This document shows, one piece after another, positions 1 through 58,137 of a DNA stretch of 58,137 bases. Source of the DNA: Candidatus Zixiibacteriota bacterium (lineage in GTDB: Bacteria > Zixibacteria > MSB-5A5 > UBA10806); assembly GCA_020348065.1 (NCBI GenBank), contig CP070742.1:1-58137 (forward strand), in the 5' to 3' direction. The notes under the pieces are model-generated. The model was given only the letters and a program-made list of their open reading frames with translations, made no database searches and was not told the origin of the DNA. The translations under genes and the position numbers were made by a program. The first letter of the stretch is position 1. Every line of letters starts with the position of its first letter.

Positions 1-6
1 TGAACT

Positions 7-2571
7 TCACTTCAATAATACCATCCTTTTCGTTTCAATCCTATCCCCCACTTCCAGCCTGTAGAAATAAACTCCGCTGGAAATGCCTGAAGCATCAAAC
101 ATAACCGCATGAACGCCGGCCTGTCTGTATTCGTCGATCAGAGTCTCAACCCGTCGGCCGAGGAGGTCGTATATGGTTAATTGCACATTTTGCGATTCCC
201 GCAGAACAAACCTGATGGTGGTTTGGGCGTTGAAGGGGTTGGGGTAGTTCTGGAGCAACATGAATTCTTCAGGTTTTGTTTCAATGTCATTATACACATC
301 TAGCCAAGAATAATCTCCTCCGCCATAAGCACCCATATCGCTTTCAGTGGACCCTAAACCCCATGAACAATCTAAAAGCGTATCGATGAAATCGGGGCTG
401 CCTATATCAATACATGGTGAATTAGCATTATCACCACATACTATTGACATCAGATGATAATCTCTGTTTAGCGGGTCTCGGAAGAGAGGGTCAATATTAA
501 CATTGCCGTAGCCTTCATAACCACCTTTAATATCACAATAATTAACTATAGGCAAAAAAGTTGAATCAAGGTAAATTTCAGATCCTATAAGCGAACTATC
601 ATTCCATAGTATGTTATTAACAATATATGGATCGGAGTATTCAATACAGGAAATACCGCCTCCATAAAATGCGTGATTCTCGCTTATAACATTATTGATA
701 AGCCAAGGATTGGAATACTCCGATAATATTATACCGCCCCCATTATTAGCAATATTATCAACAATAATATTATTAGCAATAGCTATATTTACATGTCGGG
801 AAAATAAACCGCAATAAATACCTCCGCCGGATGAATCAGCTGTATTAAATTTAATTATATTGGTATTTATAATCGCGTTTGAAATATAGCAATAGATTCC
901 CCCTCCATACGCCATACTCCAATTATCTACAATAACGTTGTTGCTAATAGTTGGACTAGAACGATGGCAATGAACACCGGCCCCATTGTAAGCGTATCCA
1001 TTTATTATCGTGAAGCCGATTATTTTGGTTGAATGGCCTTCGCCATTTTCAAAAGTGATAACTGAACCGGTAGAATCACCGTCTATAATTGTAGATGATA
1101 TGAATGAAGTGTCCCCTGTCATAATATATTGTGAACCAAGAATTATATTTCTACGGTATAGGTTTATATTTTCAAAATATATTCCCGGTGAAACAAGAAC
1201 AGTATCGCCTGTTCGACTTGATGCAATTGCACTTTGTATTGTCATATAATCACCTGGTACATTTAAAATCCAGTTGACATGTAATGTAGAATCACCTCCT
1301 CCAAATGCCCCCATATCGCTTCTAATATTACCCAAACCAAAATTAATAGATAAAAGGCTATCTATATGATTTGGGTGACCGGCGTCTATGCACGGCGAAT
1401 CGTACGGGAACCCATATTCAGTTGACATAAGTTTATAATCTCTGTTTGATGGATCTCTAAATAGGGGATCAACGGAAATATTTTCTTCTCCATAATAGCT
1501 ACCCTGAATATTTGAATAGCAAACCCACGGTCCGGAAAACTCCAGCGGGTAATTATCCCAAAGGATCGAATTTATTATATGGCTACTACCAGGATCAAGG
1601 TAATGAATGGCTCCACCTGAATCACCGGCGGTATTTCCGACAATCGTGCAATTGATGATCAATGGATGCCCCCACATGGCGCTAAAAATTCCACCCCCAT
1701 CGAAATACGCTTCATTTCCGTAAATGATGTTATTTGAAATAACTGGGGTGCCTGATAAATATATACCTCCACCGTCTCCATAATAGACTTCATTCTGATA
1801 AATAACGTTTCCGCATACAATTACATTACTACTCGTTCTTATCAGAATTCCGCCTCCTTCATAAGGAGTTATGTTGTCATAAATATGATTATTGGAAATC
1901 AGCACATCCCCTCCTTCACAGTAAATACCACCACCATAACCTCCACCAAATGGATGATAAGCAAAATTATCGAAAATTTCGTTATTACTGATTTGGACTA
2001 TGGAATTAGCACAATAGATCCCTCCCCCGTTGCCCCCATAATTAGAAGCGCAATATGTGGTATTATTGGCAATAAGATTGACGTCAACTTCAACATTTGA
2101 ATTGTTAATATAAATTCCTCCTCCGTGCCCTGAGCTTCCTTGATTGCTACTGGCACGATTATTTATTATATGATTATAAAGTATCCTTGGAGAAGAATTA
2201 TTACAATAGACTCCTCCGCCGAATTGAGACAATCCATTTTGCAGTTTAAAGCCATATAAAACTGCCAGATTGCTTTCACCGCTTTCAAAACGAACGACTG
2301 ACCCTGCCGAATCCCCGTCAATCACCGTCTGCCCGATATAGCTCGTATCCCCGGTGGTCAAAAACAGTGAGCCCAGGACGATATTATGCCCGTTGAAATT
2401 GATGTTCTCTACGTACGTGCCCGGCTGGACCAGCACGGTGTCGCCGTCGGCGCTGGCGTCGATCCCCGCCTGTATGGTGGGGTAGTCGGCCGGGATATTG
2501 ATGATGGTGGCGGAGGATAGCGAGTAAAGGGATATTATGAACATTAATGAAATTAAAATCCTGAAAATCAC
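7..2571 (-). CDS. Secreted right-handed beta-helix protein with T9SS-type C-terminal domain
   Basis: This is a predicted 854-aa secreted surface protein. A GTG start at 2571 is preferred: it follows a GGGGGG stretch by five bases and gives a clean signal peptide (MIFRILISL..., ending near SLSSA). The longer open frame would begin on the TTG of a -35 box. The body holds two tandem copies of a unit that begins 'YPTIQAGI'/'YMTIQSAI', continues 'GDTVLV.PG.Y.ENI' and then runs into parallel beta-helix repeats (many 'GGGIY' and 'ISNN.I..N' turns). The last ~85 residues (LLQNYPNPFNAQTTIRF ... GVYFYRLEVG) match the Por secretion system sorting domain of FCB bacteria. The fold and export route are well supported. 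Any enzymatic activity (lyase or hydrolase) is unknown, and no catalytic residues could be assigned. The central part is visibly more AT-rich than both ends. Confidence 0.88.
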   Translation of the reverse strand: MIFRILISLMFIISLYSLSSATIINIPADYPTIQAGIDASADGDTVLVQPGTYVENINFNGHNIVLGSLFLTTGDTSYIGQTVIDGDSAGSVVRFESGESNLAVLYGFKLQNGLSQFGGGVYCNNSSPRILYNHIINNRASSNQGSSGHGGGIYINNSNVEVDVNLIANNTTYCASNYGGNGGGIYCANSIVQISNNEIFDNFAYHPFGGGYGGGIYCEGGDVLISNNHIYDNITPYEGGGILIRTSSNVIVCGNVIYQNEVYYGDGGGIYLSGTPVISNNIIYGNEAYFDGGGIFSAMWGHPLIINCTIVGNTAGDSGGAIHYLDPGSSHIINSILWDNYPLEFSGPWVCYSNIQGSYYGEENISVDPLFRDPSNRDYKLMSTEYGFPYDSPCIDAGHPNHIDSLLSINFGLGNIRSDMGAFGGGDSTLHVNWILNVPGDYMTIQSAIASSRTGDTVLVSPGIYFENINLYRRNIILGSQYIMTGDTSFISSTIIDGDSTGSVITFENGEGHSTKIIGFTIINGYAYNGAGVHCHRSSPTISNNVIVDNWSMAYGGGIYCYISNAIINTNIIKFNTADSSGGGIYCGLFSRHVNIAIANNIIVDNIANNGGGIILSEYSNPWLINNVISENHAFYGGGISCIEYSDPYIVNNILWNDSSLIGSEIYLDSTFLPIVNYCDIKGGYEGYGNVNIDPLFRDPLNRDYHLMSIVCGDNANSPCIDIGSPDFIDTLLDCSWGLGSTESDMGAYGGGDYSWLDVYNDIETKPEEFMLLQNYPNPFNAQTTIRFVLRESQNVQLTIYDLLGRRVETLIDEYRQAGVHAVMFDASGISSGVYFYRLEVGDRIETKRMVLLK

Positions 2572-2660
2572 ATCGACCCCCCGGGAAAATACGCTCTCAA
2601 TATACGACGCCTGTATCTGTAAAACCAAGCCGGATTGCGCCGATAAATTATCTATAGAAG

Positions 2661-2688
2661 AATATAAGTTAACACAATAAACTGTCAA
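2661..2688 (-). promoter_or_regulatory. Sigma70-like promoter for the beta-helix gene
   Basis: On the minus strand a perfect TTGACA (2683..2688) is followed 16 bases later by TATATT (2661..2666). Transcription would start near 2654, giving a leader of about 83 nt before the GTG at 2571. This supports the short start chosen for the gene. Confidence 0.6.
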
Positions 2689-2746
2689 TAGATTTTTACT
2701 CTTTATTTATCAATGACTTAACAAAACACTTGAACTTTTGGGGAGG

Positions 2747-3763
2747 ATGATAGTATACAGTATTATGCTGGTCGGCGAAGCTAAGATTATGCGCGATACA
2801 TTGTTAAACCAGGTCGGAAATACGCCCATTTTACCGCTTGAAAAGATTTTCGCTGAATACGGCAGAACCGTATATGCCAAGGCCGAGATGCTCAATCCCG
2901 GGGGGTCGGTCAAGGACCGGCTGGCGAAATCGATGATCGAGACCGCCGAGATTGACGGCAGCCTGCCGCCGGGCGGGACGGTGGTGGAGGTGACGTCGGG
3001 CAATACCGGCATAGCGGTGGCCTGGGTCTGCGCCGTCAAGGGTTACAAGGCGCTAATCGTTATGAGCGACAAGAACTCCGAAGAGAAACAGAACATGATG
3101 AAACTTTACGGCGCGGAGTTGGTATTGACACCTCATACCGTGTTGCCGGATGATCCCCGATCCAATTATAAAACCGCCGAGAGGCTGGCGGAGACGGTGC
3201 CCGATTCGATCTATCTCGATCAATACAATAACGTCGCCAATATCGACTGCCACTACCGGACGACAGGCCCGGAGATCTGGGAACAGACGGACGGCAAGAT
3301 CGACTGCGCCATCATCGGGGCCGGCACCGGCGGCACCATCTCAGGGGTGGGGCGATTCCTGAAAGAACGGAACCCGGATATCAAGGTAATCGCGGTCGAT
3401 CCGGAGGGCTCGATTTTCGCCCCCTATTTCAGAAACGGCGAACTGATAACGCCGGAACATTACGAGGTGGAGGGGATCGGCGGCGATAAGCTTGTAGGGG
3501 CCATGGACTTCGATGTGGTGGACGAGTTTGTCACCATAAGCGATAAAGATGCTTTTCTCACCACCCGCGAACTCGCAAAGATAGAGGGGCTTTTCTGCGG
3601 GGGGTCCTCCGGGGCGGCGATTGCGGCATGCAGACGGGTTCTGAAGGACTATCCGGAAATCAAATGCCCGGTGACCATTCTGGCCGATTCCGGTAACCGG
3701 TATCTATCCAAACTTTACAGCGACAACTGGATGGCGGACAAAGGGTATCTTATTAGGTCTTGA
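2747..3763 (+). CDS. PLP-dependent cysteine synthase / cystathionine beta-synthase family
   Basis: Fold-type II PLP enzyme of about 338 aa that performs beta-replacement on O-acetylserine or serine to make cysteine or cystathionine. The family motifs are present: NPGGSVKDR with the Schiff-base lysine near the N-terminus, TSGNTGIA (substrate loop), GAGTGGTISGVGRFLK (phosphate-binding glycine loop) and CGGSSGAA. The C-terminal 'LADSGNRYLSKLYSDNWM' resembles the catalytic core of cystathionine beta-synthase more than CysK, but the CBS regulatory pair is absent. The start is uncertain. ATG 2747 lies directly on a GGGGAGG; ATG 2765 and ATG 2789 (MRDTLLNQVGNTP, where family similarity begins) are alternatives. 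It is first in a three-gene plus-strand run. Confidence 0.9.
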   Translation: MIVYSIMLVGEAKIMRDTLLNQVGNTPILPLEKIFAEYGRTVYAKAEMLNPGGSVKDRLAKSMIETAEIDGSLPPGGTVVEVTSGNTGIAVAWVCAVKGYKALIVMSDKNSEEKQNMMKLYGAELVLTPHTVLPDDPRSNYKTAERLAETVPDSIYLDQYNNVANIDCHYRTTGPEIWEQTDGKIDCAIIGAGTGGTISGVGRFLKERNPDIKVIAVDPEGSIFAPYFRNGELITPEHYEVEGIGGDKLVGAMDFDVVDEFVTISDKDAFLTTRELAKIEGLFCGGSSGAAIAACRRVLKDYPEIKCPVTILADSGNRYLSKLYSDNWMADKGYLIRS

Positions 3764-3809
3764 CAATACGGTATTTTACAATACCTTTCGGATCAAAAAG
3801 GGAGAAAAG

Positions 3810-4556
3810 ATGAAACAAATGACGGTTTTGCTTTTTGCGGTCCTGTTTTCAGTATCTTTGATATCGGCTCAAACCGAACAGGTCGATGACGGCAAAAAGG
3901 AGATCAAAGTTGATCCGGCGTCAAAAGCGCGGATCAAATTCCTCGAAGATTATTGGGATTACGGCTCCATTCCGCTCAACGGGGTGGTTGTGCACGATTT
4001 TCCGATCAAAAACGAAGGGACCGACACCCTGGTGATCACCGCCGTCAAGCCCACTTGCGGCTGCACCACGGCGCCGCTGGAATCTGACAGAATAGCGCCA
4101 AATGAGATTACCAATCTTCATGTGCAGCTGAACACCAAGAAGCTTCACGGTCTGGTCAGGAAATTTATCAATATCGAATGCAGCGATCCCGTAAATCCCT
4201 ACATAAGAATATCCTTTAAAGCCGTTATCAACGATCCCGAACAGGTTATTATATCCACACCGAACACGGCCGATTTCGGCAATGTCTTAAAAGGTGAAAG
4301 TAAAATCGTTACGCTAGAACTAAAAAACGCGGCGGAAAACGATCTTAATCTCGACCTGCTGGTCCCGCCAGACGAAAAAATAGTATCAATGGAACTTTCA
4401 AAAAGCGCCCTGAAGGCGGGTGAAGCCGCGGAATTAAAATTTAACCTATCGGATAAAGCCGATGCCGGGCCGATAATTGCGTCTGTAACCATGGAGGCGG
4501 AAGGCAAACCGGAAACAAGAATCTCAATTCCTATAACAGGGACGGTGGTAGAATGA
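3810..4556 (+). CDS. DUF1573 domain periplasmic protein
   Basis: 248-aa exported protein with a signal peptide (MKQMTVLLFAVLFSVSLISA). It has a DUF1573/HYDIN-like immunoglobulin domain at about residues 45-140, recognisable from 'WDYGSIPLNGVVVHDFPIKN', 'TDTLVITAVKPTCGCTT' and the following strand pattern. A second beta-sandwich of similar length follows. A GGGAG ribosome binding site precedes ATG 3810. The gene overlaps the next one by four bases (ATGA), so the two are translationally coupled. DUF1573 proteins are common in FCB bacteria; their function is unknown. Confidence 0.85.
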   Translation: MKQMTVLLFAVLFSVSLISAQTEQVDDGKKEIKVDPASKARIKFLEDYWDYGSIPLNGVVVHDFPIKNEGTDTLVITAVKPTCGCTTAPLESDRIAPNEITNLHVQLNTKKLHGLVRKFINIECSDPVNPYIRISFKAVINDPEQVIISTPNTADFGNVLKGESKIVTLELKNAAENDLNLDLLVPPDEKIVSMELSKSALKAGEAAELKFNLSDKADAGPIIASVTMEAEGKPETRISIPITGTVVE

Positions 4557-5119
4557 AAAAAAACATGTTAAAATCGACGCTACTCTGGGGGATAATTTTT
4601 CTGTTGATAAGCGCTTTGCCGGCATTAGCGATCGAATCCGATAAACATGCCGTTATTCTCGATTCGGTCGAGGTTTCCGCGGGGGATAAGTTTGTTGTTG
4701 GCGTTAGCGTCATCGCGGATAAAATCGCCCCGGACGAGGAATCCGGCAAAATGGGTTTTGGAAGTTTCTGCATACCGCTAAAATATGATAGAGAACTGTT
4801 TGTTGTCGATTCGGTTACCTTTATGAACACTCTTACTGATTGGGACGAGAAATTCACGAACCCTAAAATCGATACCGGATTCGTCTCCCTGGCGGGAATA
4901 TACGATCTGGGCGGCAAGGATAATCCTCCGGTCTACACCCCCGACAAACCGGAAAGGATCGCGGAGATATTCTTCAGGGCCGATAAAAAGGCCGAAAAAG
5001 GTATCTATGAAATCGAACTGACGAGGGATCCCAGGCAAAACAAAATATATCTTGGCTCGCCAAAAGGAGTGGTTTCTGTAACGCCGATATTCAAAAAGGG
5101 AATAATTGTAGTTAAATAG
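4553..5119 (+). CDS. Secreted cohesin-like beta-sandwich protein
   Basis: 188-aa protein with a signal peptide (ending about ALPALA). The rest is one beta-sandwich with features seen in cohesin-like domains: an opening 'AVILDSVEVSAGDKFVVGVSV', a 'GSFCIPLKYDRELFVVDSV' strand pair, and an 'IAEIFFRADKKAEKGIYEIEL' segment. The start overlaps the stop of the DUF1573 gene. A dockerin-like protein lies at the other end of the window, so a cohesin-dockerin relationship is possible. The fold is inferred by pattern only. Confidence 0.7.
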   Translation: MKKNMLKSTLLWGIIFLLISALPALAIESDKHAVILDSVEVSAGDKFVVGVSVIADKIAPDEESGKMGFGSFCIPLKYDRELFVVDSVTFMNTLTDWDEKFTNPKIDTGFVSLAGIYDLGGKDNPPVYTPDKPERIAEIFFRADKKAEKGIYEIELTRDPRQNKIYLGSPKGVVSVTPIFKKGIIVVK

Positions 5120-5123
5120 GATC

Positions 5124-6431
5124 TCAGGTCAGGACCTGGTTGGAATCGAGCCGTTTTTTCAATTCGGCCTCGATATTGATGGCCCTGGAGTTTTTCATAT
5201 AATTTATATTTTCTATACTGCTCAGGTTTGACAGCTCCTCAAGTATTACGGAAATTCTGCGTATGGACGACCGCACCGATTCTAACGATGACGGGATTTT
5301 ATCATAAACCTTGTCGATATCTTTGCCTTCATATAACATCTGAAGCACTTCGCATTGGCCGCTTATGTTCATGGTGGCGTTGTTTATATAATGGGATAAG
5401 GTCGCCAACGCGATATTGAGTGATTCGTGGATACCGCCGATCCGCTCCTCCTGAAGAAGCTTGACCGACAACTCCTCCCTTTCTCTGAAAGCTCCGGCCA
5501 GTTCAAGATAAAGATTGAATAATTTCCTGTTGGCCTGCGAAAGATATTCGAATGCGTCACCTAAATCCAGGTCGAAGCCCTCCGCGTTTCTCAGCACTTC
5601 CTTTGGCAGGTTACAGTAAATATTCTTGATATCGTCCATCGAAAGACCGATTTTGTTGCCGGCGGTATCGAGTATCGAAACCCTGTGACTGGCGCCCGTC
5701 AGGTTATCGGGATACTCGAAATTAGCGGGGGAAAGAGTATCCGCGAACAGAACCAGTTTTGCAAGCAAAGACAGTCCATTAATATGCTTCTCGCCGGCGG
5801 GGTGGTGATTTCCGATTATATCCGATAGCGATCTGGGTAAATTCCAGCGCTCGGCGATATATCCGCCGATTTCCTGGTGGTCGGTTTTCAGTATTTCCCT
5901 TTCAGCATCAATAAGGAATTTCTCATCCAATGATAGGCGATAGATCTCCTTGCATTCCTCCGGAAAGTACTGCAGCAGGAATATTCTCCCGAAATCATGA
6001 AGAAGCCCGGCGACATAGGCCTCGTCCACTATGCTATAGTTGACGTTCTGGGCGGCGTTTTTGGCCGCCACCGCGGTTTCCAGCAAATGTTGCCACAGTC
6101 TCTCAAGTTCCCTGGAATTACCGGCATCCTTAGAGGCTATCCCGTTATAAATAGAAATTGACAGTAAAAGGCATTTAATAATATTCTGACCGATGATCAT
6201 TATCGCCTGGTTGACACTGGTAACCTCCTGCCGGTAACCATAATATGATGAATTCGCTATCCTGAGGATTCTCGCCGTCAGGTTGGGATCTTTAAGGATG
6301 ATTGTGGAAAGTCTCGCCGCCGAAGAACTTTCCTGGTCTATTAGAGTAAGAACCTCCGCTATAATCGAGGGGGGAGATGCTATTACTTCCAGCGAATCTA
6401 ACTTGTTAAATACTTTTTTCCTGACACCCAT
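5124..6431 (-). CDS. HDOD domain protein with C-terminal DHp-like helix
   Basis: 435-aa cytoplasmic signalling protein. The N-terminal ~270 residues form an HDOD domain (PPSIIAEVLTLIDQ, DPNLTARILRIANSSYYG, AIMIIGQNIIKCLLL, AGLLHDFGRIFLL, ILKTDHQEIGGYIAERWNLP), a catalytically impaired HD-GYP relative found in regulators of motility and c-di-GMP signalling. After a linker, the C-terminus contains 'LATLSHYINNATMNISGQ'. This looks like the phospho-acceptor helix of a histidine kinase (S-H-x-I/L-N-N), but no ATPase domain follows. It lies downstream of the sensor kinase gene after a 248-base gap with no convincing promoter or terminator, and converges with the plus-strand cohesin-like gene four bases away. 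Confidence 0.88.
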   Translation of the reverse strand: MGVRKKVFNKLDSLEVIASPPSIIAEVLTLIDQESSSAARLSTIILKDPNLTARILRIANSSYYGYRQEVTSVNQAIMIIGQNIIKCLLLSISIYNGIASKDAGNSRELERLWQHLLETAVAAKNAAQNVNYSIVDEAYVAGLLHDFGRIFLLQYFPEECKEIYRLSLDEKFLIDAEREILKTDHQEIGGYIAERWNLPRSLSDIIGNHHPAGEKHINGLSLLAKLVLFADTLSPANFEYPDNLTGASHRVSILDTAGNKIGLSMDDIKNIYCNLPKEVLRNAEGFDLDLGDAFEYLSQANRKLFNLYLELAGAFREREELSVKLLQEERIGGIHESLNIALATLSHYINNATMNISGQCEVLQMLYEGKDIDKVYDKIPSSLESVRSSIRRISVILEELSNLSSIENINYMKNSRAINIEAELKKRLDSNQVLT

Positions 6432-6679
6432 ATGATATGGCCTTTCGCGGTTTCATTAAATATATCGACCGGGAAAAATCTCTCTTTATTTGCCGGGCCG
6501 ATTAAGTTTCTCATAACATATTTTTTAACTTGGCCTTATCGGACGGTAATTTTCATATGAGCCCTGTAAAATCCCCGAAAATAAGATAGACTTTTAGATA
6601 TTTTTTAATCTCTTGCCTGTTAAATAACTTCTTTTTTAAAGGCGGTTTTTCTTATTTTTCCGACAATTATAAACGAAAT

Positions 6680-8509
6680 TTATACCCTATTACCACTTAA
6701 CAGGCAGGACGGATCTTTCATTTTTTGATATTTATCCAATAATTCCCCGGGGTCGATATACGGCAGGCGGACTGTGAACCTGGTTCCTTTGCCGGGTTTG
6801 CTTTGAAACTCTATTCTACCCTGATGCATGATAACGATCTTCTTGACAAGTGCGAGACCGAGACCGGTGCCCCCGGCTTTCGTGGTAAAAAACGGATTGA
6901 AAAGCTTACCCTTTATTTCAGGATCGATTCCTTCCCCGGTGTCGATGATTGATATCAAGAGCTCGTCATGACGGCCCTCTATGCGTTTTTTTTCCAGGCG
7001 GGCTTCAACGATTATATCTCCTCCTTCCGGCATGGCGTCACAGGCATTAATCAGGAGATTTGATAATGCCTGCCGCACGAGAGCCGGATCGGCATAAATG
7101 GGAGGAATAATATCACTTAGCCGGTAGATGATATTAATGTTTTCCGAAAATGACGGCGTAATAATATATAAATCAAATTTAATTAATTCTTCTACCTTAA
7201 TCATTTCAGGCTGCAGGTAGAGGGGTCGGGCGAAGTTGAGAAAACGGGAAAGGAGGTTTTCGGCCGCGGTGGCTTCATTTCTGAGAGTGTCCGCGATTCG
7301 GGCCGTAGCATCATCCGTAGAAACCGATTTTTTAATTAAATTCGCGAAACCGACAACGGCGGCGAAGGAATTGCGGATTTCGTGCGCCAGTCCGGCCGCC
7401 ATTTCCCCCAGCGAAGCCATCTTTTCCGAATATGATGAAATTTCCTGAAGCCGTCTGATTTCGGTCAGATCTACCATGAGAAGGACCGCTCCCATCCCCT
7501 CGCCCTTCTCGTCGCTAACCATCGATGACGAACAGCCAAGCCATAATCGTTCGCCGTCGGGACGTTTTATCTCGAATTCATGGCGGGAATGTATTTTCCC
7601 ATTAATCAAAGCATCATCAAGCAGGCATGACAACCTGTGGTCGGGCCCGAAAATATCGCAGTAGTGTTTGCCCCGGCAGTCCCTTTCGAAGAAGTTCAGG
7701 ATATTTTCCGCGGAACGATTAAACCTGGTGACTATACCCGTAGAATCGCAGATTACGACTCCGGAGGTTATCGAACCCAGAATATAATCATTATATCGAG
7801 CGATGGAATCGGCCTTTTTTTCCGAGCCTTCATACATGATCTCCAGGTGGCAGCTTTTTTCCTCCAGTTCTCTTATCACGCTTTTAAACGTGTTTACGAC
7901 GTACTCTATGCCATGAGATTTCCCGTCGCATATAATATCCAGGTTATAGTTTAAGGCTTCCTTTTTGATGCGCCGGTAAGGGTAGAGCACGGCCCATAGA
8001 AAATACGCCGCCGCTATCATGGCGCACGCCAGCCCCGCGAATCTGAAAATATTATCCCATCTCGACAATCTCACAAATTCGTAACCCAGATCGTCAGTTT
8101 TGGTTATTTCAACATATGCCAATATAATACCGTCATTTCCCCGGATCGGGCGCTTTACGTTATATTCGTCCCTATCGCTATCCTGAGAGGAATCTGATTT
8201 CAAAGAAAAGATCTCGGCGCCGGATTTATCCGTCACGGTAATATTTTCAATATCCGTGATCAAATATAAATCCTGCAGAATATCCGCCAGCACAATCGGA
8301 GATCTCCCCCATTTATAATACTCATTCTCGAGTTTTTCCTGGATCATGGCGGCCGATATATTAACCGAATTTTCAAACTGATTCTCGTAGCCCCGGGCGG
8401 CGCTATGAAAGGAGTATCCCGAAATAAAATTGATGGAAATAAGAAAAAGAATCAGAAATCCCAGGGATATGATGATTTCCAGTTCGTATTTATCGTATTT
8501 TTTTGCCAT
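6680..8509 (-). CDS. PAS-containing sensor histidine kinase (PilS/NtrB-like)
   Basis: About 609 aa. It has an N-terminal membrane helix (LEIIISLGFLILFLISINFI), an extracytoplasmic sensor region of roughly 120 residues, and a second helix (FAGLACAMIAAAYFLWAVLY). A PAS domain follows (SGVVICDSTGIVTRFNRSAENIL), then the HisKA box with acceptor His (GLAHEIRNSFAAVVGFANLI) and an HATPase_c domain (N box NLLINACDAMP, DTGEGID, GGTGLGLALVKKI). It should autophosphorylate and pass phosphate to a response regulator. ATG 8509 is preferred over an upstream TTG at 8527; neither has a strong ribosome binding site. It sits 41 bases after prepilin peptidase in the pilin block, which fits control of pili through an NtrC-type regulator. 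No such regulator is in this window. Confidence 0.92.
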   Translation of the reverse strand: MAKKYDKYELEIIISLGFLILFLISINFISGYSFHSAARGYENQFENSVNISAAMIQEKLENEYYKWGRSPIVLADILQDLYLITDIENITVTDKSGAEIFSLKSDSSQDSDRDEYNVKRPIRGNDGIILAYVEITKTDDLGYEFVRLSRWDNIFRFAGLACAMIAAAYFLWAVLYPYRRIKKEALNYNLDIICDGKSHGIEYVVNTFKSVIRELEEKSCHLEIMYEGSEKKADSIARYNDYILGSITSGVVICDSTGIVTRFNRSAENILNFFERDCRGKHYCDIFGPDHRLSCLLDDALINGKIHSRHEFEIKRPDGERLWLGCSSSMVSDEKGEGMGAVLLMVDLTEIRRLQEISSYSEKMASLGEMAAGLAHEIRNSFAAVVGFANLIKKSVSTDDATARIADTLRNEATAAENLLSRFLNFARPLYLQPEMIKVEELIKFDLYIITPSFSENINIIYRLSDIIPPIYADPALVRQALSNLLINACDAMPEGGDIIVEARLEKKRIEGRHDELLISIIDTGEGIDPEIKGKLFNPFFTTKAGGTGLGLALVKKIVIMHQGRIEFQSKPGKGTRFTVRLPYIDPGELLDKYQKMKDPSCLLSGNRV

Positions 8510-8550
8510 CGTGTAAAATATCGGCAAAAAAAATTGGAATTAGAGAGGCA

Positions 8551-9333
8551 TCATATTCCTGCCAGTTCAAGGTAGGCTTTGATCAAATAATCGCCGAAAT
8601 ATATCGATATCCATGCCCCAACGGTGAGGAAAGGACCGAAAGGGATATAGGTGGATTTTCCCTTTTTCCCGCTCAAATATATCAAGGAGATTCCGATTAT
8701 TGATCCCAAAAAAGAGGCTATTATAAGCATCAAAATCAGGTTTTTCCATCCCAGGAACGCCCCCACCATGGCGGCGTATTTAACATCGCCGAATCCCAGG
8801 GCCTCTTTTTTAAATATTATCCGGCCCAGCATTCCCACCAGGATAAAAGCCCCTCCGCCTACCGCCATCCCTATCAGAGACTGTTTCCAACCGACTATAG
8901 AGCCGGGGAGAAGGCTGACGGCAATCCCGATTATTATTCCGGGAATCGTAAAAATGTCGGGAATTATGGTGTGATCGAGATCGATAAAAAATATCGCCAG
9001 AAAAACCAGTGACAGGAATACTACTTCGATCCCTCTTAATGTAAAACCGAAGCTATATATTGCGTAAACAGTCAACAATCCTGATAAAATCTCGATTACG
9101 GGATAACGTAATGATATACTTTTATTACAATGCCTGCATCTGCCGCCGAGAATCATATAGGAAATAACAGGAATATTGTCATATAGCCTGATTTTCGATC
9201 CGCAATTCGGGCATTTTGAGGGCGGTTTTACCAGCGATTCTTTTGCGGGAAGACGATAGATCAGAACATTCAGGAAACTTCCAAATGAAATGCCGAATAG
9301 TAATACCAGTATCAGAATTACAGGGTCTTTCAT
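8551..9333 (-). CDS. pilD: Prepilin peptidase / N-methyltransferase (A24)
   Basis: 260-aa polytopic inner-membrane aspartic protease. It cleaves the leader of type IV prepilins after glycine and methylates the new N-terminal phenylalanine. It contains the N-terminal 'GSFLNVLIYRLP' motif, the zinc-binding pair CPNC...CRHC of the methyltransferase domain, and both catalytic aspartate motifs (DLDHTIIPD and GFGDVKYAAMVGAFLG). The length is typical. It lies directly downstream of two pilins that are its presumed substrates. Confidence 0.95.
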   Translation of the reverse strand: MKDPVILILVLLFGISFGSFLNVLIYRLPAKESLVKPPSKCPNCGSKIRLYDNIPVISYMILGGRCRHCNKSISLRYPVIEILSGLLTVYAIYSFGFTLRGIEVVFLSLVFLAIFFIDLDHTIIPDIFTIPGIIIGIAVSLLPGSIVGWKQSLIGMAVGGGAFILVGMLGRIIFKKEALGFGDVKYAAMVGAFLGWKNLILMLIIASFLGSIIGISLIYLSGKKGKSTYIPFGPFLTVGAWISIYFGDYLIKAYLELAGI

Positions 9334-9390
9334 ATTTAAACAATATCAGATTTTTTTAAAAAAGTAAACAGCAATGATAAAGCGGACTGC

Positions 9391-9819
9391 CTAGGACGTG
9401 GCATCATTGATTGTATTTATAAGCTGTCCGGCGTCGTTGATAGTCCAGGTGTCTATGGTGGCATCATCGTCGATATTGGCGGTTGCCGTACACGTGAAAG
9501 TATTCTGAGAAGCTGCCATGCTGTAGGTATATCTGGCCGGGAGCAATATTTCCACATTTATATATGCGTAGGCCTGCGGCGCTGCGGACGAGGCCGTCAC
9601 GCCATTGAGGCAATAACTTTCGTGAAGCATAAAGTATGAGCGTTGCATACTGTAAATTTGCTTGAGAAGTTGCTGTGCTTCCGATTGTTTTGATTTCGCG
9701 GCGGAAGTCATGAAGCGGGGAATGGCCAGGGCGGCGAGGATGCCTATTATGACCACTACCACCATAAGTTCGATAAGAGTGAATCCCACCGAGCTTCGAT
9801 TTCCAAGTTTTCTTATCAT
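9391..9819 (-). CDS. Type IV pilin (second copy)
   Basis: 142-aa prepilin with a short leader and the cleavage/assembly motif GFTLIELMVVVVIIGILAAL, including Glu5 of the mature protein. Two cysteines (ESYCLNG and TFTCTAT) probably form a disulfide, as in the neighbouring paralog. It is about half identical to the upstream pilin by eye, with the same length and layout. A GGAG ribosome binding site precedes ATG 9819. It lies beyond an intrinsic terminator, so it should be expressed at a lower level than the upstream pilin, which suggests a minor pilin. Confidence 0.93.
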   Translation of the reverse strand: MIRKLGNRSSVGFTLIELMVVVVIIGILAALAIPRFMTSAAKSKQSEAQQLLKQIYSMQRSYFMLHESYCLNGVTASSAAPQAYAYINVEILLPARYTYSMAASQNTFTCTATANIDDDATIDTWTINDAGQLINTINDATS

Positions 9820-9844
9820 AATCTCCGCCGTTTTCTTACCGGAG

Positions 9845-9874
9845 AAAAAAGGGGGGACGAGAAATCGTCCCCCC
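9845..9874 (-). terminator. Intrinsic terminator between the two pilins
   Basis: On the minus strand, a perfect 10-bp stem (GGGGGGACGA / TCGTCCCCCC, 9851..9874) with a short loop is followed by TTTTTT (9845..9850). It lies 17 bases past the stop of the first pilin gene. Confidence 0.92.
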
Positions 9875-9891
9875 TCAATTCCATTACTCTA

Positions 9892-10317
9892 TTAGCTGAT
9901 TGCATCGTCCGTCGTGTTAGTTAGCGTTCCGGTCTGGTCGATAGTCCAGACGTCGTTAGTAGCGTCGTCATCAAGGTTACCGGTGGCGGTACAGGTAAAA
10001 GTGTTAGCGGTGGCGACCATGGCATAGGTATAACGCGATGAAGCCATAACATCTACACCTATTTGAGCGAAAGCGGCGGGCGCGGCAGCGCTGGCCGATA
10101 CGCCGTTAAGACAATAAGAATTGAATTCCTGGCGATAAGCTCTCTGCATGGTATAAACCTGCTTTAAAAGCTGCTTGGCTTCAGACTGCTTGGACTTGGT
10201 AGTCGAACGCATAAAGCGCGGGATGGCCAGGGCGGCCAGAATACCGATAATGACCACAACGATCATCAACTCGATAAGGGTGAAACCCTTGCTGTTACGA
10301 TGGAAATTCCTCAACAT
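9892..10317 (-). CDS. pilA: Type IV major pilin
   Basis: 141-aa prepilin. The leader ends at GFTLIELMIVVVIIGILAAL with Gly-1, Phe+1 and Glu5, followed by a short globular domain with paired cysteines (NSYCLNG ... TFTCTATGN). The gene is preceded by a GAGGTGAG ribosome binding site, a leader of about 130 nt and a sigma54 promoter, and is followed by a strong terminator. This is the arrangement expected for the highly expressed major pilin. Maturation would be by the prepilin peptidase at 8551..9333. The symbol is by role and is not an orthology claim. Confidence 0.94.
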   Translation of the reverse strand: MLRNFHRNSKGFTLIELMIVVVIIGILAALAIPRFMRSTTKSKQSEAKQLLKQVYTMQRAYRQEFNSYCLNGVSASAAAPAAFAQIGVDVMASSRYTYAMVATANTFTCTATGNLDDDATNDVWTIDQTGTLTNTTDDAIS

Positions 10318-10460
10318 TTACTCACCTCTCTGTTTAATGGGTTTTCAGTTTATTCACATTTAGTATCGAACTTTAAAACTTTAACTTTAAACCAACCTGC
10401 AATTTATTGGAAAGTCCGGATTCATTCTCTTCTGTTTTCAAACAACCACACAGGATTTTT

Positions 10461-10475
10461 GCAACCGGCGTGCCA
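10461..10475 (-). promoter_or_regulatory. Sigma54 (-24/-12) promoter of the pilin gene
   Basis: The minus strand reads TGGCACG-CCGG-TTGC followed by A, a full match to the sigma54 consensus with the exact spacing of ten bases between GG and GC. Transcription would start near 10450, about 130 nt before the pilin ATG. Sigma54 promoters need an enhancer-binding activator such as PilR, matching the PilS-like kinase downstream. Confidence 0.92.
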
Positions 10476-10661
10476 TTTCATCCTTTTTCCCCGTCGGAAA
10501 ACGAACTTGGGACGTAACCTGTTGATTTATAATGTGATAGGTTGGTCGGGAAAATGCCGGTCAATTCCGTCGGCAACGGCTTCCTTATCCGGCCACGCCG
10601 TTTTTTCTTTTGCACTTTGCGAAATGCAATAGTCCGGATAATGGATTTTATTATAAATCAT

Positions 10662-10698
10662 GTTTCAAAATGGAGCTTTTACTATTCTATTTTGAAAC
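10662..10698. repeat. Perfect 10-bp inverted repeat upstream of the pilin promoter
   Basis: GTTTCAAAAT (10662..10671) and ATTTTGAAAC (10689..10698) are perfect inverted copies separated by 17 bases. They lie just after the stop of the DUF2723 gene and about 190 bp upstream of the sigma54 promoter, a usual distance for an activator (enhancer) site. An RNA end-structure for the DUF2723 transcript is the alternative, but no T-run follows. The rest of the 385-base gap (10318..10702) holds the pilin leader, the promoter and no recognised gene. Confidence 0.5.
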
Positions 10699-10702
10699 CA
10701 AT

Positions 10703-12457
10703 CTATTTGCGCCGCGAGGCGATCTTTTCGGCCGCTTCAAAATACCGGTTCGCCAGATCGCTTTCACCGCGTTTCAGGTAAAATTGGCCTCTATTCGTAA
10801 ACCACAAAATCCAGGTGCGGATAGATTCAATATCCCGGGATTTAGAGGCGATTTCATAATAATATTCGATTTCCTCTGCCGGGGAAAAGGTATCATTCAG
10901 GGTAGTATCCGAAATGGAAAATCTATAGCCCAATCCGGACGGTTTCAGGAAATTTATGAGGGGAGCGCTGGCATTGTCGTATTCCACGTAAATCGAGCGA
11001 TAATCTTTAATTCTGTTCAGAAGGGTTCTGTAGAAATCGGGTCTCGTCGAAGCCTCATCCGGATCGAAATCCAGAAGCGCCGCGGTCTGATTCCTTCCCC
11101 ATTGGTGCTCCCAGTTATAAACATTGGTAATCGTTTTAGGGTCAGCGGATGGATTCAGGGCCTGATGGGCGAGAAGACAAAAATAAGTGTTGTAGTATGA
11201 AGTGACGATAACCGAATTTTTCGGAGCGTCATTTAATAATAAATCCGCGAATTGTCCGGCGGTCGCGGTTCGGGACAGATTTGCGGAAAATATATTCCTC
11301 TTCAGCGGCATATATATAATTATAGCCGCCATGGCGATCATAAATAAAAGGCTGTATATTTGGTTTTTCCCCGATATCTTATCCCGAAACAAACCGTTTA
11401 AACGTTCCGACAAAAATCCTATTATCGCAACCATAAACAACGATAAAAACGCAATCGAAAACAGGACGTAGCCATGCAGGTCGTAGTTCTCGTAAAAATA
11501 TTCTTCAAAATAAAGTATCGAAAACATGTTGGGGATTAAGATTACAACAAAGGGGACCGCCAGTTTGGGCGTCAGCCGAATAAGCTTAATAATTCCCCAC
11601 AGCGCGAATAGAGATCCCAGAATGCCGATCTGTTTTGAAATTAAACTCACCGCGAAAGTCAGATTGTAGGCCAGGTGACCGGGCGCCAGGCGAGAAAGCG
11701 GCGTGCTGAATTCCCTTAGAAAGAAGTAATCGAGGAAATTGCGCAGGGTAGAAGGATCTCCCCAGTTTAAAACCGGGTTTTTCAGGGAGAGAAGATAAAT
11801 CGAAAGATAGAGCGGTATGAGAAGAACAAATGTGGAGACCGCGAAATAAAAAAGGTATTTCGGTTTAAGTTTCTTATGAAAATATAAAATCAGCAGGATT
11901 CCCGGAAATGTAAGCGCCGCTGTGAAATGATGAGCCCCTAAGGAGATTGCCGTCACAAAAACCATTATAATCATATAAAGCGCATTGTTTTTTTTATTAT
12001 GGAATGACAGTCTTAAAGTCAGTAAAAGCAATAAAGCGAAACACGCGAAATTCAGCGAATACACCTCGAAACGAACCGCCTGGATACTATAACTGAACGA
12101 TAATCCGACTGCCGCTGCCGACACCAGACTCAATATCACGGGTTCCGTTTTTGATCTTTCCGGAAACAATCTTTGCATGACGTCCCGAACGACGAGATAC
12201 CAGAACATCAAGCCCAGGGAGGCGAAAAAAGCGGACAGCAGGTTGAGGCTATAGGCCTTATCCAAAGGTATTATTTTGATCCATAATTTCGCTATTATCA
12301 GCAGGGACGGAAACCCGGGAGGATGCGGCACGCCGCCTCCCGGTACGGCGGCCGTAAGTTCCGCGGAATCCCAGAAATAAAATGTCGGGCAGGCCTGATA
12401 GAAATAGTAAATGAAAGAAAATCCGAAAATCAAAAAGGGTATAACCGGCTTTTTCAT
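10703..12457 (-). CDS. DUF2723 membrane protein (O-mannosyltransferase-like)
   Basis: 584-aa inner-membrane protein with about ten to twelve hydrophobic segments and a soluble C-terminal part. The N-terminus 'FYFWDSAELTAAVPGGGVPHPPGFPSLLII' is the hallmark of the DUF2723 family, distantly related to GT-C glycosyltransferases (protein O-mannosyltransferases). The acidic residue in the first loop (DSAE) fits the GT-C active site. It probably transfers a lipid-linked sugar on the outer face of the inner membrane. Substrate unknown. ATG 12457 has no clear ribosome binding site. Confidence 0.85.
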   Translation of the reverse strand: MKKPVIPFLIFGFSFIYYFYQACPTFYFWDSAELTAAVPGGGVPHPPGFPSLLIIAKLWIKIIPLDKAYSLNLLSAFFASLGLMFWYLVVRDVMQRLFPERSKTEPVILSLVSAAAVGLSFSYSIQAVRFEVYSLNFACFALLLLLTLRLSFHNKKNNALYMIIMVFVTAISLGAHHFTAALTFPGILLILYFHKKLKPKYLFYFAVSTFVLLIPLYLSIYLLSLKNPVLNWGDPSTLRNFLDYFFLREFSTPLSRLAPGHLAYNLTFAVSLISKQIGILGSLFALWGIIKLIRLTPKLAVPFVVILIPNMFSILYFEEYFYENYDLHGYVLFSIAFLSLFMVAIIGFLSERLNGLFRDKISGKNQIYSLLFMIAMAAIIIYMPLKRNIFSANLSRTATAGQFADLLLNDAPKNSVIVTSYYNTYFCLLAHQALNPSADPKTITNVYNWEHQWGRNQTAALLDFDPDEASTRPDFYRTLLNRIKDYRSIYVEYDNASAPLINFLKPSGLGYRFSISDTTLNDTFSPAEEIEYYYEIASKSRDIESIRTWILWFTNRGQFYLKRGESDLANRYFEAAEKIASRRK

Positions 12458-12522
12458 AATTATAATTTTATCTTAATCGCGTTAAAAATTCAAACGACAA
12501 TATGGCTGTAAGATATAAAAAA

Positions 12523-13374
12523 TTACCGGCTTTCGCTCATCTCATCATATACAAACACAGCCGCACCATAGATAAAGAGATTTATAAAGATCCCCAGCCC
12601 GATTCGTATATACAGCAAAACCGCGACCAGCTCGGGATTGAAGAGAGTTATAATCTGCGAGGAGAATCCCGATACAAACAGGTCGATCATCGCGCCCGCG
12701 GAGGCGGGAATAGCGATGATGAAATACGTCAAGAAGAAATTCGAGCCGCACAACCTGATGCTACCCTTAAGAGCGCCTCCGAGCTTTTTGCCGGAGATGA
12801 CAATTCCCGGGATGGTGAAAAGAAGAAATGCCGAGAAGATATAGGCGAATAACTGAAATCCGTACTCAAACATAAATTTAACCCTGGGCGAGCCGGCCAC
12901 ATAATCCTTTAAAGCTATTGTCAATATCCATAAAACCGCGAATACTATCACAGTCTCAATAATCCAGAATAGGAATAACGGCAAATAGGATTTAAAGGCC
13001 CTGTCTAACCCTCCACCGAAAGTATGCTTAATACCCTTTTTATAACCTCCCAATTTATATACGGCAACGGCCGACATTATAACCCAGACGGTGGGGCCCA
13101 GGATAAAGGCGCTATAACCCGAATAGATGGCGGGTAATGCAAGATAATATTGGGGGTAATGAAAGATGGCGGGAGGAAATATTTTTGAAAGCACCGGGAA
13201 TAAAACTTGATTCAATCCGCCCATATAGAACTTCGAGAAAGCGAGCAGGCCGGCGGCCTGAAATAGGGCCAGGATTAAAAACGGAAGCCAGTTCGGAATT
13301 TTTAAAATACTCGCGAATAATTTGCCGTAGGTGGTTATAAAAAAATTGATTTTATCGAGTGGAGAATATCTCAA
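12523..13374 (-). CDS. Polytopic membrane protein of unknown function
   Basis: About 283 aa with roughly six hydrophobic segments (for example WLPFLILALFQAAGLLAF, YLPLFLFWIIETVIVFAVLW, VAVLLYIRIGLGIFINLFIY). The open frame extends further upstream, but that part lies inside the Fn3 lipoprotein gene. A TTG at 13374 one base after that gene's stop, with a GGAG eight bases earlier, is the likely start and implies translational coupling. It resembles glycine-rich 'YIP1/DUF4013-like' integral membrane proteins in general layout only; the family was not recognised. Confidence 0.65.
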   Translation of the reverse strand: MRYSPLDKINFFITTYGKLFASILKIPNWLPFLILALFQAAGLLAFSKFYMGGLNQVLFPVLSKIFPPAIFHYPQYYLALPAIYSGYSAFILGPTVWVIMSAVAVYKLGGYKKGIKHTFGGGLDRAFKSYLPLFLFWIIETVIVFAVLWILTIALKDYVAGSPRVKFMFEYGFQLFAYIFSAFLLFTIPGIVISGKKLGGALKGSIRLCGSNFFLTYFIIAIPASAGAMIDLFVSGFSSQIITLFNPELVAVLLYIRIGLGIFINLFIYGAAVFVYDEMSESR

Positions 13375-13375
13375 A

Positions 13376-15238
13376 CTACCACGCTCCGCTTCCCAGATTG
13401 GTTTGAGATTTGTTGTCGCGAAGATCATATATGTCGAGGAAATAATAATAGGTCTGTCCTTCGATGGTGGATTCATCGTCATAAGTAATCGTAGTGCTGT
13501 TTGCCGAGACAAAAACAGTAATGGCCCCTGCAGGATTGCTGTCGGTATCTCTCAGCAGACGGTAACTTCCAAAATCGGGAATATCAGGTTGGGACCAGGC
13601 TATTATCAACGAACTGTCAGATAGAGAAACCGAGCCCGATACGGCCGGCGGAATCGCGTCCTCGAGATGAATCCTGATGCTGTCGGAAGGGGTGTTGTTG
13701 CCGCCAATATCATATACGTGCAGGACATACCAGAAATCAGTCGTATTCGCCGCCGTGTCAAAGGGTGGATGATCGGCGAACGTTGTATTTTGCCGGTTGG
13801 TGACAAACGCCGCGAGGACGCTGTCGTTTCTGCCGATATCCTCGCGCCAGCGATATAGCCTGTAAGATTCAAAGTCATTTTCGGAAGACTGCGACCATCC
13901 GATTTCAATCTCCTGATAATAATCAGGTTCCACTATAACCGGATACAGATTCACAGGTTCCGGCGATGAATCGATTCCGGTCGTTGCGCTGTCTTCATCG
14001 GAACCGCTCCAGAGACCGGTGATATCGACGACGTAGACTTTGTAATAATAAGCCGTGTTTTCGGCCAAACCGGTATCCGTAAGGGAGGTTCCGCTTATCG
14101 AGATAATAGAAGCGGCTAAGAAATCGGTGGAATCCACTCCGGTAGAGGTTCCCCGATATACTCGATATTGGGCGAAATCCTGGACTGTTGATCGTTCCCA
14201 GTAAAGGTCCAGCCTATCATGATAACCTTGAGGAGCGTTTATGCTGAATACGTTGACGGCGTCGGGAGGCCGTCTTACCGAAAGCCTGTTGTCAGCCTGA
14301 ATTGTCGATGCGTTATTGCCGGCGCGATCGGTAAATTCCCCATAGACAATTTTATCCTCAAAATCAAAAAGGGCGGGAACAGCATAGTCCAGTTCATATA
14401 CGCCGTCATCCGCGACACTGTCTCCCCTTCGACCGTCATCGAACAAATCAATTTCGACAATATTGGTCCCTATGGAAATTATCGCGTCCCCGGAGGTTTC
14501 GTCCGTGAAAACCGCAAAATGGATGATTTCTCCGGGAGAAAACGGCCCGGACGGCGAAAACCGGACCGAATCGATAAAAGCTTCAGTATCCAGAATTATG
14601 GAATCGCTGTAAAAGCCCCAGGTGATCCTGTCGGCGGCATCCCGGAATCGGCAATATACGGTTTTTATACCATCACCGATATTCAAAATGTAATTTTTAC
14701 TTGCCGTAAATGTTTCCCATTGCGAACCGGAGAAACTGGAATCGCCGGAAATCTGCATCAGCCTGGTTCCGATCGGAGCCGTAAAGTTTAAAGTAATATA
14801 ACGGTTATTCGTGTATTCGTTGCCGTTGTTAATTAATATAGAGTAAAGCTCCGGCACCGCGAAAACAGGATCGCTTCTATATCCTTCAAATCCGGCGCTA
14901 TTTAAAGACGATACTCGGAAGTAATAGAGGGTACCGTTCTGAAGATCGTCCGCGGTATATAACCTGGCCTGCGTATTTCCAATAAAAGAATATTCCTCGG
15001 CCGCGGAATCGGACAGGTAAACATTATAACTCGTGACCAGCGAAGAATCCGAAATATTCCACCTGAGGACAACAATTCCATCGCCAATTTCGGCGGACAG
15101 GCTGGAGGGTGTCGGCGGGATTGTGGAACTGTCTATCGGGGGTGATACAGAATTTTCGATCTCTCTCGAACAGCCTGCCAGTAATGATAATATTATCGGT
15201 AAGACAACGATAAGACGATATTTATTTAATTCTTTCAT
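13376..15238 (-). CDS. Lipoprotein with fibronectin type III domains
   Basis: 620-aa lipoprotein. The signal peptide ends in LSLLAGC (lipobox). The first fibronectin type III module is at about residues 45-130 (PTPSSLSAEIGDGIVVLRWNI ... YYFRVSSLNSAGFEG). A region of about 190 residues follows with a beta-sandwich of the 'DGVYELDYAVP' type, then three more Fn3 modules with the repeated pattern 'DLYWERS...DFAQYRVYR' / 'EIGWSQSS..DFESYRLYR' / 'IIAWSQP.IPDFGSYRLLR'. The second ATG (15238) is favoured because it sits five bases from an AGGAGG. It follows the PEGA gene by nine bases and is probably co-transcribed with it. Confidence 0.87.
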   Translation of the reverse strand: MKELNKYRLIVVLPIILSLLAGCSREIENSVSPPIDSSTIPPTPSSLSAEIGDGIVVLRWNISDSSLVTSYNVYLSDSAAEEYSFIGNTQARLYTADDLQNGTLYYFRVSSLNSAGFEGYRSDPVFAVPELYSILINNGNEYTNNRYITLNFTAPIGTRLMQISGDSSFSGSQWETFTASKNYILNIGDGIKTVYCRFRDAADRITWGFYSDSIILDTEAFIDSVRFSPSGPFSPGEIIHFAVFTDETSGDAIISIGTNIVEIDLFDDGRRGDSVADDGVYELDYAVPALFDFEDKIVYGEFTDRAGNNASTIQADNRLSVRRPPDAVNVFSINAPQGYHDRLDLYWERSTVQDFAQYRVYRGTSTGVDSTDFLAASIISISGTSLTDTGLAENTAYYYKVYVVDITGLWSGSDEDSATTGIDSSPEPVNLYPVIVEPDYYQEIEIGWSQSSENDFESYRLYRWREDIGRNDSVLAAFVTNRQNTTFADHPPFDTAANTTDFWYVLHVYDIGGNNTPSDSIRIHLEDAIPPAVSGSVSLSDSSLIIAWSQPDIPDFGSYRLLRDTDSNPAGAITVFVSANSTTITYDDESTIEGQTYYYFLDIYDLRDNKSQTNLGSGAW

Positions 15239-15247
15239 CATCGCCTC

Positions 15248-15955
15248 CTAAAATTCGATATTGAACGTTAGAGCGGCGCCGTCTCCCAGGGAAGTTATGC
15301 TGGGGAAATATGCGTCACTCTCAGGAAAAAACAGAATAGCATCGAGGATGTTATATCCCCATAATGCGGCGCCGATGGCCAGAGCGGTATTGCGGTCTGT
15401 TTCCGCATTATAAGCGTCGCGCTGCTTATTATCCAGGTAGGATTTAAGGGCGATTCTATCCTCTATTGCCGTCGCCGAATTATAGTCTGAGCGGGCCATA
15501 TCATAATCCGTCAGTTTCTTATCAAGGTTTCTATCGAGATGGAAAACGGTCGCCGCCGCTGCAATAGTTCCCGCGGTAAACAGGTAACCGCGCAACTTAT
15601 CGCCCGAATAAATCTGTCCCCATCCGGGAATAAGCAGGGAGCGGAGCATCGCTTTCACCCTGGTTTTCTTCGAAAGTTCTATGTCCACGCTATTCGGGCT
15701 TCCCGGAACGAAAGTGAGATCGCCTTTCCAGGTCTCATAACCGGGTCTGGTGATCTCGGCTTTGTAGCGGCCCGTTATATTTGAAGGCAAACTCGCCGGT
15801 GTGTTAGCCACCAAATCCAATTCTCCCCGGAGATAAACGGTCGCCCCGGGAGGACTGGTGGTTATAATTGTGTTCGATTCGTCCTGAGCCACCGCCGACG
15901 TAAAACAAAATGAGATCAAAATTAAGGGAAATATCATTAATTTATTAATTACCAT
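15248..15955 (-). CDS. PEGA domain / DUF5683-like membrane protein
   Basis: 235 aa with a signal peptide (ending TSAVA). A PEGA domain is at about residues 28-95 (TIITTSPPGATVYLRGEL ... KAEITRPGYETWKG). A segment typical of DUF5683 follows (SLLIPGWGQIYSGDKLRGYLF), then hydrophobic stretches and a central charged helix. PEGA domains are found in surface-layer and envelope proteins. It is the first gene of the 10.7-16 kb run; its 270-base upstream region shows no clear promoter. Confidence 0.85.
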   Translation of the reverse strand: MVINKLMIFPLILISFCFTSAVAQDESNTIITTSPPGATVYLRGELDLVANTPASLPSNITGRYKAEITRPGYETWKGDLTFVPGSPNSVDIELSKKTRVKAMLRSLLIPGWGQIYSGDKLRGYLFTAGTIAAAATVFHLDRNLDKKLTDYDMARSDYNSATAIEDRIALKSYLDNKQRDAYNAETDRNTALAIGAALWGYNILDAILFFPESDAYFPSITSLGDGAALTFNIEF

Positions 15956-16174
15956 AACGTACTCCCGGTATCAAACCATTTAAAAAAGCACATTTGCCTT
16001 ATCACGGTATTTTCAAATTCACAATCTATATTTTTCAGCAAAGGCGTTTCTTTCTTTATTTCTCCCTCCCTTTAACTTCAAAAAAACCTGAGAAAAGTTT
16101 TCGGATTATCTCTAAGTCCTTTTGATTTCATAACATACTTAATATCGGCAGAGCGCGCAAGCAGTTTATGTCAA

Positions 16175-16203
16175 TAAAAAAGGGAGAGATCTCAATCTCT
16201 CCC
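16175..16203 (-). terminator. Intrinsic terminator after the sugar transferase gene
   Basis: Minus strand: a perfect 9-bp stem (GGGAGAGAT / ATCTCTCCC, 16182..16203) with a TGAG loop, followed by TTTTTT. It lies 25 bases after the stop of the sugar transferase gene and closes the polysaccharide block. Confidence 0.92.
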
Positions 16204-16228
16204 GCCATACCGGAGTCTTTTATTCAGA

Positions 16229-17128
16229 TTACCAACCTCTTGCAGTCATTACCACGATCACCGTCTTTATAAGAATCTTTAAATCCTGGATGACGCTAAG
16301 GTTTTTAATGTATTTCAGATCGTATCTCACCTTACCGTCAACATCCTCGATACTTTCGTCATATTTATGCTCGACCTGAGCGAGTCCGGTGACACCCGGT
16401 TTGACATCGAATCTCATTAAGTAATCGTTGACAACGCCGCCGAGTTTGGCCACAAAATAGGGTCTTTCGGGTCTTGGTCCCACCAGGCTCATGTCTCCGA
16501 TCAGGACATTTAAAAGCTGCGGTATCTCATCGATTCGAGTCCTGCGAAGAATTCTCCCGATCTCGGTTACCCGCGGGTCACTTTTGGATGCCCAGATGGG
16601 TCCGGTATTTTTTTCGGCATCTATATACATGGTCCGGAATTTCAATATTCTAAACGGCTTACCGAAACCATACACTTTTCTGCGATCGGAATACTGCCGG
16701 CGTTCGATGCCGTCAAGACTCATCTGCCTTCTACTCCCTCTCCGTCGGTTTTTGCCGACCCGCAATTGCGTATAGAAGACCGGACCCTTACTATCCAATT
16801 TAATCAAAACGGAAACGACCAGACAGATCGGCAGAGTAATAATTAAACCGGAAATAGATCCAAAAACATCGACGGTTCTCTTAAAACTGTCTATAAGATT
16901 GATTCTACCCGAAACTTCTCGTACGGCCGACCCGAGAGCCCTGACAAGGGAGAGACCTGATAAAATATCGAGGACCAGATATAAGTTGGCGAGGAGTATA
17001 TCGCCAATGAACAGGTATATAATTTTTCGTCCGCCGGCCCTGAACCTCGCCCAGGAATCCCAGAAGCCGGAAATCTCTTCTTCCCAGTAATGAGCAAGCG
17101 GACTTGTTACAGGGCTTTGGTATCTCAA
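16229..17128 (-). CDS. Polyprenyl-phosphate sugar-1-phosphate transferase
   Basis: 299-aa initiating transferase of exopolysaccharide synthesis, placing a sugar-1-phosphate on undecaprenyl phosphate. The conserved catalytic core is present: KRTVDVFGSISGLIITLP (re-entrant helix), 'GPVFYTQLRVGKN', 'FRILKFRTM', 'RRTRIDEIPQLLNVLIGDMSLVGPRPERP' and 'KPGVTGLAQV'. It lacks the four-helix and CoA-binding N-terminus of WcaJ/WbaP and has only a ~65-residue extension with one hydrophobic stretch. An insert rich in Arg (RRRGSRRQ) lies between the core motifs. A TTG start with a GGAG eight bases upstream is used. It has its own sigma54-type promoter and a terminator, so it is a separate unit from the upstream operon. 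Confidence 0.93.
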   Translation of the reverse strand: MRYQSPVTSPLAHYWEEEISGFWDSWARFRAGGRKIIYLFIGDILLANLYLVLDILSGLSLVRALGSAVREVSGRINLIDSFKRTVDVFGSISGLIITLPICLVVSVLIKLDSKGPVFYTQLRVGKNRRRGSRRQMSLDGIERRQYSDRRKVYGFGKPFRILKFRTMYIDAEKNTGPIWASKSDPRVTEIGRILRRTRIDEIPQLLNVLIGDMSLVGPRPERPYFVAKLGGVVNDYLMRFDVKPGVTGLAQVEHKYDESIEDVDGKVRYDLKYIKNLSVIQDLKILIKTVIVVMTARGW

Positions 17129-17173
17129 TTATCAATCTCCATAAATGCAGCCAACCCTTTTCATACCCCAATT

Positions 17174-17189
17174 TGCAAAAATATTGCCA
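17174..17189 (-). promoter_or_regulatory. Sigma54-type promoter of the sugar transferase gene
   Basis: Minus strand TGGCAATATTTTTGCA has the invariant GG and GC exactly ten bases apart, TGGCA in the -24 element and TTGCA in the -12 element. Transcription would begin near 17163, about 35 nt before the TTG start. The rest of the 280-base gap (17129..17408) has only a short direct repeat, ATGCAAAA, at about 17359..17377, which could be part of an activator site. Confidence 0.75.
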
Positions 17190-17408
17190 CAAACAGAGAA
17201 TGACGCTTAGAAAAGAGCATTCTCGATCCGCGGCCGATCAGGATTTACAATATATTGGCTTTCAACGGATTAGAAGGGGGGACTGCAGAAAATAATTTGC
17301 CGAATCATCGCTTTTATTAATCTGCCATAAAATCAGAGCCTAAATTCATTGAACCGATATGCAAAATTATGCAAAAATCCTGCAGAGGGGCAAGCAAATT
17401 GAATAATA

Positions 17409-18125
17409 TTAAGACGTTTTCAAATCTTGCGGAGAAGAGTAATGATAACCGTAATAGCGGTCCTTGAAATAGTAGGGCAGAACATCCTCATAATCATTTA
17501 CCACCGCTCCGTAAACATTAATGGAGGCGTTTTTCAGCACGTTTATGGCTCTTTTAAAAACTTCCTTCTGCGTCGATCCTGCCCTGACAACCATGATTAC
17601 GCCATCGACATGATCGCCGATAAGCAGGGGATCGGAAACGGGAATTACGGGAGGGGAATCGATCACCACAAAATCAAAATAAAATTTCAACTCCTGTATA
17701 ATGGTCGAGAGATCGGCCTGATCGATAAGTTCGCCCACGACCTTGGCAGCCGCCCCCGATGAAATAATCTGAAGATTCGGAATGGACGATTTTCGCGCGG
17801 CGCTTTTTACTTTCAATTCTCCTTTTATTATATCAGTCACGCCGGGGCGAGAACCGACATTGAAATATTCATGAATTTTCGGTCGCCTGAGGTCAAAATC
17901 CACCAATACCACCTTAAGCTGTGTAAGATTGGCCACCGTGATGGCCAGATATGAACTTGTGAGGGATTTGCCCTCACCTATCATGGCCGACGTAATTAAG
18001 ACACTCTGACTGTCGCCGTCGTTTTTTGATTTCAGATTGGAATATATTCGACGGAGTTCGGTGGCGTATGACGATTCCCGATCGTAAAGTGAGGCGATTG
18101 ACTGAAATGTTTTCCTGGAACTCAT
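17409..18125 (-). CDS. BY-kinase (CpsD/CapB-type tyrosine kinase)
   Basis: 238-aa ATPase of the bacterial tyrosine kinase family that controls polysaccharide chain assembly. It has Walker A (MIGEGKSLTSSYLAI), the specific Walker A' (VVLVDFDLRRPKIHEYF) and Walker B (FDFVVIDSPPV). A tyrosine-rich C-terminal tail (PYYFKDRYYGYHYSS) is the expected autophosphorylation cluster. It is a stand-alone cytoplasmic kinase, so it needs the separate membrane activator, here the Wzz-like protein at 19246..20826. It overlaps the TPR gene by four bases. The Walker A has M-I-G where many members have P-G. Confidence 0.92.
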   Translation of the reverse strand: MSSRKTFQSIASLYDRESSYATELRRIYSNLKSKNDGDSQSVLITSAMIGEGKSLTSSYLAITVANLTQLKVVLVDFDLRRPKIHEYFNVGSRPGVTDIIKGELKVKSAARKSSIPNLQIISSGAAAKVVGELIDQADLSTIIQELKFYFDFVVIDSPPVIPVSDPLLIGDHVDGVIMVVRAGSTQKEVFKRAINVLKNASINVYGAVVNDYEDVLPYYFKDRYYGYHYSSPQDLKTS

Positions 18126-19240
18126 TTAAGTATCGCTTCCAGAAGGGCTTCAAATCCTCTCAGGTCATTCTCCGAAAGTTTGATATTCTTTAAAGCCTTA
18201 CCGAAATTTGGATTTATCTCTATAGCCTTCTTAAAATGATCGATGGCTTTATCACGCATTATTTTCCCCATTATGGTATAAGCCATACCGAGTTCATTCT
18301 CCAGATCAGCGTAACCGGGATTGGTCTTCAACAAATTTTCGATTTTATCGATATAATCTTTAATATTTTTCTCCGTAGCGCCGTTATCTCCGTATACGCA
18401 ACGTATATACGTATCCACGAATTTATCCGGGGACGAATCCGCGCCGTCATTTTCGGATACCGAAGACAATTTCTCGTAAGCTTCCTCGAGCCGGCCTTGC
18501 TGCAGAAGATCCATCCCGATTTTATAATTCTCATTGCCGTACCGCGGATTGAAAGCGATTGCCTTCCCGAAAGTCTCGGCACAATTTTTCTCCATATCTT
18601 TTGCCAGCTCGAAATCTTCTTTCACGATGCCGTTGAGAATAAATCCCAGACCCATATTATAAAACGCCCTGTCGTAATAAACGTTTGCCTCGACCGCTTT
18701 TTTAAATTCGCCAATTGCGGAGAGCGGTTTTTTTAGATGTAAGTATGTCTCGCCGAGCAGATTCCTGTAATCGGGATATTCCGGAGAGAGGTCGACCGCT
18801 TTTTTAAGTTCCGCCTCAGCGTCATCAAACCTGTTTTTTGCGATATAGACTTTTCCGAGAAGCAGCCTGATCGCGGAATTGTCATTATGTTTCGCGGAGG
18901 CGGTCCGCAACAGGTCGACCGCCTCATCGTAAAGCCTGTTTGCCAGCAAAGCTGATCCCAGCTTAACGATAATTTCGGCCCGGTCCGAGTTCTTCTTTGA
19001 CTCTGTCACCTTCAGCAATATCTCATAATCATTTAATTTCCGGCGGTGGGCTTCCATGATATAATCTATGAGTTCATTGCCTTCGCGATCGCCGGGAAAA
19101 GATATAAAATCGATATTCAGCAATCTGCCTTCGTTGAAAAGCGAGCACACGACCGTACGATCGGATTCATTATAGGTAGTCTGGAAAAGATAATCCCTAT
19201 CAAGATAATGGAGTCTTTTCGAATAAAATATGGATGGCAT
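18122..19240 (-). CDS. TPR protein of the polysaccharide operon
   Basis: 372 aa. An N-terminal ~95-residue segment of unknown type ('RTVVCSLFNEGRLLNIDFISFPGDREGNELIDY') is followed by TPR repeats (AEIIVKLGSALLANRLYDEAVDLL, SAIRLLLGKVYIAKNRFDDAEAEL, PDYRNLLGETYLHLKKPLSAI and a final 'DKAIDHFKKAIEINPNFGKAL'). ATG 19240 is chosen, nine bases after GGGAG; an upstream TTG at 19249 would sit on the ribosome binding site. No signal peptide is visible, so it is probably cytoplasmic. It lies between Wzz and its kinase and may scaffold the assembly. Function inferred from position only. Confidence 0.85.
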   Translation of the reverse strand: MPSIFYSKRLHYLDRDYLFQTTYNESDRTVVCSLFNEGRLLNIDFISFPGDREGNELIDYIMEAHRRKLNDYEILLKVTESKKNSDRAEIIVKLGSALLANRLYDEAVDLLRTASAKHNDNSAIRLLLGKVYIAKNRFDDAEAELKKAVDLSPEYPDYRNLLGETYLHLKKPLSAIGEFKKAVEANVYYDRAFYNMGLGFILNGIVKEDFELAKDMEKNCAETFGKAIAFNPRYGNENYKIGMDLLQQGRLEEAYEKLSSVSENDGADSSPDKFVDTYIRCVYGDNGATEKNIKDYIDKIENLLKTNPGYADLENELGMAYTIMGKIMRDKAIDHFKKAIEINPNFGKALKNIKLSENDLRGFEALLEAILK

Positions 19241-19245
19241 TAAAA

Positions 19246-20826
19246 TCAACTCCCTTTTGATCTCAGGAATAAAATTAATAACACGAGCATAAAGCTTACG
19301 CCCGCCCCGATAATATAAGGAATTTTCCTCTTGATTCCGGATCCGTAAGGGAGATTCATTCTCGGAATAGTCCCCAATACTTTCAATCCCGTGAAACCTT
19401 CAACATCCTCCACTCTCTTGAATGAATTATCGAGGATTTCCATAAAAACAATTATACCGGCCCCGAAAATTATTCCGATCACTATTCCCATTGCAAGCAG
19501 TTTCCTTTTGTCCGGCGACTGGGGACCAAGAGGCATTGAAGCCGGTTTTACAATAACGAATCTGGCTTCGGCTTCCACTTTCCTGGCGGATTGATCGATA
19601 GCGGCGTACTGGGAGTGTTTTACAAAGAGGTCATACAATGTTTTGTAGTTGTCCACTTCGCTCTGGAGCCTGTCCATTGTGATCTCGGAATCGGGATTGT
19701 CGGAGAGCCGCGATTTAATGGCCGCAATACTTTGATCGAGGGTTTTTCTTTTGGCGCGGCTAAACTCAATGGCCAATCCGCCGGTAATGTATTTGCTGAT
19801 GGTTTCAATAACGGCAGCGGATTTGTCCGAATATTTATTTTCGACAAAAGTTTTAATCCTGCTATTCAGATCGGAAAGCATATCTTTAGCCTCTTCATTG
19901 AGGCTCAGGACCTTCGGATCCTTCCAGGAAAGTCTGGTTAAAAGATCGGTCAGTTTTTCTATGTTTGAAAGCAACCGGCTTTTTTCCGCGGCTAACTCGG
20001 GCGGAAAACCGAGACCGCCCATATTTATACCCTCGGTCAATAACAGCCCCCTGTATTCATGCTGCTTTACCTCAAGAGAAGATATTTCAAAATCTATGGC
20101 CTCCGCGGCGGAGGCTATCTGCTGAAGGTTTAAGCCGCCCGTGTCTTTGGCAACGCTGCCTACAATTAACTGCTGCCGGAAATTTTTCAGATTGTTTTCG
20201 GCGACGGTCATTTTCTCGCGATACAGTTCCAATTGTTCTTCGGAAAATGCTATATTGGATCTTACTCCCGCAAGCTCCTGCGCCAGGCTTTCTTCAATAA
20301 ATATATCGGCAAGAGTTTTCGCCCTTTTTTGAGCCTGAATCGGGTTGGATGCAGCGAAATCGATCTGCATAATATTGGTGGAGCTCATGCTAACCTGCAC
20401 ATTATTACGAAGCGCATCAGCCATAATCGTCTCTGCAAGCTCGCTTTCGGAAATTTCGGGATACATGGACTTTGTACTGGCCGCGATATTCCTTAATTCG
20501 GGCGGGATCGGTATGTCAAGTATGGCTATTAATCTGCGCAGATTTTTAGTCGAAGTGATCTGGCTGTATAATGCTCGCTGCCTTTCCGAAATCGATTCAC
20601 GTGAAAACGATCTGCCTCCCTCAAGTTGACGTTCCACCGAGGGCGGAAGAACCTTGGATTCGCCTATCAGCAACGTCACCGACGATTTGTATACGGGCGA
20701 CATGAAATAACCCATTATAAACGCCACCAGAGGAATTATCATCAGCGGAATTATGATAAATACTTTCCGTCTTTTTAAGATAGAAAGATATTCCCTTAAA
20801 TCTATCTGGCTCCCGTTTTCAGGCAT
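19246..20826 (-). CDS. Wzz/GumC-type polysaccharide co-polymerase
   Basis: 526-aa inner-membrane protein that sets polysaccharide chain length and activates the BY-kinase. It has a cytoplasmic start (IDLREYLSILKRRKVFII) and a first membrane helix (IIPLMIIPLVAFIMGYF). A long periplasmic region with coiled-coil heptads follows, then the conserved 'ASMPLGPQSPDKRKLLAMGIVIGIIFGAGIIV' motif and helix. A cytoplasmic stretch with 'VEGFTGLKVLGTIPRM' is present. Unusually, a third hydrophobic segment (IPYIIGAGVSFMLVLLILFL) ends the protein. The kinase domain is not fused and is encoded two genes downstream. Confidence 0.92.
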   Translation of the reverse strand: MPENGSQIDLREYLSILKRRKVFIIIPLMIIPLVAFIMGYFMSPVYKSSVTLLIGESKVLPPSVERQLEGGRSFSRESISERQRALYSQITSTKNLRRLIAILDIPIPPELRNIAASTKSMYPEISESELAETIMADALRNNVQVSMSSTNIMQIDFAASNPIQAQKRAKTLADIFIEESLAQELAGVRSNIAFSEEQLELYREKMTVAENNLKNFRQQLIVGSVAKDTGGLNLQQIASAAEAIDFEISSLEVKQHEYRGLLLTEGINMGGLGFPPELAAEKSRLLSNIEKLTDLLTRLSWKDPKVLSLNEEAKDMLSDLNSRIKTFVENKYSDKSAAVIETISKYITGGLAIEFSRAKRKTLDQSIAAIKSRLSDNPDSEITMDRLQSEVDNYKTLYDLFVKHSQYAAIDQSARKVEAEARFVIVKPASMPLGPQSPDKRKLLAMGIVIGIIFGAGIIVFMEILDNSFKRVEDVEGFTGLKVLGTIPRMNLPYGSGIKRKIPYIIGAGVSFMLVLLILFLRSKGS

Positions 20827-20835
20827 ATCAATTTC

Positions 20836-21837
20836 CTACCCAATCAGCAATATTAATGTTCCGACCGCCGTAAGTAAAGGGATAAACTGAGCTACGGCGC
20901 CTAATACTCCTCTGAAAGCTCCCGCCTCTTTCGCCGGAACGACAATTGTATCCTCCGGATGTAAAATCAGTCGCGGAGGTGATCCCTTATCAATATAATC
21001 TTTAATATTTACCTTTACAACGTTCGAATATCCGGAGCCCTTCATTATTACGCGCACATTTTGAAGGTCGGCATTATCGGTAAATCCGCCCGCTATCGCT
21101 ATGGCATCCAGAACATCGATTCCCGCGTCAAGGCTCCTCGCGCCGGGTTGGGCTACGCTTCCGAGCACATAATATATATTCCGGCCCCGGAATTCGGCGC
21201 TCTCCCCGAGCCGTATCGCCGCTCCAAAAGGCGATGCAGGCACATTGATCAAATCACCCGACAAAACCTCCGGAGCCTTCGAGAGATCCCCTTTCTTAAT
21301 CAGGTCATACAGATCCACATTTATTATTTCCGACCTTTCCTCGTTCTTTCTGACAATGGTAATTTTCGAGAGGTCCGCCATCTCGGTGGGGCCGCCGGCG
21401 TCCAGAACGACCCGCCATAGATCGGGAATTTTCTCATACTTGAGGGTGGAGGGATTAAGCACCTCGCCGGTAACGACCACATCCCTGGAATGAAAACCGG
21501 TCACCATTACGGTCGCCTGGGAGATGGGAGTATGGTAAAAGGCCATCTGTTCGACAATGGATTCCGACAGTTCTCCGGTGGTTAATCCCTGGGCCCTGAT
21601 CTCGCCAATCACGGGCAGCGTTATCATACCGTTTTCTCCCACTCTCACCGTAGTATTGAGGTCGGGCTGCTGCCAGAAGGATATTGATAAGACATCTTTT
21701 GCTCCGATTCGATATGATTCGTCGCTTTCGTTTTGGGCAAGGATCGAACCTCCGGGGAAACATATTAATGTCAGCAGATAAGCCGATATTGTTATTAGCG
21801 CCACGGATCCTGTCTTTCTTTTCAATAACGATTTCAT
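20836..21837 (-). CDS. Polysaccharide export protein (Wza-like, SLBB)
   Basis: 333-aa outer-envelope export channel subunit. It has a signal peptide (ending about SILAQ), a Poly_export domain (YRIGAKDVLSISFWQQPDLNTTVRVGENGMITLPVIGEI) and two SLBB beta-grasp domains (RDVVVTGEVLNPSTLKYE and NIYYVLGSVAQPGARSL). A C-terminal hydrophobic helix (AVAQFIPLLTAVGTLILLIG) may form the outer-membrane barrel, as in Wza. No lipobox cysteine is evident, unlike E. coli Wza. It overlaps the upstream cyclase gene by four bases. Confidence 0.93.
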   Translation of the reverse strand: MKSLLKRKTGSVALITISAYLLTLICFPGGSILAQNESDESYRIGAKDVLSISFWQQPDLNTTVRVGENGMITLPVIGEIRAQGLTTGELSESIVEQMAFYHTPISQATVMVTGFHSRDVVVTGEVLNPSTLKYEKIPDLWRVVLDAGGPTEMADLSKITIVRKNEERSEIINVDLYDLIKKGDLSKAPEVLSGDLINVPASPFGAAIRLGESAEFRGRNIYYVLGSVAQPGARSLDAGIDVLDAIAIAGGFTDNADLQNVRVIMKGSGYSNVVKVNIKDYIDKGSPPRLILHPEDTIVVPAKEAGAFRGVLGAVAQFIPLLTAVGTLILLIG

Positions 21838-23657
21838 AACTCATCCTCCCTCAGGAGAGATTCACTCTCGGCAAGGTCCGATTCAAACATTATCGCCTTG
21901 TTTCTTCCGAGAGATTTAGCTTTAAGCAAAGCCATATCAGCGCAATATATCAATCGATCCGGCGTCGTGGCATGATGCGGAAAAACCGAGCCCCCCACTG
22001 AGACGGTGATAGACATCTCCTCCGCTATGGTTCTGGATTTGAATTTAAATTCGGCTATTTCGTTTCTCAGACGCTCGATGAAAACCCTGCCGCTATTTTT
22101 GCCGGTATCAGGCATAATAATACAAAACTCCTCCCCGCCGTATCTGCTTACGATATCGATAGATCTGATGGCCTTGGTTATTAGCTCGGCGGTGCTCTTC
22201 AAAACCATATCCCCCGTCTGATGACCGTAATTGTCGTTGAAAAGCTTAAAATTATCTATATCCAATATCACCAAAGACAGTTCACGATTATATCTTTTCG
22301 CCCTGAGAATTTCTTCCCCCAGCCTTTTGTAAAAATATCGATAATTAAAAATCCCGGTCATACTGTCGGTATACGAGAGCCTTTCGATGGTGGCGAACTG
22401 GCGAATATTGGCCAGAGACAACGAGGCGATATTGGTTATAACCGAAATAAAATTAATATCGGAATCATCATACTGGTTTTTGTTCCTTTTCTCGCCGATT
22501 AAAAGCAAACACCCCACTTCATTTCCGATTCCCAGAGGGGAGATTAACTGAAAACCCCGCTTGATCGCAGGCTTTAAAAACCGGTCTTCGGCTTTAAGGA
22601 CGCTTGCCGCAAGAGGGAGAAGCAGCGGTTTAGATTTTTTCAATATCATCTCATAGAGCTCCGAATCGGCCTCTAGGACCATCGAATCGTAACCGCTATC
22701 CACATCCTCGGAAATCCGGTCGATAATATATCTGCCCTCGCCGGTAGGATAAAGCATTTCGACCCCGGACGCGCCGATCTGGCTGCTTATAATAGTTCTC
22801 AAGGTTGAGAACAGTTGATTCTCATCTAAAATGGAGTATAGATCGGAGGAGATGTCGACGAAGGAGTTTAATTCGGAGGAACGCCTGTTGACCTCCTTTC
22901 CGGCGTTTACGAGATCCCGCTTTGACCTGGAATAATCGTTTTTCAGTTTCTTCAGTTCCAGGTCTATTTTTTTTCCTCTATCGTTCAATCTAATCAATTC
23001 ATCCAAAGACGGCCATAAAATGCGATTGAATTCATCATCGCTCAAGACCGAGGCAAAATGCCGGTGGGGATCATCGCAAATAATAATTACGGAACGGGAT
23101 CTTCCCCAGTTGTAAACGAATACCGAAGGAGAATTGAATTCTTCAAGGGCTTTTTCATTGAGAAGCAGCCTCCCGATGCTATCGTCTTTTAAAATTTTCC
23201 CGCTCCCGGGAACCTCCTTAAGGATATGCCGCAATCTCTCAATTCGAGGTCTGTTTATAAGCTTCGGATTGATATTATAAAAAATCTTCACTTCATAGCT
23301 GTTTTTGTATCTGAAAAAAACCGCCAATTTTATCATCTGGAACCTCATCGATAAATGTTCGGCGGCTTTTTTCTGAAGAGATTTTGTGCCGGGCGAATCC
23401 CTTAGAATATCGCCAAGCAGTTGAGGCGCAATAGAAAAATCGCGTTTTTTTTCCTTTTCGTACAATCGGTCTATTAGTGATGAGGCGCGCGTCAATTTCA
23501 GGTGCCCGACCACAATCGTGCCCATAATACCCAGGGTCGCAAGACCGAGAATGAAGGCGATCCAGATCGATTTTGAGAACAGAATTATCAAAATGACCAG
23601 GGCGCTGAGAAGCAGGACGTAAATATAGTTGATCTTCGCGAATTGAGCTTTATTCAT
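21834..23657 (-). CDS. GAF-GGDEF diguanylate cyclase, membrane bound
   Basis: 607 aa. Two N-terminal membrane helices (YVLLLSALVILIILF, IWIAFILGLATLGIMGTIVV) precede a region of about 180 residues and a coiled coil. A GAF domain follows at about residues 270-420 (DISSDLYSILDENQLFSTLRTII ...), then a GGDEF domain whose active site reads RYGGEEF near residue 510. An RxxD inhibitory site (RSID) lies five residues before GGEEF, so it should make c-di-GMP and be product-inhibited. Placed between the partner-switch genes and wza, it probably couples that signal to polysaccharide production. Confidence 0.94.
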   Translation of the reverse strand: MNKAQFAKINYIYVLLLSALVILIILFSKSIWIAFILGLATLGIMGTIVVGHLKLTRASSLIDRLYEKEKKRDFSIAPQLLGDILRDSPGTKSLQKKAAEHLSMRFQMIKLAVFFRYKNSYEVKIFYNINPKLINRPRIERLRHILKEVPGSGKILKDDSIGRLLLNEKALEEFNSPSVFVYNWGRSRSVIIICDDPHRHFASVLSDDEFNRILWPSLDELIRLNDRGKKIDLELKKLKNDYSRSKRDLVNAGKEVNRRSSELNSFVDISSDLYSILDENQLFSTLRTIISSQIGASGVEMLYPTGEGRYIIDRISEDVDSGYDSMVLEADSELYEMILKKSKPLLLPLAASVLKAEDRFLKPAIKRGFQLISPLGIGNEVGCLLLIGEKRNKNQYDDSDINFISVITNIASLSLANIRQFATIERLSYTDSMTGIFNYRYFYKRLGEEILRAKRYNRELSLVILDIDNFKLFNDNYGHQTGDMVLKSTAELITKAIRSIDIVSRYGGEEFCIIMPDTGKNSGRVFIERLRNEIAEFKFKSRTIAEEMSITVSVGGSVFPHHATTPDRLIYCADMALLKAKSLGRNKAIMFESDLAESESLLREDEL

Positions 23658-24390
23658 TGCCCTGCCCTAATTTGTTTCTGGCACGGCGAAAACGGCTCTT
23701 TTTTGTTAATAGCCGGTTGCGCCTGAGGATCCCCCATATTTTCCACCAACCCGGTTTCAGGGAAGGATGTTTTCTGCCGATTTCACCCTTTATCTCGGAA
23801 ATTGTAAAAAACGGGTCTTTTGACACCATTTCGATCACCAGTTGCTTGAGGTCGGCTGAAGACGTTTTAATTTTCGGTTCCGCGGCGGCTCTTTCCTTCT
23901 CCGCCACAACCGTTCCGACGGGGATGGCATCCTTCAAATCAATGGTCGCGGGGGAGCCATCCTTAAAATCAGAGGATGGTGAAGCCGAAACATTCGGCGA
24001 TTGATTAACGCCGGTTTCGACGTCGACGTCCGCGCCGCCATGAAAATCGGATTTGGCTTTTTCCACGCTATCGAACGCTTTTAATATTGAATCGAATTCC
24101 AGAAGCTCGAATATTTCGTAAACGTTGGGTATCATCCGAGCAAGTTTTATATCGCCGGAGTTCTGGCGGATTTCCCTGATATTGGAGATGAAAATTCCCC
24201 AACCGGCCGAGGATATATAATCAACTCCTCCAAGATCCACGACGATATAGAATTTTTTCTGTTCCAGCAGCGAATTCATAACTTTTTCCAACTCGGGGGC
24301 CGTTATGGTATCTATGACTCCGTCGACCCTCACGACCGAAACTTTTCCCGCCATTCCGGAACTATCCAGTGAAATTTTAATATCGCTCAT
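23650..24390 (-). CDS. STAS anti-anti-sigma-like protein with C-terminal HTH segment
   Basis: 246 aa. Residues ~1-110 form a STAS domain of the RsbV/SpoIIAA type. The phosphorylation site reads 'VDYISSAGWGIF', so the switch serine is present. A linker of about 65 low-complexity residues follows. The basic C-terminus (~180-246: LKQLVIEMVSKDPFFTISEI ... WWKIWGILRRNRLLTKK) resembles the C-terminal half of the transposase-type DNA-binding region of the kinase/phosphatase at 25137..28046. A plain RsbV has no such domain. It overlaps the cyclase gene by eight bases. It is the likely substrate of the RsbW/RsbU fusion protein. Confidence 0.88.
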   Translation of the reverse strand: MSDIKISLDSSGMAGKVSVVRVDGVIDTITAPELEKVMNSLLEQKKFYIVVDLGGVDYISSAGWGIFISNIREIRQNSGDIKLARMIPNVYEIFELLEFDSILKAFDSVEKAKSDFHGGADVDVETGVNQSPNVSASPSSDFKDGSPATIDLKDAIPVGTVVAEKERAAAEPKIKTSSADLKQLVIEMVSKDPFFTISEIKGEIGRKHPSLKPGWWKIWGILRRNRLLTKKSRFRRARNKLGQGNE

Positions 24391-24396
24391 AATTTT

Positions 24397-25140
24397 TTAT
24401 ACCTGCAACCTTTCCAAAAATTCTTTTGACAGACTAAAATAATCGTACGCTCCGTAGGAGTAGGGCGCGTACTCAAAAATGGTTTTTTTAAACCATTGCG
24501 ATTTCTTAATCTGCGCGTTGTTCCTTATTTCCGTTTTAAAAACCATTTCCCCGTATTTCCCCCTGAGGTCGTCAAGCGCCAGTCGCGATACGGTTGTCCT
24601 TCTATCATAAAATGTCGGCAATACCCCGACTATCTCAAGTGACCCGTTGCCATCTCCGCTTAAATCCTTTTTAAGTTCAATTGTAGTTTTCACTCCCTCC
24701 AGCGAAAAATAATCGAGCGAGGAGGGAATCAATAAGTAATCGGCAAATTCAAGGGCGTTTAAATTTATTATATTTATGGACGGAGAGCAATCTAAAATCA
24801 CGCAATCGCAGCCGGTAAGACGAGACAGACACCGGCCCAAGACTTTGTTCCGGTCGCCTCTGGCCGAGAGTCTCATTTCCAGTTCCGCCAGTTTTTTTCG
24901 TCCCGAGGGCAACAGGTACAGGTTGGGACGGACCTTATAAATATCGACTTTGCCCTCAATCATCAAGTCGACCAGGCCCTGCGAAGACTCTACTCCGAAC
25001 GCGGAAGATGCCGATCCCTGGGGATCGCAGTCTATAATCAAGACCCTCTTTCCGGATAAAGCCAGCCCGTGCCCGAGATTGATGGCGGTGGTGGTTTTAC
25101 CGGTACCGCCTTTAGACGTCGATATCGCGAGTTTTATCAT
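24397..25140 (-). CDS. ParA/MinD-type ATPase
   Basis: 247-aa P-loop ATPase of the ParA family, which positions DNA or protein cargo on the nucleoid. It has a deviant Walker A (SKGGTGKTTTAINLGHGLA), switch I 'DCDPQGSASSAFG' and Walker B-like 'CDCVILDCSPSINIIN'. Full length for the short ParA type, without an N-terminal HTH. No ParB gene is adjacent, so it is not an ordinary chromosome-partition pair. Sandwiched between and overlapping the RsbW-RsbU fusion (four bases) and six bases from the STAS gene, it is likely to position that signalling complex or the polysaccharide machine. Confidence 0.93.
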   Translation of the reverse strand: MIKLAISTSKGGTGKTTTAINLGHGLALSGKRVLIIDCDPQGSASSAFGVESSQGLVDLMIEGKVDIYKVRPNLYLLPSGRKKLAELEMRLSARGDRNKVLGRCLSRLTGCDCVILDCSPSINIINLNALEFADYLLIPSSLDYFSLEGVKTTIELKKDLSGDGNGSLEIVGVLPTFYDRRTTVSRLALDDLRGKYGEMVFKTEIRNNAQIKKSQWFKKTIFEYAPYSYGAYDYFSLSKEFLERLQV

Positions 25141-28046
25141 TTCTTATATTTGCTCTCCAGTTTCCTGGTGTAAATATCCCAATCGATTTTATTTTCTTTT
25201 TCATCCGCGTTTTCACGATCCTTGTTATCCGAGGCCGCCTCTCCGACATCGATAGGAGAAAGCTCCCTTTCCGATTCGCTCGCCATGAACGATTCAGATT
25301 CCCCGGAGATCCCCGGGGCCGGGGACGCGGGAGATTCCTCTCTCTCCAGCGATTCCGTATATTCCTCGTCGGTCTTTTTCTCGTCCGATGAAAATTGTTT
25401 GGCGGAGGCGGCGGATTCAATTTTAGTCTCCGCCATTTTCAAAATCATTTTCTCGAATAAACTCGCCAGATCCTTTCCCCCGCCAAGCTTGGCGAGTTCC
25501 GCCGCGATTTCTCCATACAGGTCGGCGTCGCCCAGAAGAGGTTCGATTCCTTTGAGTTTTTCTATAAGGTCGAGTTCGACAGCCTTTTCATCTTTTTTCT
25601 TTTCGCCCAGGCTTCTTTTTATCTGTTCGAGATAAGCATCCCGATCGACTTTTTCCGTTCTTTCTTTTCGCTCTTTATCTTTGAGGATTTCTTTATCAAG
25701 CTCGTTCCGCATCTCAGGGGAAAGCGCGCCAAGTCTCTCCACGTATTCCAGGCGAAGTTTTTTGGTGTTCAGCCGCATCCTGACAAGCTCTTCATAAAGC
25801 CCGCGCTGATCAATATCGATCATTCCCCGCTCTTTCAATTCGACCATAATTCTTTTCGTCCCGTACTCGGGGTATTCTCTTACAATATTCAGAATTTCTT
25901 TCCGGACCTCGTAAGGGATCTGTTTCATCCCGGAATCTGCGCGAAGCTTTTTATTCAGCAGCCCGGCGTCGCCCAGTCTTTTCCATCTCCGGCGATATTT
26001 ATAAAATGTCGACAGGGATACGCCCATCTCCTTGCTGGCGTCCTCCGGCGATTTTCCCTCTTCCTCGGTCATCTGAATGAGCCTTTTCCTTTTCTCGAAA
26101 ACAAGCTCATCCAGCATTACTTTTTCCTTGATAACAACCAGGGTAATATCATCATTTTGCGGGGCCCCGGCGGTGAATCTGTTTATATCGGCATCGAGTT
26201 TTTCAGTAAATTCATCCGGATGAAGATCGGAATTGGTCTTAATAAACTCTATCAAACGATCGTTGCCGTATTGTTCTCCCGCCTTATTCATGGCCTCGGT
26301 GATACCATCGGTATAAATAACCAGCATGTCGTCTTTCTTCAGCTTCACCTTATCACGCTCGATTGTCTGTTCAAACTTCACTCCGTCGGGCAAACTTATA
26401 CCCAGAGGCATTCCTCTGGTATTCAGGAAATAGCAGGAGTCGATATCCTTCCGGTAAAGAATCATGGGATTATGCCCGGCCGAGGCGAACGATATGGTTC
26501 TTTTTTCCGAATCGAGAGTTATAAAAAATATGGTTATGAACATGCCCTTTTTCACATCATCGGCGACAAACTGGTTTACGCGGCTCAAAACGTCGGTGGG
26601 CGAATAATTTTCCCTTGATTCCAGCCTTAAAGCGGTACGAATCATGGTCATTACCAGCGATCCGGGGACTCCCTTGCCGGAAACGTCGGCTACTATAATG
26701 CCCATGGTATTGGGGTCGATCTGGACAAAATCGAAATAATCGCCGCCGACGTCCTTGGCGGCCCTATAAATGGTGGAAATATCATAACCTTCAACGTCAG
26801 GGAATTCACGCGGCAGCAAAGCGTGCTGGATCTCCTGGGCCACCTGCATCTCTTTCTGGAGACGTTCCTGTTCGACAAGATCTTCCTGCGATTTTTTAAA
26901 TTTTTCGGTGATTTCGTTGAATGCCCTGGCGATTTCGGAAAATTCGTCGGTGCCCTCAACGGGCAGGGTCTGATCAAGATTTCCCTCACCGATTCGAAGC
27001 ACGCCTTCGGTAAGTTTTTGAATAGGTTTAACGAAATAGTTGGACAGCAGGAAAACGGCTATAAAACCGATTATCAACCCGCCGAATGAAAAGGCCAGAA
27101 GACCTTTACGAGCCTGAGAGATTTGATTTTCCAGGGGCGCCCTCAGAAGCCTGAAGTAGGAAAAGCCGACTATTCTGCTGTTCAGAGTTACCGGTATTCT
27201 ATAATGAAACGCCGTGATACCCGTGGAATCTGTCACCGCCAAATCACCGTTATAGAGTTCTTCTCTCGGCAGGGGCTCGAATGGCGAGAGGAATCTTTTG
27301 GGATTCCCAGGATCCGCAATTATGGTATTCGCGGAATCAGTTACAATTACACTTATAAAATTATCGTTGGTTTCGAGCCAGGCGGCGGCTGATTTGGAGA
27401 TATCAAGATCCCTGAAAATTATTTTCTCGCCAAGATCGGAAACAAACGAATCCATAACGTCCGACGCGCCCCGGAAAAAGCTTGCGTAAGTTCCTTTTTC
27501 GGTGCGGTTATCGATATATAGAAATACACCCGTGACAATGGCGAAAACGACCAGGGAAGCCCAGAGAGCAAACTTCACTCGAATCGATATGCCCGGGGGA
27601 CGAATAGTTCTTACCGCCAGTTTATCGGCCTTCTTCTCCATCCGCAGCTCATTTTCGCCATCGCGGGAATAATAGGATACCGAATCCATCATTTTCCGGA
27701 TCAGGTAGAGTCCGAGCCCTCCTTTTCGACCGGTTTTCACATATCTGCCCAGATCGGGCGAATCCGAGTGATCGTAATCGAAACGACGTCCCCTGTCAAA
27801 TACCGAAAAAATGACTTTGCCGGGATGGATCGCGATTTTGATTCTTATGGTTCCGGGAGCGTATAAATACGCATGCCTGATTACATTGGTGCAAACCTCC
27901 TCGATTGCCAGAAGGACGCTGTTTATGTCCTTTGCGGCCAAGTCGGTATCGCCAAGTACGTTTTTTACGCTTCCCCGGATATCCTCAAGCTGTCCCTCAT
28001 CGGCAGGGAAGCTCATGAATACTTCTTTTACTGTTTTTCTTGCCAT
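25137..28046 (-). CDS. RsbW kinase - RsbU (SpoIIE) phosphatase fusion with transposase-type HTH
   Basis: 969 aa in one uninterrupted frame. Residues ~1-130: HATPase of the anti-sigma kinase RsbW type (N box EEVCTNVIRHAY; GGLGLYLIRKMMD). ~155-180: membrane helix. ~180-320: extracytoplasmic sensor. ~320-345: second helix (FGGLIIGFIAVFLLSNYF). ~345-395: HAMP. ~420-640: PP2C/SpoIIE phosphatase with metal ligands (DVGGDYFDF, ADVSGKGVPGSL, QNDDITLVVI). ~655-785: a region like the DNA-binding part of IS481-type transposases (SPEDASKEMGVSLSTFYKYR ... RKEILNIVREYPEYGTKRI). The ~185-residue tail is charged and looks disordered. No DDE transposase core exists. It combines kinase and phosphatase for a STAS substrate, encoded two genes away, with a DNA-binding segment. 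Confidence 0.93.
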   Translation of the reverse strand: MARKTVKEVFMSFPADEGQLEDIRGSVKNVLGDTDLAAKDINSVLLAIEEVCTNVIRHAYLYAPGTIRIKIAIHPGKVIFSVFDRGRRFDYDHSDSPDLGRYVKTGRKGGLGLYLIRKMMDSVSYYSRDGENELRMEKKADKLAVRTIRPPGISIRVKFALWASLVVFAIVTGVFLYIDNRTEKGTYASFFRGASDVMDSFVSDLGEKIIFRDLDISKSAAAWLETNDNFISVIVTDSANTIIADPGNPKRFLSPFEPLPREELYNGDLAVTDSTGITAFHYRIPVTLNSRIVGFSYFRLLRAPLENQISQARKGLLAFSFGGLIIGFIAVFLLSNYFVKPIQKLTEGVLRIGEGNLDQTLPVEGTDEFSEIARAFNEITEKFKKSQEDLVEQERLQKEMQVAQEIQHALLPREFPDVEGYDISTIYRAAKDVGGDYFDFVQIDPNTMGIIVADVSGKGVPGSLVMTMIRTALRLESRENYSPTDVLSRVNQFVADDVKKGMFITIFFITLDSEKRTISFASAGHNPMILYRKDIDSCYFLNTRGMPLGISLPDGVKFEQTIERDKVKLKKDDMLVIYTDGITEAMNKAGEQYGNDRLIEFIKTNSDLHPDEFTEKLDADINRFTAGAPQNDDITLVVIKEKVMLDELVFEKRKRLIQMTEEEGKSPEDASKEMGVSLSTFYKYRRRWKRLGDAGLLNKKLRADSGMKQIPYEVRKEILNIVREYPEYGTKRIMVELKERGMIDIDQRGLYEELVRMRLNTKKLRLEYVERLGALSPEMRNELDKEILKDKERKERTEKVDRDAYLEQIKRSLGEKKKDEKAVELDLIEKLKGIEPLLGDADLYGEIAAELAKLGGGKDLASLFEKMILKMAETKIESAASAKQFSSDEKKTDEEYTESLEREESPASPAPGISGESESFMASESERELSPIDVGEAASDNKDRENADEKENKIDWDIYTRKLESKYKK

Positions 28047-28108
28047 GACCCCGCTATATAGTATATCGGCTGATTTTATTCTAAGGATTCAAATCGATTA
28101 TGTAAAGT

Positions 28109-29953
28109 TTATTCTTGTTTTGTCTCGTTTTCGGCCGCGAGTCGTTCTCTGGCCTGATTGATGTTTTTCCTGAGATCAGAATTATTCGGATAGATATTTA
28201 CCAATTCCGTCCATATTTCGATAGCCTTATTATAATCGCTTGATTGATAACTTTCTAAACCTGACAGGTAACGGTTCCAGTGAACGGCGTTGGATTTGAT
28301 ATCCTCTATTGTGGTCGGAGGAACTGACTTGGCCCTGGTCTCCGAGATAAGCGATCTTACCGATCTATCATCCGGCCTTAATCTGCCGGCTCTTTCGAGA
28401 AGATCGACCGCCTCCAAATATCTTCCGGCATTTATCAATGATAACGCATTCGCGATAAGTTCGTTTCCCTCCATCTCTATTTTCAATTCCTCTATCCGGG
28501 ATTCGGCTTCGGAATTATCCTCGTCCAGGGATAATATCCGGATCCATTCGGTCAGCGCCCCCGCGTTATCTCCCTGATTCCGCAACCTTATTGCCGTTTC
28601 TCTCTTTTCGGAAAGTTCCGTGGAAAGGTTCTGCTCGGCCGATGCCAGGAGATCTTTTATGGTCTCGTTGTCAGGATCTATCTCCAGCAGGAGCCTGTAT
28701 TTCGAAATAGCGGTATTGAATCTTCCTTCGTTAAAATCGTTCAGGGCCGATTCGACTCTGCCCGAGATTATTTCCTTTCTCTTGCGATCGGCAACGCCCT
28801 CGATTGCGCCTGAAATAATAATATTCATCATGCTATCCGACATAATTCGAGCATGTTCGGATTCGGGATTCAGGCCCTGAACCTTTTGATAATTCCCCAG
28901 AGCGTCCTGAAAATCCTTCCTGTTTCGCAAACTGTCAGCCAGATTCAACAGAGAATCGGCCTGATCGGACAGAGCTCTCTCCCACAATTTCCGTTCCTGC
29001 CTGATAAGACTCGCTCTTCTTTGGTTTCTTTTTTCCGATACCGAGGAACCGAAAGAGAACGAAAACGAAATTCTGTGGCTGCCGCCGAGATATTCCACAT
29101 TTTCATAGGCGTAATCGAGCCCGATAGACCTGTAAAGCAGGCCGCCTCCGAATGTGAGACGTCCTCGATCCAGACCGATCCGCAGCGAATACTGTTTAAG
29201 AAATTCAAGTTCGGCTCCGGCATGGAATATTGCCGATCGGCCCGCGCTTTTTTCAATATCAAATCCGGCTGTCAGGTGCATCTTGTCGCCGAATTTTCTG
29301 TAAGCCGCCGCCCCGAAACGGGATACGGTATTGAATTTGTCTTCTGCCGACTGGAGTTTTATTCTCGGTTGGAATAAATCGATAAAACTTACACCTAACG
29401 TAAGCCATTGGAATCTCGTCTGACTGTATTGAAATCCCAGATCCGCCCCGGCACCGGAGCCCGAAAAACCACCTACATTGTTCGATACGATCTTGAAGGT
29501 TAATCCTCCATGCAATCCATATCCGATAGCGCGCGCGTAGCCGAAACCGAATCTGGTTTCCGATGACGAAAAAGTATCTATCAGACGATTGTCGATATCT
29601 CGTCTTTCGATTCCGTCTGTACCGATACGTCCCGCGGAAAAGGAGAATACACCCAGATCGACTAACGGATATGTTATTCCCAGACAGTCGTAATTGGTGT
29701 TCATAAATAAGGTCGTCCTGAAGGCCATCAGATTCGCCCTATCTATCGCCGAGGTGGCCGCCGGATTCCAGAAAGGCGCGGAAGCGTCGCCGGAGAGGGC
29801 CACAAACGCTCTTCCCATAGCCATACCCCTGGCTCCGGCGCCAAGATTGAATAGAGATTCCCGGCCGGCGTCGCCCTCAGCGTATACAGCGTTCTGCAGG
29901 GCGATTATTAGCCCGAATAACAGGCAGCCTATTTTACGACCGCGATTTTGAAT
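28109..29953 (-). CDS. PorV/UPF0164-like outer-membrane protein with TPR domain
   Basis: About 614 aa. The recognisable beta-barrel motif 'LGAGARGMAMGRAFVALSGDASAPFWNPAA' is that of PorV/UPF0164 proteins, outer-membrane barrels that in type IX secretion carry cargo off the translocon. Residues ~310-600 are TPR repeats (LLNLADSLRNRKDFQDALGNYQKVQ; DYNKAIEIWTELVNIYP). The first ATG (29824) lacks a signal peptide. The frame continues upstream to an ATT at 29953 behind AGGAGGAG, giving a textbook signal peptide (MQNRGRKIGCLLFGLIIALQ, ending VYA). The rare ATT start is therefore proposed, inside the last codons of the upstream gene. A barrel plus soluble TPR on one chain is unusual. Confidence 0.8.
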   Translation of the reverse strand: MQNRGRKIGCLLFGLIIALQNAVYAEGDAGRESLFNLGAGARGMAMGRAFVALSGDASAPFWNPAATSAIDRANLMAFRTTLFMNTNYDCLGITYPLVDLGVFSFSAGRIGTDGIERRDIDNRLIDTFSSSETRFGFGYARAIGYGLHGGLTFKIVSNNVGGFSGSGAGADLGFQYSQTRFQWLTLGVSFIDLFQPRIKLQSAEDKFNTVSRFGAAAYRKFGDKMHLTAGFDIEKSAGRSAIFHAGAELEFLKQYSLRIGLDRGRLTFGGGLLYRSIGLDYAYENVEYLGGSHRISFSFSFGSSVSEKRNQRRASLIRQERKLWERALSDQADSLLNLADSLRNRKDFQDALGNYQKVQGLNPESEHARIMSDSMMNIIISGAIEGVADRKRKEIISGRVESALNDFNEGRFNTAISKYRLLLEIDPDNETIKDLLASAEQNLSTELSEKRETAIRLRNQGDNAGALTEWIRILSLDEDNSEAESRIEELKIEMEGNELIANALSLINAGRYLEAVDLLERAGRLRPDDRSVRSLISETRAKSVPPTTIEDIKSNAVHWNRYLSGLESYQSSDYNKAIEIWTELVNIYPNNSDLRKNINQARERLAAENETKQE

Positions 29954-32900
29954 TTCTCCTCCTCGCCGGAAGTATTATTTTTAATCAAACATATATACAC
30001 GCCCGACCTCACTTCGGACCCGGCATCGTTTCTTCCATCCCATAAAATACCGTCCGTAAATTCGGTATGCGGGCCGGCCCTGCCAAGGGGATCCGAAGCG
30101 GAAATCGATTTTGACCAAACCAATTCGCCCGGAAGGGTAAATATTTTCACCTCGAGATCGGAGTCTTCGGTCAGATTATATACGATTCTGGCCTGTTCTA
30201 TTCGGGGATTGAATGGATTGGGGCAACTCGACACCGATTGTGAAAAATCCTGTTCTAAAAGAACCGTATAATTGCTGACGATTATCTCCCGTTCTCCTCT
30301 CGGAGATACGGCGACAAGCGGAACCGTGGGTATGCCATCTTCCATTATGAAACCTTTGATATTATCGGTGTTTAAATGGATTCGGAAATCCCTGATACTC
30401 GCGTTCGACGAAATTACAAGGCGCAAAATAAATTCCGCCGATTCACCCGGTTCCAGGACTATAGGATTATCGAATACGAAACCTACGGTATCAGCGGAAA
30501 TCAGGTCCGGAACATGCTGAACTGAGTCCGAAAATAGGAATATCTCGGTAAAAACATCCTCCACTTCGCCGGAGGGATTTAACTCGGCGTTAAATGCGAT
30601 TGACGATATGCCCGCCGAGAAAGATCCTCCGCGATCACGATTTCTTAACCTGAAGGTCATGAAATCCAGCTCCTGTCCTTTCACTGCCGATCCCCGATAG
30701 AGATCGGTTACTTCGATTACGATTTCGGGTAGAAGCTCTCTTACGGTTATATTTACCGATGAGGAATCGTTAAGAATAAAAGCGGGGGCGTTGGTATTCT
30801 CGTCAGACGGCAGGAAATCGATGATGGTCCAGATCGGTACCGGCACGGCGATCTCGCTATCGGGTACGGTAATATTCCATACCAATGGCACATTGGAGTT
30901 AAAGGGTTGAACGGGATTTTCGGCGACCTGTATGTCGGGATGTCCAAGATGCAGGCTGATTACGCCCTCTCCTGCAGACGCCTGCCCCAGGTTATGAACG
31001 ACAGCTTCAAATTGTAAAGACGCGCCGGGTTCAATGATGCCGTCCAACGCGGCACGAGGACCAATTATAGCTGACGCAAGGTTCAATGTTGCCCTTTCCA
31101 ATACGTCCAATACGACGAAATTCGTTTCCGTACTAATTAATTCGCCGGTATTCGGGTCTACCAACCATGCGGCAACAGAAATTGAATCAACAATCGGATT
31201 ATCAGGTGCGCGGATCACCCATGACACCAAACCCCCGACGGGCGTTTGTGACAGGGGGTCAGAGGTGGAAAAGCTCGCCGGCAGAGCAATCGAAGCGGTT
31301 AGATTTTCAAATATCCCGAGAGCAGTAATTGTATCGGTGATTGTAAACGACTGACCGGTCGATAGCACGTTGTCAACGGCGCCGTCCGGGGCGGAGACCA
31401 CGGGAATATGCGAAATAATCGGCTCGGTATTCGCGACGAAAGTCCTGGTCGATACGGAATCAGGCCCGACCGCGTCGCCGCCATCGTTGGAGTCGATGGG
31501 TCTGTTCAGAAACCGGACGGATAAGACGGCCGAATCGTTTGGAGTTCCGGGGGCCTCAAGCTCCCAGAAAACATCCTCGTCCAGTATAAATTCCCTGTTT
31601 GCGGAATCAATAAATGAGAATCCGGACGTTCCCGTATCCAGAGTAATTACCTGCGGACCCTCGATATCCGCCATCCCCAAATTAGAGACCGACGTTGAAA
31701 GCGTTACAAGTTGGTTTATAGTTACGGTATCGTCCATAGCCGCTGGGGGTGATGTTACAACCAGCGGAGAAAGAGATAGAAGCGCCGGCGTTTCTATCAC
31801 CAGCAAAGTCGAGTTGTCGAGGGGCTGCATAAGCTGCGGCGGTAACCCCGATACGGCCCCCTGTCCCCCCGATAATGAACTTGTAAACACCAGCCCGGAA
31901 TCCGGATCAGGATCGGTGATAAAAGGTATTATTCCCGCAATTGTAGCGTTGCCTGAAATATTCGGAATAATAATGGAATCTAAACTGCTTTCGCTTTCCA
32001 GTTTGATGTAAAACGATTGAACCGGCTCCAGACCCAGATTTGAAACAGCCACTTTCACAGAGCAGGCTTGAGAGGTATTTACAAAGGGGACATTTCTCGA
32101 CATGGCGTAGGTGGAATCTATTCTCAATGAACCCCTGGTCAAAACCGATACGGAATCGGGAGAGGTGTTGAATTGGCGCGTTTCCTGTAGACCGTTATGC
32201 GTGCCTCTCAATTTAATAACAGGCAAATAATCTCCGGGAGTGAATTCCGGGATTAAAATCGTAGGGGTAAAGCTGAAGGTCGTGTCTCCTCCGGGCTGTA
32301 TAATATCGATTCGGACCGATGATGCCGTATCAGAATAAGCAATATACTCCCTGTTGGAATCGCTGAAGGATATCCTGGAGTTTTCGTGATCGACAACAAA
32401 AGCGACATCGCCGTTATTGCTTAATCGAATGGAAAAGGCTGCGTTCTGTCCCTGAACCAGTGAATCGATCGATATCGACCCGGTAATGTATTGTAGATCT
32501 ATTCCCTCCTGGATTGTGATCATATCCGAAAGATTAATGGTATCGCTCACAAAATCTCCGTTTTCCTCGCCATAGTAATAGAGTACAGGTTGATATACGC
32601 CCGGTGTAAAAGCCGGATCTACGAAAGCGGAATCCATTATAATCGTTGTTCCCAGGGGCGTGTTCGGCGGCAGGAAAACGCCGCTGGAAATATCGGCTCT
32701 AAACAGGCGTACGCTATCGGAAACAATGATATTTGAACTATCGAACAGGGCTAAGCCGGCTCCCCCGGTATTGGCAAGCGACAGGGATAGATTATACCAG
32801 TTCCCTCTGGAAAGCGTGTCTCTGCTAATGGATCCCGTAACATAACCTATAATTGAACTGGATTGAATCTCCAGAGTGTCAGGGAAACCATCCAGAGTAT

Positions 32901-35571
32901 CAGAAACCGGGACTCCGCTGAAAGCGCCGAACGCAGCTGCTGAAAACGGATATGTTCCTATCTGCATACCGTAGGGGATAACGAAAGAAACGTCAAAAGT
33001 CTGCTGTTGCCCGGCCCCTACGGGAGCGGGAAGGATCGGAGAAACGGAGGAGGGATTAAAGAGTATTTCGTCTTCGGTGAAAATATCGAGTTCGGTAATC
33101 ACAACAGCCGCGCCTCCGTCGTTGGTAACTTCAATGGAGCCGGTAATGGTATCATTCCATGAAGCCACGCCCTGATCCAGAATTATGTTTTCGCAGGTAA
33201 TTGCCAGCATTTCAACGGGGCCGGAGATTCCGATAATCCCGGATTGCGAAATCGCGCTGAAGGTCATGAGACCGCCGCGGCCGCTGTAAGATGTTTGTTT
33301 GGCCATAAGATCGGCCACACCGTCCGTAAAATCGCCGGGCAGTTTCAAGATATTATTCTGCATGGTTCCGCCGGCAGATGACGTTATCACAACGGTGTCG
33401 CCGGAGGCGTTATAGTTTGTTTTAATATTCCCGTATTGGTCAAAAGCGGTTAAATCCGCAGCGCCCGTAAACACGGAATCGTTATATTGCGGTGATGATA
33501 TATCAAGATCAAACTCGCCGAGACCTCCGGATATTACTTCAATACTATCGGTTATGACGATTGTCGAACCGGATGTACCTTTCATTACCGTGGGGACCGC
33601 ATTAAAAAGTGTCTGATTGGCGCTCCCGGCCCCCGATACAACCTGAATCGCATTAAAAATAGGGGATGTCCCGTTTGGAGAATTTCCGCCGCCCAGGGAA
33701 TCGTCTATTGTCACAACGCCATTGGCGTCATTTCCCCACTCGTCAACGGCGCTTGTTATGGCCAGCGGAAAAGGAATACCGCTCATTACGGTGGGAGGTT
33801 CGATAAAGGAGAAATCGAACAGAGCGCCGGGAACGACATTGATCGTTTCCGAGATTACTGAAACCGAACCATCGGTCGCGGTTATGGTTTGCGCTCCCGC
33901 GGACCTCAAGGAGAACTGGCTGCCGTTAAACGCGAAACTCCCCGAATCGGACGGAATAAACCTGTGCCCGGGATGAAGAACCGCCTGACCGTCGCTGCTT
34001 GTAAAATAAACCGAATCCGAATAGTTTATCTTCATATTTCCAAATGCATCGTAAGCGGTTACGATAACGTCGGCCGGAAAAGTATTACCGGCTGTCGTAG
34101 TCAACGGATATCCCGTCATCGCAAACTCATTTATGCTCCCGGGGGCAACCATAATCGTATCGGTGGCGGCCACAAAACCTGAGGCCGAACCCTTAAGAAC
34201 CGTCGGTTCCGCATTAGTAAGGATTTGAAAGGCGGATCCGGAACCGTCGGTAACCATTATCGCGGACAGAACAGGCGGAACACCCCCGGGAGAATTGCCT
34301 CCGCCGATTGAATCCGATATAAGAATCGTTCCTGATGTAAGATTGCCGAATTGATCGACAGCGGTAGGATACGGAACAATCAATTGAAAAGACTGACCGG
34401 CTGTTTGGTTGGGGCCAGCTTCTAACTCAAATGACGCGATCTGTGCCGCATTAACAGTTATGGGATCGGAATTCGCGCTATTGGCGCCATCAGTGACTGT
34501 AACGATTCTGGCGCCGGCGGTTACCAGAGTGAATCCCCCGCCGGCAAAGGCCGCGACACCGGCGCTATCGATCGGAAAACTAAAAGGATTGCCCGAATCA
34601 AACGGCAGTGTCGCACTTGCGTCATTCGATTCAAACCATACAATCCCGGAATAGTCGTTTTTAATATTGTCCCGGATATCGTAGACCGTCACGACCACCG
34701 GATTGGAGAAAGATTGTCCCGCAGTTCTTTGAGGCGGGGTTCCATTTATGGAGAATCGATCAAACGGCCCCGGAATTACCGTTATGAGACCGGAAGAATC
34801 GGTTATGCCGCCGCTGGAGGCGGTTACATAACAATCCCCCAATTTGTCCGCGGTGAAAACAGCATTCACAACATCGCCGCAGGAATCCACGGTTACCGCG
34901 TATGAAAACGTTAAACCGTTTATAATGTTATTGTACTGATCATAGCCGTTAGCGCTAAAGAAGATTGACGATCCGGCGGCGACGGAAGTATCCGATTCGG
35001 GAAATATTATAATGTGATCCAGTTCATCCGGCAGAAGCGTAAACGGGGCCGAAACGTCGGGGCCATGGGTAATATTATCCAGAGAATCTGTAGCGAAGAC
35101 ATTTACAGTATTATCGCCGGTGACGGTCCGGTTTATAATTTCGCATATTTCAATTGATATTCGGGATCCGGCCACGGCCGGCTGGCTTCCCGAGGAGAAA
35201 TAGCTCTTAAGGGTCTGGCCAAGATTATCCCAGGACGACACCTGGGGCTCATTGCCGTTATTGGAACCATCATCATCAAAATAATTTATTTCGGAGATTC
35301 CTGTAATATCGAAGCCCGCGGGAAATGTAACCCAGATTATAGCCGAATCGCTTAAAGGGGTTATGGTGGTGGTGAAACCGATTCTGTGGGTATCGACTGC
35401 CGCAACGATTGAGCCGGAAAGGCTGTCGGTAACGTCCAGGATTTCCTCGGTCAAAATTATATCTGGAATTTTGGGGATATCCTGCGCATGAACTCCGCTG
35501 GAAATTACTATAAAGACCCCTAAAAAAACCGCCTTCTTTAGAATCGATAGGCGCGCCCGTATTCGAAGCAT
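29929..35571 (-). CDS. Giant modular secreted protein with T9SS/FlgD-like C-terminus
   Basis: About 1,880 aa. A signal peptide (ending SSGVHA) is followed by a long series of immunoglobulin-like modules. At ~300-660 two invasin-like module types alternate A-B-A-B (A: 'VTVYDIRDNIKNDYSG', 'VTAYDAFGNMKINYSD'; B: 'TAVDQFGNLTSG...GGGNSPGG', 'SAVDEWGNDANG...GGGNSPNG'). CARDB-like modules come next ('TGSISIDSLVQGQNAAFSIRLSNNG'). The C-terminus (SCPNPFNPRIEQARIVYNL ... DGRNDAGSEVRSGVYICLI) is a FlgD-Ig/Por sorting type domain. It is likely a stalk-like surface protein. ATG 35571 is used in place of 35589 because it gives the better signal peptide. Its stop overlaps the start of the PorV-like gene, implying coupled expression. 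Confidence 0.88.
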   Translation of the reverse strand: MLRIRARLSILKKAVFLGVFIVISSGVHAQDIPKIPDIILTEEILDVTDSLSGSIVAAVDTHRIGFTTTITPLSDSAIIWVTFPAGFDITGISEINYFDDDGSNNGNEPQVSSWDNLGQTLKSYFSSGSQPAVAGSRISIEICEIINRTVTGDNTVNVFATDSLDNITHGPDVSAPFTLLPDELDHIIIFPESDTSVAAGSSIFFSANGYDQYNNIINGLTFSYAVTVDSCGDVVNAVFTADKLGDCYVTASSGGITDSSGLITVIPGPFDRFSINGTPPQRTAGQSFSNPVVVTVYDIRDNIKNDYSGIVWFESNDASATLPFDSGNPFSFPIDSAGVAAFAGGGFTLVTAGARIVTVTDGANSANSDPITVNAAQIASFELEAGPNQTAGQSFQLIVPYPTAVDQFGNLTSGTILISDSIGGGNSPGGVPPVLSAIMVTDGSGSAFQILTNAEPTVLKGSASGFVAATDTIMVAPGSINEFAMTGYPLTTTAGNTFPADVIVTAYDAFGNMKINYSDSVYFTSSDGQAVLHPGHRFIPSDSGSFAFNGSQFSLRSAGAQTITATDGSVSVISETINVVPGALFDFSFIEPPTVMSGIPFPLAITSAVDEWGNDANGVVTIDDSLGGGNSPNGTSPIFNAIQVVSGAGSANQTLFNAVPTVMKGTSGSTIVITDSIEVISGGLGEFDLDISSPQYNDSVFTGAADLTAFDQYGNIKTNYNASGDTVVITSSAGGTMQNNILKLPGDFTDGVADLMAKQTSYSGRGGLMTFSAISQSGIIGISGPVEMLAITCENIILDQGVASWNDTITGSIEVTNDGGAAVVITELDIFTEDEILFNPSSVSPILPAPVGAGQQQTFDVSFVIPYGMQIGTYPFSAAAFGAFSGVPVSDTLDGFPDTLEIQSSSIIGYVTGSISRDTLSRGNWYNLSLSLANTGGAGLALFDSSNIIVSDSVRLFRADISSGVFLPPNTPLGTTIIMDSAFVDPAFTPGVYQPVLYYYGEENGDFVSDTINLSDMITIQEGIDLQYITGSISIDSLVQGQNAAFSIRLSNNGDVAFVVDHENSRISFSDSNREYIAYSDTASSVRIDIIQPGGDTTFSFTPTILIPEFTPGDYLPVIKLRGTHNGLQETRQFNTSPDSVSVLTRGSLRIDSTYAMSRNVPFVNTSQACSVKVAVSNLGLEPVQSFYIKLESESSLDSIIIPNISGNATIAGIIPFITDPDPDSGLVFTSSLSGGQGAVSGLPPQLMQPLDNSTLLVIETPALLSLSPLVVTSPPAAMDDTVTINQLVTLSTSVSNLGMADIEGPQVITLDTGTSGFSFIDSANREFILDEDVFWELEAPGTPNDSAVLSVRFLNRPIDSNDGGDAVGPDSVSTRTFVANTEPIISHIPVVSAPDGAVDNVLSTGQSFTITDTITALGIFENLTASIALPASFSTSDPLSQTPVGGLVSWVIRAPDNPIVDSISVAAWLVDPNTGELISTETNFVVLDVLERATLNLASAIIGPRAALDGIIEPGASLQFEAVVHNLGQASAGEGVISLHLGHPDIQVAENPVQPFNSNVPLVWNITVPDSEIAVPVPIWTIIDFLPSDENTNAPAFILNDSSSVNITVRELLPEIVIEVTDLYRGSAVKGQELDFMTFRLRNRDRGGSFSAGISSIAFNAELNPSGEVEDVFTEIFLFSDSVQHVPDLISADTVGFVFDNPIVLEPGESAEFILRLVISSNASIRDFRIHLNTDNIKGFIMEDGIPTVPLVAVSPRGEREIIVSNYTVLLEQDFSQSVSSCPNPFNPRIEQARIVYNLTEDSDLEVKIFTLPGELVWSKSISASDPLGRAGPHTEFTDGILWDGRNDAGSEVRSGVYICLIKNNTSGEEEKFKIAVVK

Positions 35572-35626
35572 TCTTGAAAGATACCACAAGCAGCGGCCGT
35601 GTCAACTTTTTTCGAAACCTGCGAAA

Positions 35627-37285
35627 TCAGTCTATCTGACCGAGATCGGTGGTCCACCTCGCCCGAACATCGATAGAATCTCTATGATAAAAAAACCATT
35701 CCGCGGTCACGAAGGGATTTATCACTCCCGGCGTCCAGATACCATTACTGTCGGCGTCATCAAAATATCTGAAATAATAGGTCCCCGGCAGTACGGAGTT
35801 GAAGTTAAAAACGCCGTTTTCATCCGCATTTGTAGAGAAGGATTCTTTCCCGGTTCCTTTGGAATATAATTCACCGATCATATTCCCGGGTTTTCCGGTT
35901 TCGATACTTACCGAGCCGACAGTATCGGCAGGCGCCATTCTGAACCGAAAGGATAATGTGCTGTCTTTCATGGGATTGCCGCCAACATCATATATCTTTC
36001 CGGGATCAAGGCGTACCTCGATTTCTTTTTCTCTGGGGATACCGGTCCGGAAATTCAGATGTATGCGGTTTGGATAAACCCAACGCGGAATAAAATTTAA
36101 TGTATCCGATGAATCTGCAATCACAGATACCGAATTTACAAACCCCAGAGTCCTTATTCTTTCAGAAAAAACCATCTCTATGTGGTCGTTCCGATAAGTA
36201 GTATGGGAACCGTCTGAAGGTACCGTGGTTAGCAATTCCGGGCCGGTTGTGTCGATTTCCGGGCTGCCGGTAAAACGAGCGCCCGAGGTATCAAAGCTGT
36301 TTCCCCACAAAGAAAAAAACTCTCTGGGCTTGAGCCGGTAGCTTTTTCCGGCTTCCTGGGCTTCCGTCTCGAATACCAATTTCCCTTCCCCGCCTATATA
36401 AGCTCCTTCAATTGCCAGGAAAGTCGAATCAGAAGCTGTAATATAAAAACGGGCGGTATCGAGTTTCATCTCATCCGGAATCGGCTGAGACAGCTCAACC
36501 GTTATTTTCCGGTTATCTATTGTCCTGACCCGTGAGATTTCGGCCGGAATAGTATCGCGCCTTTCGGGCTTTAATACGAAACCGTTAGAACTCTCTCCGC
36601 TCTCGAGTCTTATGATGGCAGGCGGCAGGCCGATGGATTCCGAGGTCGGGTCCCAGAAAAGATCATTATTTCTATCGTCGATAACCACAATAACGTAATT
36701 GCCGAATGAGATGTTTTCAATTTCAAATTCATACGTAGAATCTACCTGGGTGGCATAATCCGGTATATCCTTCAAAAATAGAGCGGAAGCTGTATCCTCA
36801 AGGGAGTAAGCCCAGATATCGTATGCCGTCGGCCTCTCTTTCTCCAGGTAAATCGAACCCGAAATGGAACCGCTGTCAATGGCGCCGCCCGTGGAGAATG
36901 CGAAGCTATATGAGGTGCCCATCCGGTTTCCGTGATGATCTGTAGCATCCGCGCCGATTGTCAAGACGTAAGTTTTATCTTTTTCAAGGTTTTCGGGAGG
37001 GGATACGATCAGCTCCCTGCCGTTCCATTTATATGCGGGATAATCCCAGAAGACCGGCGATAAGAAAACGGCGCTTATGGTTTTTTCCCGGTTCATTGGC
37101 TTCGAAAAAAGAATATGAAATTTCGTATCAGGCGGGATATTAATGCTTCGGGGTTCAGGTATCACGCCGATTATGGTCGGTTTCGCCGTATCCTCGGGAC
37201 CGCCGGAAGGAGCTTCTTTTACCGCACATGAAAATAAAATCAGGATGGCTAATGAAGACAGAAGTATTCGAAAAAAAATACTCAC
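35627..37285 (-). CDS. Lipoprotein with bacterial Ig-like (Big_5) domains
   Basis: 552-aa lipoprotein (lipobox LILFSC). It opens with the Bacteroidetes-type 'EAPSGGPEDTAKPTIIGVIPEP' motif and a SbsA-type Ig-like Big_5 domain ('PPDTKFHILFSKPMNREK'). A second one occurs near residue 355 ('HIEMVFSERIRTLGFVNSVSV'), and a carboxypeptidase-regulatory-like fold follows ('FNFNSVLPGTYYFRYFDDADSNG'). Proteins with this N-terminal motif are common in the FCB group; no function is known. It overlaps the TPR lipoprotein gene by four bases. Confidence 0.87.
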   Translation of the reverse strand: MSIFFRILLSSLAILILFSCAVKEAPSGGPEDTAKPTIIGVIPEPRSINIPPDTKFHILFSKPMNREKTISAVFLSPVFWDYPAYKWNGRELIVSPPENLEKDKTYVLTIGADATDHHGNRMGTSYSFAFSTGGAIDSGSISGSIYLEKERPTAYDIWAYSLEDTASALFLKDIPDYATQVDSTYEFEIENISFGNYVIVVIDDRNNDLFWDPTSESIGLPPAIIRLESGESSNGFVLKPERRDTIPAEISRVRTIDNRKITVELSQPIPDEMKLDTARFYITASDSTFLAIEGAYIGGEGKLVFETEAQEAGKSYRLKPREFFSLWGNSFDTSGARFTGSPEIDTTGPELLTTVPSDGSHTTYRNDHIEMVFSERIRTLGFVNSVSVIADSSDTLNFIPRWVYPNRIHLNFRTGIPREKEIEVRLDPGKIYDVGGNPMKDSTLSFRFRMAPADTVGSVSIETGKPGNMIGELYSKGTGKESFSTNADENGVFNFNSVLPGTYYFRYFDDADSNGIWTPGVINPFVTAEWFFYHRDSIDVRARWTTDLGQID

Positions 37286-38964
37286 CGATTATTTATCTTC
37301 GCACGTATCTCGTCATTATCGGGATCAAGCTTCAGGGCATTTCCCCAGCTTTCAACAGCTTTATCAATCTGATTGAGCGCCGCGTATATATCGCCCTGAT
37401 GATCGTACAATATAGCGTCGTCCTGCTCACTTTCAATGGCGCTCTTCATCGGGATAATGGCCTCTTCATATCTTCCCAGTTTATACAAAACCCAGGCATA
37501 GCTGTCAAGGAAAGCCCCGTTATCGGGTTCAATCGTGAGCGCTTTCTCAATCATCCGTATGGCTTCGTCAAGATTTATGCCTTTATCCGCGTACATATAT
37601 CCGAGATAATTCAAAGTAAGAGCGTTGTCGGGATCGACTTCCAGTATTTTTTTGAAATGTTTTTCGGCCATATCAAAATCACCCAATCGTTCACAGGCGG
37701 CCGCCAGGTTGAACCTGAACTGGATATTATCGGGATTCGATTCGAGAAGCCTGGAGTAGCCGTCCCGCGCGAGATCATGCTTTTCATTTCGGGAATGAAT
37801 CAAGGAAGTATAAAAAAGTATTTCAATATTGTCAGCGGGCACTTTTTCGAGAGCGCTTTTCATAATCCCCAGCGATTCTTCATATCGACCCAGCCGGTCC
37901 ACCGAGAGCGCCATATTTATCCAGGCGTCCGAAAGGGAGTCCTCGAGGGCCAAGGCTTTACGAAAGTAATCCTCAGATAAATCGTACTCCTCATCGAATT
38001 GCTTTAAACGGCCCAGGTAATAATATACATCGGAATCTGCAAAACCTTTTTCGTCGATACGTATCAAAAGCGATTCGGCCTCGGCGAATTTTTGATTTCC
38101 AAACAAAATAAACGCATAACGTCTTAAGATATCAGGATCGTCGGTATAATGTTCCGCGATCCTCCCGGCAACCTTCTCGGCGTATTCGATATTATTAATG
38201 GAGAAAAATAGCGGAAGAAGCGCCTGCAAAATTACGGGGTCATCCCAATTATCCTTCATGGTTTTTTGATACAGGCTGTCCGCGCGCGAAGTATCCCCCT
38301 TGGCCATCATGGCCCCCGCCAGATTGGCCAAGACCCTGATATCGGTATCCTTTTCATTCTGAGCCTCTGAAAATGCATCGATGGCTTTATCATATTTTTT
38401 TGCTTTCATATAAAATGCGCCGAGATCGAGAAGACTTCCCTTTTTGTCGGGAGAATAATGTACCGCCGCCCGGTAATGTTTCTCGGCTTCGTTATAGTTC
38501 CCGAGCGTCTGTAATAGAACGGCAAGGTATCTTCTGGGCATATACTGGGTGGAATCCAACTCCAGAGAACGCTTGTAAAAATCCGCCGCTCCGCTGAAAT
38601 CCTTGGTATATTGAAGGCAATTGCCTATAAAATTATAGTCCTCGGCCGATTTATCCTTGATTTCCGAGCGCAATACCGCGGCTTCATTAAACCTCCCCAA
38701 TTTTAAATAAACACTCGATAGCGTTCGGCGGATTTCGAGGGACGAAGGATCGTATATGAGCGCTTTGCGATACATTTCGGCGGCTTCCGTAAGGCTGCCG
38801 GATTGCTCATACAGATCGCCCTTTACAAAATAATCATACGCCCGGTAGGAAGCATAGGAATCCGGTTCGGTCTCAGCTATTTGACCGCCATCATTTCTGG
38901 CGGCGCCGCCGCAGGCCATAATAATCAGTGATATAATAAAAAGCGAATTTCTGAAAATTTTCAT
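37282..38964 (-). CDS. TPR lipoprotein
   Basis: 560 aa with a lipobox (LIIMAC) and at least twelve TPR repeats covering nearly the whole mature chain (ASYRAYDYFVKGDLYEQSGSLTEAAEMYRKAL ... AVESWGNALKLDPDNDEI). The end (TLNYLGYMYADKGINLDEAIRMIEKAL) resembles lipoprotein TPR proteins of outer-membrane or secretion complexes. ATGA coupling with the downstream Ig lipoprotein suggests the two act together in the envelope. Confidence 0.9.
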   Translation of the reverse strand: MKIFRNSLFIISLIIMACGGAARNDGGQIAETEPDSYASYRAYDYFVKGDLYEQSGSLTEAAEMYRKALIYDPSSLEIRRTLSSVYLKLGRFNEAAVLRSEIKDKSAEDYNFIGNCLQYTKDFSGAADFYKRSLELDSTQYMPRRYLAVLLQTLGNYNEAEKHYRAAVHYSPDKKGSLLDLGAFYMKAKKYDKAIDAFSEAQNEKDTDIRVLANLAGAMMAKGDTSRADSLYQKTMKDNWDDPVILQALLPLFFSINNIEYAEKVAGRIAEHYTDDPDILRRYAFILFGNQKFAEAESLLIRIDEKGFADSDVYYYLGRLKQFDEEYDLSEDYFRKALALEDSLSDAWINMALSVDRLGRYEESLGIMKSALEKVPADNIEILFYTSLIHSRNEKHDLARDGYSRLLESNPDNIQFRFNLAAACERLGDFDMAEKHFKKILEVDPDNALTLNYLGYMYADKGINLDEAIRMIEKALTIEPDNGAFLDSYAWVLYKLGRYEEAIIPMKSAIESEQDDAILYDHQGDIYAALNQIDKAVESWGNALKLDPDNDEIRAKINNR

Positions 38965-38989
38965 TTTTTTCCCTTACTTATTTTCCAGA

Positions 38990-39886
38990 TCACACATTCA
39001 ACTTAACAAAATCAATTTTTTCCAATTCGGCCGCTCCCAGACCGTATTTACCAGCCGTTTTTATATATATCGGTTCCCTTCTGGTACCCTTCAATGTTTC
39101 CAGCCCGGCAGTTTTTCTCAAATCCTCTATTATCTTATAGCCCACCGCGTCAATAGCCACGGGATCCGTGCCGATTAAAATTCCGCCGTAATCCGCCGCC
39201 CAGCGGGGATGGTATGCCGGTCCGCCGTGAAATTGAACTTTCAATGCGTCCACAACTATCAAACGCTGTTTTGACCTGATCTGTTCCAGGCTGTTCAGAT
39301 CAGCAATATAGGGGTCGCAGGCGCTGTCATGGTATTTATTGGGGTTATGAATGCTTCCGTAATGATTTTTCAAGGCGCAGGTTACGCCCGCGATTCCATG
39401 ATCCTTTAAAACCGGGATATTTATGATGGCATCACAGTAATCGACAAGAACCCTGCTCAAAAGCCCTCCCACTTTTCCCCGCGATACGAGGGAATTCGAA
39501 TAGCCGACGCCGCGATGATCGGTCCCGAAACAAAGCGGTCCGCCGCCGCCGGTATTAAGAGCGAATCCCAGTGCGGATAATTCCCGATCAAATCTATCCC
39601 AGATTAGATGTTTTTTGCGCGGTCTGCCGATTTCATCAAGTAAATTGGAAAGAGTGTTGACAACCTCGGCCCGGGTCGACATTGCAGGACCCGCAAGGCC
39701 GTTTACTTTCAGGCCGATGACATCGCCGGAACTAAATATCGACTGTAAATAATCTCCATAATCGTTTGACTCCGAAATCGCGTTAAAACCGGTCTCGATC
39801 ATCTGATGAAGGATATCGAGATCGATACTGCCGTCATCCTCAATAACAAGCGAAGACCGAACTTGAATTACGCTCGATTCAGCCAT
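38990..39886 (-). CDS. DUF362 domain protein
   Basis: 298-aa protein of the DUF362 family. Typical segments are 'DVIGLKVNGLAGP', 'CDAIINIPVLKDHGIAGVTCALKNHYGSI' and 'DYGGILIGTDPVAIDAVGYKII'. Many members carry ferredoxin clusters, but this one has no CxxCxxC motif. No signal peptide is seen. Function unknown. No ribosome binding site precedes ATG 39886, and the -10 element lies only seven bases upstream, which suggests a leaderless transcript. It heads the long minus-strand series that runs into the polysaccharide operon. Confidence 0.85.
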   Translation of the reverse strand: MAESSVIQVRSSLVIEDDGSIDLDILHQMIETGFNAISESNDYGDYLQSIFSSGDVIGLKVNGLAGPAMSTRAEVVNTLSNLLDEIGRPRKKHLIWDRFDRELSALGFALNTGGGGPLCFGTDHRGVGYSNSLVSRGKVGGLLSRVLVDYCDAIINIPVLKDHGIAGVTCALKNHYGSIHNPNKYHDSACDPYIADLNSLEQIRSKQRLIVVDALKVQFHGGPAYHPRWAADYGGILIGTDPVAIDAVGYKIIEDLRKTAGLETLKGTRREPIYIKTAGKYGLGAAELEKIDFVKLNV

Positions 39887-39893
39887 GGTAAAA

Positions 39894-39924
39894 ATAATAT
39901 TTCCGTAAATCCAGGTTTTGTCAA
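39894..39924 (-). promoter_or_regulatory. Candidate sigma70-like promoter for the DUF362 gene
   Basis: Minus strand: a perfect TTGACA (39919..39924) and TATTAT (39894..39899) with 19-base spacing; overlapping AT-rich hexamers give 17 or 18. Transcription would start at or within a few bases of the ATG at 39886. Confidence 0.5.
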
Positions 39925-39964
39925 CTGATAACGATTTATTTTATTGAAATTACTTTTTGGAATT

Positions 39965-40168
39965 TTAGACGGCGGCCTCCGCCCGGGGCGCTTTGGGTAC
40001 GATAATCCAGGCAATAACATATGCTATAGCGCTGGAGAGCCAGGCAAATAAAAGAAAAATCGCCAGAAGCCGCACTATAGTCGGATCTATATTGAAATAT
40101 TCCGCGATCCCGGCGCAAACACCCGCTATTTTGGAATCCTCGATAGAACGGTAAAGTTTTTTAGCCAT
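39965..40168 (-). CDS. PspC domain protein
   Basis: 67-aa single-domain protein: KKLYRS...[28 protein letters not shown], followed by a hydrophobic helix ([18 protein letters not shown]). This is the PspC envelope-stress domain, small membrane proteins of the phage-shock type. AAGGAGG lies five bases before ATG 40168. No pspA or pspB is next to it. Confidence 0.92.
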
Positions 40169-40185
40169 AAATCCTCCTTATAAAT

Positions 40186-40191
40186 ATTATA
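40186..40191 (-). promoter_or_regulatory. Candidate -10 box of the PspC gene
   Basis: A perfect TATAAT on the minus strand just upstream of the AAGGAGG site. The -35 region is weak, so this could be regulated by another sigma factor. The leader would be only about 10 nt. Confidence 0.35.
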
Positions 40192-40267
40192 CCCATAAGG
40201 ACATCAGATTATTCATTAAAAATGAAATATTAGCTCATAAATACTCAAATTTTATAGTGAGATTAAA

Positions 40268-41863
40268 TTACCACAGAATATTGCCTTTACCATAAACGAA
40301 TTCCCCGTCGATTATAGCGGCAAGAGTTTCGGCCTTATAAACATCGCTCGGTTTCATCCTCACTATGTCATCGGAGAGAACCGCGAAATCGGCCCGTTTG
40401 CCTATCTCTATACTTCCGGCAATATCATCAAAACAGCACGCCCCGGCCGAACCGATAGTGTAGGCTTCAATAGCCTTGGTAACCGGGATTTTCTCCTCCG
40501 GATACCAAGAAGGTCGATCATCGTTTGCTCTCTTGCGGGCGACGGCGGCGTGAATCCCGGCTATGGGGTCGGCATTTTCTATGGGGGCATCGGAGCCAAA
40601 TGCGAGATTTGCTCCCGACTCCAGCATAGAGCGGAAAGCGTAAGCGTAACGCGCCCTTTTGCCCCAATACTTATCTGCCACATCCCGATCGGACGTGGCA
40701 TGGATCGGCTGGACAGACACTGTTATGCCGAATTTCCTGAATAATCCGACATCTTTCTTTCGCAAAATCTGGGCATGCTCGATTCTGGGGATCAGGCCAG
40801 CTTTCGCAAAAGCCCCGGAGTATTTGCCTAACGCGTTGAGACTTTGAAAGTTAGCTTTGTCGCCTATGGCGTGAATCGCGACCGAGATACCGTTTTTTAC
40901 CGCCCCGGCGATAAACTCTTCCATCTGATTCTGAGTCAGTGTTTCAACACCATAATTGTTTTTAGAATCCCTGTAAGGATTAAACATTAAAGCGGTTTGC
41001 GAGCCGAGAGCGCCGTCTGAGAAAAGTTTCAAGTGTCCCATCCTGAAATGTTCGCTTCCTTTGCCCGTCCGAAATCCAGAACGGACGGCTTCGTCGAAGT
41101 CATTGTCATAAATCATCTTACAAATGCGTAATTTCAGCCTGCAGCTTTTTTCCAGTTCTGAAAGCTCCGATATTACAGTCGGCCAGGTATCGAAATCTCC
41201 CACACCCGCGATTCCCAATTTTAATAACTTTTTCTGCGCTTCGGTTATCGAATCTATCTTATCATTGTAAGAAAGCGGGGGCATGCGATCGTAAACGATT
41301 TTCACCGCCTGCTCCTTTAGAATCCCTGTCGGTTCGCCCGTATCGTCTTTTTCTATTACGCCACCGGGAGGATCGGGAGTATCCCTGTTTATATTACAGC
41401 AGCTTAACGCGGCCGAATTCACCCATAGCAGATGCCAATCCTTGCTATCCAGGGCGACTGGATTATCGGTAATTTTATCGAGGACGTTTTTATCCGGAAA
41501 TTCGCCTCCCCAGAGATTTTTATTCCAGCCTCTGCCCTTCAGCCACTGGCCCGGTTTCAGTTTGGCGGCGGCTTTTTTTATAATTGAGACAGCGCTGTGG
41601 AGGGAATCCACGCCGTCCAGATCAACCTGTTTGGAAAAATTACCAACAGCCGCCAAATGCAGATGGGCGTCATTAAAGGCGGGGAGAACGAATTTCTTTT
41701 GCAGATCATACTTTTTATAGCCCCGCCGCCATAGATGGCTGATATCCCTGTTTGTTCCTATAGCATTTATTATTCCATTCTCAACCGCCACCGCCTGCGC
41801 CCTTTTCCCGCCAGGCCGGACCAAATAGAAATCGCCGTTTATGAAGATTTTTTTATTTTGCAT
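40268..41863 (-). CDS. YtcJ-type amidohydrolase
   Basis: 531-aa metal-dependent hydrolase of the Amidohydrolase_3/YtcJ family. The metal ligands and signature are visible: 'LPAFNDAHLHLAAVG' (HxH), 'KLFSDGALGSQTA', 'AIHAIGDKAN', 'RIEHAQIL' and 'GSDAPIENADPIAGI'. Substrate unknown; members deacylate amides or cyclic compounds. It starts nine bases after the selB stop and so is probably co-transcribed with the selenium operon, though a functional link is not evident. No signal peptide. Confidence 0.92.
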   Translation of the reverse strand: MQNKKIFINGDFYLVRPGGKRAQAVAVENGIINAIGTNRDISHLWRRGYKKYDLQKKFVLPAFNDAHLHLAAVGNFSKQVDLDGVDSLHSAVSIIKKAAAKLKPGQWLKGRGWNKNLWGGEFPDKNVLDKITDNPVALDSKDWHLLWVNSAALSCCNINRDTPDPPGGVIEKDDTGEPTGILKEQAVKIVYDRMPPLSYNDKIDSITEAQKKLLKLGIAGVGDFDTWPTVISELSELEKSCRLKLRICKMIYDNDFDEAVRSGFRTGKGSEHFRMGHLKLFSDGALGSQTALMFNPYRDSKNNYGVETLTQNQMEEFIAGAVKNGISVAIHAIGDKANFQSLNALGKYSGAFAKAGLIPRIEHAQILRKKDVGLFRKFGITVSVQPIHATSDRDVADKYWGKRARYAYAFRSMLESGANLAFGSDAPIENADPIAGIHAAVARKRANDDRPSWYPEEKIPVTKAIEAYTIGSAGACCFDDIAGSIEIGKRADFAVLSDDIVRMKPSDVYKAETLAAIIDGEFVYGKGNILW

Positions 41864-41872
41864 ATGCGGGAA

Positions 41873-43741
41873 TTAGTTCTTCAATTTTCTATAATCGCCG
41901 TCTCTAACAGTCACGGCCATTTGGTCGAGTTTTTCCAGAAGCGGGATAATATATTTTCTGCTCGATTTCAGATGACCTTTAATATCAGAGGCGGTCGCCT
42001 TTTTTGCCTCTCTCAGGAAAGCGGCAACTTTAATAACGATCTGATTGAAATCCTTTTCGGTAAGGAGTATTCCTCCTTTAAGTTCTATAATTTCCTTTCG
42101 ATCCCGGAGGAAATTTAGGACGACTTCATAACCGGGATCCTCCTCTATCAGGTCTTTCCGTGTAGGACCTGCCAGGGGGCTGGCCGAGAGCCTGGCCACA
42201 AGTCTCCCTTTGAGAACCTGTTGCTCCGGCTTAAGTTCGGCTTTGTGTTCCGGCAGTCGCAGGCAGCCTCTCCCAGATACGGCAATGTTGTTTTCGACAA
42301 GAAAATCTATCAAGTCCGGGAGTTTCTCCGGTTTCAGTTTCAATTTCTTGGCCAGTATCCCGGGTTCAACACCGTCGGCCCAGGGACGCAGTTCATGGTC
42401 TTTTTCAAGAATTTCCCTGGCGGGCCCGGCATATTTTTCCAGAAACTGCGTCGATATAATACTATCGCCGACAATCATTATTTTTTTGTTGTCGGAGAGT
42501 TTTTTCAACGCCGAATCCAGGTCGTTTTTATCGAAAGGAATATTTTTCGATAGTTTTTCATAAGACACTTTTTCGCTTTTTATAAACTCCGATTGAATTA
42601 TTGATTCCGGAGAGATATTCCTCCTTATTTCCAGGACTTCCAGTTGCTTAGTCTTAGCTTTTCGGCCCATAATCACTTCCGTGTCGAGAACAACTCCTCC
42701 GCCGATAGTATCCTGGGGGCTGATTCTTCTTAAAATAAATTTATCGCCGATTTTCGCCGCCAACGGCGATTTCAGATGTATCCTGGCGAAGGATTTCTCG
42801 CCGGGCTTCAATACATCGGTTTCGATAAGATATACACGGCCGCAGACATCCGTGGTTCCAAGCATGAAAGATAACTCGAAACCACTCTTTAAGGGAAATT
42901 TCGACTTCTCCAGAATCGAAATCTCGGCGGCTATTTTATCCGTAGGAATAACGGTGCCAATTTTACAGATAGCATCGCCTCTACTGACCTCGAGCTTTTC
43001 AACTCCTACGAGATTTACCGCTACCCTGCTACCCGGTTCCGCCTGTTTTATGCTTTCCTTATGAGTCTGGAGGTTTCGAATTCTCGTTTTCAGGCCGGTG
43101 GGTAGTATCTCTATATTCTGATCCGGGGAAAGCCGGCCTTCCAGCAAAGTCCCGGTCACTACCGTTCCCATGCCCTGAATGGTGAATCTTCGGTCTATAA
43201 ACAGACGGGCCGCATCGATGTCGGATCTTTTGATATTTTCGGTTAAAACAGAATCGAGAGAGTTCATGATATCGGGAAGACCGTCGCCCGTGATCCCCGA
43301 TACCGGCACGATCGGGCTGTTTTCAAGAAAACTTCCCTTGAGATGTTCCCGGATATCGTCAATCTGCAGTTCGATCATCTCCTCATCAACAAGATCTTTC
43401 TTGGTCAACGCCACGATACCGGTTTTCACCTCAAGCAATTCAATGATATGAAAATGCTCTTCGGTCTGGGGCATCCAGCCGTCGTCTGCCGCAATAACCA
43501 GGATGACTGCGTCAATACCTCCCACGCCGGCCACCATATTTTTTACGAAACGCTCGTGGCCGGGAACGTCAACAATCCCAATGGATCTCCCGGAGGGTAA
43601 AATCGCCCAGGCGAAACCGAGATCTATGGTCATACCTCGTACTTTTTCTTCGGGCAAACGATCCGGGTCGATACCGGTCATTTTTTGAACTAACGCCGAC
43701 TTCCCATGATCGATATGGCCGGCTGTTCCGACTACAAACAT
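41873..43741 (-). CDS. selB: Selenocysteine-specific elongation factor SelB
   Basis: 622-aa GTPase that delivers Sec-tRNA(Sec) to UGA codons that carry a SECIS hairpin. The N-terminal GTPase domain has G1 GHIDHGKS, G2/switch 'GMTIDLGFAW', G3 DVPGHE and the NKxD equivalent TKKD. Translation-factor barrel domains (~170-340) follow, then four winged-helix repeats typical of the SelB C-terminus (DFLVENNIAVSGRGCLRLPEH; DIKGHLKSSRKYIIPLLEKL), which bind the SECIS. It overlaps selA by ten bases. Confidence 0.97.
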   Translation of the reverse strand: MFVVGTAGHIDHGKSALVQKMTGIDPDRLPEEKVRGMTIDLGFAWAILPSGRSIGIVDVPGHERFVKNMVAGVGGIDAVILVIAADDGWMPQTEEHFHIIELLEVKTGIVALTKKDLVDEEMIELQIDDIREHLKGSFLENSPIVPVSGITGDGLPDIMNSLDSVLTENIKRSDIDAARLFIDRRFTIQGMGTVVTGTLLEGRLSPDQNIEILPTGLKTRIRNLQTHKESIKQAEPGSRVAVNLVGVEKLEVSRGDAICKIGTVIPTDKIAAEISILEKSKFPLKSGFELSFMLGTTDVCGRVYLIETDVLKPGEKSFARIHLKSPLAAKIGDKFILRRISPQDTIGGGVVLDTEVIMGRKAKTKQLEVLEIRRNISPESIIQSEFIKSEKVSYEKLSKNIPFDKNDLDSALKKLSDNKKIMIVGDSIISTQFLEKYAGPAREILEKDHELRPWADGVEPGILAKKLKLKPEKLPDLIDFLVENNIAVSGRGCLRLPEHKAELKPEQQVLKGRLVARLSASPLAGPTRKDLIEEDPGYEVVLNFLRDRKEIIELKGGILLTEKDFNQIVIKVAAFLREAKKATASDIKGHLKSSRKYIIPLLEKLDQMAVTVRDGDYRKLKN

Positions 43742-45096
43742 GTTTTTATGGCTTCAGCTAATATTATATCCTGATCGGGGAAAACAGTTCTCAAATCTAT
43801 TAATACGCCCGACGAGCCGGATCGCGCGATTACCGGTGGGGAATATGAACGCAATTTCGATGATATCGATGTCGGCTTACCGCTAATCTTAATACCATAG
43901 CTGTCATATTCGTATTCCGGAAGAGATCCTCCGCCGAAAGAGCTTTTCAGAGAGCAGGCCACTACATTGCTATTGTTTATTTCACCGGCAATAGATTCGG
44001 CTCGGTTTTTTAACGACTCCGGCGAAATAGCCGCCAGCTCCCAGCAGGGATTCCAATCCTTTCCGGTCATATATCCGAGCAACGTATTTTCCATCAAGCC
44101 GATAGTCAGTTTGTCGGGACGAACAACCCTGTACAGCGGGTCTTTTCGCAGAGAGGAGATATATTTTTTCCTGCCCACTATCAATCCCGCCTGAGGTCCT
44201 CCCAGTAATTTATCGCCTGAAAAACAAACCAGATCGGCGCCGGTTCTTACGGCGCGTATTATGTCCGGTTCGCTTTCGGGCAATTTTAAATTATCCAGAG
44301 CAGGCAAACCCGAACCGAGATCGAAGCATACGGGAATTTTCTTTTTCCTGGCCAGTTCGACTATTCTCGATGGTTCGGGCTCCTCGGTAAAACCTCTCTG
44401 TATAAAATTGCTTTTATGAACGATCAAGATCAAAGCGGTATTTTTGTTTATGGCTTTATTATAATCCGAAATTGTCGTCTTATTGGTGGTGCCGATTTCT
44501 TTTAGATTCGCTCCCGATCTCTCTATAATATCCGGTATTCGGAATCCTCCCCCGATCTGAACAAGTTGACCCCTGGATATGACCACATCCCTTCCACCCG
44601 CCAAATTCGCCACAATCATATAGACGCTGGAGGCATTATTATTCACCATCATCCCAGCTTCGGCGCCGCAATAAGCCGCCAGCATGCGCCCCACCATCGT
44701 GCCGCGTTTCGACCTTTTATTGGAATTTATATCAAACTCGAGATTGGAATAACCGCAGGCTATATCTTTCATCCGGTCATAATACTCGCGCCCTATGGGA
44801 GCCCGGCCCAGATTTGTATGTAGAATTACTCCCGTCCCGTTTACGACCGGCTTAATCAGGTCGTTCTCATACTGACGGAATAAGGCCAAGACCTCGGAGA
44901 CGATGTCATCCAGACCGGGTAAAACATTTTTCCTGACCGTTTGTTTTTTCATGTTGGCGGCAATTGCTTTGACTTCCGCCGATATGAACGGAAAAGACCA
45001 TTTCTCGATGAGCGGTTTTAGCTTGTCCGATTCCAGAACAGAGGAAATCGAAGGGAATTCGGAGAGTTTTAGCTTTTTACCATTTTTGCCAGCCAT
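43732..45096 (-). CDS. selA: L-seryl-tRNA(Sec) selenium transferase SelA
   Basis: 454-aa PLP enzyme that converts Ser-tRNA(Sec) to Sec-tRNA(Sec) with selenophosphate. It has the N-terminal 'LSEFPSISSVLES' segment, 'VINPVVNGTGVILHTNLGRAPI'-type sequence, 'FDLGSGLPALDN' and the PLP lysine in 'FSGDKLLGGPQAGLIVGRK'. Full length. It overlaps selD by 28 bases and selB by ten, so the three genes form one operon. Confidence 0.97.
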   Translation of the reverse strand: MAGKNGKKLKLSEFPSISSVLESDKLKPLIEKWSFPFISAEVKAIAANMKKQTVRKNVLPGLDDIVSEVLALFRQYENDLIKPVVNGTGVILHTNLGRAPIGREYYDRMKDIACGYSNLEFDINSNKRSKRGTMVGRMLAAYCGAEAGMMVNNNASSVYMIVANLAGGRDVVISRGQLVQIGGGFRIPDIIERSGANLKEIGTTNKTTISDYNKAINKNTALILIVHKSNFIQRGFTEEPEPSRIVELARKKKIPVCFDLGSGLPALDNLKLPESEPDIIRAVRTGADLVCFSGDKLLGGPQAGLIVGRKKYISSLRKDPLYRVVRPDKLTIGLMENTLLGYMTGKDWNPCWELAAISPESLKNRAESIAGEINNSNVVACSLKSSFGGGSLPEYEYDSYGIKISGKPTSISSKLRSYSPPVIARSGSSGVLIDLRTVFPDQDIILAEAIKTCL

Positions 45097-46142
45097 TTTT
45101 CTCTTTCAATCACCTCGCCTATTACGGCGAAATTCTGCTTACGTTTATTCATCTCGGATTCCAGGTTTTGAGCAAGCTCGGATTTAATCGAAATCAGCAA
45201 ACCTCCCGACGTTTGAGCGTCGGAAATAATAAGCTTCTCATATTGCTCGAATCCACCGTCCCACAAAATATCGGCTTCGGCGTTCTGAAGATTGGCACGG
45301 CTTCCGCCGGGGAAAAGATCGAGTTTGGCAAGCTTAATCACCCCGGGCATCAGCGGGACTTTCGAATAATCGACAATCGCCGATTTGCCCGACGCCGCCA
45401 GCATCTCCAGCAAATGCCCCAACAGGCCGTAACCGGTAATATCCGTAACCGCGCAATTGTAGCTCGGATTTATCGAACAAACAACCGAAATCGCCTCTGA
45501 GGCTTCTTTATTTAATTCTTTCATTATGGCAACTGCATGCCGGATTATATCCTCCTCGGCTTTACCATTTTTCGCGGCGGTGGTGATCAACCCGGTTCCC
45601 AGGGGTTTTGTAAGATAGAGGATATCGCCTTTTTGAGCGTTGGCGTTGGTCAGGATTCTATACGGGTGGATTGAGCCGGTAATGGAAAGCCCGTAAAAAG
45701 GCTCCGGAGCTTTCAAGGTATGGCCTCCCACAATGGGCATGCCCGCCCTTCTGGCGGTATGCAATCCACCTTTTATTATTTCGTTCAACACAGATTTCTC
45801 GATATTTTTTTCCGGAAATCCCACTATGTTGAGTGCAGATACAGGTTTCGCCCCCATGGCGTAAATGTCCGAAAGGGAGTTGGCGGCTGCGATAGCCCCG
45901 AAATCGTAAGGATCATCCACAACCGGAGGAAAAAAGTCGACGGTTGTAACCAGGGCCAGATCGTCGGATACCTTTACAACCCCGGCATCGTCATACAACT
46001 TTGTGCCGACCAATACGTTATCGAAATTCTGTTCGCCTACGTCGCCCAGGACCTGGGCCAAATCATTTTTGCTGAATTTGGCAGCTCAACCGGCGCAGGC
46101 GACGTATTGAGTGAGTTTACAGATCTCTTTTCTTTTATCCAA
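45069..46142 (-). CDS. selD: Selenophosphate synthetase SelD, itself a selenoprotein (Sec19)
   Basis: 357-aa ATP-dependent enzyme that makes selenophosphate from selenide. A plain reading gives only 330 aa starting at MAQVLGDVGE and lacking the active site. The frame continues upstream through an in-frame TGA (46086..46088) into CKLTQYVACAG-U-AAKFSKNDLAQ. U sits at the catalytic Cys/Sec position and is followed three residues later by the conserved active-site Lys. A TTG start at 46142 lies four bases after GGAGG and gives Sec at residue 19. Later motifs are conserved (TVDFFPP, DPYDFGAIAAANSLSDIYAMGA, GGHT, TKPLGTG, DITGYGLLGHL, QTSGGLLIS). A SECIS-like hairpin follows the TGA. The enzyme thus needs the pathway it feeds. 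First gene of selD-selA-selB. Confidence 0.95.
46044..46058 (-). promoter_or_regulatory. Candidate bacterial SECIS hairpin in selD
   Basis: In the selD message a perfect 6-bp stem GCCCAG / CTGGGC with a GTC loop (guanosine first) begins 27 nt after the UGA. The apical loop is about 34 nt from the UGA, within the range known for bacterial SECIS elements, whose loops carry a key G among the first bases. Confidence 0.65.
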
Positions 46143-46159
46143 TCCACCTCCAAAAAGGT

Positions 46160-46188
46160 TTCTAAATATATAGAAATCCCATAGTATA
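46160..46188 (-). promoter_or_regulatory. selD promoter -10 with adjacent palindrome
   Basis: TATACT on the minus strand (46183..46188) is a likely -10. Immediately downstream lies the interrupted palindrome TTCTA-N6-TAGAA (46160..46175), at the predicted transcription start and a plausible operator. No strong -35 is seen, so regulation is possible. Confidence 0.45.
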
Positions 46189-46271
46189 ATTCAAGACATT
46201 TAAATCTATTGCCTTAAAACAGATTACGTCAAAAAAGTTGTCAGATATCAAAATGAATTTTATATTATTAT

Positions 46272-46775
46272 ATGATTGAAAATATCGGCATCAACGAGGA
46301 TTACCGCCTGGCGCTGTGCTGCAATCCCCTACCGCATGATAAAATAACGGGTTTTTTGAAGCCGGAGAGCGGGATAATTTCGGTGCATAAAAAGGGCTGC
46401 CATAACCTGAAATCGATTCAACCGGAAAGACTGGTAAACTTGAACTGGAATGAGGTAATCAAGACAGAATCCGCAAATGATGCGGAGGATGATCCGGTAC
46501 ATAGTGAAGTGGATGATACCGATATCAGAATATTAAAACATCACGCCGAAATGGGAGTCGATTACGCCGCCGCGGTAGCGAAATGTCTCAATATCGACAG
46601 GGCCACGGTCTTTAAGAGACACCGGAAATTAAGGGATCTGAAACTTCTTGCCAGAGTACAGCCGCGAATGATTCAATACAGGAAAAATATCGTGGATAAT
46701 AAATGGATCAAGCATAGAAATCATACCTATTATGAGATAACCGAAAGAGGGAGGGAAATAATAAAAAATAAATGA
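46272..46775 (+). CDS. RelA-type cysteine motif protein with winged helix (DUF2250-like)
   Basis: 167-aa protein. Residues ~14-55 (LALCCNPLPHDKITGFLKPESGIISVHKKGCHNLK) reproduce the conserved cysteine (ZFD/RIS) motif of RelA/SpoT, including CC and the downstream H..C, without TGS, ACT or synthetase domains. After an acidic linker, residues ~80-167 are a winged-helix DNA-binding domain (DIRILKHHAEMGVDYAAAVAKCLNIDRATVFKRHRKL ... YYEITERGREIIKNK), close to DUF2250. The two parts suggest a transcription regulator with a metal- or redox-sensing cysteine module. It is divergent from selD (129 bases apart). Start at ATG 46272 has no strong ribosome binding site. Confidence 0.78.
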   Translation: MIENIGINEDYRLALCCNPLPHDKITGFLKPESGIISVHKKGCHNLKSIQPERLVNLNWNEVIKTESANDAEDDPVHSEVDDTDIRILKHHAEMGVDYAAAVAKCLNIDRATVFKRHRKLRDLKLLARVQPRMIQYRKNIVDNKWIKHRNHTYYEITERGREIIKNK

Positions 46776-46901
46776 TACAATTTGAGAATATTTCTTACAA
46801 AATGCCTGGCAAAAGAATGGACCTATTTAATTGGAATGTATACTCTTGATGCCGAGGCCGTAAAGTGTAAATCTAATTTAAAAATATTAGAGAGGTAAAG
46901 A

Positions 46902-47483
46902 ATGTCTTTAATACCAGTAGCTTTCAAAATAGGTATATGGAACGCCTGGATATTCATGAGCGTCTTTATACTACAGATGCTGGCTATCATGTTTATAGAT
47001 AAGCGCCTATGGGAAAGAAGTCACATCCCCAAAGATGCAAGACGAAACAAATTCGAGAGATCCGTGAGCGTCATCGCCAGTTTTACCTGGTTTTTAGCCA
47101 TGGGATATTCTGTTTTTTTGCCTTTTAAAATTGGCGCTATCTGGTTTTATATTGGCCTATCTGTTTTTATTATTGGCTTGGCGTTAATGGCGGTAGCCAC
47201 ATTTAACTTCGTTACCGCACCCGCAGATCACCCTATTACAAAAGGTGCATATAACTTTTCACGACATCCAATGTATTTGGCTACTTTTTTAATCTGTCTA
47301 AGTTCTGGTATCGCTACCGTATCACTGCCATTTATATTTCTCAGTATAATTATGGCTTTATGCTTTTATCAAGAGGCGCTTATCGAAGAAAGATACTGTC
47401 TTAAAAGATACGGCAACGCCTACGGGGAGTATTTAAATAATACTCATAGATGGATCGGTGTCCCCAGGAAGTATTATAAATGA
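46902..47483 (+). CDS. Isoprenylcysteine methyltransferase/PEMT-like membrane protein
   Basis: 193-aa integral membrane methyltransferase of the ICMT/phospholipid methyltransferase superfamily. It has about five hydrophobic segments and the AdoMet-binding signature 'GAYNFSRHPMYLATFL', followed by 'EERYCLKRYGNAYGEYLNNT'. In bacteria such enzymes methylate lipids or unknown thiols/carboxylates; the substrate cannot be given. It has an AGAGGTAAAG ribosome binding site at ATG 46902. The gene is more AT-rich than its neighbours, which may indicate transfer. Confidence 0.88.
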   Translation: MSLIPVAFKIGIWNAWIFMSVFILQMLAIMFIDKRLWERSHIPKDARRNKFERSVSVIASFTWFLAMGYSVFLPFKIGAIWFYIGLSVFIIGLALMAVATFNFVTAPADHPITKGAYNFSRHPMYLATFLICLSSGIATVSLPFIFLSIIMALCFYQEALIEERYCLKRYGNAYGEYLNNTHRWIGVPRKYYK

Positions 47484-47585
47484 AAAACGACTGTCTTTGT
47501 GTTTTGATTTTGCGCCGTCATTACTATTTTCATTTTGGAACATTCGTTTGCCTGAAACTTGATGTCCGCTTGTTTAAAGCCAAAA

Positions 47586-48893
47586 TCATATCTTGTCATA
47601 GGGATATATTATAAAAAGCAAAAGCGATATCCCGAAAAGTACCCATATGCCGGCTGAGATTTCTTTCGTTCTGCCCGAAATGATCTTTAAAATCGGGTAA
47701 AATACGAAACCGGCCGCGATGCCGAAGCCGAGATTAAACGTGAAACTCATAAAGCCTATGGTCGCTGCCGCGGGAAACAGTTCGGTGTAATCGTTGAAGG
47801 GGAAGTCTTTTAACGATGACAGCATAATAAATCCGACAATAACCAATGCCGGACCGTAGGCGAACGCCGGAACCGCCACGAAAAGGGGAGCGAAAAACAG
47901 GCATAATAAAAACATTAACGCCGTAACCAGGGACGCAAATCCGCTTTTGGCGCCCGCCTCGATACCGGCCGCTGATTCTATGAAAGTGCCGGTAGTGCTG
48001 GTTCCGGCGAGGGCGCCGGTTACGGTGGCGACGGCGTCCGCCAGCATCGGCTTCTCTATCTCGGGCAGGTTACGGTTTGCATCGAGGAGATTTGCCCGCG
48101 CCGACACCCCGATCAGCGTGCCCATGGTATCCACGAAATCGAGTATGAAAACGACAAGTAATACGGGAAGAAAATCGAGGCTCAAAGCGCCCAATATATC
48201 GAGTTTGAAAAGAAGCGGCTCCAGAGACGGCGGCGCGGAAATTATCTCTGACGGCCAATGGGCGGCTCCTGAAATAAAGGCGATAAGCGATGTAACCAGA
48301 ATACCTATTATTATCGCACCGGGGATTTTTTTAATCATCAATAGAGCAATTAATACTATACAAATCACACCCAATAACGGCCCGGCAGACGACAGGCTTC
48401 CGATTTTCACCGGGGCATCCGGAACTCCCAGCCGGACGATTCCGGAGACATTCAAACCGATAAACATTATGAAAAGCCCGATCCCGGCGGCGAAACTGAT
48501 TTTCAGACTGTCCGGGATGGCTCCGGCGATCCAGCTTCTGATTTTCAAAACGGTGATTAATACGAAAATGACCCCTCCCCAGAACACAGCCCCCAGCGCG
48601 GTTTGCCAATTATATCCCATTGCCAAACAAACGGTAAACGCCAAAAACGCGTTCTCCCCCATATATGGAGCGATGGCGAACGGTCTTCGGGCGTAAAGAG
48701 CCATCATTATCGTCCCGATAAAGGCAGCGATTATGGTAGCTGTTACCGAGGCTTCATGAGGAAAACCGCCTTTCGATAAAATCGCCGGATTTACTATCAC
48801 AATGTAAGCCATGGTGACAAAGGTCGATATACCGCCGATGGTTTCTGATCTATAATTGGTGCCCAGCTTCTCAAACCGAAAAAATTTCTTCAT
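47586..48893 (-). CDS. NCS2-family purine permease (AzgA/PbuG-like)
   Basis: 435-aa proton-coupled nucleobase transporter with about 14 hydrophobic segments. Signatures are 'ETIGGISTFVTMAYIVIVNP' at the N-terminus, 'APYMGENAFLAFTVC', 'ILDFVDTMGTLIGVSARANLLD' and 'AGTSTTGTFIESAAGIEAGAKSG'. These fit the adenine/guanine/hypoxanthine branch. Full length. It stands alone, with no purine genes next to it. Confidence 0.94.
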   Translation of the reverse strand: MKKFFRFEKLGTNYRSETIGGISTFVTMAYIVIVNPAILSKGGFPHEASVTATIIAAFIGTIMMALYARRPFAIAPYMGENAFLAFTVCLAMGYNWQTALGAVFWGGVIFVLITVLKIRSWIAGAIPDSLKISFAAGIGLFIMFIGLNVSGIVRLGVPDAPVKIGSLSSAGPLLGVICIVLIALLMIKKIPGAIIIGILVTSLIAFISGAAHWPSEIISAPPSLEPLLFKLDILGALSLDFLPVLLVVFILDFVDTMGTLIGVSARANLLDANRNLPEIEKPMLADAVATVTGALAGTSTTGTFIESAAGIEAGAKSGFASLVTALMFLLCLFFAPLFVAVPAFAYGPALVIVGFIMLSSLKDFPFNDYTELFPAAATIGFMSFTFNLGFGIAAGFVFYPILKIISGRTKEISAGIWVLFGISLLLFIIYPYDKI

Positions 48894-48959
48894 AATCTCC
48901 TACCCCCTTAAGTAAGAAATATAGAGATAGAATAGTCAATTATTCGCGGTCTTGTAAAC

Positions 48960-48995
48960 AAAAATATGCGGGGAAGATCTAAAAATCCTCCCCGC
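48960..48995 (-). terminator. Intrinsic terminator after the DUF5916 gene
   Basis: Minus strand stem GCGGGGAGGAT / ATCTTCCCCGC (11 bp with one G-U pair, 48968..48995) followed by ATATTTTTG. The GGGGAGGATT arm can also pair with AATCCTCCCC at 49013..49022, so two alternative hairpins exist. Confidence 0.8.
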
Positions 48996-49024
48996 AATCA
49001 GTAAGCCCAGGGGGGGAGGATTTT

Positions 49025-51331
49025 TCAAATTCGAAACATGTATTGAAGTTTCATGAAATATTGCCTGGAGCTCATTCTCCAGTCGGTATACCTTTCCGGC
49101 GTTAACGGATTTATTTCAAATTTGTCGTAATCGTACGTCGATCCGGCATAGAATACCGAAAACGAACTCAGCCTGTATGTCAAAAGCGGATCGAACTCCC
49201 ATTTTTGGTTGAAATCGTTGTACTGGATCACAAATCTCAATGAGAGTTCACGGTTGGCCTGGTACTGAATTCTGGTTCTGGTAATATATCCGCTATAAAG
49301 TTCTTCGCCAGTATTAGCGTCGGTGCTTCTGGAGTAACTCAGATTCGGTTCTATAATAAGCCTGTCAGTCGGTTTCAAATTCACGTCGGCGTATATCTCA
49401 GTTTCGATGCCTTTGGTATTCAGCCATCGGGCAATATTTCTTTCCTGACCGAAATATATACCATACCCTATTTTATCATTCAGACGGCTTCCGATATTAA
49501 GTTCATATCCCCAGAGATTTTGGTAATCCACACCGTTCCAGAATTCGGAGCCGGATCCAACCTCGGCGTAAAAGTAGGTTTGGGCCAATCTCAAATGGCT
49601 ATCGACGCTGAAATTATAACTATTCCATTTTTTCTCATTGTCGAAATTCCATCTCCTTTCGGTATAAATTTGGGGTGTTACCATTTCAAACATGCCCTCA
49701 TCAATCCGAAAATTGTAATTTGAATATACGGAAAAATTCCTGTAGTCATTCCAGGGATCATAGCCGGTCTCGGTTCTGTACGCGGGGGCGACCTGGTTGT
49801 AATCCAAGGTAAAATTCCAGTTACGGGCGCGCCGTCTGAACTGAGCGATAAACGCGTCGCCGGAATAAGACTCGCCGTTAAACGCGGCGGTATATCTGTC
49901 TTTATCAAACAATATATCCTCAAGCCCGGAGGTGATCGTTGTATCCTCCGGCTCTTTAGTGTAGCTGGTTATATATTGACCCACAATGCTGTAATTCTGC
50001 GACAATCTGATATCGCCATCGATACCGGCTATAAAACCGGATCCGCCGTCACCGGAAAAGTTGTCTTCGAATCTTCTGTCGGTAAGGATGAATCCAAGGT
50101 GATGATCGTTACCAAATGCGCTGGAGACTCTAATGACGTTTACGTAGCTTTTCCCCGAATTCACTATGATGCTTCTATCGTCCAGAGGAATTATATAGGG
50201 CGTATTTTCATCGAGGGCGGATAAAAACCCTATGTTCATACGATTCGTCCTGCCCGTCAGCTTTACCGCGAATTGAGGATCGTTTACAGTCCTTGTATAA
50301 AACGAATTGAATATGGTCCTGAAAATATCGCTTCCTTCCTGGAAAAACGGTCTCCTTTCAGGATAAAACAGGGCGACGGTGGTGTTAACATCGATCTGCG
50401 CGGCATCCGACTCGATCTGGCTGAAATCGGGATTGTAGGTTCCTTCCAATGTCATGCTGGACGACAACGAGTATTTTCCTCCGATCGATAGTTCTTTTTT
50501 AAATCTTCCATCATCCAAGGGCGATTCCGGATTGTTAAAATCCGACATCCGGCTGGTTTGATGGCCCACAAAGGTGGGCAGAAGTTCAAGACCCTTTCCG
50601 GGACGGACATTTTTAATACCGTTAACAGTACCCCACTGGCACGGCCAGCATTGCTCGTCGCGATTGTAGGCCGCCCAGGAGTATTGCGTATAGCTTTCCC
50701 GGGGCCGGTTCCTCCCGAAATCCATTTTCCAGGTTTGAGCATCTGAATTCGGGAAACGCAGGCTTTCAAACGGGATTGCCATTTCAACCTGGTATCCAAA
50801 ATCGGTGATTCGGGCCGCTGATTCCCAGATAAGGTCGAATCCCATATCCTCTCCGTGTACCCGTGACCACAGGTAATCTTTTTGAACGCCGTACGGATTC
50901 ACTAAAAATTCATATGCCCAGGCAGCGTCGCCGTAGGTATCCAGAAGCAGGGATACCGCGTCATCACTATAGAATTGATCCCGCTGGCACATGGTAGCTC
51001 TTATGGTGGCTGGATCATCGTGACATTTAAAAGCCACATACAGATATTTTTCATCATAAGTAATGAGGGCCTCGGTTTCCACTTCCGGTTCGGTCATATC
51101 GCCCGGGGATCGTTCCACGAAGTTATCGGCGCGGCTGGCGTCGGCCCATCCCGGATCATCCAGTTCACCGTCGATCTGTATCCTGTCAATCGCTTTATTA
51201 ACTTCAAGAGTGGGATTATAAACGGGTTGAAAGGTACCTTTTGCAAATCCGCCTATCGTTAAGATGAGGATAATAACAGGTATTGTCAAAGAGACATACC
51301 TTCTGTAACCATTATCACCACTTCTCTCCAT
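49025..51331 (-). CDS. DUF5916 outer-membrane protein with CBM9-like domain
   Basis: 768 aa. ATG 51331 is chosen because GGAGG lies six bases upstream and it leads into a signal anchor (LTIPVIILILTIGGFAKG). The CBM9-like domain follows (~40-200: IQIDGELDDPGWADASRADNF, TYDEKYLYVAFKCHD, DQFYSDDAVSLLLDT). The remaining ~550 residues are aromatic-rich alternating strands ending in F-R-I, as in an outer-membrane beta-barrel; this region is DUF5916. Such proteins occur near TonB receptors in FCB genomes; function is unknown. The two TonB receptors are its upstream neighbours. Confidence 0.9.
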   Translation of the reverse strand: MERSGDNGYRRYVSLTIPVIILILTIGGFAKGTFQPVYNPTLEVNKAIDRIQIDGELDDPGWADASRADNFVERSPGDMTEPEVETEALITYDEKYLYVAFKCHDDPATIRATMCQRDQFYSDDAVSLLLDTYGDAAWAYEFLVNPYGVQKDYLWSRVHGEDMGFDLIWESAARITDFGYQVEMAIPFESLRFPNSDAQTWKMDFGRNRPRESYTQYSWAAYNRDEQCWPCQWGTVNGIKNVRPGKGLELLPTFVGHQTSRMSDFNNPESPLDDGRFKKELSIGGKYSLSSSMTLEGTYNPDFSQIESDAAQIDVNTTVALFYPERRPFFQEGSDIFRTIFNSFYTRTVNDPQFAVKLTGRTNRMNIGFLSALDENTPYIIPLDDRSIIVNSGKSYVNVIRVSSAFGNDHHLGFILTDRRFEDNFSGDGGSGFIAGIDGDIRLSQNYSIVGQYITSYTKEPEDTTITSGLEDILFDKDRYTAAFNGESYSGDAFIAQFRRRARNWNFTLDYNQVAPAYRTETGYDPWNDYRNFSVYSNYNFRIDEGMFEMVTPQIYTERRWNFDNEKKWNSYNFSVDSHLRLAQTYFYAEVGSGSEFWNGVDYQNLWGYELNIGSRLNDKIGYGIYFGQERNIARWLNTKGIETEIYADVNLKPTDRLIIEPNLSYSRSTDANTGEELYSGYITRTRIQYQANRELSLRFVIQYNDFNQKWEFDPLLTYRLSSFSVFYAGSTYDYDKFEINPLTPERYTDWRMSSRQYFMKLQYMFRI

Positions 51332-51529
51332 CTCATTCCTCCGGAAAAAATTATTGGTTAGAAAGAGATTATGCTTAATTAAGTAATCGGCTAGTTTCAA
51401 TGGCGACCAACCTTTTCGGAGCGCCGGGCGCTCCCTGTTTATTAGTCTATACGAAAATATCGAACGGAGGTTTTAAAAATGTGACGGGCTATTATGAATT
51501 TTTATGTAACCTGCTGAATAAAAACAACT

Positions 51530-54403
51530 TTAAAATGAATGTGTTATCCGTAAAATAGCCAGCCGTCCCAGTTCGGGGGCTCCTACGAATTCGATATGCC
51601 TGTTATCGAGAATATTCTGAACCGTGAGCGTTAAACGGGTATTTTTGGAAATTGATATCAGAAAATTCTGATCCAATATTATGAAAGAATTTACCCGGGT
51701 TCCCAGAAAAGGTCCGTACATATCGAAAGCATCGACATATTTTACCTGCGTAAACGAACCGAAACCGATTCTTTCGTTATTATATTGTAAAAAAACTGCA
51801 GCTTTATTCCGGGGTGTATTAAGCAGGATATCATGTATAAGGTTTTCCGATTTCTTGAATATATTTTTCGATAGATAGGAATAATTCCCTCCCAGACTCC
51901 AATTTTGGTTCAGGTCGAAACTGATCGAGAAATCGAGTCCATAAAGGGAAACGTTTCCGAAATTCCTGAAGGTAACCAGGACGTCCTCCGGATCATAGGC
52001 CTCAACCGGCGTAACAGTTCCAAAAGGAATCCGGGCTGCCCCATAAGAAAAAATATTAGTTAGTTCATCCACCGGGGAACCATTCCCATTACCGCCATAT
52101 TGCGGCTGATCGAGCAACTCCAATATAGCGGAATGTTCGATATTGGCTGAATCGGCAAGAGCCGACCCGAATTCGCCCGCGAGGTAATCCTCTAAAGTCG
52201 CCTGATCGAGAAAGACGTTGGGGGTCTCTATCACCAGGGGGCTGATAAAATTGTTTCTATTGGTATAATATAAATCAAGGGCTATTTTGAATCGATCCGA
52301 AAATTTACCTTTATATCCAAATTCAAGAGTATTCGTATAGGATGGTTCCAGGGGATTTATATCGGTTATCTGATCAACGCCGGTGGGCTCAAAAGAGCTT
52401 GTATTAGGATTAAAGGTCATCAAGGCATTGTTGACTCCGGAAACTGTATCCGGCGCGACCGCCTGGATCGAGTTTATCAGAGAATCAATAGTCCCCGGCG
52501 GCAGTTCCAGTTGAGTGAGTAAATCGGCGAAGCCGGCGATTATTAAGTCCCGGCCGGTATTCCACATAACATTGGTGAAAACCGGGTCGTTGAAATCAAT
52601 AAAATCACTCTCGCCGATTCCCCGCGGATCGAGAGGGGCAAATGATGACCGGAATCGGGGACCATTGGAATTGACACTCCAGTGAAAACCGTTTTCCGGG
52701 ACGCCCTGAACTCGAACGTCGATACCAGGATTGAATCCTACGAAAGGCTCCAGGGCGTTTCCTATTCCAAAAGGATCTTCGGCCTGAAGAATATCCAGGC
52801 AAAAATTGGTATTATAGGGAGTCGAATAGGCGCGGTTATAGGTCAACCTGAAATTATTATCATTGTCGGGCTGATATGTCACGGCGGATCGGGGCGAGAA
52901 AATAAGGCCGTCCAGACGGTTATGCAGATCGAGCCGTGCGGCCTCGATAAATTTGAGTTTTCGGGAAAGCTTAAATTCGGTCTGGAGATAAATTCCGTAT
53001 TCGTTGACATTGTCCTTATCCTCATTTCGGCCGTTTAAGGTATACTCGGTATTGGGACGGGTAAAAAAGGAATCGAACCCATAAATAAAGTTTATTCTAT
53101 CAGCGGCTCTGAAATTGTGCTGGACCTGTCCCGACCAGAATCTGGATTTATCGACAATTAACTGCCCGGTACGTAACAGATATGAATCTCCGGCGTCGCT
53201 GGCATTCAGATAAACCTGGGCAAAAAGATTTTTCCAGTTCAGCCGGAACTGTCCGAAATAATAGGTCCAATCGACCGCTTGAGCGGAGCCGAGGCTGGTT
53301 ATCTCGATACCGCTGGACCTGTTGACTCCGCCGTTCGCCGCCACCGATAGATCGCTTTTGACCAGATAATCAATTCTCGCCTCGCCGGAGATTTTTTCAA
53401 TTTCGAAATCCCTGGTATTTTTCCGGATTTCGCTCTCGTATTCCGGACCGTAAGGAGTCGGCCTGAAAAGCCTGATCGAGTCGGGTTCGTAATGGGTATC
53501 AAATGATTTCCAATCGTCTCCTCTATAATACTGCCCGGAAATCTTATATCCCACGCGGTTATTGAAATTATCCGAATGGAGAAACGATCCCAGGAACAGA
53601 TTTCTCTCGCCTCCGCCGATACTAAAAGATGTTCTTTTGTATTTTAAAGAAGATTTGGTAATTATATGCATAATTCCCGATGCGGAATTGGGCCCGTAAA
53701 GGGCGGAACCGGGACCCGATACCAGTTCGATACGCTCGATATCTTCGTTAACCGTCGATATAAAATTATAGGCGTTATATCGCAACGAGGGTATCCGGGC
53801 GATACGGTTGTCTACCAGGAACAGCATGGCGCCCGAGAAAACATTGTTGAATCCTCTCATAACCGCGTTCGACTGATTCAATCCCGTTGAAGCGATATCG
53901 ACCGCGGGCATCCCTTTAATGTGTGCGGCAGGTGTAAGTGTCGTGCGGGCCTCTATCTCATCCGATTGGATAATATTCACAGACGCCGGCGCTTCCAGGA
54001 TCTTCTCGGGCCGTCTGGAAACCGTAACTGATACGGGTTCCATTATGACGGGTAAGTGGATTAACTCTACGTCGATGGTAACCGACCCGCCGGTTGAAAT
54101 CTCAATCCCTGTCGTATCGAAAGATTCAAAACCGACCAGCGAAACCGTCATCGAATACAATCCGGCAGGTATCCCGGTAATCTCATAAAAACCGGCGCGA
54201 TCGGTAGCAGCACCTCCTCCAAGCAGGGATAAATCTTTGGAGGAGATAAATACCCCGGCGCCCCAGAGCGGTTCGCCGTCGGTTTTATTGACAACTTTTC
54301 CCTTCATTACACCCCCGAAGGCGGCTGTATAAAGCGGTATAACAAGAATAATCAATGCCAGGGAAATTAAAACTTTATTGAAAAATTTATTCAATTTTTT
54401 CAA
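51530..54403 (-). CDS. TonB-dependent receptor with carboxypeptidase-like domain
   Basis: 957-aa outer-membrane receptor for energised uptake. It has a signal peptide, a carboxypeptidase regulatory-like beta-sandwich (GVMKGKVVNKTDGEPLWGAGVFI ... MTVSLVGFESFD), a plug domain (PASVNIIQSDEIEA ... GSALYGPNSASGIMHIITKSS) and a long beta-barrel ending in an aromatic residue (LRITHSF). No TonB box specific to a known substrate is recognised. The 197-base region upstream of the downstream DUF5916 gene has only a 7-bp hairpin (51418..51434) without a T-run. Confidence 0.95.
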   Translation of the reverse strand: MKKLNKFFNKVLISLALIILVIPLYTAAFGGVMKGKVVNKTDGEPLWGAGVFISSKDLSLLGGGAATDRAGFYEITGIPAGLYSMTVSLVGFESFDTTGIEISTGGSVTIDVELIHLPVIMEPVSVTVSRRPEKILEAPASVNIIQSDEIEARTTLTPAAHIKGMPAVDIASTGLNQSNAVMRGFNNVFSGAMLFLVDNRIARIPSLRYNAYNFISTVNEDIERIELVSGPGSALYGPNSASGIMHIITKSSLKYKRTSFSIGGGERNLFLGSFLHSDNFNNRVGYKISGQYYRGDDWKSFDTHYEPDSIRLFRPTPYGPEYESEIRKNTRDFEIEKISGEARIDYLVKSDLSVAANGGVNRSSGIEITSLGSAQAVDWTYYFGQFRLNWKNLFAQVYLNASDAGDSYLLRTGQLIVDKSRFWSGQVQHNFRAADRINFIYGFDSFFTRPNTEYTLNGRNEDKDNVNEYGIYLQTEFKLSRKLKFIEAARLDLHNRLDGLIFSPRSAVTYQPDNDNNFRLTYNRAYSTPYNTNFCLDILQAEDPFGIGNALEPFVGFNPGIDVRVQGVPENGFHWSVNSNGPRFRSSFAPLDPRGIGESDFIDFNDPVFTNVMWNTGRDLIIAGFADLLTQLELPPGTIDSLINSIQAVAPDTVSGVNNALMTFNPNTSSFEPTGVDQITDINPLEPSYTNTLEFGYKGKFSDRFKIALDLYYTNRNNFISPLVIETPNVFLDQATLEDYLAGEFGSALADSANIEHSAILELLDQPQYGGNGNGSPVDELTNIFSYGAARIPFGTVTPVEAYDPEDVLVTFRNFGNVSLYGLDFSISFDLNQNWSLGGNYSYLSKNIFKKSENLIHDILLNTPRNKAAVFLQYNNERIGFGSFTQVKYVDAFDMYGPFLGTRVNSFIILDQNFLISISKNTRLTLTVQNILDNRHIEFVGAPELGRLAILRITHSF

Positions 54404-54433
54404 TTAATTAAGCTTAAAGTATTACCGTTCCGG

Positions 54434-54904
54434 CTACAATTGATATCTTACGGCGGTCAACACGACTGTAAGCCCCTCGTACGAGGTGGTCAAGACCAAC
54501 GTATCACCGCTAAGCGTCCAGGTCCCGCTCATAATCTCCGGCGGATTCATGGGTCCGGCGTCATTTTCAGTTCTGGTGATGGTTGCGGTATTACCGTCAA
54601 CGGTGAATGTTCCCCATTCGGTCCAGACCACGGCGCTGTCGGCATCCAATTCCTCATACAGGAAGGACCTGTCGCTGCCCACCGTGAAGCGGGCCGCCAC
54701 GGTACCGGGCTCCCATCCAAGCAATAATCCCAGGCCGAAGGGAACACCGTTAAGCGTGGCGGACTCATAGAGCCACATTCCCACCAGCTCGGCCGGGACA
54801 TTGTTTTCCGGCGCGGCCGGGTTATCGTCGTCCTTGCCGCAGCCGGCGGTGAGTAATAACATACAGATAAATACCAAAAGCAAAATTGCTTTAACCTTAT
54901 TCAT
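54434..54904 (-). CDS. Small lipoprotein with lipocalin-like domain
   Basis: 156 aa. ATG 54904 is chosen because AAGGAG lies five bases upstream and it leads straight into MNKVKAILLLVFICML with lipobox LLTAGC. The rest is one beta-barrel-like domain (PAELVGMWLYESATLNG; GSDRSFLYEELDADSAVVWTEWGTFTVDGNTATITR; GTWTLSGDTLVLTT), resembling lipocalin-like/DUF4923-type domains. It lies 30 bases from the TonB receptor gene and may be its surface partner. Ligand unknown. Confidence 0.87.
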   Translation of the reverse strand: MNKVKAILLLVFICMLLLTAGCGKDDDNPAAPENNVPAELVGMWLYESATLNGVPFGLGLLLGWEPGTVAARFTVGSDRSFLYEELDADSAVVWTEWGTFTVDGNTATITRTENDAGPMNPPEIMSGTWTLSGDTLVLTTSYEGLTVVLTAVRYQL

Positions 54905-55103
54905 ATTATCTCCTTGGTTTTCGCTCTTTGAATTGCGGCTTGCATTCGACCCCTCGCAAATCACCTGGATCTTAAAAAGAATTTAGGAAAAACAGGCCAT
55001 GATATAAATTGAAATTTACTCCGGATATTTGGAAAGGTCAAGTCCGAGCTCTAAATTTATGAAAATATATATTAATGCCTGTAGAAAAGACGGCGCTCCC
55101 CGC

Positions 55104-57419
55104 CTAAAACTCGTACTCTATCCCGAATACCGGCAGAAGGCTCCACTGGTAGATGACGTCTTGATCCTGTTCGATCTCATTCCAGTAGTACTGCGAGATA
55201 TTCTTTCTGCCGTAGGCGTTCCAGACGGATACATAGGCGATCAGGTTGGAGCCTTTGAAAAACCATCTTTTGTCGGCCCGGAGATTGAGAGAATGGTAGT
55301 CAGGAAGGCGGGACTCGTTGACTCTGCTGCCGTCGAGCACCGTTCTATTAATCAATCGCGAGGCAGCCAGGTCAATAGGCGTAAAAGGCGGTCCCCCGGC
55401 GTAAATCCAGCGCGTAGAGAACTCCCAGCTTCGGTTGGGCTTGTATCCTCCCTCCACGCTGAACAACAGCCTGTTGTCGTAAACACGATCCCTCCAGATG
55501 CCATCGAGACCCTTATAACGTGATTTGTAATATGACCCGCCGATAAGTCCGTAGAAACCCTCCACCAGCTTTTTCTGGACGTAGGCTTCTATTCCATAGG
55601 CCACGGCGATACCGTCGCTGGTCAGGTTTTCGTAATTGCCGAAAAAGCCGCGATATACCAGTTCGTCCACCACGAAGAACTGCGGCTGCGAGGGATCGAC
55701 GGGGAACTCGCGGTAATACTTGTAATATGTTTCCACCGATAGCTTGGTGTTTTCGGTCAGCAGATGATTCAGAGAAAGGACGAGATGATACGATTCCGGG
55801 TCGTTGAGGTTTTTGTTTCTCTCCCGTTGGGCCAATAGTGATAGAGGCAGGTTCTGATTGTAAATTCCCGTCGCTGCGGTTATCGAGGTCCTGGGCGAGA
55901 AGGAATATGACGCCGACAGCCGGGGCGAGAAATGAGTTTTCCGGTTGTAGTCGAAATAATCGGCCCTGGCGCCGAGGGATAAGGATAACTTCTCAAATGG
56001 ACGGAACCGGTAATTCAGAAACCCGCCGAACTTCGGCGTTTGAGCGTCCTGGAAGAAATTCAACGGCGGCAGGGTGTCGCCCACCGGATTAGTATATTCC
56101 ACCACGGAAATTTCATAATCGCTTAAGAAAAGTTTTGTGTCTAAGCCAAAATCGATACTGCTGGTATTGTTCAGGCGGTAGTAGTTCACGTTTCTAATCT
56201 GGGCGATCTGCTCGTTCGAGATCTGCTCAGCCAGCAGAACGTCTGTGCTGGTCTCGTAAAGATCGCTTTCGAACCTGGTGCCCAGAAAAGAGATTGAGGT
56301 ATTGGAATACCCATTCTTATTCCAGAAATACTGCCAGTTGAGACCGCCCGTGTATTCATAACCCTTATAAAAGCCGTAAATATTGTTGCCCTGGTCTTCG
56401 GAGTCTTCTTTATTGAATTCGATAAAATCGACTCCCACTATGCCGAGGGCGGAGACCTTATTTTTCGGTGAAAGATCAACGGTTATTTTGCCCTGGTAAT
56501 CGCTGTAACGCGGCGCCACCCCGGTGCCGATGGCCTCGACCAGCAGATCGAGGTAACTCCGGCGCGCCGAAAAGAGGTAAGACCCTTTATTGTCCGGCAT
56601 AGGCCCTTCCAGCCCGACACCCAGACCGGCGAAATTCATGTCTATCTGACCGTCGAACTCTTCCCTGTTGCCTTCCCGGAATTTCAGATCCATTATTGAT
56701 GACAGCCGGTCTCCATAAACAACCGAAAAACCGCCGGCGGAAAAATCGACATCCTCTATAAAATCGACGTTAATAAGGCCGATGGGGCCGCCGGACGATC
56801 CCTGCAGGGGATAGTGGTTGATATTGGGAATCTCGATATTGTCGACGTAGAAGCCGTTCTCAGTGGGGGTTCCTCCCCTGACAATGAGGCTGTTGAGCTG
56901 ATCGTTGACCTTGGCGATGCTAGGTAAAGATGCCATAATCCTGCTGACATCACCCGCGGACCCGGGGGCTCGCCTTATCTCCTCCGACGAGAAATTGGTG
57001 GTGCTGACATTCTGATCCTGAACCTCTGGGAAATAGCCGGATATAACCGTAACATCCTTTTCTTTTATGGGGGATATATTTAGTTCCGCGGTAACGTTGG
57101 TAATTCTGCCGGGACGGACTATGATATCGGTTTTGCCAAGCGGACTGTAGCCGATACAACTGAAATTGAGCGTATATGATCCCACCGGGAGATCTTTAAT
57201 CCTGAAATCCCCTTCCGTATTCGTGGCGGCGCCGATTTTTGACCCTTCGACCAGTACCGAGACACCGATAAGGGGGGTTTTGGTATCGCTATCGAGGACT
57301 ATTCCCTTAATAACGCCTGTTTTAACCTCTTTTTGTGGATTTTCCTGGGCGAGAGAATAATTCACCGCCGAAAGAATTGTCAGAATAAAAATCGTATATT
57401 TCATCGATAATTTTCGCAT
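55104..57419 (-). CDS. TonB-dependent receptor (short-barrel type)
   Basis: 771 aa. It has a signal peptide (ending NYSLAQ), a CarboxypepD_reg-like domain (GVIKGIVLDSDTKTPLIGVSVLVEGSKIGAAT), a plug (SLIVRGGTPTENGFYVDNIEIPNINHYP, GGFSVVYGDRLSSIMDLKFREG) and a barrel ending in EYEF. The plug sequence 'RGG.P.EN.F.VDN' is typical of a TonB subfamily in the FCB group with unknown ligands. Start ATG 57419 lies behind AGGAGAGG. It precedes the small lipoprotein gene after a ~200-base gap (54905..55103) in which no feature is recognised. Confidence 0.95.
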   Translation of the reverse strand: MRKLSMKYTIFILTILSAVNYSLAQENPQKEVKTGVIKGIVLDSDTKTPLIGVSVLVEGSKIGAATNTEGDFRIKDLPVGSYTLNFSCIGYSPLGKTDIIVRPGRITNVTAELNISPIKEKDVTVISGYFPEVQDQNVSTTNFSSEEIRRAPGSAGDVSRIMASLPSIAKVNDQLNSLIVRGGTPTENGFYVDNIEIPNINHYPLQGSSGGPIGLINVDFIEDVDFSAGGFSVVYGDRLSSIMDLKFREGNREEFDGQIDMNFAGLGVGLEGPMPDNKGSYLFSARRSYLDLLVEAIGTGVAPRYSDYQGKITVDLSPKNKVSALGIVGVDFIEFNKEDSEDQGNNIYGFYKGYEYTGGLNWQYFWNKNGYSNTSISFLGTRFESDLYETSTDVLLAEQISNEQIAQIRNVNYYRLNNTSSIDFGLDTKLFLSDYEISVVEYTNPVGDTLPPLNFFQDAQTPKFGGFLNYRFRPFEKLSLSLGARADYFDYNRKTHFSPRLSASYSFSPRTSITAATGIYNQNLPLSLLAQRERNKNLNDPESYHLVLSLNHLLTENTKLSVETYYKYYREFPVDPSQPQFFVVDELVYRGFFGNYENLTSDGIAVAYGIEAYVQKKLVEGFYGLIGGSYYKSRYKGLDGIWRDRVYDNRLLFSVEGGYKPNRSWEFSTRWIYAGGPPFTPIDLAASRLINRTVLDGSRVNESRLPDYHSLNLRADKRWFFKGSNLIAYVSVWNAYGRKNISQYYWNEIEQDQDVIYQWSLLPVFGIEYEF

Positions 57420-57471
57420 TACTACCTCTCCTGTTCAAAAGTCCAAAGCCTGCTTTATAAACATCAAGCCG

Positions 57472-57477
57472 ATTATA
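57472..57477 (-). promoter_or_regulatory. Candidate -10 box for the second TonB receptor gene
   Basis: TATAAT on the minus strand about 50 bases upstream of ATG 57419. The -35 match is weak. Confidence 0.35.
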
Positions 57478-57522
57478 CGGGGGAAAACCCGAAAAGATTA
57501 TATTTTTTTGCGCTAATCAGTT

Positions 57523-57554
57523 AAAAAAGGGGGGCGGCGAATGAACTCACCCCC
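57523..57554 (-). terminator. Candidate intrinsic terminator after the dockerin gene
   Basis: Minus strand: GGGGGTG paired with CGCCCCC (one G-U) over a loop of about 15 bases, followed by TTTTTT. It lies 35 bases after the stop of the dockerin-like gene. Confidence 0.6.
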
Positions 57555-57589
57555 GGGCTATTTTGACGGATCTTATATTCGGCGTTATT

Positions 57590-58137
57590 TTACTTCGTAG
57601 CTTCTCTTAAAGCACCTGCCGGGCGTTTTGAAGAAATAAACTCCTGATTCCTGGCGTTCCGCCCGGTGACAGCGGGGACCGGAGGGCAGTCCGCGCAGGC
57701 GACCGGATCACGGCCGCCTTTAAAGAAATTTACACCATATGTAATATCGAGCCCATTAAATATACAACTGCCATTAACGTCGCCGGCCACAAACCAAGTT
57801 CCGTGCGGGGGACAATAGCATTCAAACGTCGGCGGCTGGCCGCCCTTAAAATAATTAACACCGAATGTAATATCCAATCCATTGTATCCACCGGAGTTGT
57901 TAATATCGCCGACAATATAATTACAGGCAACTTTCATTACTATATTTAATATTGTTGAATCGCCGGGCGTTACAGGAATATCACTTAAGATAGTATCATG
58001 AAAGTTATTGTGAGAGAACAGCAGATCGTATTCTCCTGAAATCAAATAACCGACAACATAATAGCCACCTGTGTCAGAAATATCATGTATTGGAGTGCTA
58101 AATACGTCCACATATACACTTTCTATAGGCTCAAAAT
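57590..58137 (-). CDS. Dockerin-like secreted protein, 5' part beyond the window
   Basis: Partial gene. The frame stays open to the window edge; the GTG at 58111 is an internal codon. The visible N-terminal part (SVYVDVFSTP ... GYYVVGYLISGEYDLLFSH ... VTPGDSTILNIVM) is a carboxypeptidase-regulatory-like beta-sandwich. Two dockerin type I-like repeats follow (GDINNSGGYNGLDITFGVNYFKGG and GDVNGSCIFNGLDITYGVNFFKGG), each with a calcium-loop pattern D-x-N-x-S/N. Each is followed by CYCPP or CADCPP. The protein ends about 30 residues after the second repeat. This double repeat is the dockerin form seen in Zixibacteria-like proteomes. It probably anchors or assembles the protein on a cohesin-like partner. 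Confidence 0.85.
   Translation of the reverse strand, partial: FEPIESVYVDVFSTPIHDISDTGGYYVVGYLISGEYDLLFSHNNFHDTILSDIPVTPGDSTILNIVMKVACNYIVGDINNSGGYNGLDITFGVNYFKGGQPPTFECYCPPHGTWFVAGDVNGSCIFNGLDITYGVNFFKGGRDPVACADCPPVPAVTGRNARNQEFISSKRPAGALREATK

Follow-up and report, generated by a model that had tools for sequence, protein, structure and literature searches.

Partner switches work via protein-protein exchange. Rv1364c of Mycobacterium tuberculosis is a soluble protein with PAS and STAS domains that unites phosphatase and kinase in one polypeptide, and we know of no helix-turn-helix (HTH) domain in it. The SiaABCD system of Pseudomonas aeruginosa comprises a membrane HAMP-SpoIIE phosphatase, a HATPase kinase, a STAS-like protein and a diguanylate cyclase that are encoded as separate genes (SiaA, SiaB, SiaC and SiaD) in one operon with biofilm as output; SiaC binds the SiaD stalk directly and thereby activates the cyclase, and a SiaC-SiaD structure is available (PMC8457831). 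In Vibrio fischeri, the serine kinase and phosphatase activities reside in a single protein, SypE, which acts on SypA, a STAS protein, to control a polysaccharide biofilm (PMC8256260, PMC10120452), and the target of SypA is described as unknown (PMC8256260). SypE is described as a multi-domain response regulator (PMC3610818), and SypA is a single-domain STAS protein; these papers describe no HTH, ParA or linked cyclase. Our searches of the open-access literature found no work combining partner switching, STAS domain, helix-turn-helix and SpoIIE, and, among the papers listed, none joining Zixibacteria with these terms.

The locus described here lies in the window, i.e., the whole 58,137-nucleotide stretch of DNA that was analysed, and centers on a membrane protein that we call KP (kinase-phosphatase-HTH; Table 1). 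The first-pass annotation had read its single 969-aa frame as an RsbW-type kinase, a sensor between two membrane helices, HAMP, a SpoIIE phosphatase and an HTH region, and Pfam, NCBIfam and hydropathy confirm this series on the minus strand, with HATPase_c_2 at aa 13-138 (2e-27) and SpoIIE at aa 445-640 (3e-51). The kinase carries the N-box and G-box of RsbW-type proteins and the phosphatase the metal-binding Asp set of the SpoIIE/PPM type; the catalytic residues of both are invariant across 18 homologues, including D436, D439, D454, D580, D632 and D633 of the phosphatase, and the segment made up of TM1, sensor and TM2 is, by per-domain identity, the quickest to diverge of the folded parts. 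The tail, disordered in the first description, is not featureless, since a short conserved peptide forms its end. The best match of KP among solved structures is 3ke6 (Rv1364c), in which the phosphatase precedes the kinase, whereas the kinase of KP is N-terminal to the phosphatase.

Table 1. Features of the KP locus in the window.
Feature	Position	Strand	Remarks
Sigma54-type promoter, before sugar-transferase gene	17174-17189	-	conserved intergenic block
Three TGCA direct repeats, one-helical-turn spacing	17360..17384	.	~170 bp upstream of sigma54-type promoter
Polysaccharide export/control genes: Wza-like, Wzz/Wzc-like, TPR, tyrosine-kinase-type ATPase	17409..21837	-	synteny conserved
Membrane diguanylate cyclase	21834..23657	-	GGEEF and RxxD present
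STAS protein C-terminal four-helix HTH, aa 178-243	23662..23859	-	predicted structure, profile comparison
STAS domain of 246-aa partner protein	24055..24345	-	S61 aligned with SpoIIAA Ser58
Orphan ParA/Soj-type ATPase	24397..25140	-	start overlaps KP stop
KP, kinase-phosphatase-HTH membrane protein	25137..28046	-	969 aa, intact frame, Candidatus Zixibacteria
KP C-terminal peptide ...DWDIYTRKLESKYKK, aa 951-969	25140..25196	-	candidate ParA-docking motif
KP HTH unit 2, aa 708-775	25722..25925	-	homologous to C-terminus of STAS protein
KP HTH unit 1, aa 651-697, IS481/TnsB-like	25956..26096	-	profiles, predicted structure
KP SpoIIE/PPM phosphatase, aa 445-640	26127..26714	-	Pfam and conserved Asp set
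KP HAMP, aa 333-379	26910..27050	-	Pfam
KP TM1 (~aa 152-179), extracytoplasmic sensor and TM2 (~aa 314-342)	27021..27593	-	hydropathy
KP RsbW-type HATPase kinase domain, aa 13-138	27633..28010	-	N-box and GGLGL motif intact
PorV-family/TPR protein gene	28109..29824	-	immediately upstream of KP at most loci, across phyla

The genes are arranged in the order PorV/TPR, KP, ParA, STAS, GGDEF, Wza, Wzc-like, TPR and tyrosine-kinase-type ATPase, an order conserved through much of the Zixibacteria class with or without ParA. Like SiaABCD, the operon includes a diguanylate cyclase with an intact GG(D/E)EF motif, and biofilm would be an output common to both. Unlike in SiaABCD, kinase and phosphatase are fused on either side of a membrane sensor, HTH modules are found on both KP and the STAS protein, a ParA gene is inserted and polysaccharide genes follow directly. 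The KP phosphatase and the cyclase count SiaA and SiaD, respectively, among their best matches in NCBIfam, at scores below the family cut-offs (78 bits versus 700 and 152 bits versus 290). With SypE/SypA, the locus shares a kinase and phosphatase in one protein, a STAS target and polysaccharide control, though KP has a membrane sensor where SypE is described as a response regulator. Outside Zixibacteria, the constant unit is PorV, KP with its HTH and STAS only, and the genes downstream vary; most of these loci are without linked cyclase and EPS genes, so the cyclase/EPS output is not universal, and many are without ParA. The intergenic region with the sigma54-type promoter holds one other conserved block, the TGCA array. 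Array and promoter make up the only intergenic conservation near the operon. They occur in just the two nearest families and are missing from the examined loci of other HTH-bearing families, so the array looks like an enhancer-binding-protein site rather than a target of KP, which is left without an assignable operator.

The HTH region had been likened to the HTH/winged part of IS481-type transposases, with no DDE core in KP, and this holds up. HTH_23 of Pfam matches aa 651-697 above its cut-off (1e-8) and HTH_32 aa 680-748 below its curated cut-off (8e-6), and the NCBIfam model for IS481 transposases aligns to aa 652-763 with its positions 1-111 out of 284, at 57 bits, under a cut-off of 224 bits that is set for the whole protein. 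Neither Pfam nor NCBIfam detects a DDE/rve catalytic domain in the 969 residues. An HTH profile made from KP gives 59 and 39 bits on two intact transposases of the IS481 type that the genome encodes at other sites and 72 bits on a shorter fragment, and from these matches we conclude that the resemblance exceeds chance and that the KP HTH and the DNA-binding part of these transposases share ancestry. An AlphaFold2 model of aa 636-815 (51 sequences; mean pLDDT 91.3) predicts two HTH units with block pLDDT values of 92-98 that are followed by a long helix. Its best PDB matches in Foldseek are TnsB of a type V-K CAST and the paired domains of PAX6, PAX5 and Prd, all of them DNA-binding, at weak E-values of 0.04-0.9, and matches of the profile to the sequences of solved structures are likewise weak (best 0.007, TnsB 0.1). 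These are nonetheless the bipartite HTH folds to be expected from the IS481 homology, and the HTH fold called for by the first-pass annotation is found by profile and structure searches alike, here fused to a membrane signalling protein without the DDE core. The predicted fold is thus compatible with DNA binding. The HTH1 recognition helix is transposase-like (SxSTYYKYKxR) and kept in many lineages. The helix predicted to serve for recognition in HTH2 is of the IYDELVR type, and its acidic-hydrophobic character is not that of a typical DNA-reading helix. In comparison with the nearest relative, both units display dN of 0.09-0.14 versus dS of 0.5-1.5, values that indicate purifying selection.

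The gene next but one to KP encodes a 246-aa protein whose STAS domain superposes on SpoIIAA/RsbV (TM 0.9 on target length). Its S61, invariant in 42 homologues, aligns with the phosphoacceptor Ser58 of SpoIIAA; the solved SpoIIAA chain 1tid_B has Ala at this position, which we take to be the S58A mutant. Beyond ca. 55 poorly ordered linker residues, this protein ends in an HTH module that profile-profile comparison aligns to HTH2 of KP (hhalign; 66 columns, 97% probability, E 1e-10), and an HTH2 profile built from KP alone matches the STAS C-terminus in loci of Calditrichota, KSB1 and Eisenbacteria at 18-42 bits, so we conclude that KP and its presumed substrate share a homologous module. The module is strongly basic and Trp-containing in the STAS protein (GWWxIWxILRR...SKKxRFRxAR), while HTH2 of KP has a conserved acidic face (YxELVR). 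We note that both this common module and the SiaABCD-like character of the operon, with its cyclase and Wza/Wzc/tyrosine kinase genes, had been missed by the earlier description, as had the restriction of ParA to HTH loci, the C-terminal motif and the A tracts of a sister family (below).

All 58 relatives searched have a match to KP, which in some covers only the phosphatase. Among Zixibacteria, families f1, f2, f6, f7, f8 and f12 have the HTH; a degenerate or partial form occurs in f5 and f15, and f3, f9, f11, f13 and f17 have none. A scan of GTDB genomes recovered the architecture of residues 1-771 also in Krumholzibacteriota (with an additional fusion to three STAS domains), Latescibacterota, KSB1, Calditrichota, FCPU426, Eisenbacteria and a Spirochaetes MAG, while Goldiibacteriota KP retains chiefly the second HTH unit. 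The same domain order thus recurs in many independent genomes: counting those that score above 50 bits, the HTH is present in 54 distinct KP-homologous sequences, which represent seven phyla or more, and this rules out an assembly fusion. A tree of the KP core, built by a quick method, weak at its base and with no root inferred, is most simply interpreted as showing an HTH that was present early and then lost several times.

The ParA encoded next to KP has a Walker A motif (KGGTGKTT) that fits KGGxGKT and matches Soj (1wcv, 2e-40) and McdA, two positioning ATPases. No ParB gene is found at the KP locus, nor is there one for McdB, and a separate Soj-ParB pair is encoded elsewhere in the same genome, so the KP-linked ParA is without a ParB of its own and the membrane kinase-phosphatase is its candidate partner. 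Among the 73 loci with complete data, ParA occurs in 22 of the 43 with a KP HTH and in 0 of the 30 without, an association for which a phylogenetic test is powerless because the state of ParA changes only about four times on the tree and independent pairs cannot reach significance. A stronger association is that with the C-terminal peptide of KP (KIDWDIYTRKLESKYKK in the window): a WxxYxxKL-type motif, [WFM]xxYxxx[LIM] in the C-terminal 45 residues, is present at 22/27 ParA loci and 0/74 others, as defined by inspection of the same sequences in which it was counted and including Krumholzibacteriota KP, whose HTH and tail are separated by three STAS domains. These co-occurrences bear out the connection of KP to ParA that had been suggested from their adjacency, and we infer that KP is a natural candidate adaptor for this ATPase.

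Another arrangement is seen in Zixibacteria family f9, whose KP is without HTH. All 30 loci examined from this family have an A9-A11 tract at the STAS/HTH junction, nearly fixed at 361-377 nt downstream of the start of the STAS match, and the HTH is in frame with STAS in eight of them, at +2 in 21 and at +1 in one. A/T runs of nine or more number 43 in the 298 kb of 43 A-tract loci, one each (some genomes counted twice), and two in 412 kb of other Zixibacteria loci. One relative has neither HTH nor A tract, and the STAS gene of the window is an in-frame fusion to the HTH with no such tract. As all three frames are seen while the tract is kept, RNA-polymerase slippage fits these data better than one-direction ribosomal frameshifting, with precedent in Thermus dnaX (PMC1088944), and a single f9 gene likely yields STAS both with and without HTH.

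By analogy, the most economical reading of the locus is a polysaccharide switch like SiaABCD or SypE/SypA with an added module, because the STAS protein shares HTH2 and the operon contains cyclase, export, chain-length and tyrosine-kinase genes. The sensor of KP would set the balance between its own kinase, phosphorylating S61 of the STAS protein, and its own phosphatase, removing this phosphate; unphosphorylated STAS would then act on the cyclase encoded next to it, in the way that SiaC acts on SiaD, and control of the cyclase would in turn reach the Wza/Wzc machinery. The bipartite HTH of KP and the STAS homologue of HTH2 probably still bind DNA and may hold KP, the STAS protein or both at the nucleoid, while ParA, docking on the C-terminal peptide of KP, would place or cluster the complex. 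We tentatively favor this combination of a membrane-bound switch controlling surface polysaccharide with probable DNA-binding HTH modules and ParA positioning, and give it a little less than an even chance.

The main rival holds that DNA binding has been lost from the HTH modules, which would serve as docking domains that keep STAS on KP or another partner. The acidic recognition helix of HTH2 speaks for it, homologous HTH domains can pair, enzyme and substrate carry the same module with an acidic face on one and a basic, Trp-containing counterpart on the other, and no HTH was detected in the STAS proteins that follow the Krumholzibacteriota KP-3xSTAS fusions. However, a large Zixibacteria clade retains the STAS HTH although its KP is without one, so the module must have a non-KP partner there and simple KP-STAS pairing does not suffice; the widely kept transposase-like helix of HTH1 also speaks against docking, which we regard as a serious possibility but on the whole unlikely. 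It is distinctly unlikely that the STAS-HTH protein is itself the output, as a transcription regulator gated by phosphorylation with the cyclase as a co-regulated neighbor. Its persistence across phyla, also at loci where no cyclase or EPS genes are linked, and the apparent production of both STAS forms, bearing and lacking the HTH, by a single gene in the A-tract clade would suit such a regulator, yet the poorly ordered linker between acceptor domain and HTH offers no obvious allosteric path, and no conserved operator common to the families was found in the intergenic regions near the operon. The stretch that separates the PorV gene from KP showed nothing clear either.

KP could also be a ParB-like adaptor by whose HTH and C-terminal peptide ParA would position sensor and polysaccharide machinery in the cell, without any gene regulation. 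The presence of a Soj/McdA-type ParA without ParB and the co-occurrence of ParA with HTH and peptide agree with such a role, but about half of the HTH-bearing loci are without adjacent ParA, and we consider it similarly improbable. That the HTH is an accidental fusion or a decaying, functionless transposase remnant has next to no probability: IS481-type transposases are indeed present in the genome, yet the HTH is intact and conserved across phyla, which already refutes this idea, and purifying selection rules out decay. Our preferred reading of a DNA-associated, ParA-positioned polysaccharide switch can be extended to a more specific form in which KP and STAS meet on DNA via two copies of a captured transposase HTH, a dedicated ParA moves or clusters the complex, and poly-A slippage in f9 sets the share of STAS with HTH, but this extended form seems rather doubtful to us.

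How some partner switches reach their polysaccharide output is unsolved, as exemplified by the target of SypA (PMC8256260). The branch of the family described here has equipped both enzyme and substrate with one transposase-derived HTH, has recruited a ParA and, elsewhere, has added a slippery tract at the domain junction. The locus is an example of the domestication of a transposase domain into signal transduction in several uncultured phyla, and the addition of HTH modules to the known plan of a partner switch leads to testable predictions on DNA-localised or positioned signalling. Its composition suggests a DNA-tied link between surface sensing and polysaccharide production that would be an unstudied route.

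The domain order of the 969-aa kinase-phosphatase-HTH membrane protein (KP) is extended in two groups of relatives. Krumholzibacteriota and Latescibacterota (loci L069-L073, L094 and L103) encode a KP of ca. 1400 aa with three further STAS domains C-terminal of the HTH, followed 3' in most loci by a ParA gene and two additional STAS genes. The KSB1/Calditrichota-type KP (L075-L077, L081, L085, L087-L092, L101, L102 and L115) also continues past its HTH, with a C-terminus that looks TPR-like by eye, and no ParA gene adjoins KP in these loci. Elsewhere in the organism's own genome (L176/L177), we found a 201-aa orphan double-HTH ORF, which may be either a transposase fragment or a small regulator, and an intact IS481-type transposase of 388 aa.

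Upstream of KP, homologues of the PorV-family/TPR gene occupy the immediately adjacent position in many phyla, and the placement of the repetitive protein gene before it is conserved; the C-terminus of this protein resembles, by eye, a FlgD/type IX sorting domain. The predicted sigma54-type promoter and the TGCA array, the sole such array within the window, are conserved in the two nearest families.

Features of the window around the promoter and upstream of KP
Feature	Position	Strand	Remark
Sugar-transferase gene	16229-17128		Downstream of the promoter
Predicted sigma54-type -24/-12 promoter	17174-17189	minus	Before the sugar-transferase gene
Three TGCA repeats, helical spacing	17360-17384		~170 bp upstream of the promoter
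PorV-family/TPR gene	28109-29824		Directly upstream of KP
Repetitive secreted protein, 1886 aa	29929-35589		Upstream of the PorV gene

Among the relatives' loci, as distinct from the window, the gene for the STAS protein, the presumed KP substrate, carries a conserved A9-A11 tract at its STAS/HTH junction (L051-L054, L057-L059, L111, L113, L114, L116, L121, L122, L133 and L145-L174), and across these loci the downstream HTH lies in any of the three frames. This combination is likely a signature of programmed transcriptional slippage, by which the gene would probably yield a pair of products, a STAS-only and a STAS-HTH protein.
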